Part shown: one piece after another, positions 1-64,000 of the stretch
Layout of the letters: the number at the start of each line of letters is the position of its first letter
Position numbering within the stretch: the stretch's first letter is position 1
From: Vitis vinifera
Taxonomy: Eukaryota; Streptophyta; Magnoliopsida; Vitales; Vitaceae
DNA length: 64,000 nt
Direction of reading: 5' to 3'
Assembly (NCBI RefSeq): GCF_030704535.1
Contig: NC_081822.1
Span: 8,784,501-8,848,500, forward strand
The notes under the pieces: model-generated
Seen by the model: only the letters and a program-made list of their open reading frames with translations
Databases searched by the model: none
Told to the model about the DNA's origin: nothing
Position numbers and translations under genes: made by a program

Positions 1-610
1 GTAATTTACTGAACATTCTAGCTTTTAGGTTTCCTTCTCCAAACGAGTAGATGAGAATTTCCTATTTTCCCTTGAGACCTTAAACCCATGTCCTTTTCTT
101 GACTCCATTCTTTTTAAAAGGGAAGTAATTTCCTTTTCAAATCCCACCATTGACAAACCCAAAAAACTACTGAAATTGGCAAACTTACTAGGAAGACTCG
201 TAAAGCTAAGCTCCTTCCCCTTTGATAGGCAATAGGCCTCCACAACTTGGTTGACCTCCAACTCCTTACCCGAAGGACCCTTCTCTTCATACCACATAAG
301 ATCTAACATCCTTCGATTTTGGAACATCATTCAAAACGGCCAAGAACCAGAAATTAGAGTCCCCAAGGGAGGCGCCACCCTTGTCTGACATGCTAACATC
401 AAGAGTGGGGACCTACCTTTAAGCCTACTGCTTCTGCCATCAGGGTTCATCCACACCTGAAATCCACTCCATCAGACTGAATCATTGCCTTTAGGAGAGG
501 GGATATGCGAAGAACTCCAGAGAGGAAGCAGAATCACCAATGTTAGGGTTCCTTTGACATCTTTCTTGGGAACTTAAAACCAGGGTTCCAAAAGACATGG
601 GTTGGCTTGG
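1..610 (-). mobile_element. LINE (L1-type) ORF1 fragment, continuing beyond window start
   Basis: Minus-strand reading at 330-25 gives a stretch (LPSKFANFSSFLGLSMVGFE, then a run ending RMESRKG) that closely resembles the plus-strand ORF1-to-ORF2 linker at 8382-8699 of another LINE in this window. Between 330 and 600 the minus strand carries similar but broken coding. The piece seems to continue the ORF1 at 2188-3690, from which it is separated by a second LINE at 611-2187. The endonuclease/RT part would lie to the left of the window. It is not an intact gene: frames are interrupted. Family assignment rests on recalled similarity to plant L1 elements. Confidence 0.6.
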
Positions 611-2187
611 CTTTTTTTTTTGATAAGTAAGAAAAGTATTGTATTGCTAAGAGGCGCTAAAATAGTGACTCAAGATGTACATAATAGAAAGGAAAATACT
701 CACCCCCTTACAAGTAAAATAAAAAATTGTCCATAAAGATGTACAAAAAAAGTATCAACGGGAACCCACTCAATGAATGAACTCAACAAAGGTAGAGGGA
801 TCATCTTTTATAAACAAATTAGTCTCCGACCAAAGTGAGTTAAGAAAAGAAGTTTTTAGCCTTTGGATGGACAACACCTCATTTTCAAAGGCGATTCTAT
901 TGCTAGTCTTCCAAACTGTCCAAAAAATGCAAAGAGGACCCGCTCTCCAAACAGTCTTGCGCTTCTTTCCCATAAAGAAACCAGTCCAACCCAATAGTGT
1001 TTCCCTAATCGACAATGGGAACATCGAAGACACTCTAAAAAGAGTGAAAAACATCTCTCACAATGCATTTTTCTTTTCATAATGAAGAAGGAGGTGGTTA
1101 GTGGATTCCTTTTCCGCTTGACAAAAATAACATCTATTTGCTAAGGCCCATCCCTTTTTTTTTTAACTTGGTCCAAGGTTAAAACTTTACCCCAAGAAGC
1201 CTCCCAAGCAAAGAAGCTTACTTTTGGCTTCACACACAACTTCCAAATGTTCTTCATTGGAAATAACACCGAGGAACTTTGTAAAGTGACTTTGTCGAGA
1301 AAATTCCATCCTTTGTTTCCATCCACTGCACCCTATCCTCCTCTTCCAAGATCAGTTTTTGACCACACAGGCGTAACAGAAAGCCCTCCACCTCTTCCAT
1401 CTCCCAATCGTTAAAGGACCTTGTAAAGCAAGGACTTCAATTCCTTCTGCTGTCCCGGACCTAACATCCTTCACCCAAGCTTCTTCTGGATCAGCTAGAG
1501 CGAACAAGGAAGGGAAAGAAACTCACAAAGGTGTATTCCCACACCAAGCATCCTTCCAAAAACTCACCCTTTGCCTATTCCCCACCACAAAGGAGAGTCT
1601 ACTGCTAACTGTGTGCCCGAACTTCCTAATTGTTTTCCACAACCCTACACCATACCCCTCTCTTACATCCCGAGAACACCACCCTCCTTGTTTCTCTCCA
1701 TATTTCCTTCTAATTACTTGGTTTCATAAAGCCCCTTTCTTATTTGCAAAATGCCAGCTCCATTTGCAAATGAGAGCCGTATTGAGTGTAGAAATGCTCT
1801 TAACCCCCAGACCCCATTTTCTCTTAAGAAGATAAGTTGTTGCCCATCTTACTAAATGAGGTCTTCGGACTAAAGCTCCACCTCCTCACAAGAAATCTCT
1901 CTGAATTTGCTCCAACCTTAATCTGACCCCCCTTGGCAATTGAAGAATAGGCAAGTTGAACAGTGTACTCCTAATCAAGGTAATTCTTCCTCCCTTAGAA
2001 ATATATTGACGTTTCCACATAGCCAATCTCTTACGGAATCTCTTCTCCACTCCATCCCAAATTGTCACAGACTTGAAGGGAGCACCCAATGGCATTCCCA
2101 AGTGGAGGGTAAACTTCCCACCTTACAACCAAGCTCAGAAGCCAACTCCTCCACATTCTCCATATTGCCCACTGGGAACAGCTCACA
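611..2187 (-). mobile_element. 5'-truncated LINE, RT C-terminus and 3' end
   Basis: Minus-strand frames at 2101-1886 read MGMPLGAPFKSVTIWDGVEK followed by a segment with RKRLAMWKRQYISKGGR, the hallmark downstream of the reverse-transcriptase fingers/palm in plant L1 elements. At 1054-770 the frame carries the zf-RVT-like C-terminal region (LFRVSSMFPLS, then FWTVWKTSNRIAFEN). The 3' end is an A-tract (T-run on plus at about 611-621) preceded on the minus strand by the typical CTTATC. The intervening 1100-1880 part is frameshifted. The element begins inside RT, so it is 5'-truncated, and appears inserted into the ORF1 of another LINE on the same strand. I could not define a clean target-site duplication. 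Confidence 0.75.
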
Positions 2188-3690
2188 TGGCTCTTAACCT
2201 AGCCCAAACTTAGGAAGCCCAGCTTGGTTCCCTTTGGACAAACTTAAAGAAGAGGTTTTGGGCAGGCTTGAGAAGAAACATGTGTTCCTTTCACCAGTAT
2301 CCAATTCATTTAAAGCCTTATGACCCAGTGACCTGCAAGGAGGTCCAAGGAGCTCCCCATCTAAGCTGCTGCCCGACTTTGACCACAAACGTTTCTCTAT
2401 ATCTTGTGCTAAGAGACTAGGCACAACCCCTAAGGCCTTCTATTCAGTCACCTCTTCTTGCACGACATCTGCAACACGTCTCCCTTCTTTCTCCTACACT
2501 CTCCCAACCACACATGAACTTCTTTTCTTATTATCCCTAACCTCTGGATTTCTGCAACTCCTCTTTGAAAGCTCATCGACGACCATAGCGAAACTTCCCA
2601 CCACAAAAAGATGACAAAGACATTGTCTATGTCCACAGCCACTAACTGATTTGACACCTTTCTTCCACTAGATTTAATGAGTAATCTTGCCCATTTCAGG
2701 TGACGCCTCTCCTTTATCTCTATATCCACCATCACAAAACCTCCACTGACATTGTCCACTCTTTTTAAAGAACTTTTTTCCCTATAGATGCACTGGTAGA
2801 CCCAACACCCTCAACCACACTTCACCGACGCAAGCACCTTCTTTGAAGTAACCAGCATCCGGATCCCACCATTCTAGCTTCATTCTTCTTCCCTCAAACA
2901 AGCAAGACGTAAAAAATGAAACACTTTTGGCCTTAGAAACATTTTCAAACTCAAATAAAACAAGATTGTCTCCCAACAAAAGTAGATTCAAATCCCCATT
3001 CAAACCTTTAGAATGTCAAGCTCACAAATTCAGCGTGTCCAAAGCTGGCAACCAGTTTAAAGAACCATCCCACCTCCCCGCTTGACACTTCTTGAGAAAC
3101 CCCAAGTTGCTTAATACCTCCCCTGACTCACTCTCAACCCACACTTCATCACCCAACTCCTTGCCTTTGTTCAACACCTTTGCAAAGGAAGCTTCCTTAA
3201 ACTGATTGTCACCTATTTTTTCCTCCCAATGCTTGACCTGCTCCTTTGACTCCTCCAAAGGCTAAGACACAGGGACTACCCCAATGCTCCTAAGATTTGA
3301 GGCAAGAATCTTCCAATCCCCTTGGGGAGCCTTTCCTTCTAGGAAAACTAAGGAAAACCTTTTTTCCTCTATGCACACAGCTGAACACAACAGAAGCCTT
3401 CCAGTTTTGTTGCTGCAGCTGCGCAACTCCAACTTGTAGCTCCTTCCCCCTTCATTCCACACTCTTCTGAAAGGCTCTCTGAACTTTCCTTCACAGCAGT
3501 CTTCCACTCCCTCAAGAAGCCAAGGAAGACTCATCTTAAATTTGATCTAAGAGGAAAACCCCTGACCCGTCTCTACAATCTTCCCCACTGCCTTACCATT
3601 TACGGACTCCAAAAAGATTTCGAAGGACTTTGATTCCACACCAAAACAACAATTTCTCTTTGTTAATAGAAGCATTTTTTCATGCCTAGA
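2188..3690 (-). mobile_element. LINE ORF1 N-terminal part (DUF4283-type), degenerate
   Basis: Minus-strand frames at 3534-3262, 3258-3022, 3003-2782, 2759-2448 and 2424-2194 form one broken ORF1. The 3003-2782 segment (GDNLVLFEFENVSKAKSV, then WWDPDAGYFKEGA and EVWLRVLGLPVHL) is typical of the DUF4283 RNA-binding domain found in plant L1 ORF1 proteins. The next segment (GGFVMVDIE, HLKWARLLIKSSGRKV) is the usual continuation. Stops and frame changes separate the segments, so it is a pseudogene. No poly-A follows directly; ORF1 appears to resume at 1-610 after the inserted LINE 611-2187. Confidence 0.7.
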
Positions 3691-4640
3691 ATTCATTCTC
3701 ACACCTCTATGAAAATATGCTTACACCTCTAGAACCACCATTTTCTCTTCATCCTTTCTCGAAATCTAATTTCAACTCCATGGTTATTTGTTTTTTGAAC
3801 AACAAACATTGTTGTTGTGCAATCAACAAAGTAGCAAATGCCATGAACATGCTCTTCAAATCCAAATAGGATAGTTTAACCCAGGATAGAAAGAAGTCTT
3901 ACATATTTAGGGCACTCATACACAAGAGAGAAAATTGAAATCGTGAGTAGTATCTGTCCCATCAATTCTATTTTTCTTCTTGAGAGCTACAAATTTCATA
4001 AAGAGGATAATCCTCTTGCAGATATTCCATGGCAATCAATTGTTGGGAACCCTCAGGCTCAAAAAATTTTAACTTCCTTTTCCTTCCTACCATTTATTAT
4101 TGACAATGGCATATCGAACAACTCCTTTTACTCTTTTTGGTTCCTAGCATTTGGTTAAATTATAATTATTATTTTTTTAGTTTCATTATTCTATCACTCC
4201 ATTACTTATCACTTTGCATCCAAGTAATGTATTAAGGAATTCTCACTTGTTCTGTTGTTATCCTTCTAAAGGCATGCAAAACTATTTGAGTTGTTACCAA
4301 TAGGCTACTTTTATATTAGTTGTGTACATTTCCAAACTTACAATTTTTTATCTGATTCTGACTGCTCATGCCAACATTCTAATTGATCCACACTCATCTT
4401 ATGAATGCATGTCTTTGTGATTGATCAATTGTCTATTTTATTGAGCATAGTAACTGAAAGCACCATCCATTTTCATTTCCTTTTCAGAAAATTTTCTGCA
4501 TTTTGTTTGTAATGCATCGTCATACAGGACATAAGGTTCCTAAATCACATCCATCATTGACTAACATTAGGATTCTCCATAGTCAGCAGTTTTACCTGAT
4601 GGGCAACCTTAGTTACTCTAAATGGTTTGCTTCAAGAAGT
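3691..4640. other. No gene seen; probable COQ10 intron or 5' flank
   Basis: AT-rich sequence without a convincing coding exon. The upstream COQ10 exons (transit peptide and start of the START-like domain) were looked for here and not found, so either they lie left of the window or they are too short for me to recognise. Confidence 0.4.
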
Positions 4641-5197
4641 CTGCTGGTCATTAGTCCCCCACCTTGATTATACTTTTCTTTCATCTATCTTTTGGTTCTG
4701 TTTATTTAAAGCATTTCCTCTATGCCTTTTTTCCCCACTTCCTAAGTTCCCTAACTATTTTGTTCTATTTGAATGCTGGAAGCTGGCTATTTTTACTATT
4801 TTCTTTATGCAAAGAAATATTTTCTGTATTCTACTATTTATTCATGCGAAGAAATATTTTCTGAAGCAGATTTCACCCTTAGCCCTTGGGGTGGGGGCCA
4901 GGTCCTCGATCATTGCTGGGTCAGTTGGTGAGTACCCTAGTCTGCTGGTCATTAGTCCCCCAGCTTGATTATACTTTTCTTTCATCTATCTTTTGGTTCT
5001 GTTTATTTAAAGCATTTCCTCTATGCCTTTTTTCCCCACTTCCTAAGTTCCCTAACTATTTTGTTCTATTTGAATGCTTGAAGCTGGCTATTTTTACTAT
5101 TTTCTTTATGCAAAGAAATATTTTCTGTATTCTACTATTTGCAAAGAAATATTTTCTGAAGCAGATTTCATCCTTAGCCCTTGGGGTGGGGGCTAGG
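4641..5197. repeat. Two-copy direct tandem duplication, ~300-bp unit
   Basis: The sequence starting CTGCTGGTCATTAGTCCCCC at 4641 recurs at 4942, giving a 301-bp period. Copy one runs 4641 to about 4903 before a spacer; copy two runs 4942 to about 5197. They are almost identical, except that copy one has a short extra segment near 4840-4850 around a repeated AAGAAATATTTTCTG and a different tail after GCCCTTGGGGTGGGGGC. The pair lies just upstream of the COQ10 exon at 5344, inside the preceding intron. There is no coding signature; open frames across it are chance T-rich frames. Confidence 0.85.
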
Positions 5198-5343
5198 TTT
5201 GCGTGAGGTTTGTGAAGGAATGTTTGTTTTTGCCCATCAGATTTACAGTTGACATTTGGATATATTCTCTCATGGCTACACTACATCATTTGGATATTTT
5301 GTTTTATGAGAGAGATAATGTGGACATGGTTTCTGTATATCAG

Positions 5344-8300
5344 GTACTCCCCAGAGCAGTTATTTGATGTAGTTGCAGCTGTTGACTTATATCATGGATT
5401 TGTCCCCTGGTGTCAACAGTCAGAGATAATTCAACGATATCCAGATGGATCATTTGATGCTGAGTTGGAGATTGGTTTCAAATTTCTTGTTGAAAATTAT
5501 GTTTCCCATGTGGAGTTAAACAGGCCAAAGTGCATAAAGGTAATTGACTCAATTTCTAGCTGTTTGTTTTAGAAGTAATAAAGTGATATTGATTTTTTTT
5601 TTCTTTTTGGTTAATAGAAAGTCAATTGAAGAATGTTCATTTTTGTAATAGCAATTTGTGTGTTTTCTTTTTTATTTTATTAACAGCAACTTAATAGAAG
5701 ATTTTTTTTTTTTTTTTTATATGATAGGCAATAATAATGAGCAGGAAAGAAAGTTACTGAACGATTCAATGTATTTGTAACTTTAATGATTGAAAAAATA
5801 TTACAAATAATATTTGGGACATGAAGAACTGAGGATAGGGTCAAAGATTGGGATACAGGAACTGAACCTTTCCCATGAATGGGAATAAAGGAGCCATTGC
5901 CAACCTTTACTTTGACTTTTCTTGGACATGAATTATAGGTTAAGAAAAAATGTGAATCACCAACCATATGATTTTTTTCTCTGAATCAATGATCCAAAGG
6001 TTAAATGAACTATCATTGAAGGCACTTAAAGTTGAATAGATATTACCTAATTGAGCAAAAGTTTAAGAAGGGTTAGAACCTCCTGGTCCATTATTTTGTG
6101 CGAGGCCTAGAATTGATTCTTGGTGAATGGTGTGCCATCTAAGTGCTGAGTAATACTGTCTGTAGGTTCAGAGTTCTGAGTGGTTACACTTTGGTAAGCT
6201 TCCTTGTAGTGTTGCTTGTTTCCTTTTGTCACCAAGAGGAGGTTTTTCATGCAACTTCTAGCACATTTCTCTGGTGTGTCTTGATTTTTGGCAATAATCA
6301 CATCAGCAAGTGTCTTTTTCTCCATTTTTCTTCATCCATGACTTAGATTGATAAGTGAAAGAAATAATTGGTTAAATGGGATGAATTTATCCCTCCCTAT
6401 GTTTTTGTTTGAAGAATAATCCATTTTCAACATAAATGCTTTTAACTATTTCAAGTATTTAAAATATATTTTAAAAGAAATGGTTATTTTTATAAGAAAA
6501 TAATGAGGGTATTTTTGTCAAAATGAGGCAAAAAAGGGATGAAGGGTTAGACTTCCAAAATTGGGTTTCCAATGACCCTTTTAATCCCTTTTAATCAAAT
6601 AACCCTAAGTGAAATTGTAGCACATAGGGATGTCCTAAACAATTTTGAGTATTGAGTTCTCTTGTGGGTTTGATTTTATCATCACAATCCTATGACTCTT
6701 TTCACTATGCTAATAGGCAAAAGTTTCTCGTAAGGAAGGAAGAGGTTCTTTACCAAGTATTTGACCTCTAACCTAATCAAACTCTGCATTGAGTCTAGCA
6801 AGGAATGCCAAAACTTGATCTTGTCAATCCTAGTTAAATTTGAAGGGAGAGTTTTGCCCGGTTCGCTATAAGTGGTTGTTGGCAGCTCTAGCTTTTCCAT
6901 TCAGTTATGGTGGGAAGTTTCTCCTTGGTTTTTGCATGTGATGCTGAGAAGCAGCAACAATACCAGCGAGCTGCAATAAAACAATGGTGCGGCGAGAGGC
7001 TCACACGTCGACAAAGGGGCGGGAAAGGAGTTACATCACTCGTTGTCTTCGGATGTGATCGTTTTGTGTTTGCATAGGAAAGAAGTGGCAGGTGAGGCAA
7101 TGTCAGTCAGCGTTGTAATTTTTGCAGAAGAGGGGGATTATCTAGGTGGCGATAGAAGGAGTACAACAAGAGAAGACAAAGATTGTTAGGTTGAGTCGTG
7201 TTTTAAGGATGGCTCAGTTGGGTCTTTGAAACTGGGCCGCCGAGGGTTGGAGGAGGCCCAAGGCTCTGAAGGGTCATCCTCGTCTAAGGCCTAGGTGGTG
7301 GGTTTTTCTAAGGCTCGGTTGCTTTCAGATGAAGGAGTAAGGGGCCTGTCAAGGTTGGGCCCTCTCTTGGATTATCTAACCTAATAAACATAGTGATGGG
7401 GGAATGCCTTTTTAAAGTTTATTCAAGGAAGAAAGGGAAAACCTAAGTAAACTTTAAGTAGGATTAATATTACTTGGAATTAAATTAAGATTAATATTTG
7501 TTGGAATCAAATTGGGATTAGCTAGTTAAGTTATAATATAATTAGAATTTGAATCATGATAGGTTATTAGAGTCCTAGTAGACTTTGGATTTCTTAGAGA
7601 AGCCTATAAATAGGCTAATTAATGTAAATCAAATGAATGAATTGATAAATAATATTATATATTCTTTCATTGCAAGGTTGCAACCCTCAATGGTGAGACT
7701 TCATTGATTTTCTTCTAGGTGAGACTCCTAAAAGGCCTTAGTGAGACTTTAAGGTTTTTCATATTTTCTTCATTGTTTCTTCTTTCTCTCTATTTCTTAT
7801 CTTATAATTTTCTTTACTATAAAATTTATTTTTTGTTCCTCTCCTTACACCTTAAAAAATAAACCCTAGTCCACCTACCCTTGAGTGTAGGTAACCATCC
7901 TAGGGTTGTCCTACATCACATAGGGCCTTATAGGGAGGAATGACGCTTAAAGGAGAGGCCTAAAGAAGAATTGGGCTTGCCAGGGTGCAACACTTCTGCT
8001 ATGGCTTTCGCAATGAAGCCAGAGGGTGGAAAAGAAGTCACGACTGCAAAGTGAGAAGGGGGGAGCTTTGGATTTAGGGCTGAGAGGCGAGAGCCCTTTC
8101 CAACAGCGGTGGCGGAGTCAACCCTTGACGATGACTATGTGGCAGTTGTGAGGTGCAAGGAGTGGAGTGTTGTAAGACAAGGCCCTTAGTCTTTTTCAGA
8201 ATCTCGTGTAGCAATCATGGACGAGGCTCTTGCGGTAGAGGCAAATAGACATGTTGGGAGTTCTACCCTCCCATGTGTGGAACCTTTGAGCCTTGGTTGT

Positions 8301-11300
8301 CAGTCCTCAATGATGTTGCTTCAGGATGGTCGTTTGTTGGAGCTTTCGGGAAACGCAACGAAGAGTCCTTCTGGTAAGTAGTTGGTGGTAAGGGATAAGG
8401 AGATGGTTCCACCTTGTGATCTGGGTTTCGAAAGAGTTGCGGAGGGGGAGGAAGTTGTTAGTTTGCCTAGTAGCTTTGTCAAGTTTAGCAATAGTTTGGG
8501 GATGCTAGTCGCGGGCTTAGAGAAGGAAACCAATCTTCTTCTTAAGAAACTAGATTCTAGAAAAGGGAAGGGGGTAAAGGGGAAGAAATCTTTGCCTTCT
8601 TTCCGTTTTGAGAGGGAAATTCGAAAGCTAGAGAGTTCAATTAACTACGATTGCTTTCCCTCCACTGTAAGGGGAAAGGGAAGGGGTGCCAAAATTTAGA
8701 GAAGGGTTGGACTTGGGCTCAGGAAATTTTAGTGCCTAATAAGAGTTTCTTTTTTGGGGTTGCAGTAGGGGTTTCTCTTTTCTCTTGCGTCTCAGTTTCT
8801 TTTGTGACTATTTATTGTTAGGGTGGTGGGTTTTTCTTCTCTATTCTCTTGCTTGCCGATCAACCTTATTTGTATATTCTGTGTGTGCTTTGTTGTGCCT
8901 TTTGACAAATGCTTTTAATATATCTTGCTTATTCACATTTAAAAAAAAAAAAAGAACTCGATCTTGTTGGGTTATGGCATAAACTTTTTATATAGGCAGG
9001 GATGATGTGGGTTTAGCCTAGGCGTTTTTGTGATATAATGACTATTTCTTATATGGGTTTTGGGAACACCACCAAAGGCAAGACACTTTGGAAGATTGCT
9101 TATCTCACTTTGATTTGGATGGTGTGATGAGAGAGAAATGCTAGAATATTTGAGGATAAATGGAGGACGTCTGAGACTTTATGAGATTTATTTCATTTCT
9201 TTACTTCTTTGTGGGCCTCTTGTACTAATGATTTTAAAGGCATTTCTTTGAACGTCATTCAACTTAGTTAGTTTGCGGTATGTACACCACTAGAGTTGTG
9301 CCACCATTGAGAGGAGCCTAGCCGTTTTTTCAGGAGAGGTTTCTCCTGTACATTCTTTTGTGATCCATCTTTTTTTACAAATCTCCTTGTATAACGGAGG
9401 TTTTTAGTGGTTTAGATCAGATTTGTATATTTGTAGGAAGGATTCCTCATCCCTCTCATGAAATCTTTATGTGTAATTAATACACTTCTTGTTTCTGATT
9501 TAAAAAAAAAAAAAACCAAACAAACAAACAAAAAAACCTTGATCTCATTCCAACACCTCAGCCAACTTTGCTACTTCCACTGTAGATTCTATTTCAAGGT
9601 GTTGTTGAAAGTCCTACTCTTGTCACAGGACCTTCAGAGTGTTGTAATAGGCTGTCACTGTAAGATCTCTTTGTTTGGTGTCATGGATTGTCATCTTCAA
9701 CTCTAAAATCCGCGTAGCTTCCCTTCTTTGAATAGGTCTGAGATTGCATCCCAAACTTCCTTGGCCAAAGAGAGAAATAGATATGGTTTACTAATTTTTA
9801 GTTGCAGAGTTAGTCAACCATGACATAGTCATGGAATTTTCAGCATCTCATGATTCAAAGGAAGGATCAGAAACCTTTGGTTTCTCAATAGTATCAAGCA
9901 ACCCTCTGCTTTTAAGAAAGCTTTGTTGATTGCAACCACACTGGGAAATTTTCACCATTTAGTTTTTAGGAAGTAATCTGTAGAGTTGGATTCTCATAAT
10001 GGGTGATTGATTTTGGCTGAAAAGGTGTAAAGACAAACTAGGCAAAAAGACAAGAAAAAGTGGAGATAAATACCTAAAAAAAACTTGCAGGTAGAGATTG
10101 ACAATGAAAGCCGAATTAAATGTTAGGAAAGAAAATTATGGGCTTTTTTGGAAATGTTTTCAGAAAATAGTTCTCAAAAAATAATTTTTGTGAACAATTC
10201 TTGAAAACTATTATTACTTGTTTTGAAGAACAAAATTCTATTTGGGAATTTAAATATGAAAAACAGTTTTTTTGGCTTATTCTCCATGAAGGTACTATTT
10301 ACTTACATATAACGTAAAAACTTTCAAAGTATTTTCCATATTTTCAATTGTTGATTAAAACATTGTACTAAAAAAATAACTAAAACACCTCAAATTTGTT
10401 CTAAAAAACATGTTTTCAGAACAAATTCTAAAAAAACTGTTTTCCATTAAAAGTTTGCTAAATGTGTTTTCTAAATTGGAAAAATTGTTTTCTGTTTAAA
10501 GAGCAAAAAATTGTTTTCAAGAACAATTTCTAAACAAGGCCTATAAGATTCGTTCCTACTCTAATACCATATGTGAGGAAGAATAAGAAAAGATTAGGAA
10601 TTATTGTTTCCTTCATTGATTAGAAAAGCCAGGGGTGTCATTAACAAGAACCAAAAACTTTGCAAAATATATGCATCATCTAATCCATCCTATTCATTCT
10701 TTATCAAAATTCATCTTTTCAAGAATTGATAGCAAGGAACTCCAATTGATGTGATCATATGCCTTCTTGATGTCTTGCTTGCATATGACACCACAAGCAT
10801 TGCTTTTCAACATAGAATCTACAACCTCATTGGCTGTTAGCACTGCTTCAAGAATTTGTCTTTCCTTTAACAAAGCATTTTGAGACTTGGAAACCATTTT
10901 TCCCACCACCTTCAATCTCTTTGCCGATAGCAAGAATCTTATATAAATCACCCAACAAGCTAATAGGCCTACAGTCTTTTAGATCCTCTGCACTCACTCT
11001 ATTTGAAATCAACGCTAAAAATGTTGCATTAAGACTTCTATCGAACCTTCCATGGTTATATAACTCCTTGAAAAACCGTATTATCTCATTCTTGATAAAA
11101 TCCCAACTAAATTGCCTAAAGGCTATTGAGATCCCATCTAGGCTTGGGGGTCCCCATTCAATTCTGACAAAGCATTGAGACTTCTCAATGAAAGGTTTTT
11201 TTTTTTGTTGTTCTTCTAAATTTTAGATAAAAAGTAGTATATTTTGTTTGATTGTGAGTTCATTACTAAGGATTGAAGCATGTAAGCATATAATCATGTG

Positions 11301-14275
11301 TGCATCTCATGAAACTGTGTAGGAAATTTGGTTGAGGGATCTATTTAGCTGTTAACCGGTTTTCAAGGAGGAAAACTGCAAGACTTTGGATCAGGATTCA
11401 AGATTCTAGTGTCTCTCTGAGGCAGAAATAAAAGGTTTAAGAAACAAGAAACAATAGAAGAGATTGTTTGGTTATTGAACTGGAACTGATGACTGTTCTT
11501 GTTGTTAGTAATAAAATAATCTAAGACTAACTAGAAAAAATCATGTGTGCTTGAGATGGTTGTTTGTCATATCAAAGGACATTTCTAGTTTTTAGCCATT
11601 AGAAGATTGATAATGCTTATCATTCAGCACCATCATCAACCTGGTGAGACCTTTGATACCATAAATGATTGGTTCATTTTTTCTTCGCAACTGCATTGGT
11701 GTTAAAAGGGCTAAGGTATTAGACAAGGGATTAGATTACTAGACACAACCTATTGATGTTGTTCTGGCTTTAAATTCTTATGCAAATTAGAGTTTATAGA
11801 GTTGATCCTGCTGCTAGGTATGTGAGGCTCTACATTGTCTGTCAGAGTGTTGAATTCTCTTTTGTCTGGTCTGATAATTGTTACTACCATAAATGGATCT
11901 TTACAAATATTCTAAGTAGCATATAGCTCTTCCTATAATTGGTTTTGATTTTCATGTAGTTTTTACTGGCCCCATTGTGATAATTTTTTTTCCCTGCTTT
12001 ACTTCCAGACAACTGTGTCAGAAAGTTCTCTTTTTGATCACTTGATAAATATTTGGGAATTCAATCCGGGTCCAAGTCCTGGAACTTGCAACCTCTATTT
12101 TTTGGTGGATTTCAAATTCCAGTCACCACTTTATCGTCAGGTAAGTTTCTTTAGTCGGTTTATTATACCATTCATCTTTTTAGCTCTATAAAGTTTGGAC
12201 TCATACCAGGGCCTGCTATTACATTTATTCATGAATTAAAGGTATTTTCAGGTATGATAATCTAAGTAGTTGAGTTGTCCGGAAAAATGTGTCTACTTTG
12301 TGCAAGAAAGTGAAATAGGCAATGTTTTCAGAACCGGATTGGTGATCGAACCGGAAAAGTTATTAGTTCATGGTGCATTGGTCAGACCGATTGTCGAATC
12401 ACGGTCGAACCAATGACATCATAAATATATATTTTATATATTATTAAAATTAAAAATAATTATAAAAAATAAAAATAATAAATTCTACTAAGTCATTATC
12501 ATGTTTCTAATACAATATAAGATGATAATGTAAATCAATATAATACTTTTATCAAATCATTACTATCCTATATCCACAAATGAGCAATAAGCTAACAATG
12601 ATAAAATTATTTAAAAATCAGAAAATTAGTTTCAAATAATAAATTTAGATTAAAATAGGAATTTTAATTTAAAATTAGAAAGTTTAATTTAAAATTAGAA
12701 AATTTAAATTTTATTTTTAAATCATAAACTTATTTTAAAATAAAAAATTTATTTATTTAAAATATGAGGACACAAAATTTCAAAAATTTATTTAACATCA
12801 TAATGTTTCATTAATTTAGATTAAAATCATAAATTTTAAAAATCATAGAGTCAAAAGAATTACAAATGTAAAAATTAAGATAAATAAGGTAATAGGGTAA
12901 AAGAAACAAAGAAAATATGAAGATGGACTTATGGCCGTCGGAATGGCGTCCATGTAGGCCGGCGATGTTGTGTTGGCTGGGCTGGAGATGGGAGTTTGAC
13001 TGGAGCAGCAACACGCGAGCTGGAAAGGGGGGGTGGGGTGGGGGGTGGTTTTTGGAGTCCAGTGGACTATTTTGGCGTGGGTGGGGCTACGACTGTGGAG
13101 GGCAGAACGGGCTGCGGGCCAATGACTGGGGGGTGGTTTGTGGACTGTTTGGTTGTGGGCGGGGCAACGACTGTTTTGGGGGTGGGGGGAGGAGAACGGG
13201 CTGGAAGTACGAAGAAGAAAGGAAAGACATTGTTTTGGAAGACAAAAAAAAGAAAAGGAAAAAATTCATTTGAACCGTTCGGTTAATTAAAAACCGGCTA
13301 GGTCAACTGGTTCACCGGTCTGACTGTCGGTTCTAGATGTTCGAAGCCGGTTCAGAGGCTGGCCAGTTCAAAGGGGTGAACCGGACCAGACTGGTAACCG
13401 CCCGGCGGTCAGTTTTTAAAACGCTGGAAATAGGTATAGCTGTTTACAATGTTCCTACTGTCAGACTGCCACTGGTCAAAGTCTAGCAGTTAGGGAATAA
13501 GCCAACAATGCACATTAAGCGAATAATCCCTTTCCTTCACACGACACTCTCTCCCTCAGGTGAAAAGGCAGACTGGCAGATAGACAAAGAAATGAACAAA
13601 CAGATGCTTTCAAAGAGAACCCGATACCGTGTTAGACCTGCCACTCACCCTAAAAGCTTAAGCTCCAACAACGTATCAAGCCAATGCCTATTAAACTTTA
13701 TTGAGTTTTAGTCACTTCTGGATATTTGTGGAGTAGAAGGAAGTTAAATTATTATCAAATTCACCTCCAAGAAACCAAGGCTGCCTCCACCACCACCTTC
13801 TCCACCTGCCAAACTGTCGCTGCCATGCCACCACAATCACCTCCATCAATGAACCAGGAACTCCTCCAATTATCATGTTTTTTATAGGTACCATCTCCAA
13901 CATGATGGAGGTGTATTTTTCAATGTGTGGGAGAATTCTTATGCCATATAAACATTTCGTGCTTATTCTGGACCTTGTTTACATGTGTCATTTATAATGT
14001 TTGTGGGCTCATATGCCAATTTCAATTGTAAAAGTTTCCAGGGTATATAAATTTGTATGTCCATGCTCATTATATTGGAATATCACCCCCAAAAGGTCCA
14101 GAATATGAAGCTTGAAGCATTCTAAATTTGGTGATATCTTTCTGTTGCTCAGGTGGCTTCCATGTTCTTTAAGGAGGTGGTCTCTCGACTTGTTGGATCC
14201 TTTAGCGAGCGTTGTCGATTGATATATGGACCAGGTGTCCCAATACTTGAAAACTCTTACGAACAAAGGGTTTGA
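5344..14275 (+). CDS. COQ10: Coenzyme Q-binding protein COQ10 homologue, mitochondrial (5'-partial)
   Basis: Exons seen: 5344-5539, 12009-12140 and 14153-14275 (stop TGA 14273-14275). All have AG/GT borders and the phases match (first complete codon at 5345; 44 codons; 41 codons). The protein reads YSPEQLFDVVAAVDLYHGFV with PWCQQSEI and YPDGSFDAELEIGF, then HLINIWEFNPG and CNLYFLVDFKF, and finally VASMFFKEVVSRLVGSF. This is the START/polyketide-cyclase-like fold of COQ10. Members bind ubiquinone in mitochondria and are needed for its use in respiration. The N-terminal transit peptide and first part of the domain are missing from the window. The introns are unusually long (6469 and 2012 bp) because they are filled with transposons; no exon is interrupted, so the gene may still be functional. 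Confidence 0.92.
6825..8954 (+). mobile_element. Internally deleted LINE with 13-bp target duplication
   Basis: Flanked by AACTTGATCTTGT (6812-6824) and AACTCGATCTTGT (8955-8967), one mismatch. It ends in an A-tract at 8940-8953. The GC-richer plus-strand interior around 6900-8700 is LINE ORF1-like; 8382-8699 reads LPSSFVKFSNSLGMLVAGLE and REIRKLESSINYD, the linker before the endonuclease. The sequence then jumps directly to a typical LINE 3' end (8750-8940). Endonuclease and reverse transcriptase are absent, so it is a non-autonomous deletion derivative. It contains a solo LTR at 7394-7918. Confidence 0.8.
7394..7918 (+). mobile_element. Solo LTR, 525 bp, with CATAG target duplication
   Basis: Begins TGATGGGGG and ends CTACATCA, giving TG..CA ends with short inverted TGATG/CATCA termini. 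It is flanked by CATAG at 7389-7393 and CATAG at 7919-7923. A TATA-like CTATAAATAG lies near 7605. The flanking sequence is LINE ORF1-like on both sides, so the LTR was inserted in the LINE. The usual route to a solo LTR is recombination between the two LTRs of a full element. Strand is assigned from the TATA box and is tentative; superfamily is not determined. Confidence 0.75.
8968..9537 (+). mobile_element. 5'-truncated LINE 3' end in Copia gag
   Basis: The interior at about 9085-9270 translates with breaks to the LINE C-terminus (LWKIAYLTLIW, then ERNARIFEDKWRTSE and SLWASCTNDFKGISLNVIQL). A 3' UTR follows, with an A-tract at 9502-9515 and an A-rich tail to 9537. The 8-bp CTTGATCT occurs at 6814-6821 and 9538-9545, on the two sides of the combined insertion. 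Deleting the insertion restores the Copia gag frame. This LINE therefore entered the Copia element first, and LINE 6825-8954 later entered at its left junction. Confidence 0.75.
10140..10541. mobile_element. MITE-like element with terminal inverted repeats
   Basis: The left end GGGCTTTTTTGGAAATGTTTT and the reverse complement of the right end (AGGCCTTGTTTAGAAATTGTT) are similar. They continue into GTTTTC/GAAAAC-rich arms that pair over about 40 bp. The trinucleotide TAT flanks both sides (10137-10139 and 10542-10544), though such a short duplication is weak evidence. It sits in the leader of the Copia element, between gag and PBS. The ends resemble the GGGCCTTGTTTGG-type MITEs common in plants; no coding capacity. 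Confidence 0.6.
10572..10690 (-). repeat. Probable start of the Copia 5' LTR
   Basis: Immediately outside the PBS-like TGGTATTAGAG the plus strand begins TGTGAGGAAGAATAAG, so the LTR would end CTTCCTCACA on the minus strand, consistent with a CA end. No second copy is available for comparison. The LTR appears broken by, or fused to, the LINE RT fragment starting near 10691, so its right boundary is unknown. Confidence 0.45.
10691..11188 (-). pseudogene. LINE reverse-transcriptase fragment
   Basis: Minus-strand translation of 11178-10930 gives, with frame changes, a finger-domain segment (DGISIAFRQFSWDFIKNEII, then LNATFLALIS and AEDLKDCRPISLL). Then 10880-10694 gives SQNALLKERQILEAVLTANE followed by GVICKQDIKKAYDHINW. 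These correspond to RT motifs around RPISLxxxxYK and the first catalytic Asp (D-IKKAYDHINW). Neither the endonuclease nor the catalytic FADD segment is present, so it is a fragment. A T-run at about 11189-11201 borders the right side. Confidence 0.8.
12320..13426. mobile_element. Non-autonomous hAT-like element with 8-bp target duplication
   Basis: Flanked by perfect GAAATAGG copies at 12312-12319 and 13427-13434. Termini are CAATGTTTTCAGAAC and, in reverse complement, CAGCGTTTTAAAAAC: imperfect inverted repeats starting CA. Sub-terminal regions are rich in AACCGG/CCGGTT motifs (12335-12420 and 13270-13420). The interior is AT-rich (12420-12910) and then strongly G-rich (12915-13210). The 8-bp duplication and CA(A/G) ends point to the hAT superfamily. 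No transposase is visible; open frames in the G-rich part are compositional. It lies in the last COQ10 intron. Confidence 0.82.
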
Positions 14276-15175
14276 AGGTTCACCTTTTCATTCAACTTGA
14301 TTTTTTTTCCAAATGAAATCCTGTGCAGTGTATCTCAAACACAGTTGAAATAAAAACCAATGGCCTCATCCACCGTGCCTACTGGATGGTTCTGGTTATG
14401 TAAAGTTAACAATCTCTTTTATTTTTTTCCCATTTCATTTAATTTTATATTCATGTGATTATTTTCAGTTCCTTGAAGTTATAAGGCATACCGGATCTTC
14501 ATCTTTTGTTTTGTTTTGTTTTTCTTTTCATTTGATTAAATTTTATATTCATGTGATCATTTCCAGTTCTTTGTAATTAGAAGATAAGGCTTTTCATACT
14601 TGGATTATGCTATCACCATATTTCTGCTGAGGCAGAAGGGTGTCTGAATGTCATCAGAGGTTCTCTACAGGTGGTCTGTTTTTCCTGTTCATCAGTAGGG
14701 CTGTGGGTTGGGTTAGGTTGGGACCTAACCTGAAAGTTGATGGCCCAATCCCACGCAGAGGTCAAGGCTGGACATATCTATCAGGTTGACATATCCATGA
14801 AATGGTGGGTGTCAAGTCAATTGGACCTTTAGTTTTTTTCACCTTTTCTGTTTTGGACCCATTGCTGCAGGATCGAAGTGTATGTTGCAAATTCCTGCTC
14901 TTTTGCTACAAATTCATTTGGTTTGGTGTTATTATTGTGTTTTATTAGCATTCGTGGCAAGAATGCTAGGAAATTGAGGCATTCCCTTGGACAACAGCAG
15001 GTGAGCAATGAGTACTAGAGTCCTTTTTCAGTAGGCACTAGACGGGCCAGACTCGAGCCTTCTTAGCTTGGGTTTCCACCTGATTTGGACCACCCAAAAC
15101 TTGACACATATCGGCCTTCCAATGGGTTCGAATAAAAGGAACCTTGTCAAATGGAGGCCGAGCTGGGCTTTGGCC
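14276..15175. other. COQ10 3' flank, no gene seen
   Basis: Contains the COQ10 3' UTR (extent not defined) and then T-rich unique-looking sequence. A near-duplicate pair of short segments (TTTAATTTTATATTCATGTGAT near 14440 and TTAAATTTTATATTCATGTGAT near 14540, each followed by a CAGTTC(C/T)TTG-type run) forms a local direct repeat. No coding or RNA gene was recognised. Confidence 0.4.
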
Positions 15176-15566
15176 TAGGGATGGCAATGAGGTGGGTCTT
15201 TTTGGGTAGCCATCATGCATCATACTTGATGAGACAAATTTAAAATTTAAATAAATAAGTTAAACGTGGATATGAAATTCTTTTTAAAAAATGTGGAACA
15301 GATTCAGAAGGAGTTTAAGTATTGCCTTGTTTCACCTCGTCTCGTTTCAATTATATATTAAATCAATTTAATTTAATTTTTATTTTTTTATTTATATATA
15401 TAATAAAAAATTGATTTTTAAAAAAATAAGTTATAAAAAATTAAAATATATATTTTCAAAATGTCTCTTTTTTATAAGAAATTTGCATACGTGCTTTGCT
15501 TTTAATAAATGAGGTGGGGTTAGGATTAGGGTAACTCGTCTTGAATCCACCTTGTTGTCATCCTTA
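15176..15566. mobile_element. MITE-like element with TAGGGATGGCAA-type termini
   Basis: The left terminus TAGGGATGGCAATGAGGTGG and the reverse complement of the right terminus (TAAGGATGACAACAAGGTGG) are similar over about 20 bp. Between them is AT-rich sequence with a further GGGT(A/T)..-type inverted similarity. Termini of this type (TAGGGATGGCAATGGGG) are common in short plant elements. I could not identify a matching target duplication, so the exact ends may be off by some bases. Confidence 0.55.
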
Positions 15567-15741
15567 CTTAGATCAAAAAATCTCTAGCGTATGGCAACAT
15601 GCCAAATTTACACCTGCATATTTTTTTAACACATACTCCAATTTTGTTTCTCGTGTCAAAGGAAAGCTAAATGTTTGATTAGAAATATGGTTTCTTTCTT
15701 CTTTTTTTTCCCTGGTGTTTTCATCTTAATGTATTAAACCA

Positions 15742-16043
15742 GTAAGAAGAGATTGGTGGATGGTCGATTGGAGGATGGCTGTTGAACTGGGCAAAATATA
15801 GCTCGTTTAAGATTGGCTTAGCAATACTCATCTAGCATAAGTAGAGTTCGTGTTAAGAGCAACACAGGTGTTCATGTTAGCGACAACATGAGAGTTCGTT
15901 CTATAGCTAACATGAGACACCTTCGTCGATAGTGAAGATCTTTCTGTTATCCTCCACCCACTAAGAATGAGACGCTTGGCAAGAGTCTTTTCTATAAATA
16001 AGAGCAACCTTGGAGCAAGAGACTTTTTAGACTCAACACTTCA
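15742..16043 (+). repeat. Gypsy 5' LTR (approximate left end)
   Basis: The part 15918-16032 is duplicated with about 85% identity at 24141-24258 (both contain CTTTCTGTTATCCTCCACCC). A TATA box TATAAATA is at 15993-16000. Just downstream, TGCATTCTGTGGGAA (16044-16058) resembles a mutated form of the plant Gypsy primer-binding region that ends TCTGTGGGAA. Gag-like coiled-coil sequence follows. The left end of the LTR is a guess. Confidence 0.65.
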
Positions 16044-16329
16044 TGCATTCTGTGGGAATCAAGCACAAAAAAACTTGATTCTCTTCACAATATCAGGAGA
16101 CAAGTCGGGAGAAGGATTGCTCACTCTGGAAGAACGATTGTCCCTTGTGGAACAACAGTGGAAGGAGTAGCAGGAGGAGCAATGTAAATAGTTTGATGTC
16201 TTCCTTTCTACCACAGAATTTTTGAGGTAGGAGAATGAGCTGCTCAAAACTGCAATAGCAGTCCATACTCTATAATATACACCTATTTCGCTTTAGTAAT
16301 TGGACCTGCAGTGTTTTTCAACCAACTGT
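16044..16329 (+). mobile_element. Gypsy gag N-terminal remnant
   Basis: Plus-strand frame from about 16100 reads SGEGLLTLEERLSLVEQQWK, then stops interspersed with EEQ-rich sequence, FLR and ENELLKTAIAV. This resembles the N-terminal coiled coil of plant Gypsy gag proteins. It is cut off by the Copia element starting near 16330; the rest of the Gypsy element resumes to the right of 21180. Confidence 0.55.
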
Positions 16330-16497
16330 ACTTATTTTTTACACATGCAACCTAAACACAGCATAGGCACATTATGTTGCATTCTCCCCCCTAATGTGAT
16401 GTTCCTCTACACCCAAAAGCCTTCGGAAGTGAACAAGCTTCTCCAAAGGCAATGCTTTAGTGAAGATCTTAGCAACCTGCTCATCTGATTTACAGTA

Positions 16498-16746
16498 CTA
16501 CATCAATTGAACCACACCATCTAAAATAGCTCCTTTAATAAAATGATACTTCACTACAATATGCCTAGTCCTACTATGAAAAATATAGTTTTTTGCAATG
16601 ACTATAGCAGATTTGTTGTCACAAAGTAGATCTGTTGCTTCATTTTGCTTCTCCTTGATGTCTTCTAAAATTCTTCTCAACCATATGGCTTGAGAAGTTG
16701 CCAATGAAGCTGAAATGTACTCTGCTTTAGCAAAGGATTGAGCCAC
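16498..16746 (-). pseudogene. Copia RNase H fragment
   Basis: Minus-strand frame reads AEYISASLATSQAIWLRRIL, then LLCDNKSAIVIAKNYIFHSR and RHIVVKYHFI. This is the Copia RNase H signature (AEYxA...W...DN.SAI..A.NP.FH.RTKHI..ryHFIR). The catalytic E of AEY and D of CDN are retained. The preceding RT-RNase H connection is frameshifted, so this is a remnant domain of the Copia element. Confidence 0.85.
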
Positions 16747-17270
16747 TGAACCTTGGTTTTTTTAGACCCAAGATATAACACTTGAACCAAGGGAGAATGC
16801 ATAGCCTGATGTGCTTTTCATGTCATTAATATGGCCACCCCAATCACTATCACAATGGCCAACTAGCTTCACTTCAATTTTCCTGAAATATTTTATTCCA
16901 AGCTTAACCGTGCCTTGCAAATATATCTAGACTCTTTTTGCTGCTCCAAGATGTAGATGACTAGGATAGTGCATGAATCTTGAAAGCAAGCTTATTGCAA
17001 ACATGATGTCAGGTCTGGTTTCAGTTAGATACAGGAGATTTCCAATAAGACTTCTAAAGTGAGTTTCATTAACCATCTTCTTTCTTCAACTTTTCATTCA
17101 CAACTAAAGGAGTAGATATAAGATTGCAACCAGCCACGCCAAACTTTTTTAGGATATGTTAAACATACCCAAATAAACACTCCATCTTTTTCTTGATAAG
17201 CTTCAATTCCCAAAAAACAATGCAACAATCCCATATCAATCATTTCATATTTTTTTTCATCATTTCATTT

Positions 17271-18180
17271 CTAAGTTTTTTCAACCATCTTCTCATCATT
17301 TCTAGTAAAAATAAAATTATTAACATAAAGAGCAACAATAAGGATTTGGGAATTACCTTTGCTCTTCACATAGAGGGTAGGCTCACTCTTACTTCTAATG
17401 AAACCATTTTCAATGAAGTAGTTGTCAATTTGAGTGTACCAGGCATGAAGAGCTTGTTTCAAACCATATAAGGCTTTCTTCAACTTGTAAACTTTATTTT
17501 CTTCCTTATCGACAACAAAGCCTTAGGTTGTTCAACATAGATCTTTTCCTCCAGCTTTCCATTCAAAAATGCAGATTTTGTGTTAAGTTAGTACAACAAC
17601 CAACTTTTTTGAGCAACCATTGCAATAATAGTTCTAATAGTATCAAGGTGAACAACTGGAGCAAAGGTCTCATGGAAATCAATACCCGGCTGTTGTGAGT
17701 AGCCTTTTGCAACCAACCTAGCTTTACGCCTTTGAACTCTACCATCAGAATGGTATTTCACCCTATAAATCCACTTCACCCCAATGATTTCTTTGTCTTT
17801 TGGCTTTTCAACCAACTGTCATGTTTCATTTTTCTCAATGACATCAATTTCATTTTCCATTGCTTTCCTCAAATCTTCATCTTTTATTTTCTCTTCAAAA
17901 CTTTGAGGTTCAACAATGCACAAATTGCATCTCTCCTAAACATCACTCAAACTTCTCATTTTTCTTGGAGTTGAGGATGGTGATGATGAGCTTGAAGTTG
18001 GAAACTTAGTTGAGAGAGATAATGGAACTGATTCTGGGGAGTCTTGAGGTGATGAAGTTGAGGTGCCGCCATTTTCCGTTTCAATAGGTGTTTTTGTTTG
18101 AAGTTCATCAATAAGAATTGTTTTCTTTTAAATTTTACCTTCTTCCCAATTCCAAGCAATTTTTTCATCAAAAATAACAT
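17271..18180 (-). pseudogene. Copia reverse transcriptase, catalytically altered
   Basis: Minus-strand segments: 17815-17588 reads IIGVKWIYRVKYHSDGRVQR, then KARLVAKGYSQQPGIDFHET and FAPVVHLDTIRTII. The segment 17483-17271 reads KKALYGLKQALHAWY and LIVALYVNNFIFTRND. The palm motif that is normally YVDD is YVNN, which would remove both catalytic aspartates. KQAPRAWY is altered to KQALHAWY. Several frameshifts and stops separate the segments (for example near 17480-17590). The region 18180-17956 encodes the Q/P-rich linker between integrase and RT. RT activity is not expected. Confidence 0.85.
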
Positions 18181-18235
18181 CTTTCCTTGTGATCAGTTTG
18201 TTGGTTTTCAAATTATATATCCTGTAACCCTTTTA

Positions 18236-19588
18236 CTATGAACTACAACCCATAAAGATGCATTTTTCACTTGCTTCATCCAACTTACTCCTTCTTTCCT
18301 TTGGTACTTGTGAATAACATAAGCACCCAAACACTTTGAAGTGTTTAACAAATGACTTTCTTCCATTCCATGCTTCAATTAGAGTTTTGTTTAATAATGC
18401 TTTTGTTGGACATCTATTTAAAAGATACACTACAGTGTTAACTGTTTCAACCCAAAATTTTTTAAGCAAAACCTTCTCATATAACATAGCTTTAGCCATT
18501 TTCATAACTATTTGATTCTTCATTTCATCTACTCCATTTTGTTGAAAAGTATATGCAACACTAAGCTGTCTCTCAACCCCTTCATCTTCACAAAAATTAC
18601 CAAATTGGCTTGAAGTATATTTCATTCCTCTGTCACTTCTCAAGGTCATTATGTAGCAACCACTTTGCTTTTCAACAAAAGTCTTGAATTTTTTGAAGAT
18701 AGAGAACACTTTTGATGTTTGCTTCACGAAGAACACCCAAGTTATTCTTATAAAATCATCAATAAACAATACAAAGTACTTGTTGTTGCCGTGAGAAGGT
18801 GTAGACATGGGCCCACATATATCAGTGTGAATTAACTCCAATACCTTCTTTGCTCTCCAAGCAACTCCTTTTGGAAATGATTGTCTATGATGCTTTCCAA
18901 GAGCACAATCCTCACATATTTCATTCTTTTCTTCAATGGTGTTAGGCAATCTTTGTACCATTTTCCTTTGACAAAGCATCTTCAATCTATTGAAGTTCAA
19001 GTGCCCAAATCTTCTATGCCACAACCAAGCTTCTTCAACATCTTCATTTCTCAAAGCCACATTTTCAGCATATTTGAAGACAATTGGAATGCTTTTATTT
19101 TTCTCCATCTTTATCTTCTTCACTAAATTTCTTCTCTTTTCCTTATCATAAATGATGCACTCATTATCTTCAAAGTGAAGTTTGTACCCATGCTCTACTA
19201 GTTGTCCCACACTCAATAAATTTTTCTTCAAGACTAGTACAAGAAGAACATCTCTGATGTGCTTGGTTCCCACATTTGTTTGGATGCCAATTGTGTCTTT
19301 TCTTTTAACATTCACTAAATCACCATTACCCATTTTGACTTGTGAGATGATGGTTGTATCCATGTCAAGGAAAATATTTTTGTTACTAGTCATGTGGTTT
19401 GTGCAACCATTATCAAGGAACCACACATTATTCTTTTTCTCAACAACCATTATCAAGGAACCACACATTATTCTTTTTCTCAACAACACTTTGACAAGCA
19501 TAAAACATGTTTTCATCAACCTATTTCTCCTCAGCACAACTTGCTTGTTGATTGTTCTTAAATCTACAATATTTTTTAACATGCCCAT
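18236..19588 (-). pseudogene. Copia protease-integrase open frame (450 codons)
   Basis: The longest retrotransposon frame of the window. It carries the protease start (VWFLDNGCTNHMTSNKN; the active-site DSG/DTG is here DNG), GAG_pre-integrase (LWHRRFGHLNFNRLKML) with the HHCC zinc finger (H..H and CEDCALGKHH), and the rve core. Acidic residues are visible in IHTDICGPM, LRSDRGMKY and, less canonically, NGVDEMKNQ, so DDE is plausibly preserved. The predicted upstream start is meaningless because the frame is shifted at the 40-bp tandem duplication 19404-19483, which lies at the protease start and breaks continuity with gag. Confidence 0.88.
19404..19483. repeat. 40-bp tandem duplication disrupting Copia pol
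   Basis: The 40-bp unit starting CAACCATTATCAAGGAACCA at 19404 is repeated exactly at 19444. As 40 is not a multiple of three, the reading frame coming from the zinc knuckle shifts and hits a TGA right after the first copy of the VWFLDNG-encoding segment. It is a post-insertion lesion in an element that would otherwise have one continuous gag-pol frame here. Confidence 0.92.
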
Positions 19589-19603
19589 TTTTTTTACAAT
19601 TGA

Positions 19604-20514
19604 TCAAGCATTGAAGCTTCCCTTTGAACCAACAATCTTTCTCAACATGGCTGCTTCTTTTACAAATATTACACTTTGAGAGTGATGATCATTCTTCGTT
19701 AGTGAACTTTCTTCCATGGTTGAATCTTCCTCTACCTCGTCTAGTTCTACCACCTCTAGATGAATCACTTCTATTTTCATTGATTGTAGATTTCTTTTCA
19801 ACATTTTTGGAGTTAAAAGCTTATTTTAGATTGGAATGCACTTTCAACTAATTTTTAAGAATGTCTCAACAATCTCTGTTCATAAGTTTTTAAATACCCA
19901 AATAGGTCTTGTACACTGAGCAGTGAGAGATATTTTGTTTTTTCAATCATGACCACAATTGTGTCATATTTGTAAGGTAGGTTGATCAAAAGTTTGTCAA
20001 CAATTCTTTTATCACTAATTTCTTCACCATATGACTTCATTTGATTTACTAACTCCATAAATTTGGAAGAAAACTCATTTAGAGTTTCATTCTCCTTCAT
20101 TTTCATATTTTTTTAGCTCTCTTCTTAAAGCTTGAAATTTTACTGACCAAGTTCTTTTATCTCCTTGAAACTCCTGTTGAAGGATGTCCCATGCTTCTTT
20201 ATCTTTAATTTGAAGCTCTCATAATTATTGGAAAGATGTTACCAACACATTGTTGAATAAATAAGAGAGCTTTTGCATCCATTTTTTTTCAATTCTTTCA
20301 ACTAATTTTTTTCAACCGAAGTTAGTGTAATCACATTTTCAAGTTCATCAAAATCATTTTCAACCAAATCCCAAACATCTTGAGACATAAATAATGTTTT
20401 CATTTTTATGCACCAAAAATCATAATTTTCTTCTTCAAATAATGGAATAGAAGAAGGTTGAGAACTCATACTTGTAACACTTGAGCTGGCCATTGATCTA
20501 CTCTTCAAATCCAT
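19604..20514 (-). pseudogene. Copia gag (DUF4219/UBN2) and zinc knuckle
   Basis: Minus-strand segments: 20514-20302 begins MDLKSRSMASSSVTSMSSQP and continues with PLFEEENYDFWCIKMKTLFM, the standard DUF4219/gag start. The segment 20106-19855 reads ETLNEFSSKFMELVNQMKSY and ISDKRIVDKLLINLPYKYD, the UBN2 domain. The segment around 19690-19604 contains a degraded CX2C zinc knuckle followed by a second Cys/His motif. Frameshifts occur between 20302 and 20106 and in the knuckle region. Gag packages the retroelement RNA; this copy cannot make an intact product. Confidence 0.82.
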
Positions 20515-21180
20515 GGTCTATCTACTTCAAGATTGAGGGTTTCTAGCTACACAATCTGATTGCATAACAACACCAATTGTTCTTCGTTTTCTCTTTCCTT
20601 GTTTGCCTTCAGATTTTGCTGCTTCAATGATCACCAATTCAGTTGTATTGTGGGTTTGGATTTGAGTATTCAGATTAAAAGAAACGTTAGTATCCTCCCT
20701 CTCCAAAATAGAGGAAAATTCTTAAAATTCCATACACAAGAGACATATTGTAAGAGATAAGAGGGCTTGAAAATAAGAGGTGAATTAAATTAGATTGGAA
20801 ATAGCAAGGTGGACCAAAGATTAGATTGAGAGGTGGATTAATGAAATGGGTGGGCTTGATACCAGTTCTGTTGGTTGTAGTTTCAGCCTAAAAACAAAGA
20901 TTGGCTATAAAAAGAAAAAATGGAAGAGTAACACTTGGGAATAGAGGAATTAAAAACGGTCCACCAAAAAACAGAAGACCTTTTTTTTTTTTTTTTTCAT
21001 TTTGTATTCTCAGTTTTGTTGTTTTTGTTATACAGTATGTAGTTTTCAAAGTTGATGCAAAGAGATTTAACTAGAGTAAATCTCTCCACGTGGAAGCAAG
21101 ACAACCACTCAAAACATAAAAACAAAAATCTTATTTTTTACGTATATAACTTAAACACAACATAGGCACATTATGTTACA

Positions 21181-24140
21181 AGTACTCTGAAGAGCAAGAC
21201 TAGTTTGTTAGTGTTAAAACTAATCTAAACATGCTAAAAAAACATATATCACCAATCTAATCATACTCAAAACCTTAATAACATATATCAAATGTGGAAA
21301 TAAAGAAAGAACTGAAACATACATCCAATCATTGATGATTTAGGAATCTAGAAATCAAATTTGATATTCAAATGGGTTGAGGTGCTTCTAAACCCATAAT
21401 CAATCTCAAACGATGGTGTATATATGTCTTAATAGAGATTGGAGGTTTGGGGACCTAACCATGAAAAAGCTTTATTTAGATTCATTCTGCTCATCACAAA
21501 GTCAATGTCATAATTTATGATTATAAATGACAATAAAAAAGGGAAACTAAATCAACGAAAATCCTAGAACATTATAAGCCAGATTTCTAGGACCATTTAG
21601 GAAAGTCAAGCATTATTCCCAAAATTGATGGAATATTATGAGCTAGATTTCATTTAGGAAAATCTAATGTAGCTCTCATTCTAATATGGGTCATGATGGT
21701 AATAGCACAACACGAACTTCTACTCGAGTCTTGTAATATTGTCCAACCCAACCTACCATCACCTATTGGCTAACTCAAACCACAAACGCGACCTTTCGCA
21801 TATTGGATGATATGACCACGACATTGTTTATACATGTCATCCTATACCAAGAAATAATGCGACACTTCTTGATGCTCAACATGTATGATGATATGGGAGA
21901 CCTTTTCGACCACCTAATACATTTCACTTGGTAATGGCCCTTGAAAGTAATAATGATTCTCATTTATGCAAAATATTTCTATCTAGCTTTCAGGGACGAC
22001 GCTTTCCTGGTTTCATTAGCTGTCTACCAATTCAGTCAATTCATTCTAAGGTTTATCTAAATTTTTTGCTACTCATTATTTATGCTTTGTGAGATGAAAG
22101 CAAAGTGTCTCCAGCCTATTCCATGTGAGGATGGATCAAGGTGAATCTATCGGCAGTTCCATGAAAAGGTTTGAATGAACCATATTGCAACTAGGCAGGG
22201 TTCGCATGGATACGATTTTGCAAGCCATTAAGGAAACCATCTTCCTGAACATATTGATTTTCAATTCTATCTCACCTGACCCTCAAGGATCAATAGACGA
22301 ACTATTCTAAAAAGAAAATAAATCTCGCGTTACAACTTAATGCATTGTAGCCTTAGCCCAAGACGATAGCCATCAACACCCCACAATGAGAAATAATGAT
22401 AGGTCATCTCGGTAGTATCAACATAGACAAACTGAGTGCGAGGGAGGATCTGACAAAGGACGGCCTTATACAACCCTCACTGTATCTTACTCTTAACCTT
22501 TCCCTATTATCCATTGGAAGGATTAACTTAGCCGCAGCCTATGTGAAGGAACCCTAAGCAACATGATCAATCTGCTTTTGTGAATATCACTAGGAAATTG
22601 ACCATATTACTGACAACTATCAAAACCTCAAGCACTTTGCTGAAAACATGGTGCAAGTAAGAAAACTAAAGCAGTATTTGAAAGAGCCTAAGCCTCGTCA
22701 AGAAGAACACTCTCCTTCAGATATCATTATTGTCATACCAGAAACTCGTCTTTTAATTAGCGTTATCCACAGTGACCTAATCGACTCCGCATGGGATCTA
22801 AGTCTTATATCAAATGGCATATTTAGGAAGTAGCTCCGCGAGCTTTAGTAGCTAGTGTCTAGTACACTTTCACTACAGATAGTGCTCAACTAGTATAGGT
22901 CACTTGTTTTTTATCTATCTGAACTTAGACATTTATCAACCTTGCATGAAGACGCCTTGGTCCTAACTTTAATGATAAGCGACCACCTAGTGCATTGAAT
23001 CTTGGTGGATTCGGGAAGCTCAACTGACCTCTTTCACCTTCCGGCCTTCCTGCAAATGGGATACAAACCGTCTACATTACACTCCTAGACAAGTGTTAAC
23101 AATGTTCAATGGGTCATAAACTGTATCACTAAGAGAAATAGTCTTACCTATGGCCACAGGACCATCACTATGCTCTTGTTGTTCAGCTTCGTAGACAATC
23201 CATCTTCATACAACATCATCCTTAGAAGAACCTGGACTCATAAAATGAAAAAAGTTGTATCCACAAATCATCAAAAGTTAAGTTTCTTCACCAATCAAGG
23301 ACAAATGGAGGTATATGATGATCAAAGATCATTTAGACAATGTTACAGCATGTCCTTACCAACCAAGGGGGACAGTGTTGCTTCTGACAACCCACTCAAA
23401 TAGCAATTACAACGCGAGGCTCACTCTCATCTCAATGAGGAGTCCTATGTAGTCGAACCCCTGAAATCATACCCTTTATTTGACTGAAACAACGACATGT
23501 AGGTATTACTTGAAATACACCTATCTTTAGAAGAAATTGAAACTTTCTTATCCTTTCTTTTCTTTGATCTAATACCAATGTGTTTGCGTGGCAACATTCT
23601 AACATGATCAAACTCGATCCCTTTGTGGCTAAGCACCGCCTAGACCTAAAGCCTGAGAGTCAACCTTTGAGGTAGGAAATGTGAAGTTCCATCCTTAACA
23701 ACAAAAGATAATACGAAAAGAGGTGAAACGACTCTTACAAGCTAGATTTATTCGAGAAATTCAATACCCAGAGTGGTTAGCAAACATTGTGGTCATCCCA
23801 AAGAAAAATGGGAAGTGGTGAGTATGTATAGATTACACGGATTTGAATGACTGCTTTCCACTACCTAAAAGTGACTAAATCATAGATGACACAATTGGAC
23901 ATGAGTTGTTGTCATTTATGGATGTCTTTTCAGGCCACAACCAAATCCCCATGTTCCCTTGGGATTCTGACAAAACGGTGTTTATCACGAATGATGACGT
24001 TTATTGTAACAATGTTATGTCATTTGGCTACTCAGATGTTCGAGCCATTTCATGGGACAACTATGGAGATGTATGTTGATGATATGTTTGTGAAGTCCAA
24101 AGCACGACTAGACCATTTTCGACATCTACATGACCCTTTC
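21181..24140 (+). mobile_element. Gypsy (Ty3-like) internal remnant: gag, protease-RT linker, RT
   Basis: Plus-strand reading with many stops. Gag-like text is at 21870-21960 (MYDDMGDLFDHLIHFTW) and 22120-22350. The segment 23170-23403 reads DNPSSYNIILRRTWTHKMKK, then STNHQKLSFFTNQGQMEVY and QCYSMSL, the conserved stretch between protease and RT in plant Gypsy elements. RT follows at 23700-24110 (LLQARFIREIQYPEWLANIV, VIPKKNGKW, SFMDVFSGHNQIPM, and MYVDDMFVKSKARLDHF with YVDD retained). RNase H and integrase are missing: RT is followed at 24141 by LTR sequence, implying an internal deletion. About 21181-21690 shows no Gypsy signature and may hold another insertion. Confidence 0.75.
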
Positions 24141-24258
24141 ACACCTTTGTCGATAGTGAACATTCTTTCTGTTATCCTCCACCCACTAAGGATAAGACGC
24201 ATGGCAAGACTCTTTTCCATGAATAAGAGCAGCCCTGGAGCCAGAGATATTTTAGAGA
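24141..24258 (+). repeat. Gypsy 3' LTR remnant
   Basis: Matches 15918-16032 with about 85% identity, including the stretch from CGATAGTGAA through CCACCCACTAAG and GAGCCAGAGA. Only the 3' half of the LTR is represented. It directly follows RT sequence, so a deletion removed the rest of pol and the LTR start. The TATA box of the 5' copy is mutated here (CCATGAATAAG). Confidence 0.7.
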
Positions 24259-25545
24259 CATGACAACTATTTGTGCTTGAAAGCTTACTTTTCTAGTGGT
24301 GCTTGAAAGTTGAATTTTAAGTAGACTGTTAGAATGGGAAGCAAAGGAGCATTAGCTCGAGGTGTTATCATGAACATTAATGGTTTGCTTTATCTTGGGC
24401 TGCTGGTTATACCGGGAGTAACTATTTTTGCAGTGCAGGTCAAGGAGGCTTAAACTCAACTTTGACAAGAATACTTAGGAGAAAAATGGTAGTTGTATCA
24501 TCACATTATCATAATTTTTTATTATTTTATTAGGTGGTAGGTGGCGATTTAATGTTAAAATAATTCATATCTAATAAAATTAGAAAAAAAAAATTATTAC
24601 AGTTAGTCGAGGCATGTCATATATCATATAAGTCCACAGTAAAAAATTGTCGTAAAAGAGATGGACGCATATGAAAAACAATTCTAGCTAGTCTCTTGAG
24701 AAGCCAAAAATAGTGGCTTTTATGTGCCATGGACGTAAGTGAAATCAAGCATAGGTTTAAATAATTTAGCTTGATACAGCTGAGATGTCATGTTTTTCAG
24801 CATACTAGGGGTTGTCAATGGGCAACCATGTACACCCAGGACTTGCAAGGTTGTTCTCAAGTGTATTGGGATATTGATTATTAGGGAGAGGTTGGGAGTT
24901 TACACTCTTGGTGGTGAATTTGGGTTAACATTATCACATTTACTGGGAGGAAAGAAGATATACTACGTTTGCAATTTAATGTTAACTTGAGTATAGCTTT
25001 ATACACTGTTTATGATAAGGGACAATATATTCTTATTTCGTTTGATGAATGCCAAGCATCAATATCAACCAAGGGGTATTAGTAAAACTTGGGAAAATTT
25101 ATGGCCATTCGGGCTGCCAAATGAAATGAAAAGAATACTGATCAATCTCCTTTGAGCCCGGGATCGATCACTACTGAAGTTATGAGATTAAGGAATTCTC
25201 TTTTCTGGATAGATATTCACCATGTATTGGAGGATGGGAGAAACTGCAGCTGGTCAAGGATGAGAGTCCTACAAAAGGGGGGAAAGGAACAAGGATGACG
25301 ACTGCGGGAACAAACTAGTGAGCAAGGAAGGGTGGTAGAGAAAGGGATGAGATGAGGGGTGGGGGTTCCATTCCATGACATCAATCGGCTTGACTGGTTG
25401 GGGCCATTCCCATCCCATTCCCTCATCCTGGTGTTATTTTCATGGGCATAGGGAAGGTGAGGTAGAATGAGACCGAAGTCCCATGATTGTGTTTCGCATT
25501 TTGGGTGGAGGGTGGGGGTGGGGGGAAAGCAACAGTGCAAAAGTT

Positions 25546-25578
<33 letters not shown>

Positions 25579-28500
25579 AAGAAAAGCCAAAACCCATAAA
25601 AATTAAGGGAAAAGATTGGAAGTTGATGACTATGAATATCTGAGATGGAAAAACCTCATGTACGAAATGGAAAGGAATGGAAAATAATGATTCTGGTGAT
25701 TGGGAGCCCACAAGGAGGATTTTACCTAAGTCACGGAGGGATAAGTGGAGGATGGAAGACCTGTCGTCATCTACACCTTCCCCAGTTGATATATGCAGAT
25801 TCCCATTCACTTTAAAACTAGCAATAATTCACACGCTTTCGGAGATCCTCCAGCTGGAACTGTGATGTGGCATATTGAATTTGCGTGGGGGGCCCGTGAA
25901 CTAAGATCTTATTGGTTTCAAGGGTGATGATTGGATACGGTGATCAGGTAAGTCGTCCCCTCAACCACAATTTTTTTCGAATGCCCATGAACAGCAGTCC
26001 AATATCTCTCTGCCTTTCCACTCATCCATCAATTCAATTCTGCACTTCTGTCATTATCGCCGTATGTTACCAAATTGTAGTATCCAACCATCTTTTTTTC
26101 TTTTTCTTTTTCTTTCATCTTTTCCAAATTTTTATTGAAAACTAGCATGTATTAAGTTGACATGAAAGGCTGAGCCCTGGCTAGCAGACCATTACCGCCT
26201 TTCATCCATGATCATTACTCGTTTCCTTTTGTCTATAATACTAACTATCGATAAGCTTAACTTCGTATGATATTTCTTTTTTGGCCCTAGTGCAAAGTGA
26301 AGGGGTAGTCTGCAAGTTGCAGCTGCCATGAAAATATTTTTGTGTTTGTTATTTTGTCCACTAAATGCTGGGAATGATGTTGGCAACTTGTGCTCGGATA
26401 GAAGCTAGACGTGGAGCATAACGGATCATGTATATTATATTATAGGTTGGTTCAAGTAAAAAAAAAAAATGCATATAGACGTTGTGGGTATATTATCTTC
26501 CTCCTTTTTAGCCTTTACTTTCATTTCCTTTGACTATGCTCTCACAATGAAAATGAAATACCGTGGTACGATACTGGCCTGGGCCAAGCTGAACAGTTAA
26601 ATTAGTGTTGCTAGGCACGCTGGGGAGTAGGACAATCATAAATTTCAGAGTCGCTACAACATTCATAGAATTAGCATTCTGCTTGCATCATGAGACCATG
26701 GTTGGCAGCTGTGCTTCAGTTTGGTAGTGCTCGTGCTTGGTTCAAAAATAAGACTGGCCTATCCAAACCTGGACATTGCATGGGTCTCCGTTTGTTTTTT
26801 TGCTATAAATACACTGCATATATTTGTGAGAATCATGTGGCAAGAGAAGGGGAAACATGAAAGTCCAATAGTTTGTATGAATGGGACATGGTCAGGATCC
26901 ATCTTCTCTATTCATGCGCTCTTCTTCAAATGGAATTGCTATAATTAAATGGTACCCATTTAAGCAGACGACGGTATCTACGCACACAACTAGAGCAATA
27001 TAAAACTAAATGGGGAAACCCTAAAAATGGTCAACTAGGAGTTTTGTCCTACATATTCAATTTTGAGGTCTAACTTGGATTCTCCATGCCATCTGGCAAT
27101 TTTTGAACCGTGGTCACAGTCGTTAAGCAATTGAGTTTCCTTTTTTCCATTTTACAGGAGGGACTGTAGCTTTAGCCGTCAAATATAGCACATACCTAAA
27201 TTTGACATTGCCTAAAATTAGAAGTTGTGTCCCCCATATGGGGTTGTGCTGCTTGCAATGATATCCAAGATAGGATAATGGGAGTGCCATGTATCTTACA
27301 AACCCTTCCTTAGAAATATGTGTATGATTCAGGAGATTTGGGTGACAAAGACCACTTGCCACCACCATTAAAACAGGAGTTCATTGCAAGTATGATGAGA
27401 GTAGTAGGGCCTCAAAAGAGTAATGGCCTTTAAAACATTGTTTGATCGTGCTCTTGATGATTCAGCCACCACCATGCCATGACAAAATGTCTACTGCATC
27501 AATCTAAATCTAAATCTCAATCCATTGGCCCTTGCGTGCTTTTCCACAGCAATTCTAAAGCCTTAACTTTTGATCACATCGCAACATGATGTCTGGTCTG
27601 AAATTGAACAAGTCTACATATTAGCATATTTTATAGGATCATTTTCTATGGCCCACTCAGATCTAAAGCTTCCACACGAGACAGAATATTGATATGGGTG
27701 GTGGCCTGGTGACTGGTGTGGTGCATCACCCTCAATGGAGCCTGACTCCTTATCTATTCAACCATCTAGCTGCTACAGTTACGGGCCACACGCTAAACGT
27801 TACACTAGCTAAAGCGTAGGCCTCTCTCTATCTCCCAAGAAATTCATGGTAATCACAACCGTTGTGGTCATTATTTTACACAATGGCAGGCTAAAAAACT
27901 GTCAGTACTTCACAGGATTAAATGGGAACCCCTACTAGATATGCTCATTGGCTTGGCACCAAGACAAGTGTACATCTAATTTAGAAACTGGGCGAAGGTA
28001 ATTATCAGATCATAGGCCGTAGCAAATACGATGCTGGAATTTTCCATCTTGTCAAAGATCTGGTGCAGGCTAAAAATAAAAAACGTCTTCCTCCCTCAGC
28101 TTCAGATAAGAGAAAGCCCAAGAGCTCCTCACTCTTGTACTTGAAATTTCTACGCTGTCGGTTTATGGTGAACTCAGGATATGTTCATGGTACATTTGAA
28201 CATGTAATCCGTGGACACCTGCCCCATATAATTGAGATATTCTTTTTCACGTGACGGTTGCAGAAATCAATCCAATATTGAGCCCTTCTTTGACACTGAA
28301 GGAACGAGGGGGATACAAAACACGACAAGTATTTAGGCTGATTGTTAATTCATGTAGTAGTACACAGATATGTAGCATTCCTCCCATGCATGATTTTCGA
28401 CATTGAAGACGCACATTTCCAAAAATGAGCAAACCGAAAACAAAAAAAGAACAATTGTCGAATTTAAAGCCATTGAGATAAGGATATGTTTGGACCAACT

Positions 28501-29636
28501 ATTTATTAGCATCCATTGAGTTAAGCATGTTGTACTCAAAAGGATATATACATGGGAAGTGAGAACCAGCTCTCACTTTCATATGTCTAAGTGATGTAGC
28601 CATCCAATATTTTCATGTCACAAGAATATTTCCCCGCATTTCCAAGTTGCTTCAAATTTGACTGACACCTCAGTGCTTTTGAATGACATCTATGGTGGGC
28701 GATAGGGTTTAACTTATATGATTATTATCAGTGCTTTTAAAACTTTCTATCTAATGTTTATCTAATACGATGGGATTAAAAGGTCCTAATTGTAACTATT
28801 ACGGTACATTGAAATATATGAACTAGATAAATGCAAAAGTTGTCTTGTGATTTCATTTGCTAGATCTTGGCTTACCAGTCATTAATTGATTACTGCATGC
28901 ATGCATGGGTGCTTAGCTAGATTCTACTGATTTCATATGATGCAAGAATTGGATAAAGATGGGGTTCAGTCATGCTAGTTGGAGTTGCTGGACATATATC
29001 GCTAAAGTTAAGGATTCATATATTATTTATTTATTAATTCATTTTAAATATCTTTTTGGGATGTATGGGTTGTCACAGGGTCATGGGCTTCTTTCCTCGA
29101 AGCTGATGATTGCAGCGTGGGATGTTGTCTCCTCAAAAGTGTGTGGGAGAGGTGTAGAATGCGAGTCTTCGGAATATTGATTGAGAGAATATGATCCGGT
29201 TGTACTCGTGGCGATGGATTTCAAGTGTACTGGTCCTGGGTGCGTGCCAAATATCAACATGTTGATGAATCTTGGTCCAGTAATTCCCAAACCCCGGCCT
29301 AGACTCATTATGTCACTGATGTTCTAATCATTATGCCTTTTACATAATACCCACTGCCACCTGTTCCTCTTCAGATCTTACTACCAAGTAAATTGGATAA
29401 TTGGGACAGAATTTCCATGACCAAGTGTGTATCAATCTAGAGCTAGCCCTATGAATATTCCATGTAAAGGATGTTAATCTGCCTCTTAAAGTTTTTATTT
29501 TAAGGGAGGAATTGAAAGGTTTGTAGCATGAAAGTATGATAATGCTACGTGTCTTAAATGGGGAATGGGTGGATGACAAAAAATACCTTTTGAGAGATAA
29601 ATAATAATGGAAGAAGATCAGTAAGTACAAATTATG

Positions 29637-29667
<31 letters not shown>

Positions 29668-31474
29668 GCATATGTATATATATGGACACATATATTGCAT
29701 GTGGTAAATGAATTAGAGGGACAGAGTGTGCAAGACGTGGTGGTGTTAGGAAAAAGGATGGATGGTAATAGGCAGAGCAGAAGAAATAAAGGAGATGATT
29801 AAGTGAGTAGGCACGTGGGAATGGACCCTTTTAAGTGACCAGAAAAAAGGGGGGGCTGGTGAAATGGGAAGGCGTTGGGGTCTAATGGTATGAATTATGA
29901 AAGACAGAAAGAGGACCATCTGGACATCGACAAGTGTTAATTAACAGCTGGCAACAACAGTGACAAGCACCTTTCACGTGAACAAACACACCGACTATTC
30001 CTACAGAGGGTAATGGGGGCGTTGAGTAGGAAGTAGGAATGGCTGGAGGGTAGAGAGTATGTATGAATGTATGAGTAAAAGTAAGGTCCCCCCAAGGTCA
30101 GGAAACTTCCACGTACGCCCTAGGTTCTCCGTACAGAACGACAATGGGTGGTCCATCAGAATCTGAGATGACCATAGATTGATGAGGCCTCATCCTATCA
30201 GGAACATTTTTAAGATCCTATTCAACATGCGAGCTGGATGCCACCTCCAGTCTCCAGCCCCACCTAGATTCCTCATTTTCTTCTTTTACTTTCTAACCCT
30301 CTTTTTATTTAACTCTCTAACTCCACTCCACAATTTTATTAAAGACTAAAATCCAAATTTATCTCTTCTTTTTCTTTTAAACCCCACCCTTTGTTGTCAA
30401 GTACATGTAATAATTGTTTTGTGTGGGTGGTTTATTTTTTCCTTTACCTCTCCAAATTCGGTGGAGTTGGAGGTCAATGAAGTCAGGCTCATGGGTCCAA
30501 CCGTCCAAGCCCGAGTTGGAGGAGATCTTTCTTTCTTCTTCTACCGAGTGAAAATGAAGAGGATCGTCACTTCTAGAGTATAATCTGTCGTGTTAAGTGT
30601 ATTGTCCCCTTTTATAGTAGATGGCCAAGTTCTAGAAATGGCTTAAAGATACTGGAAGCATTTGATCCCATGTGATTTGAGTCAGGTTGCATCTTATCCA
30701 TCCAATTTATTCTCACGTCTCTTGTTCCGTGAAATTAAATTAGTAGAGGGTTTCAAAGTCAATGGAAATGTCTGGTTGATAGTTGATTCTTGGATTTAAA
30801 AAAAGAGGACGGTGGTATTGTTTGATTATGTGTCCTAACTTGTACCTACCAAAAAGGTTGATAATCACTTCCGTTCCTTTCCTTAACTCCTAAATGCGAG
30901 AGATGTGTCCCTGTCTTCAAGTTATGTCCATGGATCCTCTCCTCCAGTTGATTTCAACTCCACCATCTACATTAACCATTTTTCAACCTGCTATTTTTTT
31001 ACATAATTTCCCTTCCCTACATTTGTAGTGAAGTCTAGGAGCATCTAGAGGCAAACGCTGCTATCAACTCTTTTTCTTCTAACAAGTACTTCAAAGAAAC
31101 AAAATCACCTGTTTGGTAATTTTTATTTTTAGAATGTAGATACTTAGGATTTTCGTGGAAGGAGTGATTCAGCAAATTGTTGACCACAAGTATCTCCAGG
31201 TTTCCCCTAATGCTTAATTAGCACCCACTGGCTCATACTGATGGCTGCGATAGCTGCTTAAGGCATAACAAGAGAGCAAAGTTGACTAATCATATTTGGC
31301 TACCCGCAAAAGCAAATGTAAAATTGTAAACAACTGTCATCCAATATTTAATCATGGAAGGTGATTAAAAAAAAAAATGTATAATCTAGCATTGTTAAAT
31401 TAGTACCCTAAGAGTCTAAGACGTTGTCCTGGAAATTTTTTTTAATAGTTTGTCTCTTTCCAGTCCCACTCTCC
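24259..31474. other. 7.2-kb gene-poor interval upstream of CYP707A
   Basis: No coding exon or RNA gene was recognised on either strand. It holds an A-run at about 25545-25566, a TA microsatellite at 29637-29662 with degenerate TA/CA repeats to about 29700, and several CACGTG G-boxes (28248-28253, 29812-29817, 29975-29980). The composition is more balanced than in the transposon blocks, so parts may be regulatory sequence of CYP707A or old unrecognisable repeats. Confidence 0.45.
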
Positions 31475-31475
31475 C

Positions 31476-31483
31476 TATAAATA
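31476..31483 (+). promoter_or_regulatory. TATA box of CYP707A gene
   Basis: TATAAATA preceded by the CTCCC-type pyrimidine stretch, 92 bp upstream of the ATG at 31575. The spacing allows a 5' UTR of about 60 nt. The CACGTG elements further up (29812-29817, 29975-29980) are candidate ABRE/G-box sites, which would suit a gene induced by ABA or stress; that link is inference. Confidence 0.7.
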
Positions 31484-31574
31484 ACGGCATCTCCCTCCCC
31501 CACTGCTAACATCACCACCTCACATATCTGCATTTTACTACAAACACACAATCAACCTCAGTGCTCAAAGAGAA

Positions 31575-34198
31575 ATGGAAAAGCCTGGATTCCTTGCATA
31601 TGTTGTCATCTTTCTCCTGGCTCTACTCTTCTACATCTTAAGAAGAGAGAAGAGAGAACCCAAGCACAGAGCTAAGCTTCCTCCGGGTTCAATGGGTTGG
31701 CCTTATATAGGAGAGACTCTGCAACTCTACTCTCAAGATCCTAGTGTCTTTTTTGCTGCCAAACAGAAAAGGTCTCGTATATATTTTCTGTATATTGTGT
31801 TTTTAGCTTTCTCTGTCTTCATGTTATTGCATGAATTTTGAAGTGTTTTGGGCATGGCGGTTCAGGTACGGAGAGATTTTCAAGACCCATATACTTGGCT
31901 GCCCTTGTGTTATGCTGGCTAGCCCTGAAGCCGCTCGGTTTGTGCTAGTGACACAAGCTCATTTGTTCAAGCCCACATACCCCAAAAGTAAGGAACGGTT
32001 GATTGGGCCATCTGCCTTATTTTTCCACCAAGGAGATTACCATAATCGGCTGAGGAAGCTGGTTCAAGGCTCCTTGTCTCCTGAAGCCATTAGGAACTTG
32101 GTGGCCGATATTGAAGCCCTAGCCGTCTCTGCCTTGGACTCGTGGGCGGGGGGCCATGTTTTTAACACCTTCCATGAAATAAAAAAGGTAACCTCAGATG
32201 CATGTTCTATAATTGTGTATTCATAGTACTCTAAAAGAAGAAGAACACCTTCCCCTCATGGTTTTGTAATTCACTCTGTTGCAGTTCTCTTTTGAAGTCG
32301 GCATACTTGCAATTTTCGGCCGTTTGGAGGCCCACTACAGAGAAGAGCTAAAGAAGAACTATTGCATAGTTGATAGAGGTTATAATTCCTTCCCCACAAA
32401 CATCCCAGGGACTCCGTACAAAAAGGCACTATGGGTAGGCAAAAATATTATTAACACAACAGGGACTAGCTATTTTTTCATTTTTGTGTCTCTTCAAATT
32501 ATTATGTGACTTTTGCACTCACTGTTCCTATTGATTGATTCTCTCAAGGCAAGGAAAAGGCTAAGCAAAATCCTAAGCGAGCTTATTGGTCAGAGAAAGG
32601 AGAAGAGGTTAGCCGACAAGGATCTATTGGGTAGTCTATTGAACTCTAAAGATGAAAAGGGTGAAACCCTGACCAATGACCAAATCGCAGACAACATCAT
32701 CGGAGTGCTGTTTGCTGCTCAAGACACCACAGCCAGTGTCATGACATGGATTCTCAAGTACCTCCATGATGATCCGAAACTTCTAGAGGCTGTAAAGGTA
32801 AGATCGCGAAGCAGCCTTCTTTTCCATATAATTATAATAGAACAATAGTAATGAGTGATTAAGATCAACAAGTAGTAGCTTCTCTCACTCTTACTTTGTC
32901 TAGACCTCGATTTTTATAAGGTGGTGACAATGACTATAGTTGATACTGACAGATGCTGTTTTCACAGGCTGAACAGAAAGCAATCAATAAATCTAACGAG
33001 GAAGGTAACCGGCCATTGACATGGAGTCAGACCAGAAACATGCCAGTTACTCACAAGGTATGGTATGGGTGAATTGAATGACACCAAGTCCATGGCCCCC
33101 TCCGACATAGAAAGTCTAAGACATCAACCGTGATAAAATCTTTGTTAATCATGTGATCTTTGAACTGGCATTTCGCGCACGAGTGGTTTAATTAACAGGA
33201 ACATGGACTTGTGATCAGGTCATATTAGAGAGCTTGAGAATGGCAAGCATAATATCTTTCACTTTCAGAGAAGCAGTGGCTGATGTGGAATTCAAGGGTA
33301 AGATTAAAACATGACAGGACTACGTATTTACCAACTAAATGTGTCTATTTTGGCCCAAAAACTACTCTCTTAATAACATAGTAACTGAATAAATGAAATT
33401 TAAAGGACTGACTGACAAGTACTGTGTCACAGGATACCTTATCCCAAAAGGTTGGAAAGTAATGCCACTCTTCAGGAACATTCATCACGATCCAAAGTTC
33501 TTTCCTGACCCTCAGAAGTTTGATCCTTCTAGATTTGAGGTAAGAGTTACACAAATTCAAGTATGGTACGTGTTTACTGCTAAGTATATTTTTATTTCAA
33601 TGAATTGATTTGTTCATATTTATGTGGTGTGTTTTGTAGGTTGCGCCAAAACCAAATACATTTGTGCCATTTGGCAATGGAGTACACGCCTGCCCCGGAA
33701 ACGAGCTTGCCAAGCTGGAGATGCTTATTATGACCCACCACCTAGTGACCAAGTTCAGGTATTGTTCAAATCATGTTTAATCACAGTACTAAAATCCAAT
33801 GTCTGCCATACAAAGGGCAAGCACACATCTAACCGAATTTGTACCTTGTTCTCTAATATGGTCCCCTCTACTGCGAGCTCTGCCCTCCAACACTAACGCT
33901 ACTCCGACAACCCCAACCATTGAACACCTCATCATTTTCTACATATCATGTTAGTGTGTTAACATGCATGATATTCAACAATTATTTACAACATTAATTT
34001 TGAAATAAGAGAGCTAATAATGATAGAAGAAATTATACAAGAGCTAAGCAACAGAGGCTGTTCATGAATAAGCAAGGGCGTTTTATGTGTTATTGCAGGT
34101 GGGAAGTTGCGGGATTCCAAAGCGGGATTCAGTATGGGCCATTCCCAGTCCCTGTGAATGGACTTCCAGCCAGATTGTGGAAACAATCTACCACCTAA
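31575..34198 (+). CDS. CYP707A: Abscisic acid 8'-hydroxylase, cytochrome P450 CYP707A (A4-like)
   Basis: Nine exons: 31575-31771, 31866-32187, 32285-32434, 32549-32797, 32968-33057, 33219-33297, 33433-33539, 33640-33758 and 34099-34198. All have consistent phases and GT/AG sites, giving 470 residues, normal for the family. An N-terminal membrane anchor (residues 7-23) precedes the proline hinge KLPPGSMGWPYIGE. Also visible are the I-helix AAQDTT, the ExxR motif ESLR, the PERF-region equivalent DPSRFEV and the heme loop PFGNGVHACPGNE with its Cys ligand. CYP707A enzymes oxidise ABA at C-8' to give phaseic acid, the main ABA catabolic step, at the ER. Features such as SKERLIGPSALFFHQGDYH and AVKAEQKAI point to the CYP707A4 subgroup. 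No lesion is seen; the gene looks intact. Confidence 0.95.
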
Positions 34199-34470
34199 AA
34201 GCAGCCTATAATTATCGCGCATGCCACCTCCCTTCCCCTGACTTCGTTTTCATTCTTACCATCTTCTTTTTTGGCCGGGCGCTTTCGATTGTTGCTCTCT
34301 CTATACCCAAAAACTCATCTGGGTTGGAGAGATGTCCTTTTTATCCCTACTTTGATTTTGTACGACTAGCATTTTCATTGATATATATATTATAATGATA
34401 ATGATAACGAAAGAGTTCTAATGCAATTCTTTTGATTTCCTGGATTTCGGTTACTAATCATGTGAGTATA

Positions 34471-34542
34471 TTGCCACGCGGATGTCGACTGCACATGTGG
34501 TGCAATAGGGATACGTGTCAGAGGCTGCAATAGAGCCACGTG
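34471..34542. promoter_or_regulatory. Cluster of ABRE/G-box-like motifs downstream of CYP707A
   Basis: Within about 70 bp there are GCCACGCGG (34473-34481), ACGTGTC (34513-34519) and GCCACGTGTTT (34536-34546, with a CACGTG core at 34537-34542). These match ACGT-core ABA-response and coupling elements. They lie about 300 bp after the CYP707A stop, between convergent genes. A regulatory role is speculative. Confidence 0.35.
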
Positions 34543-35128
34543 TTTGTGGTGTCACTGGCAGGCCGAAAAAGGGTGGTGGCCTCAGCTGGACGGCACCCCC
34601 CTAAGGACCCAAACTTTGTTGACTATAATGCAAGCTCTTTGTTGTTGGACCCTACCAAGATGTGGCTAATAGAGCTCGGTGGCCTGGCCTCAGAATTGTT
34701 GGTATTTTTTTCCCGTGGATCTGTTCATGATATTTCAAAAGATCCGCTGCCCTACAAGCTACAACCCAAGGACTCTTCCACCTAGATCCTTCTCCATCTT
34801 CCCTCACCCGCATTCTTTCAGATCACATACCAAATATTCATAGTATGCGTCAAGCTACATAACTTTGGATCTGCACTGGTATATCCACAGTTGATCCACC
34901 TTGACACGAACATATTACTCGATAGACAGCAGAAGAATGGACAAGTATTTCATCTTATTGAGCCAACATCAATTTAATCCAAGTGGAAAGACTGAACGTT
35001 TCATAAGATTGCTAGACATTATATTACAGAAGGGGAATGCTTCATAGCACTTAAATCATATATTCCTCTCATATCAGTACCCGTTACTGTTATACAGTAG
35101 CAAAGTTTGGAAACATAACCAGAGTAGC

Positions 35129-36768
35129 TTAAACATCTTGGGATGCAGGAGAAGTGTATTTGAGAATGGCTGCAATAATCCTCTCCTTGTCTCGGGTTGG
35201 AAATGATTCTAATAGAACCCCATCTTTGTAGAAGTGGAAGAGGGGCACTGCCTGCAGCATCGTTATCAGTTTCGGCTCACTGTCAGTGGAACACAGACTA
35301 GGAGAACTGATAATAATAAATGGTTGACCGGATGTTCAAGAGAACTTGATAAAATAAACTCAAATATATGCAGTTTCAATTAGGATAACAATTGATGGTA
35401 CTTTCATAATTTAAAATGAAGGAGAAACATGGACCAAAAAGAAGAAAATGAATGTCTTCCACTTTTGACACTTATTAGAGGCTGGAAAAAATTATGAACA
35501 AATTTCTGTTACTTTTCTTCAACTTCCATCTTCCTCTCAGCAGTTTCCACCTATCAACAACCATTCTCAGTCCTTCTGGAAACCCAGATTCAACGCTTTA
35601 GAATAATTTCCATTCAAACTCGTCCTAGCACCTAGGTAGGGAATTTAATTTATTTAGTTATTAAGCCCATTGGACAGACTCACACGTCTACTAAATCACT
35701 CAATTCAGCTCAGATTCAGGGAACCTCGTATAAAACAACCCAAATAAGTCGATGAAATGTTAGCTTCTTGGGTCTTCAATACTTTAAAAAGTGATTTTTA
35801 TGATAGTTACTGCCAAATCACTCGATTAATAAAGAGATCAGACCCATGTTGATTTCAAGGGAAATTTACCTTGATCCTGAGTCGCTCAGCAACCTCAGAT
35901 TCTTCATCATACTCATCAATTACCTGCAGTAGTGAGCACAATGAGAACCTCATTTTTAGCTAATGAAAAAAAAAAAAAGTAATGAAAGACCCAACAACTG
36001 TTGACTGTTCGCAAGAAAATCCAATGCTCAGTTTTATGAACAGTTGGTGGAAGCAGGACAAGCCCCTATCTTGAGGTGCCTAGAGTCCCGTGCCCGACAC
36101 TGGATCCTAGGAAAGGCATATTTTAAATCAAATCAACTGCTCCAGCTAACATTTAAAGGGTGTTTCGTAAATAACTTGATAATTTAAGATGACTCAATGA
36201 TTTAATACAAGTTATCAAGTACATCAAATATGTTTGATAAAAAACTTAATCTTGCAAACTGAATCAACTTTGAGTCCATGAAAACAATACGTACATTATG
36301 CTTTAAGAAGATAACCGCAGCTTCTTCATCGCCAGATCCCTTGCATAATTTTGCGAAGCCTTGCTCTATATACTTGCAGCTTCCACAAGAAGTGCGATAA
36401 AAATCTACCACAACTAGAGAATTAGTCTCCTTGGCCTTTTCCAGAATTCGGGAGAATTCCTCATCTGTCTTAAATTCTCTAACACAGTCAACAGGACAAA
36501 GCTCATCATCTTCATCTGATAATTCTCCCTCATTCTCATAAGCCACACTTCTAACTTCTGCCTGGCGAAATGTGCAGCCAATTTTTGTGAAGTCCAAACT
36601 TTCAATTTTAATGCTAGATGGAATTTCCGCCCTTAGAAAACATGATCTAACATGGATTCTGTCAGGAAGCAAGCTGGGGAGTATACAGGGAATTCTGGTA
36701 TCAAAACCATCTGAGTTCTTTCCAAAATTGAAAGAGGCCTTATTGTAAAGAACACTCTGCCTTTGCAT
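35129..36768 (-). CDS. Chloroplast thioredoxin-like protein (thioredoxin-like 4 type)
   Basis: Three coding exons on the minus strand: 36768-36295, 35923-35870 and 35251-35129 (stop TAA 35131-35129), with in-phase AG/GT borders, 216 residues. The N-terminal ~75 residues are Ser/Arg-rich, like a plastid transit peptide. An acidic stretch (ELSDEDDELCPVDCV) is followed by a thioredoxin fold with active site CGSC in DFYRTSCGSCKYIEQG, then KHNVIDEYDEESEVAERLRI and AVPLFHFYKDGVLLESFPTR, where Pro in AVPLF is the cis-Pro position. The atypical CGSC replaces CGPC, as in thioredoxin-like plastid proteins such as Arabidopsis At1g07700 (from memory). A 5' UTR exon ends at 38143, spliced over a 1372-bp intron to 36770. 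Its end is open in the same frame but shows no ATG. Confidence 0.88.
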
Positions 36769-38142
36769 GACTGCAAATAGCAGAGCTCCAGAACATCAAT
36801 GTACAGACCGCTTGAGATCCAAAGACTTCCAAGATCAACCTTTGAACTTTTGATATATGTTAGCTAATATAGGAGTAATTGATCTTCAAAATACTCTTTG
36901 CATTACTATGCTATTCCCTCAGCTGAGTCATCCACAAAAAAAAAATAAAAAATAAAAATCCATTACTACAAAAAATGAAAGTCTAACCATTATGATCTTC
37001 TAATAGTAAAAGTTTATGATGTCTGTATCAAAGACAAATAAATTGAAACTAGCGAAGAAGGTCTAAATGAAAAAAACAACATCGAATTAACTGTTCGTGT
37101 AAAAATGAAGTGCTTTTAAGGTATATAGATGATTACAGGTTCTCACAACCACCACAAGCAGTACACTTCCCCTCATGCACCCTTTACTTTGTAGGAAAAA
37201 GTAATTTAACAAATTTCTTCCATCATAGTATAATGACAGAGACTTCAAGAAGCAGCCATTGCACCCCAAATTTTAAAGGCAAAAGATCACTACAAGACTT
37301 AAATAACTGCAAGCCTGGGAGGTATCTCCCCCTCCCAGAACTATATCATTTTGCAAGAAACTTCAAATGTCATGTAATATAACAGATCATTTGATTGAAG
37401 ACTAATAAAAATTATGAGATCGAAAACCAACTACATTCAAATTTTCTCCTGGACACAAGTTTTGGCAGGTTTATAACTATTATGAAGAGTATATATCTCT
37501 CTAACACACTTTTAATCCATCAGAGTTCTGATTTTTGGTGCTGTGCCCAATATAATTGTATGCTCAATATCAAGCAACCACTCAAATCTTCTCAGAGTTA
37601 GAGCAAGCTTCAATTGTAACCAGTTTGGGAACAGATCAAACAATGGAAACCTCAAATCAACTGTAACCAGATGAGTTTGCAATTGTAAAATGAAGGATCA
37701 TAAGTTAAGAAGGCTACTTGTGAGTCTGATTCAGAAGTATGGCAAAGCATACCATAGAATCCATATTTAAGTGTATTTGCTCAAATGGGTTGAGGCGGGA
37801 GATCTCTGGAGCTATGAATATATCAATGAAACAGAAACTGGGAAGGGCAAACTGTAAACGTTTCAGTTATCTGCTCATACCAAACACTCAAACATGCCCA
37901 TATAAAATTGAAGCAAAATGTTTGATTAAAAGCATGAACTATCACTCTCACGCAAATTTGTTAGTTTGTCAAATCTCATCTTCTCTATACTCCATCCTGA
38001 TCAAAACCTACTGAGAAAGGTATGAATTAGAGAACGCAGATGCGCAGTTTGATGACAAAGAAGACAAACTAAGATAGAGAAAATTGAAACATTTCAATGG
38101 TTGGAATGGAAGGGCGAAATTGGAGAAGTGATTCAAGCTTAC

Positions 38143-38260
38143 CAGTGGCAGTGGCAATAGCTGCGGCCAGCACCACATATCTGAACCTGTTTCGAATCAG
38201 AAAATGACACGTTCTACCATATCCGCTTCGTTCTTCCATATGTTATCCCCATATTCTTTT
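38143..38260 (-). other. Probable 5' UTR exon of the thioredoxin-like gene
   Basis: A consensus donor GTAAGC follows position 38143 on the minus strand, and a consensus acceptor TTTGCAG lies at 36771, two bases before the ATG at 36768. The exon-end frame continues (FRYVVLAAAIATATV) straight into the start codon. An upstream in-frame stop and the lack of ATG argue for 5' UTR, unless a further exon with an ATG splices to the internal CAG near 38200. The right boundary is not determined. Confidence 0.5.
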
Positions 38261-38941
38261 TTGGTATATGTAATTCCATCTAAAGGGTTGGGCAGCTTGG
38301 GCTGGCCTGGAAGCAAGTAATGAAGTTTCTGTGGTCCTCTGGGTTAAGTTTGCAGTGGTTCATGGAGAAGGATGGAGGCCCAAGCACCATGATTCTCGGA
38401 ATATTGGGCTTTGGGCTGCGATGGAAAAGAAAGAAAATTGAAATCGTGAGGGTACAAGGGCTTTGGATGATGAGGAGTTCAGTTTCAGCCGACTAAAATA
38501 AAGAAAAAGCACAGGGATTAATTATATAGCTTTTAAATTGATAGAGCCCAAGAGCATATTGGATTGGTTTGAAATGGGAACATCTAAAATCCGGCCCATG
38601 TAGCCCAAATTGATCCGTCGGGAACCACTGGACTTTGGAGGAGTAGAACTGTACAAGAGAGCCAGAAAATTTGACTTTTATTTTGGACACAGTGACGAAG
38701 AGACTCAGAGGTCAGGCTAATCCTTTTAAATAACAGAAAATGTTGGGTTGCGTGTCCATCCCTCATCGTCTGGTTTGAGTCGTTGCAGTTAATTCATGAA
38801 TGCGTCACCTAACACCCCAATCCTATCCCCGTCTCCCACTTTCCATATAACCTTATACGACCGACCCGACTCCTCCCATAAATGATACATCTACGCTAAC
38901 CGGCAAAACCCCGGGCGCCTTCCATCAATTACCATCTTCTA

Positions 38942-39749
38942 ATGGCAAACTCCACTTCCCTCAAGTCCGACGCCGTGTTGGAGCAGATGAAGCTCCACCT
39001 TGCCACCGACGCCGGTAAACAACTCACCAAGAAGATCGGCCTCGTCTATCAGATCAACATCGCCCCTAAGGTCCCTCTCTCTCTCTCTCTCCCTCTGTTT
39101 CCTTGTGTATAGACGTATTTTTATCCTAATCCTAATGTAATACTTTTGTTGCCGGATCGTAGAAAATTGGATTCAACGAGGAAATATACATTGTTGATCT
39201 CAAGAAAGGGGAAGTTACCAAAGGTTAGGGTCTCCGATCTATCAATTGGTCTTATTATAATTTTGTTCAATCTGCGAGTTCCGTTCTTCCCTCTTTTGAT
39301 TTTCTATTATAATTCCTATGAAACGCTGAAAGGTCGAATTTTGCATCTTCTTTCAACATCTCGAAATTGACTAATTGCACATTCTCCAAAAACTTCGCCG
39401 GAAGTTGGAAGGAAGGATGAATCACGTGGAGTTTGACATTTTCTTTGGTTGGTAATCTAGGGCCGTACGAAGGAGGGAAGCCTGATGCCACCTTTTCTTT
39501 CAAGGATGAAGATTTTGTTAAGGTTGCCACTGGGAAGATGAATCCCCAAATTGCTTTTATGAGGTGCTGCCCTCTTTCACTGCATTCTAAATCTCTCCTT
39601 GTCATAACACTATTTTATTTGATTTTTGGTTTCTGATGGAAGTTCATTAATCTGGACGGGGGTGCAGGGGCGCAATGAAGATAAAGGGCAGTTTGAGTGC
39701 AGCACAGAAATTCACTCCTGATATCTTTCCAAAGCCTTCAAAGATGTGA
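38942..39749 (+). CDS. SCP2: Sterol carrier protein 2 (SCP-2), peroxisomal
   Basis: Four exons: 38942-39070, 39163-39223, 39461-39563 and 39668-39749 (TGA), with phases consistent, 124 residues. This is the length of the single-domain plant SCP-2 (Arabidopsis At5g42890 type). The fold-defining segments are present: LKSDAVLEQMKLHLA and TKKIGLVYQINIAPKKIGFN at the N-terminus, then KPDATFSFKDEDFVKVATGK and MKIKGSLSAAQKF. It ends in SKM, a known plant variant of the SKL peroxisome targeting signal. SCP-2 proteins bind and transfer lipids and sterols between membranes and are found in peroxisomes. The gene is divergent to the thioredoxin-like gene, about 0.7 kb apart. It appears intact. Confidence 0.95.
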
Positions 39750-40436
39750 GAGCAGACATGTTGGGAGAGGCTGGCATAATTGAAATCTCTGTTGCTTTGT
39801 AATACTCATTTTAGGCTTAAATTTTCATACTTGTCTTAGGAAACTAAAGCCTCCATTTGTATAACTGTATCCTTAATCTTATCAACATTCATAAAGACCT
39901 CCTCCATTTTTCTGTGTTATGCATATGGTAGCCGACTTTTGTATTAATTTTACAAGTTGGTTGGATAAAATTGAAAATCTAAATTTATCAAGGGGTGTAT
40001 ACCACTGCTGGTTAGCATATAGCATATCCAGGTCCATTCCCTTGATACCACTCCGGTTAGCATATACAGGTCCACGCCTCACCGCAAGAATTGCAATACC
40101 CATTCCTGATTTCAATTCCAAGGCTTCAATAACCCAACTGTGTTTCAGATTATCCCAATTCAATGTAATGGTATGTTTTTAATTTTTTTTTCCTTCCAAT
40201 TTGTTGTTCAGATCGAGCATCATCTCTCAAATGTTAAAAATAATTCATAATCCATAAAAATAATTATTATTATAATAAATAATATATATATATATATAAA
40301 AAAATTGTGCAAACATTTTAAACATTTTTAATATTTAAAAAAAATTAAAAATATTTTTTAAAATCATTATCAAACACATTCTTTTTTTTCTAAAAAAACA
40401 CTACTAATTTTCAAATTAAATAGTTTAAAAAAAAAA

Positions 40437-40580
<144 letters not shown>

Positions 40581-41022
40581 ACATTAAAAAATCATAATAA
40601 ATAATTACACTTTTGTATTTTTGTTAAATATAAAATCATAATCATTGTAAATATAAAACTATAATTGATAATTAAGGTTTTAAATTTGCCTTTAAAATTA
40701 TAGTGATAACAATTTTAGGTTTAAATTTAAAATTGTAGTAATTACGATTTTAGTTAATTTAAAAAAAAATAATAGCTATCAATTACGGTTTTGTGACAGG
40801 GATATTAGGTAAGTCAGCAAGTGACACGCACTAATTTAGAAATGATTTCGAGAAGGAATTTGCTCCGTAGATATCCTGTAAATAAATTATTTTTGCTCGA
40901 CTCCATAAAATGCTCCAACATCAAACCGCGTGCCATTGACGAAGCAGGCACTTATCTTTCCACCAGTTGGCACTTGCAATTGCAATGAATTGCCGAAGCT
41001 GTAACGCGCCAAAAATTAGAGT

Positions 41023-43263
41023 ATGAGCTCGGCCTATACCATAGGTCACTATGTTCGTACTACTCTCCCTCGTATTGGACTCGAATTCATTCTTCCATCT
41101 ATTCCAAATATCTCCGTCTTCCATTCTCTTTTTAAATCATGTAGTGAAACCAAAGATTCGAGATGGGCATTTATTACTTTTCGTCGATTGTTAGAGTCTA
41201 ACGTGAAGCCAAGTGATCTTACCTTCTCTTTGCTCATCAAAGCTTATGTTGCCGATGCTTCTTCTTCAACTGTTATTGATTCACCAAATACAAAAATAGA
41301 AGCAAATCAGATTCAAACCCACCTCAGAAAATCTGGGTTTAATCAATATGTGTACTTGACCACTGCTTTTCTCGACTTCTATGGGAAATTGGGATGCATC
41401 TATTATGCCCAACATTTATTTGAAGAAATGCCCAGAAGAGATGTTGTATCTTGGAATGCGTTGATTTGTGGGTATTCTCGCAATGGATATGATTATGATG
41501 CGTTGGAAGTGTTTGTCCAAATGCTCAGAGAGGGCTTTCCTCCTTGTCAGAGAACGCTGGTTGGTTTAGTTCCGTCTTGTGGTCGGCCAGATATAATCTT
41601 TCAAGGGAAGGCTATTCATGGATTTGGAATTAAGTCTGGACTTGACTTGGATTGCCGAGTGAAGAATGCATTAACTTCGATGTACGCTAAATGTGCAGAT
41701 TTGCAAGCGGCCGAAGTCTTGTTTGAAGAAATCTTTGAGAAAACTGAAGTTTCATGGAATACTATGATTGGTGCCTATGGCCAAAATGGGCTATTTGACG
41801 AGGCAATGCTTGTATTTAAACAAATGCAAAAGGAAAGGGTGGAAGTCAATTACGTTACAATCATAAGTCTTCTGTCAGCAAATGCTCATCTGGATTCTAC
41901 TCACTGTTATGTAATTAAAACCGGATTTGCCACTGATGCTTCTGTCATCACTTCACTAGTGTGTTCCTATGCTGGGTGTGGGAATATTGAATCAGCGGGA
42001 CTACTTTACAATTTAATGCCTCAAAGGAACTTGGTTTCCTTAACTGCAATGATTTCAGGCTACGCTGAGAAAGGCAATATGGGTTTGGTGGTGGAGTGTT
42101 TTACTCAAATGTTGCAGTTAAAAATGAAACCAGATGCGGTTGCTATGGTTAGCATTCTTCATGGGTTCACAGACCCTACTTTCATTGGGTCTGGGCTAGG
42201 GATCCATGCTTATGGATTGAAGACTGGCTTGTGTGCTGATTGTTTAGTGGTGAATGGGCTGATTAGCATGTACTCAAAGTTTGGTGACATAGAAACAGTA
42301 TTCTCTTTATTTTCTGAGATGGGTGAAAAACAACTAATCAGTTGGAATTCAGTGATTTCGGCCTGCATACAGGTTGGAAGAACAAGTGATGCTATGGAGT
42401 TGTTCTGCCAGATGAGGATGTATGGACACAGTCCTGATGCCATTACTATTGCTAGTTTATTAGCAGGGTGTTCTGAAGTTGGTTTTCTGCAGTTTGGGGA
42501 GAGGCTCCATAACTATGTTCTCAGAAACAATCTTGACATGGAAGATTTTCTGGAAACTGCTCTTGTAGACATGTATATCAAGTGTGGAAGGTTAGAGAGT
42601 GCAGAGAGGGTGTTTAAGAGCATTAAAGAGCCGTGTTTGGCAACATGGAACACAATGATTTCAGGCTATGGATTATCTGGGCATGAACATAGAGCTCTCA
42701 GTTGTTACTCTGAAATGCAAGAACAAGGACTAAAACCTGACAGAATCACTTTTTTGGGAGTATTATCTGCTTGTACCCATGGGGGGCTTGTTTGGGAGGG
42801 AAAACGATACTTTCGAAGTATGAGGGAAGACTTTGGTATGATTCCAGGATTGCAACACAATGCATGCATGGTTGATCTCCTCAGTCGAGCAGGATTTTTA
42901 GAGGAAGCAGTAATATTTGTCAAGAATATGGAGGTTGAGCCTGATTCTGCCATATGGGGAGCTTTGCTTACCTCTTGTTGCATCCACCAAGAGCTGAAGC
43001 TTGGGGAGTGTTTGGCCAAAAGGTTACTCCTATTGGATTATTACAGTGGTGGATTATATGTGTTGATGTCAAATCTTTATGCAAGTAAAGGAAGGTGGGA
43101 TGATGTAGCAAGGGTGAGGAAAATGATGAAAGATACTGGCGGAGATGGATCTTCTGGAATTAGCCTAATTGAGGTTTCTTCCTTGGAGAAAATGAATAAC
43201 AGCTTGTGCTTGAGCGACTTGAGTTTGAATACAAATTATTGGCAGCTTTCTTCTCCACATTGA
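41023..43263 (+). CDS. PLS-class pentatricopeptide repeat protein, E-type
   Basis: Single exon, 746 residues, starting ATGAGCTCGGCC at 41023. Tandem PPR units start at about residue 60. Recurrent motif ends are visible (DVVSWNALICGYSRNGYDYD, then EVSWNTMIGAYGQNGLFDEA, LVSLTAMISGYAEKG, LISWNSVISACIQVG and LATWNTMISGYGLSG), alternating P, L and S lengths. The C-terminus has the E motif (LLSRAGFLEEAVIFVKNMEV, then WGALLTSCCIHQELKLGECL) and ends without a DYW domain. Such proteins act in mitochondria or chloroplasts, binding RNA; E-class members commonly specify C-to-U editing sites. It may be the counterpart of Arabidopsis At2g04860, from recollection. The coding sequence is intact. Confidence 0.93.
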   Translation: MSSAYTIGHYVRTTLPRIGLEFILPSIPNISVFHSLFKSCSETKDSRWAFITFRRLLESNVKPSDLTFSLLIKAYVADASSSTVIDSPNTKIEANQIQTHLRKSGFNQYVYLTTAFLDFYGKLGCIYYAQHLFEEMPRRDVVSWNALICGYSRNGYDYDALEVFVQMLREGFPPCQRTLVGLVPSCGRPDIIFQGKAIHGFGIKSGLDLDCRVKNALTSMYAKCADLQAAEVLFEEIFEKTEVSWNTMIGAYGQNGLFDEAMLVFKQMQKERVEVNYVTIISLLSANAHLDSTHCYVIKTGFATDASVITSLVCSYAGCGNIESAGLLYNLMPQRNLVSLTAMISGYAEKGNMGLVVECFTQMLQLKMKPDAVAMVSILHGFTDPTFIGSGLGIHAYGLKTGLCADCLVVNGLISMYSKFGDIETVFSLFSEMGEKQLISWNSVISACIQVGRTSDAMELFCQMRMYGHSPDAITIASLLAGCSEVGFLQFGERLHNYVLRNNLDMEDFLETALVDMYIKCGRLESAERVFKSIKEPCLATWNTMISGYGLSGHEHRALSCYSEMQEQGLKPDRITFLGVLSACTHGGLVWEGKRYFRSMREDFGMIPGLQHNACMVDLLSRAGFLEEAVIFVKNMEVEPDSAIWGALLTSCCIHQELKLGECLAKRLLLLDYYSGGLYVLMSNLYASKGRWDDVARVRKMMKDTGGDGSSGISLIEVSSLEKMNNSLCLSDLSLNTNYWQLSSPH

Positions 43264-43966
43264 CTTCTGACTCAAATATTGTATCTCTCTTCTCATTCTA
43301 CCCTGTCTCTGGCCCTTGCTGCAAATTATCAGCAGAAAATAATTCAGATACACAGAATCAAATTGCTTCCGCACAAACACCAGTTGAGAACTTCATTACA
43401 GTTGTGCTAAGTTTGAAATTTGAATAGCTTAAATGGTAGGTTGAAAAAACAAAGAAGAAATTGGAGTTTAGGATTATAGATTTTTCATGACCCATATTCA
43501 GTTTGGCCTAATGCAAATGGCTGAGTTTTTGCTACGGTAACAAAACTGTGATTTTTCAATGTTACGGTAACAAGTACAATATTAAACTTAGGTTGCAAAA
43601 TTTTGTCATCCATCTTAGTTTTTCCTTGGCAACAAGGTCAAAGAAGGAGCCGCTCTCATATTTGTACAATACTAAGCCTACCGTCTCTTCTTAGGCCAAA
43701 GGGTGTGATCAAATATTGTAAATGATTTTCTCCTAATGGTTCTCAATAACGTAGTTTTGGAAAATATAAGACATTTGTTACTTGTGGAGTCTAGAAGACT
43801 AGAGCCATTAGAATTTAGCATTATGGCTGTTATTTTGAAAAATATTACTTTTATTTATCTATTATTTAATAAAAAACAAAAGAAGGAAAAATTAATAAGA
43901 AAAAGTTGGGATTGAATGTGTGACTTGGCTTGTGGTCATATTATTATACATGGATATTTTTTTTTT
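43264..43966. other. PPR 3' flank, AT-rich, no gene seen
   Basis: Holds the PPR gene 3' UTR and then AT-rich sequence. The motif TTGCTACGGTAACAAAACTG near 43530 with ATGTTACGGTAACAAGTAC near 43560 is a short direct repeat of GGTAACAA. No open frame with coding character was found. Confidence 0.4.
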
Positions 43967-44239
43967 AAAAAAATACAATAATTTTATGACATCAATTGAA
44001 AATGATTTTTTTTTAAATATGGTATTTTTAGACTATTTTCACAACACTTTTTATAATGAGTTTAAGGCTAAAATAATACTTTTGAAGAAAAAAAAAAGTT
44101 AGAATAGTGTCCCTCCCAAAATATTTGTTAAAGTAGTCTTTTTTTAATCACGTAATCATCTATGTGGGTTATTTTTTTTAGTGTAAAAAATCACTGTTGG
44201 TGACTCTAGTTTTAAAATCCTAATAATCATAAAATCATA

Positions 44240-44985
44240 GTTATGAACCATGGTTTCAAAAATATCCTTAAAACCATAGTTACGGATTTTAAAATTATTT
44301 TTAAATCTACAAGTGGTTACATATGTATTTTTTTATTTTTTAAATTTTCTTTAAAATCACAGTTATTAACTGTGGTCTTAAAATTATATTTAACAAAAAT
44401 TTTATTTACATTGATTGCTATTTTAAAATTATTTTTTTATTTTATTTTTTCAAAATTTTCTTGAAATTTTGAGAAAATAATTTCACCTACATGTACTCCC
44501 ATAAAATTTTATATATTTATGGTAAATAAGATATTTATTTGTTTTATGAATTTTATCACATATGAATTAAAGAAAAATATTTTAAAATTTATATTTTCAT
44601 ATGAGAATTAAAACTAATGATTATGATTTTAGGTTTTTCCTTATTAAGTGTGATTTGAACTTAGGTTATGGTTAAAATGTATAATTTTTTAATTATATAA
44701 AAGAAAAATTGGTTATGGTTATAACAATTTATTTAGTTAAAATTTCTTTTATTTAGGTCATAAAAGAAACCAAAGTTACTAATTATGGTTTTAAAGAAAA
44801 GTCAATGGTTTTAAGAACATTTTTGAAACAATAATTACTAACTATGGTTTTAAAATTTTGAAAATATTTTTAAAACCACAGTTATTAATTGTGGTTCTAA
44901 AGAAAATTTTAAAATCATAATAGCAGCTATGAAAACTTATAACAAGTATGGTTTATAATATTTTTTGAAATCACAATTAGTATTG
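44240..44985. repeat. Degenerate inverted-motif repeats in foldback centre
   Basis: Variants of ACCA(C/T)AGTTAT(T/G)A(A/C)(T/C)(T/A)(G/A)TGGTTTTAAAA recur at about 44250, 44355, 44775, 44828, 44875 and 44945, often as a small palindrome (for example CACAGTTATTAATTGTGG near 44877). Similar AT-rich motifs occur at 40640-40790 outside the element. This looks like expansion of a hairpin-forming unit, not coding. Confidence 0.55.
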
Positions 44986-46149
44986 TGATTTTATAGTTAT
45001 TAGGATTTTAAAATCACAGTCATTGATGATGATTTTTCACATAAAAAAAAAAAAAAAAAACTCATGATCACGTGACTAGAAAAAATTACTTTGAAAAATA
45101 TTTTGGGAAGGAATCCATTGTCACTGTTTTTTTCTTCCAAAATATTATTTTGGCCTTAAACTCTTTTATAACGGAATTTGAAAGTGTTCTAAATCTTGAA
45201 ATAGTTTAATAAATGTTTTTTCGTTGTAAAATTATAAAGTGGAAGGAGAAGAAAACAAGAAAGAGAAATTAGAATGTAGGAAGAGAATAAAATTGATTTT
45301 CATTAGAGGTATCTCCCTTTTATAGGGAGTCATAAAGAGATATACATCAATATGGATGATCATCCACAAGTTCTCATAATCCGATAAATTCTCATATTTT
45401 ATAACACTCCCCCTTTGATGATCATAAGAATATGCCTCATTAAAACCTTACTAGGAAAAACCTTATAGGAAAAAACCCTAGTGAAGGAAAAAAAGTACAA
45501 TATTCTTTTGGATTACTACCACTGTCTCGTTAAAAACCTTGCCAGTAAAACCCAATGAAACAAAACCTGGACGGAAGAAAAAAGAGTGCAGCCTAGTGAT
45601 GTTCTTATCAATTAGCTCCCCCTCATGTAGACATGATTATATTTTCTCTAGTAGCACAACATGGAGATCTTTGAGTCCGCGTATTCCAATGAGCTTCTTG
45701 AGTATTGCAGTTGATAATGTCTTTGTGAATAGATCTACTAAATTGTCACTTGATCTTATTCATCAAATAACGATTTCATCACTCTTCTGGAGTTAATGAA
45801 AGTAAAAGACTTGGACAATATATGCTTAGTTCTATCACCCTTAATGTATCATTCTTTTAATTTGTGCAATGCATGCAACATTATCTTCAAATAATATTGT
45901 CGGGTCACCTTTGATAGAGGAGAGTCCACATGATTCCCGAATATGTTGGATCATAGATCTTAGTCATTTACATTCACGATTTGCTTCATGAATTACTAGT
46001 ATTTCTGAATGATTTGATGATGTGGTCACAATTGTTTGTTTGACAGATCTCCATGAAATAGCAGTACCATTGTAATTAAACACATACCTTATTTGTGACC
46101 TACTTTTTTGTAGGTCTGAAAGGTATCCTGCATCAGCATATCCAAGAAA

Positions 46150-47126
46150 TTATTGCTTTGATTCCCTTAAGTAAAATAAACTCATATTAGTAGTTCCGCG
46201 AAGATAACACAATATATGTTTAATACCATTCCAATGTCTTCGAGTTGAAGCAGAACTATATCTTGCTAATAAATTGACATAAAAAGCAATGTCCGAATGT
46301 GTACAATTGGCAAGATACATAAGTGCACCAATAGCACTAAGATATGGTACTTCAGAACCAAGTAATTCTTTATCTTTTTCGCAAGGACGAAATGAGTCAT
46401 TTTTCACGTCAAGTGATCTGACAATCATTGGAGAACTCAAAGAATGCGCTTTATCAATATAAAAAAGCTTTAAAACTTTCTTAATGTATGTTGATTGATG
46501 TATTAAAACTCCATTTGAAAATGCTTGATCTGCAAGTTAAGACAAAATTTTGTTTTTCCAAGATCTTTCATCTCAAATTTCTTTTTCAAGTAATTTGTTG
46601 TTTTTGTGAGCTTTTCAAGAGTTCTAATAAGATTTAAGTCATCAACATACACTGCAATAATTGCAAATCCGGTTTATGATTTCTTAATGAAGATGCATGG
46701 ACATATAAGATTATTCATATACCCTTCTTTTAGCAAGTATTCGCTAAGACGATTGTACCACATGCTTCCAGATTGCTTTAATTCATACAAGGATTGTTGT
46801 AACTAGATTGAGTACATGCTACGAAGCTTTGTACAATTCGCTTAAAGCAATTTAAATCCTTCTGGGATTTTCATGTGTATATCATTATCCATGGATCCGT
46901 ATAAATATGTTGTAATAACATCCATGAGACGCATATCTAGTCTTTCTAAGGCTACAAAACTAATTAATAAACGAAATGTGATTGCGTCAATGACGGGAGA
47001 GTATGTTTCCTCGTAGTCAATACCGGGTTTCTGCGAGAAACCTTGTGCTACTAATCGCACTTTATATCTTATGATCTCATTATTCTCATTGCGTTTTTCG
47101 TACAAATACCCATTTGTACCCAACAA
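46150..47126 (-). pseudogene. Copia RT and RNase H remnants
   Basis: 47126-46842 reads RYKVRLVAQGFSQKPGIDYE, then ETYSPVIDAITFRLLISF, the N-terminal RT motif of Copia. 46440-46150 reads VPYLSAIGALMYLANCTHSD, then VNLLARYSSASTRRHWNGIK and ILCYLRGTTNMSL, the region leading into RNase H. Between them the frame is broken and the YVDD segment lies in decayed sequence near 46640 (a VYVDDL-like reading with changes). Not functional. Confidence 0.82.
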
Positions 47127-48609
47127 GTTTTACATCTTTAGGTGTTTGGACTACAGGTCCAAAAACTTCTCATTTTGTTAATGAGTTTTAACTTTGCTTG
47201 TATAACTTCTTTCCATTTTGGCCAATCATTTCTATGTCGGCATCCTTCCACATTTTGTGGTTCAGGATCTTAATCATTTCTTATGATATCGGAGACCACT
47301 TGGAAAGTGAAAATATTGTTAATAATAACATTATTTTGATAACATTTTTCTTCCGTGTATACATAACTTATTGAGATCTCACAATTTTCAGGTACATGTG
47401 CCTCTTCAGGGGCTTTCTACATTATTTGTGTCTCTTTTGGGGCTATAGATTTATCAATTTTAAACTGATCAGTTATTTTTTTATGGCATCTTTTAGAGTG
47501 CCAAGTTTTTCTTGGGTACTCCTCTTCCGGGGAGTTACATCATTTGAGCTGACAGGTCTACCACACTTTAAGCGTATCTTAGATTAATTTGTTAATTATC
47601 CTATAGGGACATCAATCTGTGCTAGAGTATTTGCAGCCGGGATATATGACTTTGTCACTTTCTTTGTATCAATGAATGCATCTGTAATTGATTTGCAAGA
47701 TTTTGCAAATGAGTGATCCTTTGAACTTCTAGTTCACATTGATTTGTGGGGATCAAGATGAGTCAAAGTCAATGCATTCCAAATAATTTTACTCTGTTTT
47801 TCTGAAACTGGCTCTTCTCTCCCTAACGACAAGATAATTGTCTCATTAAAATTATAATTTGCACAACAAGTCATTCTACATTTTAAGTGTATAGATAGAC
47901 TAGTCACTAAATAAAAACTTCTGGTTTTATAATATACATAAATATGATCTTTTACCCTAGGAGACCAAGTTGGTCTTACAAGATTCTTCTGGATCTAGTA
48001 TCGTATAAAGTGTCATTCACATGGAATCAAATACTACTAGTGACATGGTATAAGCTCTTCTGGAGCCTTTAATTAGGTTTCTATCACCTGATATAGTATT
48101 AACATTGTTTGTCATCAATGTTGTGCAATTAATGAGATAAGAGTTTCATCAAAGTAACAAGTCATAAAACATTGTCATAAAGACTTCGTCTTTATAGAGT
48201 TGAATAAATATTATTATAGAGAAAAAGTTAAAATCAATGGAAAAATATTAGTCATTGATGATAATTTAACTTAATAAGTTGTGTAAAAGCAATGAGAGCA
48301 CATATAACACAATAAAACAAATACAAAAAGATAATTTAAAGTTATATATTTCGTAAATATCTCATACATTTGATTTTCTAAGTATGGAGTAATTTATACA
48401 TGAAATAACTAGGAAGTATTTCAATAATCAAACTAATTGTAGTAATGGATCAAGGTATGAGAGAGATTTATGTATCTTCAAGTATAAATAAAGAAAAGAA
48501 TTTAAATGATAAATAATAAAATGTGAAATAAACTATAAAAGATGAACAATGTGTTCAAAGATGATAACAAAATGAACCTATTTGCAAAGAACTAAATAAA
48601 ACATAATGT

Positions 48610-48942
48610 TTAATCATAACAAACATTTCCATCACCAATTAGACGGTCAATTTTCTCATTAGGATTCTCAAAGAAATCTGAAACATCTAAATGGGTTAGA
48701 TCCACTTGGCCATCACTATCAATGAAGTTCATTTCTATTTCTTTTCCTTTTACTTTTATTGATACTTGGTAAAGGTCGACCAAATGTTTGGGCGTACGAC
48801 AGGTTCGCAACCAATGCCCTTTCATACCACATATATAACAATTATTCTCATGGTTCTTAGGAGGTTTATCTTGTAAACACTTCTCATTTTCTTGTTTTAC
48901 CTCAGTATTATTCCACTTCTGGTGGTGCAATGAGGCTTTCAT
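48610..48942 (-). pseudogene. Copia gag C-terminus with zinc knuckle
   Basis: Minus-strand frame of 110 residues reads CYICGMKGHWLRTCRTPKHL, a perfect CX2CX4HX4C nucleic-acid-binding knuckle, followed by the typical LVDLYQVSIK and an acidic tail. Upstream, near 49030-48985, the minus strand encodes an RGRGRGRG stretch, as often precedes the knuckle. Frame continuity with the rest of gag is lost. Confidence 0.85.
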
Positions 48943-49244
48943 TTTTTGAGAATTTGGTGAATTATTGCTATAAGAACTATGGTATAGGGGATTTCTTTCA
49001 TGACCACGACCACGACCACGACCACGTCTTCGTCATCGTCCACGAGTTTGGGACAATATTGCATTCACTTCAGGGAATGATTCAGATCTAGTTGAACAAG
49101 ACTGATGATTTCTCATCAAAACTCATTTTTTATTAAACCTTCATGGAGATGATGACAAAGGAAAATAAGTGTTTTTGCGCAATCTTGCAGGGATGCTTGA
49201 TTTCATTCTTTGATCATAGCTTCAAGATTCATTGACAATTTTGT

Positions 49245-49950
49245 TTTGAATAACTTCTAGTTATACAAGAGAATTATAAATTGTATGCATAACTTCTGTC
49301 TATGAAACTATTGTTAATAAAAATTGTTTCCCATAATTCCTGTTGTAAAAAATAAGTGAGTACAAAATAAAAATTAAAAGCCAATATTTTCATAACTTTG
49401 AATTATGATCATTTTGTTAGAACAAGAAAATATGCAAATTTGTACATAGCTTCAGGCTATGAACTATTTATGTATAACTTCTAGTTATACAATATAATTA
49501 AAAGAAATTAAATAAATTAAAAGTTAACATTTTTCATAACTTTAGGTCATGATTATTTTGTAAGAACAAGAAAATATTTAAATTTGTACATAGCTTCAGA
49601 CTATGAACTGTTTTTTATATAAATTTGTATATAACTTCAGGCTATGAACTATTCATTGTGTATATTTGTGCATAGTTTTAAGTTATAAACTTTCATTATA
49701 TAGATTTATACATAGCTTCAGGCTATGAATATTTATTTATTTATTTTATAGCTTCAGACTATATAATATTGTTTGGTATAACATCCAGTTATACAGTATA
49801 ATTAAAAATTAATAATTAAGGATCATATACATAACTTCTGGTCATATATCCATAATTCTGTAATTTTCCCTATAACTTCTGGTTATAGGAATTACACATA
49901 TTTTTCATTACTTCTACTTATAAATTTACCCCATAACTTCTTATTATAAG
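49245..49950. repeat. About 15 copies of a short imperfect palindrome in the Copia leader/gag region
   Basis: Variants of ATA(A/G)CTTC(T/A)GG(T/C)TAT, an imperfect palindrome of 15-17 bp, occur near 49252, 49289, 49447, 49473, 49537, 49588, 49629, 49672, 49711, 49747, 49780, 49829, 49870, 49904 and 49931. Examples are CATAGCTTCAGGCTATG, TATAACTTCTAGTTATA and TATAACTTCTGGTTATA. Spacers are AT-rich and unequal (about 20-160 bp). The arms covary (ATAGC with GCTAT-like, ATAAC with GTTAT-like), which suggests pairing. The array sits between the 5' LTR and the zinc knuckle on the minus strand. Confidence 0.8.
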
Positions 49951-50695
49951 AATTATACATATTTATGTATTCAAATAAAATAAATGAAAATGGAGATCAA
50001 ATGGTAATAAAATAGAAAATCATGATATAAGTTTATCACATACCTTTTTGTGAGAAAGAAGAAAGAAGATCTTTCTAATTTTTCTGAAGGGAATAAGAAT
50101 AACGTCTTTCTATTTCTCTGAATAGAATAACGTCTTTCTATTTTTCTGAATAAAGAAAAATCTTTCTATTTTTTTTGTAAAGACTACTCGTGTGATAATG
50201 TGTTGTAAAATAATAAAATGAAAGGAGAAAAAAACAAAAAAAAGAAATTAGAATGTAGGAAGAGAATAAAATTGATTTTCATTAGAGGTATCTCCCCTTT
50301 TATAGGGAGTCACAAAGAGATATATATCAATATAAATGACCATTTACAAGTTCTTATAATACAATAAATTCTCATATTTTATAATATTTTTAAAATTATT
50401 GTATTTTTTTCAAAATCCCTCTCATACAATCCATTCCCTAGAGTCCAGACCGCGGCCCATTTGAGCTGCTTAATGTTTTTGCGGTAACGCGGTTATGCTG
50501 GAGCCGAACCGGCGATACTGGGTAACGGTAACTTGCCATGTTTTGAGGGCCCCCTTTCAAAACCCTAAAAAAGTAATCACAACGCTCCAATTTTCAAAAT
50601 TTGAACTAGGCGCCCTTGACATCTCTCCCAGATCTCATCTCCTTCTTTCTCTTAGTTCTCGTTGCCTCTATTAACAAACCACAAATCAATCGAAG

Positions 50696-53600
50696 ATGGG
50701 CGGGGCTCACAGTCGCGAAGATCTGGAGATCTCCGATTCCGAATCTGAAGAAGAAGAAAACTACCAAGACGTTGTAGAAGAAGAAGAAAATGGAGAGAGA
50801 TCTTCAGAGCGGAGAACCAAGACTCCCTCGTCGCTCGACGAAGTCGAAGCCAAGCTCAGAGCCCTTAAGCTCAAGTACCCCTCTCAAAACCACCCAATTC
50901 TCCCTAACGCCGTCAAGCTCTATCTTTACATTGGGGGAAACACACCCAAAGCCAAGTGGGTTACTTCAGAAAAACTCACTTCTTATTCCTTTCTCAAGAC
51001 TTGTGGAAATGGCGGCTCAGACGACGATGAGCAAGATGATGAAGAGGGAGGAGAATCTTGGTGGATTTTGAAGGTTGGTTCCAAGGTTCGAGCCAAGGTG
51101 GCCCTGGAAATGCAATTGAAGACTTTCGGGGACCAGTGTCGCGTTGATTTTGTGTCACAGGGTGTGTGGGCGATGAAGTTCTTTAGTGAAGATGAGTACA
51201 GGAATTTTGTTGGTAAATTTCAGGATTGTTTGTTTGAAAACACGTACGGATTTGAATCAACAGATGCCAACAAGCTTAAGGTTTATGGGAAGGATTTTAT
51301 TGGGTGGGTGAAGCCAGAAGTGGCAGATGATTCCGTATGGGAAGATGCGGAGGATGGTTACTTGAAAAGCCCTGATCCGGCAACTCCTGCGAGAGCAAGT
51401 CAGGATTTGAGGGAAGAGTTTGAGGAGGCTGCCAATGGAGGGGGGATACAAAGTTTGGCATTGGGTGCATTGGACAACAGTTTCTTGGTGAACGATTCTG
51501 GGATTCAGGTTGTAAAGAATTTCAGCCATGGGATTCAGGGGAAAGGTGTATTTGTGAATTTTGATAATGGGAATCGTAGAGGTGGTTTTGGCTTGGAGCA
51601 TTCGACACCAAAAAAGGCTCTTCTTATGAGGGCTGAAACTAATATGCTCCTTATGAGTCCCATGACTGAGGGGAAGCCCCACACAAGGGGGCTTCACCAT
51701 CTTGATATTGAAACTGGGAAGATTGTTACGGAGTGGAAGTTTGAGAAGGATGGGACTGATATTACCATGAGGGATATTACAAATGACAGTAAGGGAGCCC
51801 AGATGGATCCTTCGGGATCCACATTTTTAGGATTAGATGACAACAGGCTCTGTCGGTGGGATATGCGTGATAGAAATGGGATGGTTCAGAATCTATCAGA
51901 TGCTAGTACCCCTGTATTGCATTGGACCCAAGGTCATCAGTTCTCTCGGGGTACCAACTTTCAGTGCTTTGCAACAGCTGGGGATGGATCAATTGTTGTT
52001 GGGTCTATTGACGGGAAGATCCGACTGTATTCAAACAACACTATGAGGCAGGCAAAAACTGCTTTTCCTGGCCTTGGTTCACCTATCACTCATGTGGATG
52101 TTACATTTGACGGGAAGTGGATATTGGGCACAACAGACACCTATTTGATCCTCATCAGCACTCTTTTCATTGACAAAGAAGGAAGGACAAAGACTGGTTT
52201 TGCTGGGCGTATGGGGAATAGAATCTCAGCCCCAAGATTGTTGAAGCTCACTCCTTTGGATTCGCATCTCGCTGGAGTAAACAATAAGTTCCGCGGTGCT
52301 CAGTTTTCGTGGGTATGTTTGCACCTTCTCTTTCTCATATTTACGTTTGCTAGTATTTTTTTTTATTTTTCTTGTTGCCAGCCTGCGGTTTAATGTATTT
52401 CACTATTCATTTCTTGTTTTGGCTATTCACATTGGAAAATAGGGGCTTTCTTGATATATCTTCTTGACCAGATTTGTTGTTGAATTACTCAGTGTTATTA
52501 TAATTTTTGTATTTCTGCTTGATTCCACCTTTTCTCTGATAAGGAATTCTTGGAATATCATTTTTTTTTCACTCTCATTATTATTTGTGCTTTTATTTTC
52601 TTGATTCAGTACGTATTCTTGAGTAGAAGTTTCCTTGCATCAATGACGGTCTTAGGATTTACTCCAATATTTGACTGTTGATTCAATTGCATATTTGCAA
52701 AATTCTAGGCTGCTAACTGTATTTTATGATAAGGTTGGATATTTTGGTGAGTTTATTAAGTAAGATTGCGTTTGATGTGCAAAGATTGTGGATTTATTGC
52801 AAATCTTCCATGTAAGGATGTCTGAGTTTATCTGTTTATGAGAAGCCCACTATGAATTCTTGAAGAAATTTATTAAAAGAGTTAACACAAGAATCATTTT
52901 GTTTACCTATTACTTATATTCTTGAAGAAATATTCCATTGGAGCATAGTTCTTGCATGGCATCCCATTGAAGACCATTGTCCATTGTAAATCAAAGTGAT
53001 GGATTGTTTTCCACCGGGTGGTCCACTCATGGTTCCATTCTTTTAACCTGGGATTTTGACTCTGTGAATGTATCTGAAGTTCATTGTAATTGTATATCTA
53101 AGAAACTTATTTCTTTATGGCCAGATTGGATCAAATATTTTCCATGTAGTACAGCTAACCAGTTGCTTACTTGAGCATTTTGATTGCCTAATAAATGCGT
53201 TGACTTTAAAAATGTGCGAAGTAACTAATATTTTTTATAACCTTGCCATCATGTATGATTTTCAATTGAATGGTGCTTTTTTTTTTAATGGTATTAGACT
53301 GATATTCTAGTGTTTCTCAACCAAAGGGCACTTGTTGAAGCCTGTTTCATTTGTTAACTAGTAACTGTCTCAAATATGGTTGATGAGCTTTCCACAATGT
53401 GTTTTTTGAACTAGAGACGCTAGCAGGATAATGGAGGAAGTTGATTGTTACATTATCAAATCAATCCATGCCTTAATAAAAAAATTAACAAATATCTTTA
53501 ATCCAAAATTTGAAAATTCCATTAAGTTGTTAAAACTTCAAAGTTAATCACATCCATTTTAATTTGAATACCTTTTTTCTTCCATTTTCTTTGGTTTTCA

Positions 53601-54873
53601 TTATGTTGAAAACTCAAAGACAAGTATAAAAAACTTTTGTCGCATATTGTCAAGCAATGCATATTTAATCCTCTCCAAGTATTTATAGAAGGGTGGAAGG
53701 TTCTAGATCTTGGCCTTCTGACATATTTTCTCAAGATCTTCAAACTGAAGCTTCTACAAATGGTTGAAACATTCTATTAGATTTTGAATTAATATAGATT
53801 TCTCTCAAATTGAGCATAAGGTTTTCAATTAGTGTAGAATTGGAGTACTAGAATTTTAAACATATAGCTACTGTCTAGAGGTTGTGGAATCTCCAACATC
53901 AGGCTTCTAGGGAGAGTTCCTTGGATAGCTATTATAGGTGACTGTCACACCTCATTGGCAAAGACACCAAGAGTTTAGAACACATGATAAGTTACCTTTC
54001 TGGTATAGGAGACTTCTTTGCATCTGCTTAGCTTTGTCAAGGTTGGTTTTGTGAGATCAAGAAAGCTTGAGTAATCTAATGATGCTCGGGTGCTGGGAAT
54101 CTTGCAAATATATAAGTTATGTTCCAAAGCTTCACCTAGAAGTTACTAGTTTTTAAATAATAAAAAGTCTTAAATGCTTTTATTCCAATGAGGATAAAAG
54201 AAAACAATAAAAGAATTTATAGTAGCAAGTTGTTATAGTTGTTGAGATCATTTTGTAAATTATGTAGGAATGTTTAATAATTTCCTATTATAAATACAAA
54301 TCTTTCAATCCAAAAGTTTTTACTTTTGCACTATGCCTTACCCTAATTATTTTCTTAATTTTCATTTTATCTCTGCATCAGAAGTTTTGTTTTCTCCTGC
54401 CTATTTCCTGAAACAGGATTAGTGATGCAGAAGTTCCCATTTCTTTTTATTGTTAAATAGTTTTTGCTTTTCCGCTGAGCAAGTTTGGTAATGTATTCTT
54501 TCTTATACATGCAGCATGTTTCTCTTATATCCTTATGATTGGTTCTTTGGCTTTTAACTGTCTTGTGGTCCAACATTTTGAAATTCCATAGGTCACAGAG
54601 AATGGGAAGCAGGAGCGCCACCTGGTTGCCACAGTAGGAAAGTTTAGTGTGATATGGAATTTTCAACAGGTGAAGAATGGCTCCCATGAGTGCTACCATA
54701 ATCAGGAGGGCCTGAAGAGCTGTTACTGCTACAAAATTGTTCTCAAAGATGACTCCATAGTTGATAGCCGCTTCATGCATGACAAATTTGCTGTCAGCGA
54801 TTCTCCTGAGGCTCCACTTGTGGTTGCTACCCACATGAAAGTGAGCTCCTTCAGTATATCCAGCAAGCGATGA
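50696..54873 (+). CDS. VID27-related / DEM (CYPRO4)-like WD40-type protein
   Basis: Two exons, 50696-52312 and 54592-54873 (TGA 54871-54873), in phase, 632 residues. The start MGGAHSRED is a good N-myristoylation context (Gly2, Ser6) and is typical of the plant family. A Glu/Asp/Ser-rich region follows (residues 10-45), then the N-terminal VID27 domain ([48 protein letters not shown]) and the C-terminal VID27/WD-like part ([44 protein letters not shown]). Plant members include tomato DEM, needed for shoot meristem organisation, and At4g33400 and At3g19240; the biochemical role is unclear. The intron is 2279 bp. The stop could alternatively be bypassed by splicing at GTGAGC, 54841 (see findings). 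Confidence 0.92.
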
Positions 54874-55317
54874 CATTCCAAAACATGTCCCTTATGTTAC
54901 TTTAATTCATCTTTAGAACTTTTGGATTGTACTTTATGTAGCTGCTTTGCTACTTGAAATGTTTTCAAGAATGACTTTCCTAACTGTAATATGATTTCGT
55001 ACATGTTTGTAACTCATTGCAAGCCCAGCAATTTTATTATGGTAGTAATTTCCAAAGACATCACTCTTTGTACATTTGATATTGGCAGTGGCTTTTAAAT
55101 GTCAAATGGAATATTGGAGGACAAAATGATGATTTTAGTTGGACTGCAGCTGAATCCGTATTTGGACAGATCCAGAGCAGTAAATCAAAGGGCTCAAAGT
55201 GAATAAGTGGGCCCGTGTTATCAGGATTCTTTACAGGGTTGGATACTAGATGTTTTTAAGCCTCATGTTTATGCCTTTGCTCTTCTGGTGAGGAGTTGCT
55301 GTCAGAGGGAGAAAAAA

Positions 55318-57385
55318 ATGGCCATTACAGTAGGCACAGGCTTTCTTGTTCAGCCCTCATCTTCTCTATCTTTGCTTGGAAGGAAATCATGTAGACCCAC
55401 ATTGGATGTAGCTTACAGGTTCTTGCCTGCTAGACCTGGACCTAGCCGCTTCAGTCATGGGACTGTGGTTCAGGCCCAACAACGGCCAACATGGCTTCCT
55501 GGACTTGATCCTCCACCTTACCTTAATGGAACGTGAGCTCTTAATTCCTAGTCAATAAAACTCAACCCCAGATAAAGACTGTAGATTGGTTTTAATTCTA
55601 TCATAATTGTTGATGGTGTTTTGTAGTTTGGCTGGAGATTTTGGGTTCGACCCACTTGGACTGGGAGAGGACCCAGAAAATTTGAGATGGTATGTGCAGG
55701 CAGAACTGGTTCATGCTCGCTTTGCCATGGCTGGAGTTGCTGGAATTCTTGTGACAGATGTGAGTATTTCAGCAAGTTCTCTGGACTTTGTTTTTCTTCT
55801 GCCTTCTCTGTTTTCTTTTTGGTTGTCATACAAGAATTTCAGTCATAAAAATGCACTGAGCAGTAATAAAACAAGTTTTTTGGAATAGGTATATATATCA
55901 TGTTGGTGAATCTGGAAGAACAATTGGAATTCAATCAATTATCTACTTTTGAGATGGGATTGAAGATGAGTCTATTGGGTTTAGACTTGTTCAACAGAGG
56001 CATTTTAGGAGTAAAAATAGAGGGAAGTAAATCCTGGGACTTGGCGATGGGGGCAGCTCAGTTGAATTCATTTTCAAAATAGATTCCTGAATTGTATGTC
56101 ACATGTATTCTTTCAAGAGATTAATTTATACAAATATTACACACAAAAAAAAAATTAAAAAAAAATCCCTCAAACCGTATCCACTGAATTTTCTTTTCAG
56201 TACTACCAGATACGGATATGATAGGCATCGTTTTGATTGAAAAGATTTTAATTCATTGATTGTCATGAATTTTCTGGGCAAATTGGCCAAGATTATATTT
56301 CTTACCTTTATTCCACCCCTTAGTTCTTGAGTACTTCTCTGCAGTTACTCCGAGTCACAGGAATCAGCAATTTACCAGTCTGGTATGAGGCGGGCGCTGT
56401 TAAATTTGAGTTTGCAAGCACGGAAGCTTTGTTCATAGTCCAACTAATTCTGATGGGGTAGAATCTTTGTCAATTCTCAGTCTTTTAAACTGTTCTGTTT
56501 CTCTCAAAAAATCCATTTGAATGACAAACGATCCCAAAAGAGAAGCATGAAAAGAGATTCCTAGTTTTCAGTCTATGTTCTTTCATCCTGTCTATAAGAT
56601 TCCGACACAATCTCCATTAACTTTTATGTAATTGGAATTTGTTGTATGATGCCCATTAATAATGCAGATTTGTTGAAACCAAAAGGTATATGGATTTCAC
56701 TAATCCTGGATCTCAGGCAAAGGAAGGATCTTTCTTTGGATTGGAAGCAGCACTAGAAGGCTTAGAACCCGGGTTTGTTTCAATGCTTTACATCTTTATC
56801 CATATCCCTTGGAAAGTTTCAAATGTTGCTTCATTAGTCTAATCATTCTAATATTACATTAAGATTATCTCATCATATCATATTAAGTCTTATATCTATC
56901 TTTTAGTACGCTTTTTTGGCCCAGTATGTTCATGTTGCCAACCACAAATACCTACATAAGCCACAATCACTCTTTTCTCCTCAAAGTTGATTTGAATTTA
57001 GTAAGTTCTTATAATGCCACGACAATTAACTAACAGATACCCCGGTGGTCCTCTGCTAAATCCTCTTGGCCTGGCTAGGGATATCAAAAACGCGCATGAC
57101 TGGAAGCTCAAGGAGATCAAGAATGGTTTGATTTGCTCTTCCTTTTTTTTTTTTTGCTCGTTGGGTTTCAGATAGATCTTCCTTGTGGCCCCTTATTATT
57201 ATTATCTTAATGGGTGTTTATGGTGAAAGTACTTCTCCATTGCAGGACGGCTGGCAATGGTAGCCATGCTGGGAGTTTTTGTGCAAGCTTCTGTAACTCA
57301 TGCAGGCCCAATTGAGAACCTGGTGGAGCACCTCTCCAATCCATGGCACAAGACTATTATTCAGACAATTTCCTCGACTTCTTAA
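55318..57385 (+). CDS. LHCA5: Photosystem I chlorophyll a/b-binding protein Lhca5
   Basis: Six exons: 55318-55532, 55627-55759, 56345-56457, 56668-56772, 57037-57125 and 57246-57385. They have consensus splice sites and matching phases, 264 residues. A transit peptide of about 50 residues leads to [20 protein letters not shown]. The three-helix LHC fold is evident: helix 1 with chlorophyll ligands in [19 protein letters not shown], and helix 3 with [34 protein letters not shown] and [16 protein letters not shown] are family-specific. Lhca5 is a minor PSI antenna that helps link PSI to the NDH complex in thylakoids. The gene is downstream of, and in the same direction as, the VID27-like gene, 444 bp after its stop. 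It appears intact. Confidence 0.96.
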
Positions 57386-58304
57386 AATATCAATCGAGTT
57401 GGCTCTCTATTATTAAGCTTTACAAATTCAAATGTAAATCTCTTCATTACCTTGTTCTATCAATTTTTCTTTTTTTTTTTTAAAAAAAAAACCTTTTTAC
57501 CTTATGCAAAAGTCAAATTGAGGTTCGTGGTCAGCCTTTTAGTTGATAATTGGGATCCTTATTAATTTTTTAGATGCTATAAGTAATTTCTTACCATGTC
57601 GTTTCTATACAACTTCTTATAAGAATATTAAGCTTTTAAAAATAAATTATATAAAAATATGTATTTGAAGTTTTCTAAAAATGTTAAAATTTTTTAAAAA
57701 GGAAAAAAAAAAGTCATCAAAGTTCTCTAAAAATGGAAAAATGAATAAAAGCGAAAAATGTCTAAAGTTTGTTGAGAAGAATAAAAGTTCTTCAGGCGGC
57801 TGATGGGATTGGAGGCAGTGACCCAAGGATGACATTAAAACCACAGTCCTCCGCTCTTCCAACCGGCTTCTGTAAAGATATTGAAGGAAGCATTTTGTAC
57901 AGGAGAAGAGTCGGCAGAATAAATAGAGAAGTTGCAGTTGAATGTTGCAGTTTTCAACCGAGAAGAATGGAGTACCTAACAGACTAACACCAAAATCTTT
58001 CGTTAAAACCAAACTCTTACCAGATACATAACAGGGGTTGAGATTTGAAGTAGCAATCCTATACACTACACAGCAATTTTATTCTCTTTCTCCAGCCAAG
58101 CACTGCTAACAACTTATTATCTCTTCTCAAGCCCCATCAACAGATATAATCCTTCTGATCAAAATTACAATCCAATCAACTTATCATACATAAAATAATC
58201 ACCAACATGTACATCACCTTAAAACTTTCGTCAGATCAAATCCACCTATTCTGGTTGCAGCAGTAGGGGGGGGGGGAAAGCATATCTTGGTATGAATAGA
58301 GCAG
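57386..58304. other. Convergent 3' flanks of LHCA5 and WEB1
   Basis: Convergent 3' ends. The LHCA5 3' UTR occupies the left part and the WEB1 3' UTR the right part (minus). There is an A/T-rich run at about 57470-57490 and an uninterrupted G-run at 58266-58275. Open frames here show no protein-like composition. Confidence 0.45.
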
Positions 58305-61300
58305 TTATGTTGACTTTGATGAGTGTGACTTTCTTCTGGTGAAGAACATGAAGAACCGGGGGAACATTGACCTCTTCTTTTTCTTCATAGACTTTGTTTC
58401 TGGAGATGATTCGGTTTCAGTGCTATTTCCTTGCATATATGGCTTTGGGCTAGCCCTGTAATGGATAGCAGCTGCAGGTTCTGGGCCCCGGTCAAAGTTC
58501 TTTGATTCTTTCCTCTCTTCCAAGCTTCTGTCCTCAAAACTCTTCCTGGGACTTCTGATTGGGTTTACCACTCCTTGACCAGATTCAGAAGCCTTGCGCC
58601 GCTGCTCATGTTCTGCCCTCCACTTTCTCAACTCTTGCTCCACACCCAACTTCCCTTCCTTGGCCTTCTCAGCCTTCTCCAATGCATGGTTTAAGGCTTC
58701 CTTTCTAGTAGCCAACTCCTGATTGACTGCTTCCAGCTGATCCAAACTTCTAAGCTCGGACTCCTTTGCTACCTCAATTTGGGACATGGCAGCCACCACC
58801 CTCATGTTGGCCTGCTCCTCCGCCTCATGGGCTCGCTTGCTTAGTTCATAGTACTCTTCTAAAGCAAGTGTTACTCCAGTAGGTGAATCCTCATCATTGG
58901 TGTCTCGAGCTGATTCACTCTCCTGCAGTGCTTTGATAGCTGCTAGTGCCAACTTCTCTGAAGCCTTGGCAGCTTCTATCTCCTTTTGAGCTGCTAATAA
59001 TCTACTCTCCATGGTACTTGCTCCAGCCTTGGCTTGCTCGGCTTCTTCCTTTGCCTTCCGCAGCTCCTCCCAAGCCATTTGGGCTAGTGACTTCGCCTGA
59101 TCTGCCTCTTGAGCAGCTTGCTGTAATTGCTTGGGAAGCTCTGCCATCTTCTCTCTGGCTTCTCTCTCCTTCATTTGAACTAGAGCTATCTCTGACTTGG
59201 TACTATTCAGCTCAGCTTCAAGAGATGCAGCTGCCACTGATGCTATTCCTTCTCTCTGCCTAATTGTGGCTAGTGCTGACTTTTCTTTTTGAAGCTCTGA
59301 TTGTAATGATGTGGCTGCCACCTTCAAATAATTGACCTCAGTTGTTGCTTTCTCAATATTGAGCTTCACTTCTTCAAGTTCCTTCTTGGCTGAAGCAATT
59401 GCTGCTTGTAGATCAGTATGAGTTTTCTTCTCAGGTTCTTCTAGCTCACCCTGCAAGTGTTCTTCATTGGTTTCCTGCTTCAATTTTGATTCCATGTAGG
59501 CTGCTAATTCAGCTTTTAAATCAAGCAACAGGGCTGAAGCAGTGTCTAGTTTTGATTTGAGATCCTTCCTAGACACAACTTGCTCATTAAGTTTCTGCAG
59601 CTCCTCTTCTGCCTGTTTCAATTCCTTTTCCCAATTGAGAGAATCTTGCTCTTTCACCATAGCCATTCCAATTCTTTGTTCCTCTGCCTCCAGATGGGTG
59701 GCGTGTGCAGATTCTAAGGCTTCCTTTGTGGCAATCAACTCAATAGTCAGTTCCTCCACTGTCTTCTCAATTTCCTTAGACGCTGAAACAGCCTGCTCAG
59801 CCCTCTTCACAGCCACATCTTTCTCAGTCACCAAAGAAGCATATTCCTTACGCAGTGCTTCCAATTCATCTTTCACAGCTTTTAAATCTGCAACTGCAGC
59901 TGCATGTCTGGCTTTAGCAACTTCAAGCTGTGCTTTGGCTGCAACACTAGCTTCATCAGCAATTCCTTGCTCCATCTCTTCCACCCTGAGTTTGGCAAGT
60001 TCTGAGTCCTGTTTTGCCTGATGTTCTTCAGTTTGTGCTCTCTCTAAGTTCAGCTTCAATTCTTCTATGAGTCTCTTTGTGCTGTCCAGCTCCTTTAGTG
60101 CTTGAGTTTTTGCATCTTCAGCATCCTCAGCCTGTTTCCTATATTCAGGAATATCCTCCCGTGCTTTCTCAAGTTCTCGCTCCACAAGCTTGCGCCTCTG
60201 CACATCCATGGAAGAAATTTAAAGTTATTTTTTGATGGATGTGGATGCAATCCCTGCTCGTGGGGACAGTGTTGCACAGAACACAACTATTGGTTAAGTG
60301 CTAACTCTAATTTGTGCATTCCAATTTCCAAACAAACCTCAGATCCTATGACAGAAAAAAGAGGTAAGGTGAATAAATTTCAGAAAGTATAATTGTATAC
60401 CCAAAAGATAAAAAGAACCTAACATCTATCATCTTTTTCTTCCTTCTTTCCCAAACAAAACTGAAAAATGAAATCAAAATAATAATGATAACAACAACAA
60501 CAACAATAATAATAAAGGCAACCAGAGCATGAAATAGAAATTGCACCAACAAATTAATCAACCAATCAAAAATAAATAAATCTTGTCAGAAGCCAGTCCA
60601 ACTCAATTAAAATCAAGGTACAGTCAGGTTAGGCTTCCAAAAGAACCTCTTTGTATTTGGGTAATTTGGAAGCAGAAAAGCAAAAGAAAGAAGAAAGGAG
60701 AAAAAAAGATCAATGCTGGGCAACGAACTTAAAAACTACTTTTCTGAAAGAAAGGGAACATAATTTGCTTTTCCGTAAAATCGAAATGCAACTGCTCTAG
60801 ATTTCTGCCTTTTCCCTATTACTGCCTCCTCCAACAAACTGTCACATAGCAATCACAACCACCTCCACCATTGTCTCTGCCACCAGCACCATTATAGATG
60901 TCATCACATAATGTAAACAGCACCATACAATATAATTGTCTCATCCACCACCACTGCAACTGCAGCCACCAACACCATGTTTGGCTCTACAACTTTGACA
61001 CCACTGCCACAGCAGCAATTTCCGCCTCCTCTACTGCCGTCAGCACCCTCTTCATCAATGAAAGTATTCCTAAAATGCCATCACCTCTCCACTGCCTCTA
61101 TACCACCATTATCATTGCCATCATCATCAACACCATGCAATTTTCATGTTCAGTAAATACCAATATAGAACAGAATTTAAAAACACGCTTTTCACTGAAT
61201 TCCTAGAAATAAGCAAGAAAGTAAACACAATGCCTTTTCAGTTTCTCAAAAGTATTTTCAAAGTGTGCAACCAACGCATGCTTGAGGTAAGAAAATGTTA

Positions 61301-62020
61301 GGTGTCCAAACCACAAGGAACATGTTAAAATGAGATTAGTAATCCAAGATAATGACAAGAGTGGAGAAACATAAATACCTCCACTGTCTGGATTCTATGG
61401 GCTTTCCAATCAACAATTCCTCCAAACTTGGAAACTGCTTCTTTAACAGATTCAAAAGGCGCTGCTGTATCAACATGGGCCCTGGTTACGTCAAACTGTT
61501 TTACATGTTTAGAAGCGCTGAAAGGTTCTGGTGTTCCAACAGCAGCATTGGAAAACATCACTTGCGGCAGGGAAAGCTCATCGGATTGCCCAACATGGTC
61601 ATCACCAGTAGAATCTCTGATCTCAGGGGAGGAAGCAGAAGGAATAACATCAACGTGAACATGGGCATTGGTAACAAAATTACCATCACAAGATTGTGGT
61701 CCATCAGAGGTAACAACTCCTGTTTCAGAATCTCCTTTAACTGTACCCGGATGGTCAGGCTCTGCCTCATCAACTGTAACAGGGGACATTGGAGTAGAAA
61801 TGTCTGTTGGAGGTAGTTGATCTTGTCCCAGTGATGGGGTATCAGAAGCATCAACAGCTGCTAATTTTGAAGTATCCACTGTTAATGCTTCTGAGTTAGA
61901 TTCCACTTCTCCATTAATAACTGGGCTGATTAGACTTTCATTAGAGGAATGATTATTATCTTGGGAGGATAAAGAGGGTTCAGTTGGAGACTTCTCTTCA
62001 GCATTTTTTGCATCCTCCAT
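58305..62020 (-). CDS. WEB1: WEB1 (weak chloroplast movement under blue light 1) homologue
   Basis: Two coding exons on the minus strand, 62020-61379 (214 codons) and 60197-58305 (630 codons plus stop), with GAG/AGG joining at phase 0, 844 residues. The N-terminal third is Ser/Asp/Glu-rich and ends in a conserved [16 protein letters not shown]. The rest is a long heptad coiled coil of the DUF827/WEB family ([20 protein letters not shown] onwards, with [19 protein letters not shown] and [20 protein letters not shown]). The C-terminus is polybasic ([15 protein letters not shown], then [11 protein letters not shown]). WEB1 acts with PMI2 in the cytosol to maintain chloroplast photorelocation speed through chloroplast actin filaments. 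A 5' UTR intron acceptor lies at 62045. It looks complete. Confidence 0.95.
60198..61378 (-). other. WEB1 intron 1 with CCA-rich tract
   Basis: 1181-bp intron. It includes a GTT/ATT trinucleotide run at about 60480-60515 and an imperfect CCA/CCACCT-rich stretch at 60840-61130, which gives open frames rich in His/Thr/Ser that are compositional. No second gene was found inside. Confidence 0.55.
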
Positions 62021-64000
62021 CCCAACAAGTGCTAGAAGTGCCTATCTGAAACAATAAAACATTAGCCCACCCTCCAAAAAAATAAGGAAGAAGAAGAAAG
62101 AAAAAAAAAATGAAAAAATTACCAAAAACCATTGCCTAACTCACAAGTATTCCTCAAAATATTTGTATTTTAAGAATTAAACTTCATATGTTTGGTATAG
62201 GGGAAAGAAAAAATTTACCTGAAACACCTTAGAAGTCTAGAATTGGAACTTTCATAGAAACTCAACAAGTTTAATTCCAATGAAGACAGATATGTCACAG
62301 ATTATGTATACTTGTTTGTATCTATTATTCCTCTCTTTTTTGTTTTAGGTCCAAAGATCTGCACGATATGAGGGACTCATAACCCCAAACCTTGATGAGG
62401 ACAAATTTGACTCCTAGTCTCTAGTACAATCCCTGAAATCTAAAGGACTTTACTACAGCCTACTCAGCATTATCATCATCATTTTTAGTCATTGTCTTAG
62501 GATTGAAAAATGAGATTGAGAAATTTGGGACAGAAGGAAGATAGACAGTAGTGTGAAAGAGAACATGTTGAATGCCAAGCCAGGCAGCCGGGCCTTGTGG
62601 GCAAGATTAGCCATAAACACTTAGCCAAGTTTCCCTTTAGTAGTTAAAACACAAAAATAAAAACAAAGTGATGGGAAAGCTCAGGGAGCAGGTGAGAGAG
62701 GGGAATGAGAGGAGAAAATGTAGGATTGGTGCCAACAGATGACCTAGACTGGTCACTACCTATCTCACAGTTGAGAGAGGGAGCAAAGGTGTGACGGAGA
62801 TCATGAGGCAATGAAGCAAGGGAGATATAGGGCCCAGCAAACTGAAAACCATTTGTAGATATGATTTTAGATATGCACACAGGATCATTTGACTTAATCA
62901 TTTTGTGTTTCACAAGACTGCATTCAAGCAGATCTCCTTATGTTGTTTTACATATCCATGATGTGTGAAATTTATTTACTCCCAGAAATACAAAAAAGAA
63001 GAAATGAGTGCTAAAAATAATGATGCATTTTGTTTACACTAACTAAAAGTTGCAAAGAGTTTCATGCCAAGTGTCCAAGTGTACATGACCAAAACCTTTA
63101 TTTTCTAAAGATATGATAAAAAAGTGAGACTATCCATCATGTTACCAATTGGCAAAGAATTAACTTTATTTATTTTGGAACAGCCAGTGGTAACCTTCTG
63201 CTATGTTCATATTTATGGTGAACTCCTTTAAAGGCTCAGGTTTTTAATAAAGTGTACTACAGAATATGGCCTTCAATTTGAATTCACGAATGAAACCGAA
63301 AAAGGTTTGATTTTGGAATAAATTAATACTACTCTAATAAACATTTGGTATTGTCTAGTATTTTTGGTAACCTAAGCTCTTGAATTGACCTCTAAATTGT
63401 AGTTACTTTCCATTTTTTTAACCAAAAAATTACCATGAGCATGCATTAAATGCCTACATTATGTCAAGTATAATATTAAATCAATTGACTGCAGAAAATG
63501 CAGAAAATACATAAGTACAACCTCTAATATATCACTTGAGTTACGAGATAAGCAACACTAGTGTGGTTTGAATAATGTATCCCTATACTGTTTGTTGAAA
63601 AATATGTTCTTGAAAAAGAATGGAAATTAAAGTTTGCACAAATCCTCACTATTTCTAATAAAACATTCCTCACCTTTCTCCAATAAATATCATTTTTGTC
63701 CCCAAGTGGTTCTGATTATTTAGTGACAGCATCAACATCCTATCCTCTTAAAATATCAAGCTTCTAATGTGCAATAAGATATTTACCCGGAGAGTGAAAA
63801 AATCTCTATCTATCTGGATGCGTCACATGATATATCTCTACTACCAAATTTAAGGAATCTCCCATTGTAGTCCCTACCAAGTTTGATCTTAATTATATCT
63901 TTTACAAATATGAGAAATGAATAAACATAGTCCTCAATCTCTCATCCGCATAGTTGTGCAGCAGAATTCCTTATTTCCACAGTTTGCCATTTAGCTTTAC
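62021..64000. other. WEB1 5' region, no other gene seen
   Basis: Includes 25 bp of 5' UTR joined to a likely 5' UTR intron (acceptor GTTTCAG ending at 62046 on the minus strand), so the promoter should lie further right, possibly beyond the window. The remainder is AT-rich with no recognised exon, RNA gene or transposon. Confidence 0.45.

Follow-up and report, generated by a model that had tools for sequence, protein, structure and literature searches.

Arrayed imperfect palindromes with covarying arms in the leader of a grapevine Copia retrotransposon lineage

Sixteen related imperfect palindromes with the core ATARC-YNGAA-GYTAT were found at 49250-49947 of a 64,000-nucleotide stretch of Vitis vinifera DNA (the whole of which is called the window below), on the minus strand, which is the sense strand of a decayed Copia element. 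The reading that we prefer, tentatively and on sequence grounds, is that the genomic RNA carries in its leader a structured RNA element, perhaps one that Gag binds for packaging. In the literature consulted, which did not extend to the Tvv1 papers, neither an array of this sort nor a Copia leader intron of the kind predicted below was found to be described.

The element is a Ty1/Copia LTR retrotransposon, with direct LTRs, an RVT_2 match and a broken pol. Its parts are as follows, in sense direction.

50201-50386 (approximate ends), minus strand: 5' LTR, 90% identical to the 3' LTR (166/184 aligned)
50188-50199, minus strand: primer-binding-site region, adjoining the 5' LTR; relatives have GTTATCA(A/G)CA here
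50040-50049, minus strand: putative splice donor AAAAAG/GTAT, with the junction between 50044 and 50043
49872-49947, minus strand: LTR-proximal hairpins, slots B-D-B (49933-49947, 49907-49921, 49872-49886)
49748-49845, minus strand: hairpins of slots F, C and G (49831-49845, 49778-49792, 49748-49762)
49590-49726, minus strand: four slot-A hairpins of 15 bases each (starts 49712, 49672, 49631, 49590; steps of 40-41 bases)
49250-49550, minus strand: distal hairpins, slots E, C, A, E, H, C (starts 49536, 49474, 49446, 49392, 49289, 49250)
49100-49240, minus strand: gag N-terminal fragment, fused to the array and nearer to array-less sister copies
48610-49032, minus strand: C-terminal part of gag, with the CCHC zinc knuckle CYICGMKGHW in frame
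45964-47994, minus strand: broken pol, with an RVT_2 match within 46842-47129 (1.1e-20)
45222-45406 (approximate ends), minus strand: 3' LTR, with a polypurine tract immediately to its right

TTTTT stands outside both LTRs as a target duplication, which is weak owing to its low complexity. The earlier note's placement of the palindromes in a non-coding Copia leader holds, with the array between the 5' LTR and the gag fragment; it abuts that fragment because the gag N-terminus is deleted in this copy. The window's own gag frame gave no Pfam match at 0.001, and Retrotran_gag_2 was above cut-off in a sister locus (L044) and below it in L026. Beside the 3' LTR, and separate from the Copia element, lies a foldback-like element (44055-45166) with outer inverted repeats at 44055-44142 and 45080-45166 (78-90% complementary) that contains several other palindromes of the type ACCACAGTTATTAATTGTGGT. 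At a distance of about 310 bases from the 5' LTR, and running divergently from the Copia element, begins a frame (50696-51499) that matches Pfam DUF7135 at 2.4e-79 and is probably part of the host's own gene set.

Hairpins were scored as 15-base stretches with at least 11 of 15 positions identical to ATAACCAGAAGTTAT or ATAGCCTGAAGCTAT. Between 49200 and 49960, 17 minus-strand stretches passed, and the match at 49216 is probably due to chance, which leaves 16. Dinucleotide shuffles of 49200-49960 gave a mean of 0.61 matches and a maximum of 4 (300 shuffles), so that the array of about 15 palindromes claimed before is real as a set of motif copies. Between these two positions there were 17 matches at 11/15 and 14 at 12/15, against 28 and 4 in the remaining minus strand of the 64 kb. 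The arms of six of the 16 hairpins form five Watson-Crick pairs, those of seven form four and one G.U (sense), and three form fewer. Symmetry by itself barely exceeded chance in this copy: perfect 5-bp arms around a 5-base loop occurred seven times in 716 bases, where 1000 shuffles gave a mean of 2.6 and a maximum of 9, and pieces of equal length elsewhere in the window held up to 8-9. It is therefore motif identity that gives the array its significance here. Rfam returned nothing above the gathering score for 48500-50450; the one hit, SNORD107, reached 21.1 bits where 50 are required.

The genome (495.6 Mb, 21 contigs) held 511 exact matches to ATAACTTCNGGTTAT (262 + 249) and four to the reversed pattern (1 + 3); a two-hairpin pattern was matched 74 times (41 + 33) and its control never (0 + 0). 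The scan for the motif outside the element, suggested in the earlier note, covered twenty motif clusters from the first 100 places listed. They were fetched as loci of 7-8.5 kb, and blastn matched all 20 to the window element in one or more pieces, some weakly (L019 by integrase pieces only 67-71% identical; L022 and L028). The array is also present in other copies, a chain of at least six hairpins occurring in 56 of 74 stretches, which comprised the window, the motif-found loci and the gag-found loci both with and without an array.

Hairpins fall into recurrent slots, the order of which is constant over dozens of copies; hits were chosen by the same 11/15 likeness to two motifs, and slots seen in fewer than four loci were dropped. 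Gag-bearing copies follow the order (BD)nBFCGA(A)(A)(E) with small departures, slots B and D alternating in variable number with a spacing of 35 and 45 bases in several copies. Gag-deficient copies continue with further blocks, for example CAEHC, QTO and KI(R)LMNP, and the distal array beyond the first E was met only in copies without a full gag. The loop is mostly YNGAA and ends in GAA in 25/28 slots, among hits that were preselected by likeness to such motifs.

Pairing between the arms was examined in the flanks, which had not been used in slot selection. Three of the 28 slots were dropped beforehand (not five core pairs; one C.A pair), and the 25 kept were collapsed to 21 flank types. At flank positions -1 to -4, which vary in sequence from one slot to another, 65 of the 84 pairs were paired against a permutation mean of 49.6 (p 2e-5, a value that is optimistic because the slots stem partly from duplication and related slots are not independent). 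Watson-Crick pairs numbered 57/84 against 36.6 by permutation and A.C pairs 3 against 9.3; positions -5 to -8 of the same 21 types gave no pairing excess. With one real sequence per slot (the member nearest the majority of its slot; 25 sequences), 83.2% were paired against 74.3% when shuffled and 27-48% in slid controls, double-change cells numbered 36 against 14.4, and covariation was 0.375 against 0.210. Core positions 4-12 held A-T in 13 of the 25 kept slots, G-C in 10, G.T in 2 and A.C in none, a count that leans to pairing because slots without five core pairs had been removed.

Between slots, then, covarying pairs surround a conserved loop, as in a structured RNA element, and a conserved loop on a covarying stem has the look of an RNA hairpin read by a protein. 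The compensating arm changes claimed in the earlier note thus exist between hairpins, but for the most part not between copies of one hairpin, where the arms mostly decay independently, as is expected of dead insertions. Within slots double changes numbered 66 against 52.1 expected over 72 tests, and a row of 61 members had 6 where about 6.2 were expected; 97 of the 828 hairpin instances were not assignable to slots by flanks alone. Paired switches within slots were seen at core position 4 (slots E and F) and at flank -4 (slot A), all nominal among the 72 tests.

The phylogenetic range of the array was examined through gag. Of 600 candidates from a gag search 150 were scored, and 35 leaders (the best matches and others across the identity range; L039, which is L026, not counted) were read, 13 of them with arrays of at least four hairpins. 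In a tree of 195 bases from the gag start, 14 rows, namely the 13 array copies and the array-less L090, were separated from 21 array-less rows by a branch found in 100/100, which confines the array to a single lineage; the sister clade, closely related by gag, is without it. One related motif, TAAACTTGAAGTTAT, stands at a nearly fixed place in 14 of the 21 array-less gag-found leaders (L043 and L045-L050 at 1164, sense, and 7 of the 13 array-less loci of L057-L070), and L043 and L068 also have TATAATCAAAGTTATACC further on. This single motif is a possible seed of the array.

Such a seed would suit neutral expansion, in which the hairpin is duplicated in tandem, intrastrand template switching at reverse transcription regenerates the palindromes, and the array is without function. 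We consider this explanation rather doubtful. It agrees with the variable number of alternating B and D slots, with the mostly independent decay of arms within slots and with flank pairs being more often Watson-Crick than G.U. Leader length also varies by insertions and deletions in grapevine Noble and, by the account of PMC2576258, in Tvv1; these resemble the present element in being grapevine Copia elements with short LTRs and leaders of variable length between copies, and differ from it in that "hairpin" and "palindrom" are absent from the main text of that paper. Against neutral expansion, the spacers of many slots are unlike each other while core and loop are kept, the slot order is preserved across dozens of copies, and template switching leaves the conserved asymmetric loop unexplained.

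Whether the structure is borne by sense RNA was approached through wobble pairs, stem length and folding. Within slots, G.U occupied 206 cells and A.C 140, with 60 and 54 slot-level events; in the flanks G.U fell below the permutation value (8 against 13.0), and the difference G.U minus A.C had p 0.35. Stems were longer in sense in 6 cases and in antisense in 2, with 13 ties. Sense-strand wobble was rejected as proof of RNA: the raw counts favoured G.U, but the unpaired spacer shows an equal excess of C>T (C>T and G>A were 0.207 and 0.166 in stems, 0.209 and 0.176 in spacers). A>G and T>C did set stems (0.036 and 0.015) apart from spacers (0.051 and 0.062), but with assignment by flanks only, just position 3 was clearly uneven (33 against 5).

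Folding of the minus-strand transcript, also suggested earlier, gave a divided answer. Mean local pairing probability of the hairpins was higher in sense in 12/13 leaders, but isolated hairpins favoured antisense by count, this strand being the more stable in 13/22 slots (sense in 8) and in 251 of 486 instances (sense in 210), with a mean difference of -0.26 that favours sense. Whole-leader minimum free energy, taken without shuffles, favoured sense in 8/13 leaders. In the 4/13 leaders folded against 25 shuffles each, z was -3.3 to -10.3 for sense and -2.2 to -5.9 for antisense. Taken together, folding and strand comparisons support a sense RNA weakly.

These strand tests are not decisive against dyad-symmetric DNA sites for a host transcription factor, which would act as an enhancer in the transcribed leader as has been proposed for Sirevirus palindromes; such sites are quite unlikely to account for the array. 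Many short palindrome copies close to the promoter, and their retention in copies without gag, would be in keeping with them, and there is a precedent in the repeated motifs (RMs) of Sireviruses, where clusters of palindromes are known (PMC2829016). According to the part of PMC2829016 consulted, Sirevirus RMs have a CGG-CCG core except in Tnd-1, lie in the LTRs and upstream of env, mark CpG islands in several elements and are interpreted as elements of the DNA; classic Copia is said to lack them. Within the same part, the likeness to the grape array is that both are non-coding sets of short palindromes with conserved arms in Copia elements (8-32 palindromes), one Sirevirus member coming from grapevine. 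Unlike the Sirevirus RMs described there, the grape array is AT-rich, lies in the 5' leader and has a mostly conserved five-base loop on covarying stems; its core, ATARC-YNGAA-GYTAT, contains no CGG-CCG palindrome of the RM type, and it occupies neither of the RM locations (LTR or upstream of env). The core moreover reads either ATAAC or ATAGC, and the flanks vary in sequence yet are mutually complementary, neither of which a sequence-reading dimer needs, and the centre is a conserved asymmetric loop. A host DNA-binding factor, one of the possibilities raised before, thus fits the flanks less well, and RNA structure for packaging, raised with it, would be a reasonable reading.

A putative splice donor and acceptor were found to enclose the array in 12/16 gag-bearing copies, the acceptor just before the gag start codon. 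Fifteen leaders were searched, of which 12 had both sites and three (L053, L056, L088) lacked one of the two matches; the sixteenth, L026, was judged by reading and has the acceptor and no such donor. The donor is AAAAG or AAAAAG (AAAAAT in two copies) before GTATGT or GTATAT, and the acceptor is TTT(C/T)AG directly before ATAATGTCA. The donor stretch was found in 26/41 loci searched, with GT intact in 25/26. In the 12 leaders the predicted intron measures 485-771 nt with 78-81% AT and contains 11-20 ATGs, against 7.7-15.4 in mono-nucleotide shuffles, of which 2-7 per leader lie at hairpin 3' ends. The first exon, from primer-binding site to donor (in three copies, where no primer-binding site was recognised, the 120 bases upstream of the donor were taken), has 0-1 ATG except for four in L052, the donor of which looks spurious. 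The array thus probably lies inside a leader intron that would be removed from mRNA. The intron and its upstream ATGs would also suit a control of splicing or translation, in which the hairpins set the unspliced fraction or block scanning ribosomes on unspliced RNA and Gag is not bound, but this is improbable; the gag-fragment class, without gag start and acceptor, still keeps and extends the array.

Hairpin number was compared with the state of gag. The 16 gag-bearing loci had 4-13 hairpins, the 6 with a gag fragment had 12-19 (the window being counted among them with 16) and the 12 in which no gag was detected had 7-33; two motif-found loci with short gag matches had 6 (L019) and 4 (L020). 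Gag-deficient copies tend to carry more hairpins, a difference that is biased, and can be explained in part, by discovery, since gag-less copies were motif-found and gag-bearing ones mostly gag-found. That gag-deficient copies have kept the array points to a signal acting in cis.

For the packaging reading, the following mechanism may be proposed. The leader of the genomic RNA would carry the hairpin many times over, usually with a stem of 6-9 base pairs and a five-base loop, YNGAA in most cases. Because the array of gag-bearing copies lies in the predicted intron, splicing would remove it from gag mRNA and leave it in unspliced genomic RNA alone, so that the motifs could mark the genomic copy of the element RNA. 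We infer that the loops, with one exposed G each, would together bind the zinc knuckle of Gag multivalently, and that such binding may serve as a packaging or dimerisation signal. Copies that lack gag and keep an often longer array would then behave as parasites on the Gag of another element. The fuller version, in which an intron-borne multivalent packaging signal sorts mRNA from genomic RNA and gag-less parasites compete by multiplying hairpins (up to 33), is unlikely as a whole.

Retroviral packaging signals lie downstream of the major splice donor, as hairpins with exposed G residues that are present only in unspliced RNA, and loop G residues bind the knuckles of NC. Retroviruses use few distinct hairpins, whereas the grape array consists of many repeats of one type. 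In the present family the signal by which a plant LTR retrotransposon tells packaged from translated RNA may be visible as a countable repeat. Should packaging strength depend on hairpin number, copies with and without gag would form a natural dose series, for which the sister clade without the array could readily serve as control. In barley, BARE1 and BARE2 are a Copia pair in which the Gag of one packages the other, gag-deficient subfamily, and BARE has separate RNA pools for translation and replication (PMC3735527). As far as the consulted part of PMC3735527 goes, splicing in BARE takes place within gag and not in the leader, and no hairpin array is described for it.

Identities along the window copy differ by region. 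Window 47900-48600 is 94% identical to L041 of the array clade and 70-72% identical, over 125 bases, to the sister clade; the gag N-terminal fragment is 86-87% identical to array-less sister copies and 73-76% to two copies of the array clade; the zinc-knuckle part, at 82-85% to both clades, does not discriminate. Judged by these identities, the window copy is a mosaic of array-clade and sister-clade-like sequence. Its junction of array and gag fragment is common to L012, L013, L021, L023 and L024, which suggests one recombinant gag-deficient lineage that later transposed. Two further rearrangements were noted. In the gag-bearing L026 a motif-free stretch of about 1.1 kb (about 3987-5065), which looks like an insertion, splits the leader array. 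L016 and L017, which lie about 26 kb from each other, each hold a pair of oppositely oriented LTR-like stretches (at about 3-5 kb) together with motifs pointing both ways, an inverted or nested arrangement.
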